Assembly: GCF_000313135.1 (NCBI RefSeq)
Contig: NW_004457671.1
Coordinates: forward strand, 5,111 to 15,230
Source: Acanthamoeba castellanii str. Neff
Lineage: Eukaryota; Discosea; Longamoebia; Acanthamoebidae
DNA length: 10,120 nucleotides
Direction of reading: 5' to 3'
The position numbers were made by a program, and so were the translations under genes. The notes beneath the pieces were generated by a model. The model was not told where the DNA came from. It did no database searches and worked only from the letters and a program-made list of their open reading frames with translations. How positions within the stretch are numbered: the stretch's first letter is position 1; each line of letters begins with the position of its first letter. Of the stretch, positions 1 through 10,120 are shown in pieces.

Positions 1-304
1 TCGACCTTGGTGGGTTCCTCGTCGTCTGCTTGATCCAGGCCATGATGCAGTTCGCGCACGGCCCGGGTTCGAAGAAGGCTCCCGCTTCGGCCGTGGCGGG
101 TCAAGGGCGAGGACGAAGAGCTACTCGATGTCGATGTTGAAGGTGGCGGAGATGGAGAGGGAGAGGAAGAAGACGGCGAGGCGCCGAGAGCAGAAGCAGT
201 TCCATTCATCTCGCCTTCACCTTCTCGCCCTCACTTTTCAGAATCTTTTAGCAGCCACCTTCCCTCCGGAAAATGGATGGATTTCTCAGAGAGATGAATC
301 GTAG
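1..304 (+). CDS. Possible 3' end of an upstream host gene; frame unresolved
   Basis: The stretch is GC- and CpG-rich and looks coding on the + strand, but no single frame explains all of it. Positions 3-100 have strongly G/C-ending codons in frame 3 (starting DLGGFLVVCLIQAMMQFAHG, a membrane-helix-like run); that frame stops at TGA 138-140. From about 100, frame 2 has almost only G/C-ending codons and reads a basic, helical segment (MLKVAEMERERKKTARRR) that stops at TAG 302-304. Frame 1 also gives a plausible acidic tail ending at TGA 295-297. An intron, a frameshift or a sequencing error near position 100 could reconcile them. No family is recognised. The 155 bases from 305 to the retrotransposon show no clear gene. 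Confidence 0.3.
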   Translation, partial: RPWWVPRRLLDPGHDAVRARPGFEEGSRFGRGGSRARTKSYSMSMLKVAEMERERKKTARRREQKQFHSSRLHLLALTFQNLLAATFPPENGWISQRDES

Positions 305-459
305 ATGACGCGGGGGGGCTGCCTTCCAACCTTCAGGCCTCTCCGTCAGCCCACTTTCCCCTGGTTCTGTTTTTGGAGATGCCGCCGGCACACGCCTCTC
401 GATCCAAAGGTGGCCATGCCCCTTTTTTGCGCTGAGCCTTGCCTGGAAACGAATACGGT

Positions 460-474
460 AGTATCAACAACTAC
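460..474. repeat. Target-site duplication, left copy
   Basis: The 15 bases AGTATCAACAACTAC directly abut the A-rich 3' tail of the retrotransposon and are identical to 6585-6599. A perfect 15-bp duplication is typical of target-primed reverse transcription by an AP-endonuclease LINE. Confidence 0.93.
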
Positions 475-494
475 TTTTTTTATTTTTTTATTTT
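475..494 (-). repeat. A-rich 3' tail of the LINE
   Basis: On the - strand the element ends in runs of A interrupted by single T (TAAAA, TAAAAAAA, TAAAAAA), immediately before the target-site duplication. This marks the 3' end of the retrotransposed RNA. The regular T interruptions suggest a short tandem tail of the (TAAAAAA)n kind rather than simple polyadenylation. Confidence 0.85.
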
Positions 495-504
495 AAGTTG
501 GATT

Positions 505-510
505 TTTATT
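505..510 (-). terminator. Possible polyadenylation signal AATAAA of the LINE
   Basis: The - strand reads CTCAATAAAAATCC, with a canonical AATAAA about 10 bases before the A-rich tail and downstream of the ORF2 terminal stop. Position fits, but the motif is short and its use is unproven. Confidence 0.5.
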
Positions 511-526
511 GAGTCCGTTACCGCCA

Positions 527-549
527 GCTTAAGGGTCAATCCCTTAAGC
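527..549 (-). promoter_or_regulatory. 3' UTR hairpin of the LINE
   Basis: A perfect 9-bp inverted repeat (GCTTAAGGG / CCCTTAAGC) encloses a 5-base loop, about 30 bases from the A-rich tail. In the element RNA it forms a stem with an AUUGA loop. In stringent LINEs (for example the UnaL2 type) a 3' stem-loop is recognised by the element's own RT to start cDNA synthesis; assigning that role here is inference from position and symmetry. Confidence 0.6.
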
Positions 550-633
550 GACTGCACGTTGGTGAAAGTTTCCATCCTCGGCCGGGTCGTTTCTCCTCGT
601 GGTAACACCCACTCTGTTTGTTGTCTTATTCCT

Positions 634-1017
634 CTATCCATTCTGTTCTTCTTCTATTTCCATGTGTTCTCTTGTTATCTCCTCTTCCTCTTCGTTCTCT
701 TCGTCTATTCTTGTTACGTGGTTGTGTTCTATCTCTGTTTTTTCTATTATTAATTTCGCTCGTGCTCTATAGATATTCACTGTTCCTTGTGCATACTCAC
801 TGGTATACTCTATCATCCAGTTCTTATTTTGTTTTTCTACTATTCCTTCCTCCTGTTCCTCTCCTTCTTGAGTGCTCTGTTTACAACTGTTTCTCTTTCT
901 ATTGTTTCAGCGGGGGGTATTGGCTCATTTCCTTTTCATACCTTGGTTCGGTTCCAGTGTTGGGGGCGTCCCCCTTGCAGTACTACCTCCTTCCTCTTCT
1001 CTCTTTCTCTTCCTGTT
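634..1017 (-). other. Charged C-terminal tail of LINE ORF2
   Basis: Downstream of the zinc motif the same frame continues for about 125 codons to the TAG at 636-634, crossing TGA at 927 and 909. It is first basic (RKRKRE), then glutamate-rich (EENEEEEEITREHMEIEEEQ). I know of no domain here. The absence of TAA or TAG over this length supports it as genuine coding tail rather than 3' UTR. Confidence 0.5.
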
Positions 1018-1200
1018 TCAAGCATTTGTCTTTTGGGCTTTCCCAGCCCATTCCCTTGGGAGGAGCCCAAGGAGGATCACTGCCTTACAGCAGCTGTCAT
1101 CTCCGACCCACACTCCAATGCTTGTTGCCTGTCTGTGCGTTTCGTCAATGATTTTATATATCTTTTTAAGTGCCTTTTCTCTTATTTCTTTTGTCTTGTC

Positions 1201-1254
1201 ACATCTCCCTAAGGTGTGTGGTACGTCCTCAACAGCCTCTTTACACAGGGGGCA
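1201..1254 (-). other. CCHC zinc-binding motif of LINE ORF2
   Basis: The peptide CPLCKEAVEDVPHTLGRC has the spacing C-X2-C-X8-H-X4-C, the same pattern as the zinc-binding motif found downstream of RT or RNase H in many non-LTR elements. It is probably a nucleic-acid-binding module needed for target-primed integration. All four ligands are intact. The surrounding open segment runs from 1458 to 1018 and includes a tryptophan-rich helical lead-in (VAWKVAWKL, THVWWMRNC). Confidence 0.85.
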
Positions 1255-1611
1255 CCACACCCCTTCATTGTTCATTGCCTCTTCAGCATCCATGGTACAA
1301 TTCCTCATCCACCATACATGTGTTCCAATCACACTTCTCCTCAATCTCATTTTGTGGATAAGATTTAGATTTTTCTCATCTTTATAATTCGGTCTATGGG
1401 TCAACTTCCAAGCCACCTTCCATGCGACTTCATCTTTTGTCGTGATGCCCTCACACATCTTTGATTTAAGCCCCTTTTTGTATATTTTGTTGTTAGTTGA
1501 TTTGATTAGTCTTCATGTGCTTGAGTCCCTCCACTGTCCATCTATGTATACCCCCATATCTGTTTCATGATCTTTTAGGTGGGTGAATGTTGGAGGGTCT
1601 GGTTTTTGTGT

Positions 1612-2103
1612 GCCTGCACTTGCTAGCGCGTCAGCTGCTTTGTTTCCCTTCACCACTGTGCTGAATAGGGGTCCCCACTTTTCTTTCATCATCTGGAACC
1701 TTTTGTTCCACGCTTTGTCGTTCTTTCTAGACACTAATTTCTGTTGGATGTGGCTATAGATATGTGAGCACTGTGTGAACCATCCTTGTTCTGTTCTTTT
1801 CCTGATCTCTTTGTGTATTCTCCTTTCAACTGTGCATCTGGTGTGGATGCTCCTCTGGTATGGGTGGTCTATTAGTTGTTTTACAAGTATGCATACTGAT
1901 TCATTATCTGTTATAATGTGTATATCTGGCATGTCTGCAGCGATCTTGAGCGCTTGGAGCATGGCCTGTAGTTCGGCGTTGTTGGATGTTTGGTCTCCGA
2001 CAGTGTGCTCTGCTGTGTTCAGCGGGCTATTGGCTGAGAAGTACACTCCAAACCCCACCTTCTCCTTTGTCTTAGATCCATCTGTCCACACAAGTGTTTT
2101 GTC
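1612..2103 (-). other. RNase H domain of LINE ORF2
   Basis: RNase H type 1 degrades the RNA strand of the RNA-DNA hybrid. In the open segment starting at 2169 the catalytic carboxylates are visible: D30 (WTDGS), E66 (NNAELQA), D88 (IITDNES) and D180 (KGNKAADALA). A His at 140 (YSHIQQK) is in the region where the conserved flexible-loop His is expected. The domain looks intact, although the frame is closed by TGA just before it (2172-2170) and after it (1515-1513). Confidence 0.9.
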
Positions 2104-2169
2104 ATTGATTCCTTTGTGGACTAAATCCCCTCTTGCTAACCTATTAACCTTCCACTGTTTCCATTGCAT

Positions 2170-2583
2170 TCATATTTTGTGTAGGATTCTACTTTGCAGC
2201 ATATCCTGACATGTATTACACATTGCATTAGGTCTACTTGTTTCCTTGTAAGGTGTCTCCCCCATGGTCGCCATTACCTCTTTAAATGGTTTCAGTTGGG
2301 GGTTTTGGGGGATCATGTCTCTTAGTCATTGGAGTTGTGTGTCATTCATTACTCCATGTGCGTTTTTCCTTGCATTGTGTCGGTTTAGTTGCATGGGTTT
2401 ACTGATCTCCTGTGGTAGTTCTAAGTTGTTGCATATGTCATCCTTTCTTTCTTTAGTTTCCAGCACTAGATCCAGTTTGTACTTCCTCACCACTGTTATG
2501 AGATGGTATGATGTCAGCATTCTCCTTCCTTCTCCCCCATCTTCCACTCCTTTGATAGTGAATACCTCTCTCTCTCCAATGTG
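2170..2583 (-). other. RT to RNase H connection segment of LINE ORF2
   Basis: About 138 codons in the RT frame link the RT thumb region to RNase H, interrupted by TGA at 2328-2326 and 2172-2170 only. It contains a CNTC pair and lysine-rich helices. No separate domain is recognised. Frame continuity without TAA or TAG is the evidence that it belongs to ORF2. Confidence 0.65.
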
Positions 2584-3595
2584 TCATATGCAGCTCATGT
2601 TATTAATGATAGCACGCTGGCCTAGTGAGTCTGGTCCTTTCAGGACTTGGTTGATCGCACACCCTAGGAAGACTGCGTCCTGCATGTTTTCCATACAGGT
2701 AAGCCCCATTCCCCTGTCTTTCATTTCCATCCATAACCAGTTGGATGGGCAGTCCCTTCTTATTTGTAGTGCATGCTTAACCACCTTCTTCATGATTATG
2801 TCTATTTTCCAGAGGAGTGGGGTGGTGTAGTTCACAATACTCATACCATATTCTACCACCATGCTTGTGATCACATTTATCAGGTGCGTCTTTTGTGATG
2901 CTGTTATTTGTTTGTGGTACAGCCCATTTATTATCTGGTTAAATTTCTTGTTGATTGTATGTATGTGGGTATCCCACTTTAGGTCAAGCGCCATATGAAT
3001 TCCCAGGTATTGGTACGTTCCCTCTGGCTTCAGTTTTTCAACTTGGTTGCCCTTGTTGGTTATTGGTGTGAAAGTGCTACTGACGTCATTCGTGGTGTAT
3101 GCTGATTTGGTGGCTTTTATTTGTAGTCTGCTATCCTGACAGAACTTACTCAGTTCCATCCATAGTTTGTTCATTCCATCTGCAGTCTCACTAAGGATTG
3201 CAATGTCATCCGCGAAGGCTATTGCTCCAATTATATTCCTGCTCTCCATTTGGTACCCACTCTTGTTCTGGTGTAGTTTTTTGATGATTGGGTTGACGAA
3301 TATATTGAAGAGCAGGGGTGAGAGTGGATCTCCTTGTCTTATGCCCTGTGTGATGTGAATAGGATCTGTCTTGCCATAGTTGGTAAATATACTAATGGTG
3401 TTATCCATGTACATGTTCCTGATCAGGTTCACCAGGTTCAGTGGGAATCCATACACTGTGAGGGTGTTGTACATTCTTTCCAATGGGACACTATCATAGG
3501 CTCCAGCTATGTTGATGTAAGTAATGTGTATTTGCTTGTTCATATAGTTCGCCTCCTCCATCACTCCTCTCAGTGCATGTATTTTTCGTCAGTCA
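2584..3595 (-). other. Reverse transcriptase domain of LINE ORF2, catalytic Asp substituted, fingers missing
   Basis: This domain copies the element RNA into DNA. From 3564 downward, motif A reads YINIAGAYDSVP, motif B QGIRQGDPLSPLLFNIF, motif C AFADDIAIL, and the palm/thumb continues to YQYLGIHM and beyond; all are typical of non-LTR RTs. Two defects are visible. First, the motif A residue that should be the catalytic Asp (hhxDxxxAYD in the family) is Asn (AAC at 3513-3511). Second, the finger motifs normally upstream of motif A (the RPIS-like and Q-GF-like motifs) are absent; the readable part starts at RKIHALRGVMEEA. The second and third catalytic Asp (FADD) are intact. The frame closes at TGA 2586-2584. 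Confidence 0.92.
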
Positions 3596-3818
3596 TGTCC
3601 CTTTCTTCTAATCTGGGTACATGTTTTGTTGCTTTTAGGAGTCTCCAGAGAAGCTTCTCTTGTGTGTTCTGTTCCAGGTTCACTTTGGCTCTTAGCAGCA
3701 CCACTGCATCTATTCTGTTGTGTACCTCCTTCCTCCTTTTCCTTTCCTGTCCCCAGTTCTTGTTTGACATTACACTTTGTTTGTTAGGTTGGTGATCTTC
3801 TTTTGCAGTCCTCTGTCA

Positions 3819-4634
3819 GATGATCCAGTCCACCGCCAGTACTAGTGATTCTGAAATGGTCCTTGCACTCCTGTTTATGTCTTTGTCAGTGGGGTTCCCT
3901 TCTAATGTGAATTCCTTGTACTTCAGGTCATTGCATACATCATTGTTGAACATATTCCATTCGTCCATGGATAGGTTGGTAGGTATCCTCCTCTGTTCTA
4001 CTTGTTCTCCCTTGAAGGTATGTAACAGTTTGTTCTTCTCCTTTTTATATGTACCTATCTTCTGGTCTTTCTGATCCAGTGTCATGTTCCAGTCTCCCCC
4101 CAGTATTTTATCTCCTTTGATTTCCTTTGTCCATTTGGTCAGTCTCTTATAGAAGTCACACTTCTCTTTTGTTCTGGTTGCTGGTGTGTAAACGCTCACT
4201 AGGGTTAGTGTATTGTTGTTTGTGATTATCTTTGCTGTGCTGATTCTTCCTTTCGCCCAATCCTCTGTAGGCGTAATGTCACTTACCAGTCCCATCAAGT
4301 CATTGTGTATCAGCACAGCTGTCCCCCACTTTGCTGTGAGTCTGCGTGTAGCAAGTGGGTGAACCAGTGGTTTGTTCTTTGTTGGTAGTTCTAATTCCAT
4401 ATCCATTTGCTCTTCTTCGTTCTCCATTTGTACTTGGTTTTTTTGAATATATCTCTGTGAGAGACAGTTGTGGAAGCCCTTATATCCGTCCAGTGTTGCA
4501 TATCTCCCTTTAGTTTTGTCGCACTTAAGTTCTTGTATCATTATTATGTCTGGATGGTGTTTGTTGGCCCACTCCTGTAGTTCGGCTTTCTTGTCTTCCC
4601 AACCCCCATTTATATTTATGGTAATTATCTTAAG
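3819..4634 (-). other. AP-like endonuclease domain of LINE ORF2
   Basis: This exonuclease-endonuclease-phosphatase fold nicks the target DNA to prime reverse transcription. With numbering from the ATG at 4763, visible motifs are IITININGG (45-54), DIIMIQE (72-78, the metal-binding Glu at 78), AVLIHN (149-154), LVSVYTP (188-194), GGDWNM (222-227) and LAVDWII (309-315), in family order. The frame then meets TGA 3818-3816; past it the same frame reads KEDHQP, which could be the final SDH-type motif with the catalytic His, though it lies closer to VDWII than usual. A basic linker (KNWGQERKRRKEVHNR) follows to about 3570. Confidence 0.9.
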
Positions 4635-4708
4635 TGTTTTGTTTTTAATCAAATTGTTCTCAACGCCTGTGGAGGGTAAAGGTTCATTTGTTGGTGTCAT
4701 GTTTGTCA

Positions 4709-6511
4709 TCACAGTGTCTGGGTGTGGGGGACAGGTTGTTCCTCCGGTGGTGTGTTGGTCCATTTCTTGTTGACGATGTCAACTTTGCACAGGTTGATCC
4801 CATCAAAGGTGATCTCCCCTTTTTTCTTGTCCAAGTGGATGGCGTCTTCAAGTGACTTGCACAGGACATGTGCACAACCCTTGAACTGTTTGTTCTTCTG
4901 GTTGTGGATGAGGTGTATGGTGCAGTGCATGTGGTGCACCTTAAGGAGCAGCTTGCTGATTATGGTGGGTGGCAGTTTGGTCAGTCCCCTGATCCACCTG
5001 GTTGTTAAACATAGCCAAGGTTGTTTGTGAGGATTGTGCTTAGTGTTGGTGTTGTGTGTTTCTACCATGAACGGCAGGTACCTGTTTTGGTCAGAGTGTC
5101 TGTAGATGGAGATCATCTTCTGGTGTGGTCTCTTGTTCTTGTTGTAGATATAGTGCTTCTTGAGGAAGGTGTCCAGGTGGTCCATCGTCCAGAATTTGAT
5201 TATGTAGCCTCCCATGATAGTGGTATCTACGTTCTTGTATGGCGTCTTGAGCACACCACACTCTTGGATTATCTGCATCAGTTCTAGGCCACTCCCATCC
5301 ATGATAATCACTAGGGGTCGTTCACGCCCTGCCAGTGTACGATGGGATATCACTCTGACCCCATCAACAATGGTGCCAAGATTCACCTTCACCAGCTCAG
5401 CCCAGACTTGGTCAGCATCAATGTGTCTGTTGAAGACCAGGGTGGCACACTGCTTGTGGGGCTTGATGGTGCTTCCTGCTTCCTCATCAAAGTCATCCAG
5501 GATCTTCTCAATGAACTGTTGGTAGTCCCCCATGTTGTCAATTGGGGTCTTCCAGATCACTACAACCAGGACCAGTTGATCCAACATATCATTGACCATC
5601 TGATGGAGTAGGGTATTGAGCCCCCCAACCTGCACGGCCAAGATGATCCCATCCTGGTGCGCCTCCTTGAGGCATCTCTTCTTCTCAATGTTCTTGAGTA
5701 GGGCATCCGACCAGCGTTCAGCGTTGTTCAGCTGCCTCATCATCAGTCAGTCGTCATTGTCCAGGCGGTATGTCAGGCAGGGTGCGGGTCTCCTGGTCTC
5801 CAATCAGTGGCGCCTCCTAGCATTCTGGATGTTGCTAAGCCTTTGTACCTCCACTTCCTCCTCAGACACTCCCAACGTCAGTTGAAACTCTCAGATTGCC
5901 TGCAGTAACTCTGCAACCTTAGTTTTTTCCTTCAAGCTGGCCCAAGAGTCCACCAAGTCTGTCTTCTTCCTCTTCTTCGTTCTGTCCTCTTGCTCATTGT
6001 TGCTGATCCCATCTTCATCTGGGTCTGAGTTGTTTTCTTGTTCTTCTTCTTCTTCCTCTTCTCCATTTTTTTCACTCATACTCATCTCATCCATCTCCAT
6101 CCTCTTCCACCGTGTTGGGTTGAGTAGATTTATTTTGTTGTTCTCCGGCTCAATACATTGTCTAAACAAGGGTGTTTCCATCCGCCACTTTACCTTTTTA
6201 GGTATGTCTAGTTTTTTAAGCCTTCGTTTTCGGAGCTTTGAGGTGTCTTTTAAGGTGTGGTTATTACGTTTATTAACATAGTGTTGTGGCGTCTTATTTA
6301 TTATTAGTTTGAGAGGGGTTGTTGCTGTTGCTGTTGTGTAGTTAGTTGGTATTAGCAGAGGAGTGGCGTTTTTATGTGTATTTAAGAGGGGGGAGGGGGA
6401 CACGAATGATGTGGAAAGGGTTAAATGGGTTAATGAGTTTGCAGGTGTGCCAGTATACAAGTGTAAGGACACTATAATAGCATGTGACCCCGTTGATACA
6501 TGGTTGGTCAT
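4709..6511 (-). pseudogene. LINE ORF1: RNA-binding protein with RRM-like C terminus, broken by TGA codons
   Basis: ORF1 proteins of LINEs bind the element RNA and act as nucleic-acid chaperones. One frame is open from the element's 5' end to TGATGA at 4711-4706, apart from TGA at 5893, 5806 and 5749 (first base, - strand). The first in-frame ATG is at 6511, preceded in frame by TGA 6547-6545. A later ATG at 6181 is also credible, because the Ser/Thr/Asn-rich stretch before it could be 5' leader. After 6181 there is a glutamate-rich tract (EKNGEEEEEEEQE), then a basic cluster (TKKRKKTD) resembling a nuclear localisation signal, a middle region of mixed alpha/beta character, and an RRM-like end. 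No CCHC knuckle, as in many ORF1 proteins, was found. The last 55 bases overlap the start of ORF2 in another frame. Confidence 0.8.
4769..4930 (-). other. RRM-like domain at the C terminus of LINE ORF1
   Basis: In the segment starting at 5743, residues from about 272 read CTIHLIHN (RNP2-like), then KGCAHVLC (RNP1-like: K-G-x-A-x-V), LEDAIHL (helix 2), and ITFDGINLCKVDIV (strand 4). Order and spacing match an RNA recognition motif. RNP1 lacks the usual aromatics at two positions, so RNA contacts may differ. RRM folds occur in ORF1 of several LINE groups. Confidence 0.6.
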
Positions 6512-6584
6512 CCACCGGCTCAAAAATCCATCTCTTTCAAACCATCATTTGATGCGTGTGCCTCTCCCGGCTCCATCTTTTTCC

Positions 6585-6599
6585 AGTATCAACAACTAC
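6585..6599. repeat. Target-site duplication, right copy
   Basis: This copy is identical over 15 bases to 460-474 and lies directly before the 5' end of the - strand retrotransposon. Removing 475-6599 restores the inferred empty site. Confidence 0.93.
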
Positions 6600-6701
6600 A
6601 CGCTTGCGATCAGCATTGCGACCATCCGCGTGAATGGTTTGGGGTTCTCCTCCATCATCTTTGGCTTGGTTGTGTGTTTTTTTATTGTTTTCATGTGCTG
6701 A
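6600..6701 (+). pseudogene. Possible 3' end of a host reading frame cut by the LINE
   Basis: Read across the inferred empty site (left flank from 442 through the target site, then 6600), one + strand frame runs from about 434 to a TGA at 6699-6701. It ends in a hydrophobic segment (GFSSIIFGLVVCFFIVFMC) preceded by NNYTLAISIATIRVNG. Codon third positions in 6600-6680 are mostly G or C, as in the flanking genes, and the sequence is unlike the CpG-poor element. It could be the last exon of a membrane protein gene, but it is short, no start is certain and no family is recognised. It may equally be non-coding upstream DNA of the next gene. Confidence 0.25.
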
Positions 6702-6768
6702 ATTTTTCTGCAACATTCATGAAATTTGGGCTGGCTCTCCAAACTCGCAAGGAATGTGGAGAGGTGGA

Positions 6769-6773
6769 CCAAT
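6769..6773 (+). promoter_or_regulatory. CCAAT box upstream of the secreted-protein gene
   Basis: GGACCAATCAAAG lies about 115 bases before the ATG at 6885 and just upstream of a palindromic CRE. CCAAT plus CRE is a common eukaryotic proximal promoter pairing. No TATA box is evident. Confidence 0.4.
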
Positions 6774-6782
6774 CAAAGAGGA

Positions 6783-6794
6783 CGTGACGTCACG
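6783..6794. promoter_or_regulatory. Palindromic CRE-like site
   Basis: CGTGACGTCACG is a perfect 12-bp palindrome with the bZIP/CREB core TGACGTCA (6785-6792), about 90 bases before the ATG at 6885. Its place in a likely proximal promoter next to a CCAAT box makes a bZIP-binding role plausible. Confidence 0.5.
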
Positions 6795-6884
6795 CTCTTT
6801 TGGTCGTTCTGGTTCGCAATCTCGGCACTTTGAGCCTCAAACGCCACCAACACTGTAACACACCCAGCTAAGCCCCGTCCGGTC

Positions 6885-8204
6885 ATGGCCCGCCCTTCCC
6901 ACCATCATGAATTCCTCCTCCTACTTGCAGTTGCCTTCCTATCTGTTGGGCTGGCCCGGCAGATGCCCGACCCACACCGCTACATGCCGCACTCCTTTCT
7001 CAAGGTGGACACCACCAGACTCGACCAGTGGCGCCCGGCTCTAGACGACGCCGCCACCGACGCCGTGCGGGTCATCAACTCCCACCGCCCGCGCGACCAA
7101 CACCTCGCCCTGGACCAGGTCCAGACCGACGGTGTGCAGGTCGGGCGCGCCCTGGCCTTCTCCGGCACCATCGAGCTGGCCGACCACCACCACCCTCCAC
7201 ACCCCTCGGCCTACACCTTCACCCAGCACTCGGACTTCATCCACCTCCAGCCCGTCCAGCCCCTCGCGCCGCTGTGGGCACTGCCCTCACCCAGCGCTTC
7301 GCTGAAAACTGAGCCCGTCGATCAGCTCCCCCAGCCCGACGAGGACCCCGTGTTCCCTGAGGTGGAGCTCGAAGGTCCGCTGGTGCTCCATCTCGACCAG
7401 CAGCTGTACGACCCGGTCCTGCGGCTGCCGCACTCGGTCGAGGTGGGCGCAGTGCGGGTCATCAGGGTCGGACCCGGCGTGCGGCTGCGCGTTGGCGGCG
7501 TGAGCCAGATGAAGCTACGGTCGTCGCTCGACGTGCAGCGCAACATCAAGCTGCTCGCGCTGATGGACGAGAACAACGCCACGACAGCCAATCTTCATCA
7601 GCAGGGCGAAATGGACGTGCCTGAGCTCGAGCTCAAGCTGGTCGACCAGGGCCGGGCGTTCCGCATGTGGTCCTCATCGGCCGAGCGGGTCAAGGCCAAG
7701 AGGCGATCGGCCCACGTGCTCGAGCTCCTCCCAACTGCCGCCAGCCCCTCTGCTGACGTCAGCAGCCAGGTTACGACGACCAGCCACGGCCGCACCGATC
7801 TGGCGCCTAGGTCCGCCTCTGATGCGAGCCTGTGGGTCCTGTCTCAGGCCAACCTCCTACGGGGCGTGATAGGCGCCTTTGCCCAGGCGGCCGAGGAGCA
7901 GCCGGTGGTACTGCGTCGCGTGGTCGAGGCCAAGGCCGAGGCCGTCAGCGTGCTCGTGATCCCGATGACCCTCAGGGAGCAGCCCCACAACAACCATGGC
8001 GGCAAGACGTCTCAGTGGCAGGTCGTGGTCACCCGCGGCGCGGACGGCAGGCACACGGTGGTGTCGCACCAGCAGCTGGTCCAGCAGGAGAGCCACGTCA
8101 CCGTGGCGCCGTGGGTGTGGGCCAACACGACCACGCCGGCGGTCATGCGCACCGTGCAGCTCCTCGAGAAGAATGCCCACCGACCCGCCCAAGCATCCAG
8201 CTGA
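6885..8204 (+). CDS. Putative secreted protein, cysteine-free, unknown family
   Basis: A single intronless frame encodes 439 residues with strongly G/C-ending codons, ending at TGA 8202-8204. Residues 1-25 look like a signal peptide: MARPSHHHEF, a hydrophobic core LLLLAVAFLSVGLA, then a polar cleavage region, so the protein probably enters the secretory pathway. No later membrane segment is seen. There are two N-glycosylation sequons (N231-A-T, N414-T-T), a His/Pro-rich patch at 100-120, a proline/acid stretch at 135-160, a basic KAKRR (270-274) that could be a processing site, and no cysteine at all. The C-terminal part (about 315-430) looks like alternating strands and helices. The ATG at 6885 is chosen because the signal peptide starts there. 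I recognise no catalytic motif or family; the function is unknown. Confidence 0.82.
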   Translation: MARPSHHHEFLLLLAVAFLSVGLARQMPDPHRYMPHSFLKVDTTRLDQWRPALDDAATDAVRVINSHRPRDQHLALDQVQTDGVQVGRALAFSGTIELADHHHPPHPSAYTFTQHSDFIHLQPVQPLAPLWALPSPSASLKTEPVDQLPQPDEDPVFPEVELEGPLVLHLDQQLYDPVLRLPHSVEVGAVRVIRVGPGVRLRVGGVSQMKLRSSLDVQRNIKLLALMDENNATTANLHQQGEMDVPELELKLVDQGRAFRMWSSSAERVKAKRRSAHVLELLPTAASPSADVSSQVTTTSHGRTDLAPRSASDASLWVLSQANLLRGVIGAFAQAAEEQPVVLRRVVEAKAEAVSVLVIPMTLREQPHNNHGGKTSQWQVVVTRGADGRHTVVSHQQLVQQESHVTVAPWVWANTTTPAVMRTVQLLEKNAHRPAQASS

Positions 8205-8232
8205 AGATGCATCTCTTCACCATTCTGCTCAC

Positions 8233-8253
8233 ATTCGTGAAGTGCTCACGAAT
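8233..8253 (+). other. Hairpin in the 3' UTR of the secreted-protein gene
   Basis: ATTCGTGA (8233-8240) and TCACGAAT (8246-8253) are perfect 8-bp inverted repeats around a 5-base loop, 28 bases after the stop codon. It could fold in the mRNA near the 3' end; no role is known. Confidence 0.4.
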
Positions 8254-8265
8254 TGTACAAACAAG

Positions 8266-8271
8266 ATTAAA
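8266..8271 (+). terminator. Possible polyadenylation signal ATTAAA
   Basis: ATTAAA is found 62 bases after the stop codon of the secreted-protein gene, just past a small hairpin. It is the common variant of AATAAA; its use in this organism is not shown. Confidence 0.35.
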
Positions 8272-8642
8272 GCTACTGTTCCCCCACATATCCTTTTGAA
8301 CAAGAGGCCAGGCTGAAACTGGGCATCAGCGTGGGCCAGGCCTAGGCTTGAGATGGGTCACTCTGAAAAACAGAGAATGAGCGGACCGAGCATCTGCAGC
8401 CTGGATACTCGTCGTGATGGAGGCCTCAAGAGAGGTTTGCAGAGCTGCAAGAGAGTTTGCAAGAAGTCAGTTCCTGCCGAGCCACTGTTTCCTTGTTTTT
8501 GCAATCCAAATAGGAATAATATTGCTCACAATTGTAATTGTAATTGGCCAAAAAAGCAAACCCAAACAAAGTTGAAACCAAGAAATATTCAGAACACCAT
8601 TTGTTGTGTTTCGTTGCTGACGGCACAAGTACAAGCAAGACG

Positions 8643-10120
8643 ATGGAGAGCAGCGTGGACGAGGGCCTGTTGGCCGTGGAGCCCTTGGGCAAGGCCTGGG
8701 TGCTGAAGCAATTCGACGAGAACCCTCGCCTGCACCGTATGCTCAGCCCTCCGGTGGTGGACAGGCTCACCAACCAAGCGCTGGCTGTCCCCTATGCCAG
8801 TGATTTGGTACCGCCCAACACCTTCTTCCTCATCGTTGATGTTGCGGTAGCACCAATTAATCTCGTGAATTTATTTTATTTTATTTATTTTTCACTGCCA
8901 AAAGGAGTACTTGCATGACCTGGAGGTGGACATGGTACTCAAGAAGACGCTACTCGGTCTCGAAGATCTGCAGATTGGCCAGGAGGTGCCCCATCCCCCT
9001 CCACCAGCATTTTTCTGTGAATCTTTTCTTATTTCATTAACCTCCGCTCCCTGCTGGCGCTGACGTCACCATTTTCACTTCTTCCCTTGTCGTCGCCCAC
9101 AGCTGAGCTTTTTCAAGAAGAACCAACTCGACTCCGAAGGTACATTCGATCCCACGCGTACGGCACGGTTGCGCTGTGCTTCGTCGCTCACGACACGACA
9201 CGACACGACACGACACGACACGACACGACACGACACGACACGACACGACAGCGTGCCAGCAGTACACGGCGGCGCTCAATGCGGTCAAGGCCAACTTTGG
9301 GAGGGGCGTGGCGAAGAAGCTGCGGCACCATGCTCCCGTGGACACCAAGCCGCAGGAGAGGCAGGGCCGGCCCCTGCTCCCGCGGCTGGTCCGACTGGCC
9401 ATCAAGTTCGGCCTGAGCGAGAAGGAAAAGCTGGCCCTCAACTTCATCGTCGTACAGGCGATTGGTACCGATCACTCACGCGTCTCTCGCTCTGCATCAT
9501 GCGTGTTCTCACCGCACGACACACACGACACACACGACACACACGACACACACGACACACACACACACACAGGGCAAGAGTTCACACGCTCAGGCAATGT
9601 AAAGCTGACAATGAGCGACAGAATCATCGCCAACCGGTTTGGTATTGGTTTCCCTCACTGTGAAGAAAGAAAGCGTCGACTCACGGTTTTTGCGGTCTCT
9701 CGTGTCGCGTCGTGACCAGGTGGAGGAAGGAGGAGCAACTACAGCTTCGAGTCCCTGCTGCGCTATTCGGACATGACCATCAACGAGGGTACGCCGTGTT
9801 TCAGTGTCTCCGCTCCCGCCATACATCACCTTTGCTCTCTCTCCCTCTTTCACAACTGACGCCCAACCCTATACGCCCGCACGGCACACAGCCATTGCAT
9901 TCCTCAAGTCGACCAGGCCCTACCTCACTCAGGGACTGTTCGTTGTCGATAAGACCAGCCCCATGCAAAACGATTACATCGACATTCCTCATGTACGTCG
10001 TTGCCCTCATTGCGCGTGTCGTCGTGTGCGCCGTGCGTGGTGTGTGCGCGTGCAGTGCTAGTGCTAGTGCGAGCCTGTGTTCATGGTCTTGGTTGTCTTC
10101 TCGCTCGCCCCACAGGAAAC
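8643..10120 (+). CDS. Multi-exon gene of unknown function, 5' part, runs off the right edge
   Basis: Eight exons with GT-AG introns keep one frame: 8643-8846, 8905-8985, 9103-9139, 9252-9464, 9573-9641, 9720-9788, 9892-9992 and 10116 onward. Introns are 58-123 bases. About 258 residues are encoded before the last partial exon. The start is ATG 8643 (MESSVDEGLLAVEPLGK). Exon 1 may end at 8840 instead of 8846, since both donors keep frame. The product has no signal peptide or membrane segment; it is mostly helical, with a basic patch (GVAKKLRHHAPVDTK) and the conserved-looking segments LVRLAIKFGLSEKEKLALNF, MSDRIIANRFG, YSFESLLRYSDMTINEAIAF and PYLTQGLFVVD. The LSEKEKLALNF-type helix recalls the N-terminal region of some AAA-type ATPases, but no Walker motif lies in the window, so that is only a guess. 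Exons are GC-rich and end mostly in G/C codons. Confidence 0.8.
9191..9250 (+). repeat. (CGACA)12 microsatellite at an intron 3' end
   Basis: Twelve perfect copies of CGACA fill the second half of intron 3 (9140-9251), and the AG of the acceptor (9250-9251) shares the last base of the repeat. There is no polypyrimidine tract between repeat and splice site. Confidence 0.93.
9517..9570 (+). repeat. (CGACACACA)n minisatellite plus (CA)n at an intron 3' end
   Basis: Four perfect 9-base units CGACACACA are followed by CGA and a run of CA dinucleotides, ending immediately before the acceptor AG at 9571-9572 of intron 4 (9465-9572). The motif is clearly related to the CGACA repeat of the previous intron. 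Confidence 0.9.

What the first reader, a model, noticed from the sequence alone, without database searches (positions are those of the whole stretch)
634..6511. All interior in-frame stops of the retrotransposon are TGA
Over roughly 1,980 codons of ORF1 and ORF2, I count 11 in-frame TGA codons and no TAA or TAG before the terminal TAG at 636-634. The - strand TGA first bases are 5893, 5806 and 5749 (ORF1), 3818 (endonuclease frame), and 2586, 2328, 2172, 1515, 1020, 927 and 909 (RT frame). Ordinary random decay should also produce TAA and TAG. Two explanations compete. TGA may be read as an amino acid (Trp fits contexts such as HKI-TGA-MQWKQW; about 20 TGG Trp codons occur in the same frame), through recoding or an element acquired from a UGA=Trp lineage. 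Or CGA Arg codons may have become TGA by deamination of methylated CpG. The host gene at 6885 ends in TGA, so whole-genome reassignment is unlikely.
Basis: partly seen in the sequence, partly recalled or inferred. Interest (0 to 1): 0.75.

Follow-up and report, generated by a model that had tools for sequence, protein, structure and literature searches.

The report
Retrotransposon decayed by CpG methylation
A dead copy of a jumping gene in the amoeba Acanthamoeba has many TGA stop codons most likely because its methylated CG pairs mutated to TG, turning arginine codons into stops; this is ordinary decay, not a changed genetic code.

Summary
All 11 listed in-frame stops are TGA at the stated places; a twelfth TGA (3591) lies at a frame break where part of the reverse transcriptase is missing. 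Ordinary decay would give 11 of 11 TGA with probability about 3e-7.

The cause is most likely CpG decay, not recoding. CpG is depleted inside the element (observed/expected 0.31) but not in the flanks (0.90-0.92). Close relatives (82-91% identical) cover 5 of 11 sites and read Arg at four, Gln at one, Trp at none. Over the genome's 31 reverse-transcriptase matches, interior stops are 23 TGA, 2 TAA, 0 TAG; the two closest pairs carry CGA or CAA opposite TGA. Patterns find tRNA-Trp only with CCA; the one UCA tRNA seen is tRNA-Sec. In the host strain, Acanthamoeba castellanii Neff, methylation is almost only at CpG and favours LINEs (PMC12344493, passages).

The element is a minus-strand LINE, 475-6584, with a 15-base target-site duplication and poly-A tail, dead also by deletion. 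Six of 11 sites have no close relative; methylation of this copy was not measured.

The parts
460..474 (.). target-site duplication, copy at the element's 3' end
   Evidence: exact 15-base match to 6585-6599
475..6584 (-). non-LTR retrotransposon (LINE) copy, 3' poly-A tail at 475 onward (T-run on + strand)
   Evidence: bounded by the duplication; EN, RT, RNase H domains; CpG o/e 0.31 over 520-6510 against 0.90-0.92 in flanks
4709..6544 (-). ORF1 frame with TGA at 5893, 5806, 5749 and terminal TGA at 4711-4709; start codon not settled
   Evidence: no Pfam family at E 0.1 for 4709-5746 or 5891-6544
3573..4778 (-). ORF2 endonuclease frame, TGA at 3818
   Evidence: Exo_endo_phos 1.8e-11 for 3816-4778; stops
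3570..3600 (-). frame break and missing 5' part of the reverse transcriptase; TGA at 3591 and 3572
   Evidence: RVT_1 match starts at profile position 57 of 205; the first 350 residues of the 556-residue C9 frame have no significant match in the window
634..3588 (-). ORF2 RT - RNase H frame with a weak C-terminal zinc-binding match; TGA at 2586, 2328, 2172, 1515, 1020, 927, 909; terminal TAG 636-634
   Evidence: RVT_1 6.8e-25, RNase_H 2.8e-11, zf-RVT 0.004, below its cut-off
6585..6599 (.). target-site duplication, copy at the element's 5' end

Best explanation
The window holds a dead LINE copy in the nuclear genome of Acanthamoeba castellanii Neff. After insertion the host methylated its CpG sites (inferred here; shown in print for LINEs of this strain as a class). 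Methylated C deaminates to T. On the coding strand this turns CGA arginine codons into TGA stops; the same event on the other strand gives CAA (Gln). CpG decay inside a codon can make TGA but not TAA or TAG from a sense codon, so the stops are all TGA. A deletion in the reverse transcriptase disabled the copy as well. TGA is not read as an amino acid.
For: CpG o/e 0.31 in the element against 0.90, 0.90 and 0.92 in three flanking stretches; TG o/e 1.63. CGN arginine codons are 14 against 84 AGA/AGG. Close relatives: P0004 (91%) reads Arg at 2586; P0032 (82%) reads Arg at 1515, 1020, 927 and Gln at 909; the more distant P0002 (57%) also reads Arg at 2586. Of residue differences reachable by one base, 9 of 14 (P0004) and 22 of 56 (P0032) are of the CpG-decay type in the window, against 4-12% expected from random one-base changes (P at most 7e-6 and 4e-10; that null ignores selection on residues). 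Over 31 reverse-transcriptase matches of the genome: 23 TGA, 2 TAA, 0 TAG. At TGA sites of other elements, L038 (82%) has CGA twice and L039 (87%) has CAA twice. The C9 relative's two TGAs face Lys and Arg of the window. Neff methylation is almost only at CpG and is enriched on LINE and LTR elements, younger copies particularly (PMC12344493, passages).
Against: Six of 11 sites have no close relative: 5893, 5806, 5749 and 3818 have none at all; 2328 reads Asn (P0002) or Ala (C203); 2172 reads Cys or, in an overlapping frame, Val (C203). C9 reads Gly at 2586 and His at 1515, and C203 reads Glu or, in another frame, Arg at 1515. In one search (11 TGA sites of other elements), one site (L048) faces TGG, and three more (L030, two of L036) face CAG/AAG, CAC/TCA and CAC/ACC, with no CGA seen. 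The C203 relative has low CpG (0.15) but mixed stops over four overlapping aligned stretches (6 TGA, 6 TAG, 2 TAA), partly out of frame; L019 has 1 TGA and 1 TAA. The correlation between CpG level and TGA density over 30 loci is weak (Spearman -0.35, P 0.059). CA o/e is not raised in the element (1.26, against 0.96-1.35 outside). Methylation of this very copy was not looked at.
Confidence: 0.95

Rival explanations
1. TGA is read as Trp in this element, through a suppressor tRNA or because the element came from a UGA=Trp lineage.
For: All interior stops are TGA. One TGA in another element (L048) aligns with TGG.
Against: None of the 7 sites covered by any relative shows Trp. The tRNA-Trp pattern finds 9 copies with CCA and no UCA counterpart. 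The RT domain is partly deleted, so this copy has no complete enzyme to preserve. The host gene beside it ends in TGA.
Confidence: 0.01
2. The TGAs are selenocysteine codons; the genome has a tRNA-Sec with UCA anticodon.
For: tRNA-Sec found in L081. Cys stands at 2172 in the distant C203 relative.
Against: Close relatives carry Arg or Gln, not Cys, at 5 of 5 covered sites. No SECIS element was searched for.
Confidence: 0.005
3. Ordinary random decay happened to give only TGA.
For: The copy is decayed by deletion as well. The C203 relative has mixed stops.
Against: P about 3e-7 for 11 of 11; the same bias recurs over the genome's RT matches (23 of 25 stops).
Confidence: 0.01
4. Introns remove the TGA codons from the transcript.
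For: The public gene model P0029 (ACA1_143050) omits two stretches of ORF1 (compared by eye).
Against: P0032 aligns without gaps across four TGA sites at 82% identity, so the codons are coding in a relative. The stretches omitted from the model lie within 4709-5746, where no interior TGA lies.
Confidence: 0.01

Closest known systems
LINE copies decayed at methylated CpG (Acanthamoeba LINE methylation in PMC12344493, passages; mammalian L1, recalled)
   Same: LINE, CpG depletion confined to the element, stops biased to TGA, host with CpG methylation enriched on LINEs
   Different: nothing categorical seen; methylation of this copy itself not measured here, and the LINE clade was not assigned
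UGA=Trp nuclear codes (recalled)
   Same: in-frame TGA only
   Different: close relatives have Arg/Gln, not Trp; no UCA tRNA-Trp found
Repeat-induced point mutation of fungi (recalled)
   Same: C-to-T decay of repeats
   Different: RIP favours CpA (recalled) and so makes TAA/TAG; here CpG is the depleted pair and no TAA/TAG lies in frame before the terminal stop

Membership tests
APE-type non-LTR retrotransposon (LINE) | AP-like endonuclease domain | tested here: met
   PF03372 E 1.8e-11
APE-type non-LTR retrotransposon (LINE) | reverse transcriptase | tested here: met
   PF00078 E 6.8e-25, but only from profile position 57 of 205; the first part is missing
APE-type non-LTR retrotransposon (LINE) | target-site duplication and poly-A tail | tested here: met
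   15 exact bases 460-474 and 6585-6599, T-run from 475
APE-type non-LTR retrotransposon (LINE) | mobility of the copy | not testable with these tools
   copy is broken by deletion, frame break and stops
LINE copy decayed at methylated CpG | CpG depletion inside the element, not in flanks | tested here: met
   0.31 against 0.90-0.92
LINE copy decayed at methylated CpG | Arg (or the twin product Gln) at TGA sites in close relatives | tested here: met
   5 of 5 sites covered by relatives at 82-91% identity; 6 of 11 not covered by them
LINE copy decayed at methylated CpG | excess of CpG-type differences to relatives | tested here: met
   9 of 14 (P0004), 22 of 56 (P0032), 17 of 42 (P0003), 22 of 103 (P0002) against 4-12% expected; the null ignores selection
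LINE copy decayed at methylated CpG | CpG methylation of this copy | not tested
   only the class-level result in print: PMC12344493, passages
UGA=Trp recoding | Trp at TGA sites in relatives | tested here: not met
   0 of 7 covered sites
UGA=Trp recoding | tRNA-Trp with UCA anticodon | tested here: not met
   9 CCA copies and no UCA counterpart by pattern; intron-bearing or odd tRNAs would be missed, and only 63 of 805 Rfam tRNA candidates were scored

The most novel reading that the evidence does not exclude
At the sites without close relatives (three in ORF1, one in the endonuclease, two in the RT frame) some TGA might be read through at a low level, so that parts of the element are still translated past them.
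Probability: 0.02. Interest if true: 0.5.

Novelty: new member of a known kind. Interest (0 to 1): 0.12.

Why it matters
It removes a false lead for a changed genetic code. It also suggests that TGA-only stops together with local CpG depletion can mark past CpG methylation of transposons in Acanthamoeba from sequence alone, though the genome-wide link between CpG level and TGA density was weak here. Two searches of the paper library on related wording (10 listings seen of 50 and of 792) showed no title on TGA-only stops in Acanthamoeba LINEs; that is no proof of absence.

Tried and rejected
Near copies in the same genome: none by DNA (best other match C203, 68% over 240 bases) and none for the ORF1 frame; the endonuclease frame finds only C203 at 42%. 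Scans of viral contigs (two) and of genome contigs (one) found no relative. The HSP70 control for the host code (27 matches; stops inside in 2 of them: 1 TGA and 1 TAG in one, 1 TAA in the other) is weak, since HSP70 is poor in Trp (recalled) and introns may lie inside matches. The first tRNA patterns (23 hits against 14 in the control, 46 against 6) did not reach tRNA-Trp; one search did catch the tRNA-Sec gene. They were replaced. The 30 tRNA loci were fetched but not studied. The first stop count over RT loci left minus-strand loci unturned and was replaced. The repeat finder on the two ends given as separate regions could not see the duplication; a script did. The residues opposite TGA over all aligned pairs are a mixture (15 Arg, 13 His, 12 Gln, 11 Trp and others); most pairs are distant, so only pairs of at least 45% identity were read by codon. 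A first reading by eye of site 2172 in an overlapping frame of C203 was wrong and was corrected (Val).
Full report
What is there. On the minus strand, between two exact 15-base copies of a target-site duplication (460-474 and 6585-6599) and next to a T-run at 475 that is the poly-A tail of the minus-strand element, lies one non-LTR retrotransposon. It has an ORF1 frame without a Pfam family, an endonuclease frame (Exo_endo_phos, 1.8e-11), and an RT - RNase H frame (RVT_1 6.8e-25, RNase_H 2.8e-11) with a weak zinc-binding match (zf-RVT 0.004, below its cut-off). The host is taken to be Acanthamoeba castellanii Neff: P0029, a spliced model of part of ORF1, is the public protein ACA1_143050 of that strain, on a contig of 256,284 bases, the length of the window's contig C32.

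The observation. One search confirms all 11 TGAs and the absence of TAA and TAG before the terminal TAG at 636-634. The ORF1 frame ends in TGA at 4711-4709. A further TGA at 3591 and the end of the endonuclease frame at 3572 mark a frame break. The RVT_1 match starts at profile position 57 of 205, and the first 350 residues of the 556-residue C9 frame have no significant match in the window, so part of the reverse transcriptase is missing. The copy is disabled for that reason too. From the codon composition, single mutations would give TGA in 25-26% of new stops at any transition bias tried (1, 2, 4, 8), so 11 of 11 has P about 3e-7.

Why TGA. CpG observed/expected is 0.31 over 520-6510 and 0.90 (1-470), 0.90 (host gene 6885-8204) and 0.92 (8205-10120) outside; TG is 1.63 in the element and 0.86-1.30 outside; CA is 1.26 in the element and 0.96-1.35 outside, so CA is not raised. 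Of 1857 codons, 14 are CGN (4 of them CGA), 84 AGA/AGG, 39 TGG, 11 TGA. A C-to-T change at CpG turns CGA into TGA; the same change on the other strand turns CGA into CAA (general knowledge).

Relatives at the sites. The close ones are P0004 (91% over 204 residues) and P0032 (82% over 352 residues, reaching the end of the frame). They cover 5 of 11 sites: Arg at 2586 (P0004), Arg at 1515, 1020 and 927, Gln at 909 (P0032). More distant: P0002 (57%) has Arg at 2586 and Asn at 2328. C203 (L018) has Cys (TGT) at 2172 in its best stretch and Val in an overlapping frame; at 1515 Glu in its best stretch and Arg (AGG) in an overlapping frame, where the neighbouring residues fit better; and Ala at 2328. 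C9 (L017) has Gly at 2586 and His at 1515. Sites 5893, 5806, 5749 and 3818 are covered by none. Trp is seen at 0 of 7 covered sites. The C9 copy has two TGAs of its own, opposite Lys and Arg of the window.

Kind of difference. Among residue differences to relatives that one base can explain, those of the CpG-decay type in the window number 9 of 14 (P0004), 22 of 56 (P0032), 17 of 42 (P0003), 22 of 103 (P0002), 12 of 27 (P0030), 23 of 80 (P0031), 13 of 62 (P0005) and 14 of 67 (P0006). For the first four, random one-base changes would give 4-12%; the P values run from 6e-16 to 4e-3, weakest for P0002. This null does not model selection for similar residues, so I lean on the two close relatives.

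The rest of the genome. RVT_1 finds 31 matches, the window's own among them; stops inside are 23 TGA, 2 TAA, 0 TAG, spread over 11 matches, 7 of the TGAs in one. In the 30 fetched, 20 TGA and 2 TAA. The link between CpG level and TGA density is weak (Spearman -0.35, P 0.059). One search reads codons at 11 TGA sites in pairs of at least 45% identity. The two TGAs of L043 face CGA and CGA in L038 (82%). The two of L040 face CAA and CAA in L039 (87%). The one of L031 faces CAG in L026 (77%) and CGA in L021 and L022 (46, 45%). One of L048 faces TGG in L049 (73%) and L038 (49%), so that one came from Trp, as ordinary mutation can do. The other of L048 and the one of L049 face each other (TGA in both) and CAG in others. 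The one of L030 faces CAG and AAG; the two of L036 face CAC with TCA, and CAC with ACC (50-57%). So CGA is seen outright at 3 of 11 sites and CAA at 2 more. The C203 relative, CpG 0.15, has 6 TGA, 6 TAG and 2 TAA over four overlapping aligned stretches, some of them out of frame; L019 has 1 TGA and 1 TAA.

Code and tRNAs. The tRNA-Trp pattern gives 42 hits (control 10); 9 are identical, all 9 lie in places that Rfam calls tRNA, and CCA falls on the anticodon (that they are tRNA-Trp is read from the anticodon). The UCA pattern gives 14 hits against 10 in its control, none like those nine. Only 63 of 805 Rfam tRNA candidates were scored, so the tRNA list is partial. The one UCA tRNA seen is tRNA-Sec. 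The neighbouring host gene ends in TGA at 8202-8204.

Literature. PMC12344493 (passages): in Neff, methylation is predominantly at CpG, other contexts are below the non-conversion rate, and LINE and LTR elements are preferentially methylated, particularly younger copies. PMC12210455 (passages): 5-methyl-CG in Neff and strain C3, raised in non-conserved and viral regions and on mobile elements.

Verdict. CpG decay of a dead LINE, most likely after methylation; not recoding. The mechanism at the six sites without close relatives is inferred from the others. That this copy itself is or was methylated is inferred from the published class-level result and from its CpG depletion.

Noticed in passing
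L081 26-109 (-): A selenocysteine tRNA gene (UCA anticodon) in the host genome, called by ARAGORN and Rfam.
   Followed up: partly
window 501-600: The 3' end of the element has 8 CpGs in this 100-base bin, while most bins of the element have 0-3; this non-coding part may have escaped decay.
   Followed up: partly
window 4709-5746 (-): Public gene model ACA1_143050 (P0029) looks like a spliced annotation of ORF1 of this dead element rather than a host gene (compared by eye).
   Followed up: partly
L034 1501-1899: Another reverse-transcriptase piece with 7 TGA and no other stop in 133 codons, CpG o/e 0.16.
   Followed up: partly
P0030 and P0032 (metagenome records): Proteins 82-83% identical to part of ORF1 and to the ORF2 C-terminus, both listed with a 7,924-base contig; relatives open across sites that are stops here exist outside this genome.
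   Followed up: no
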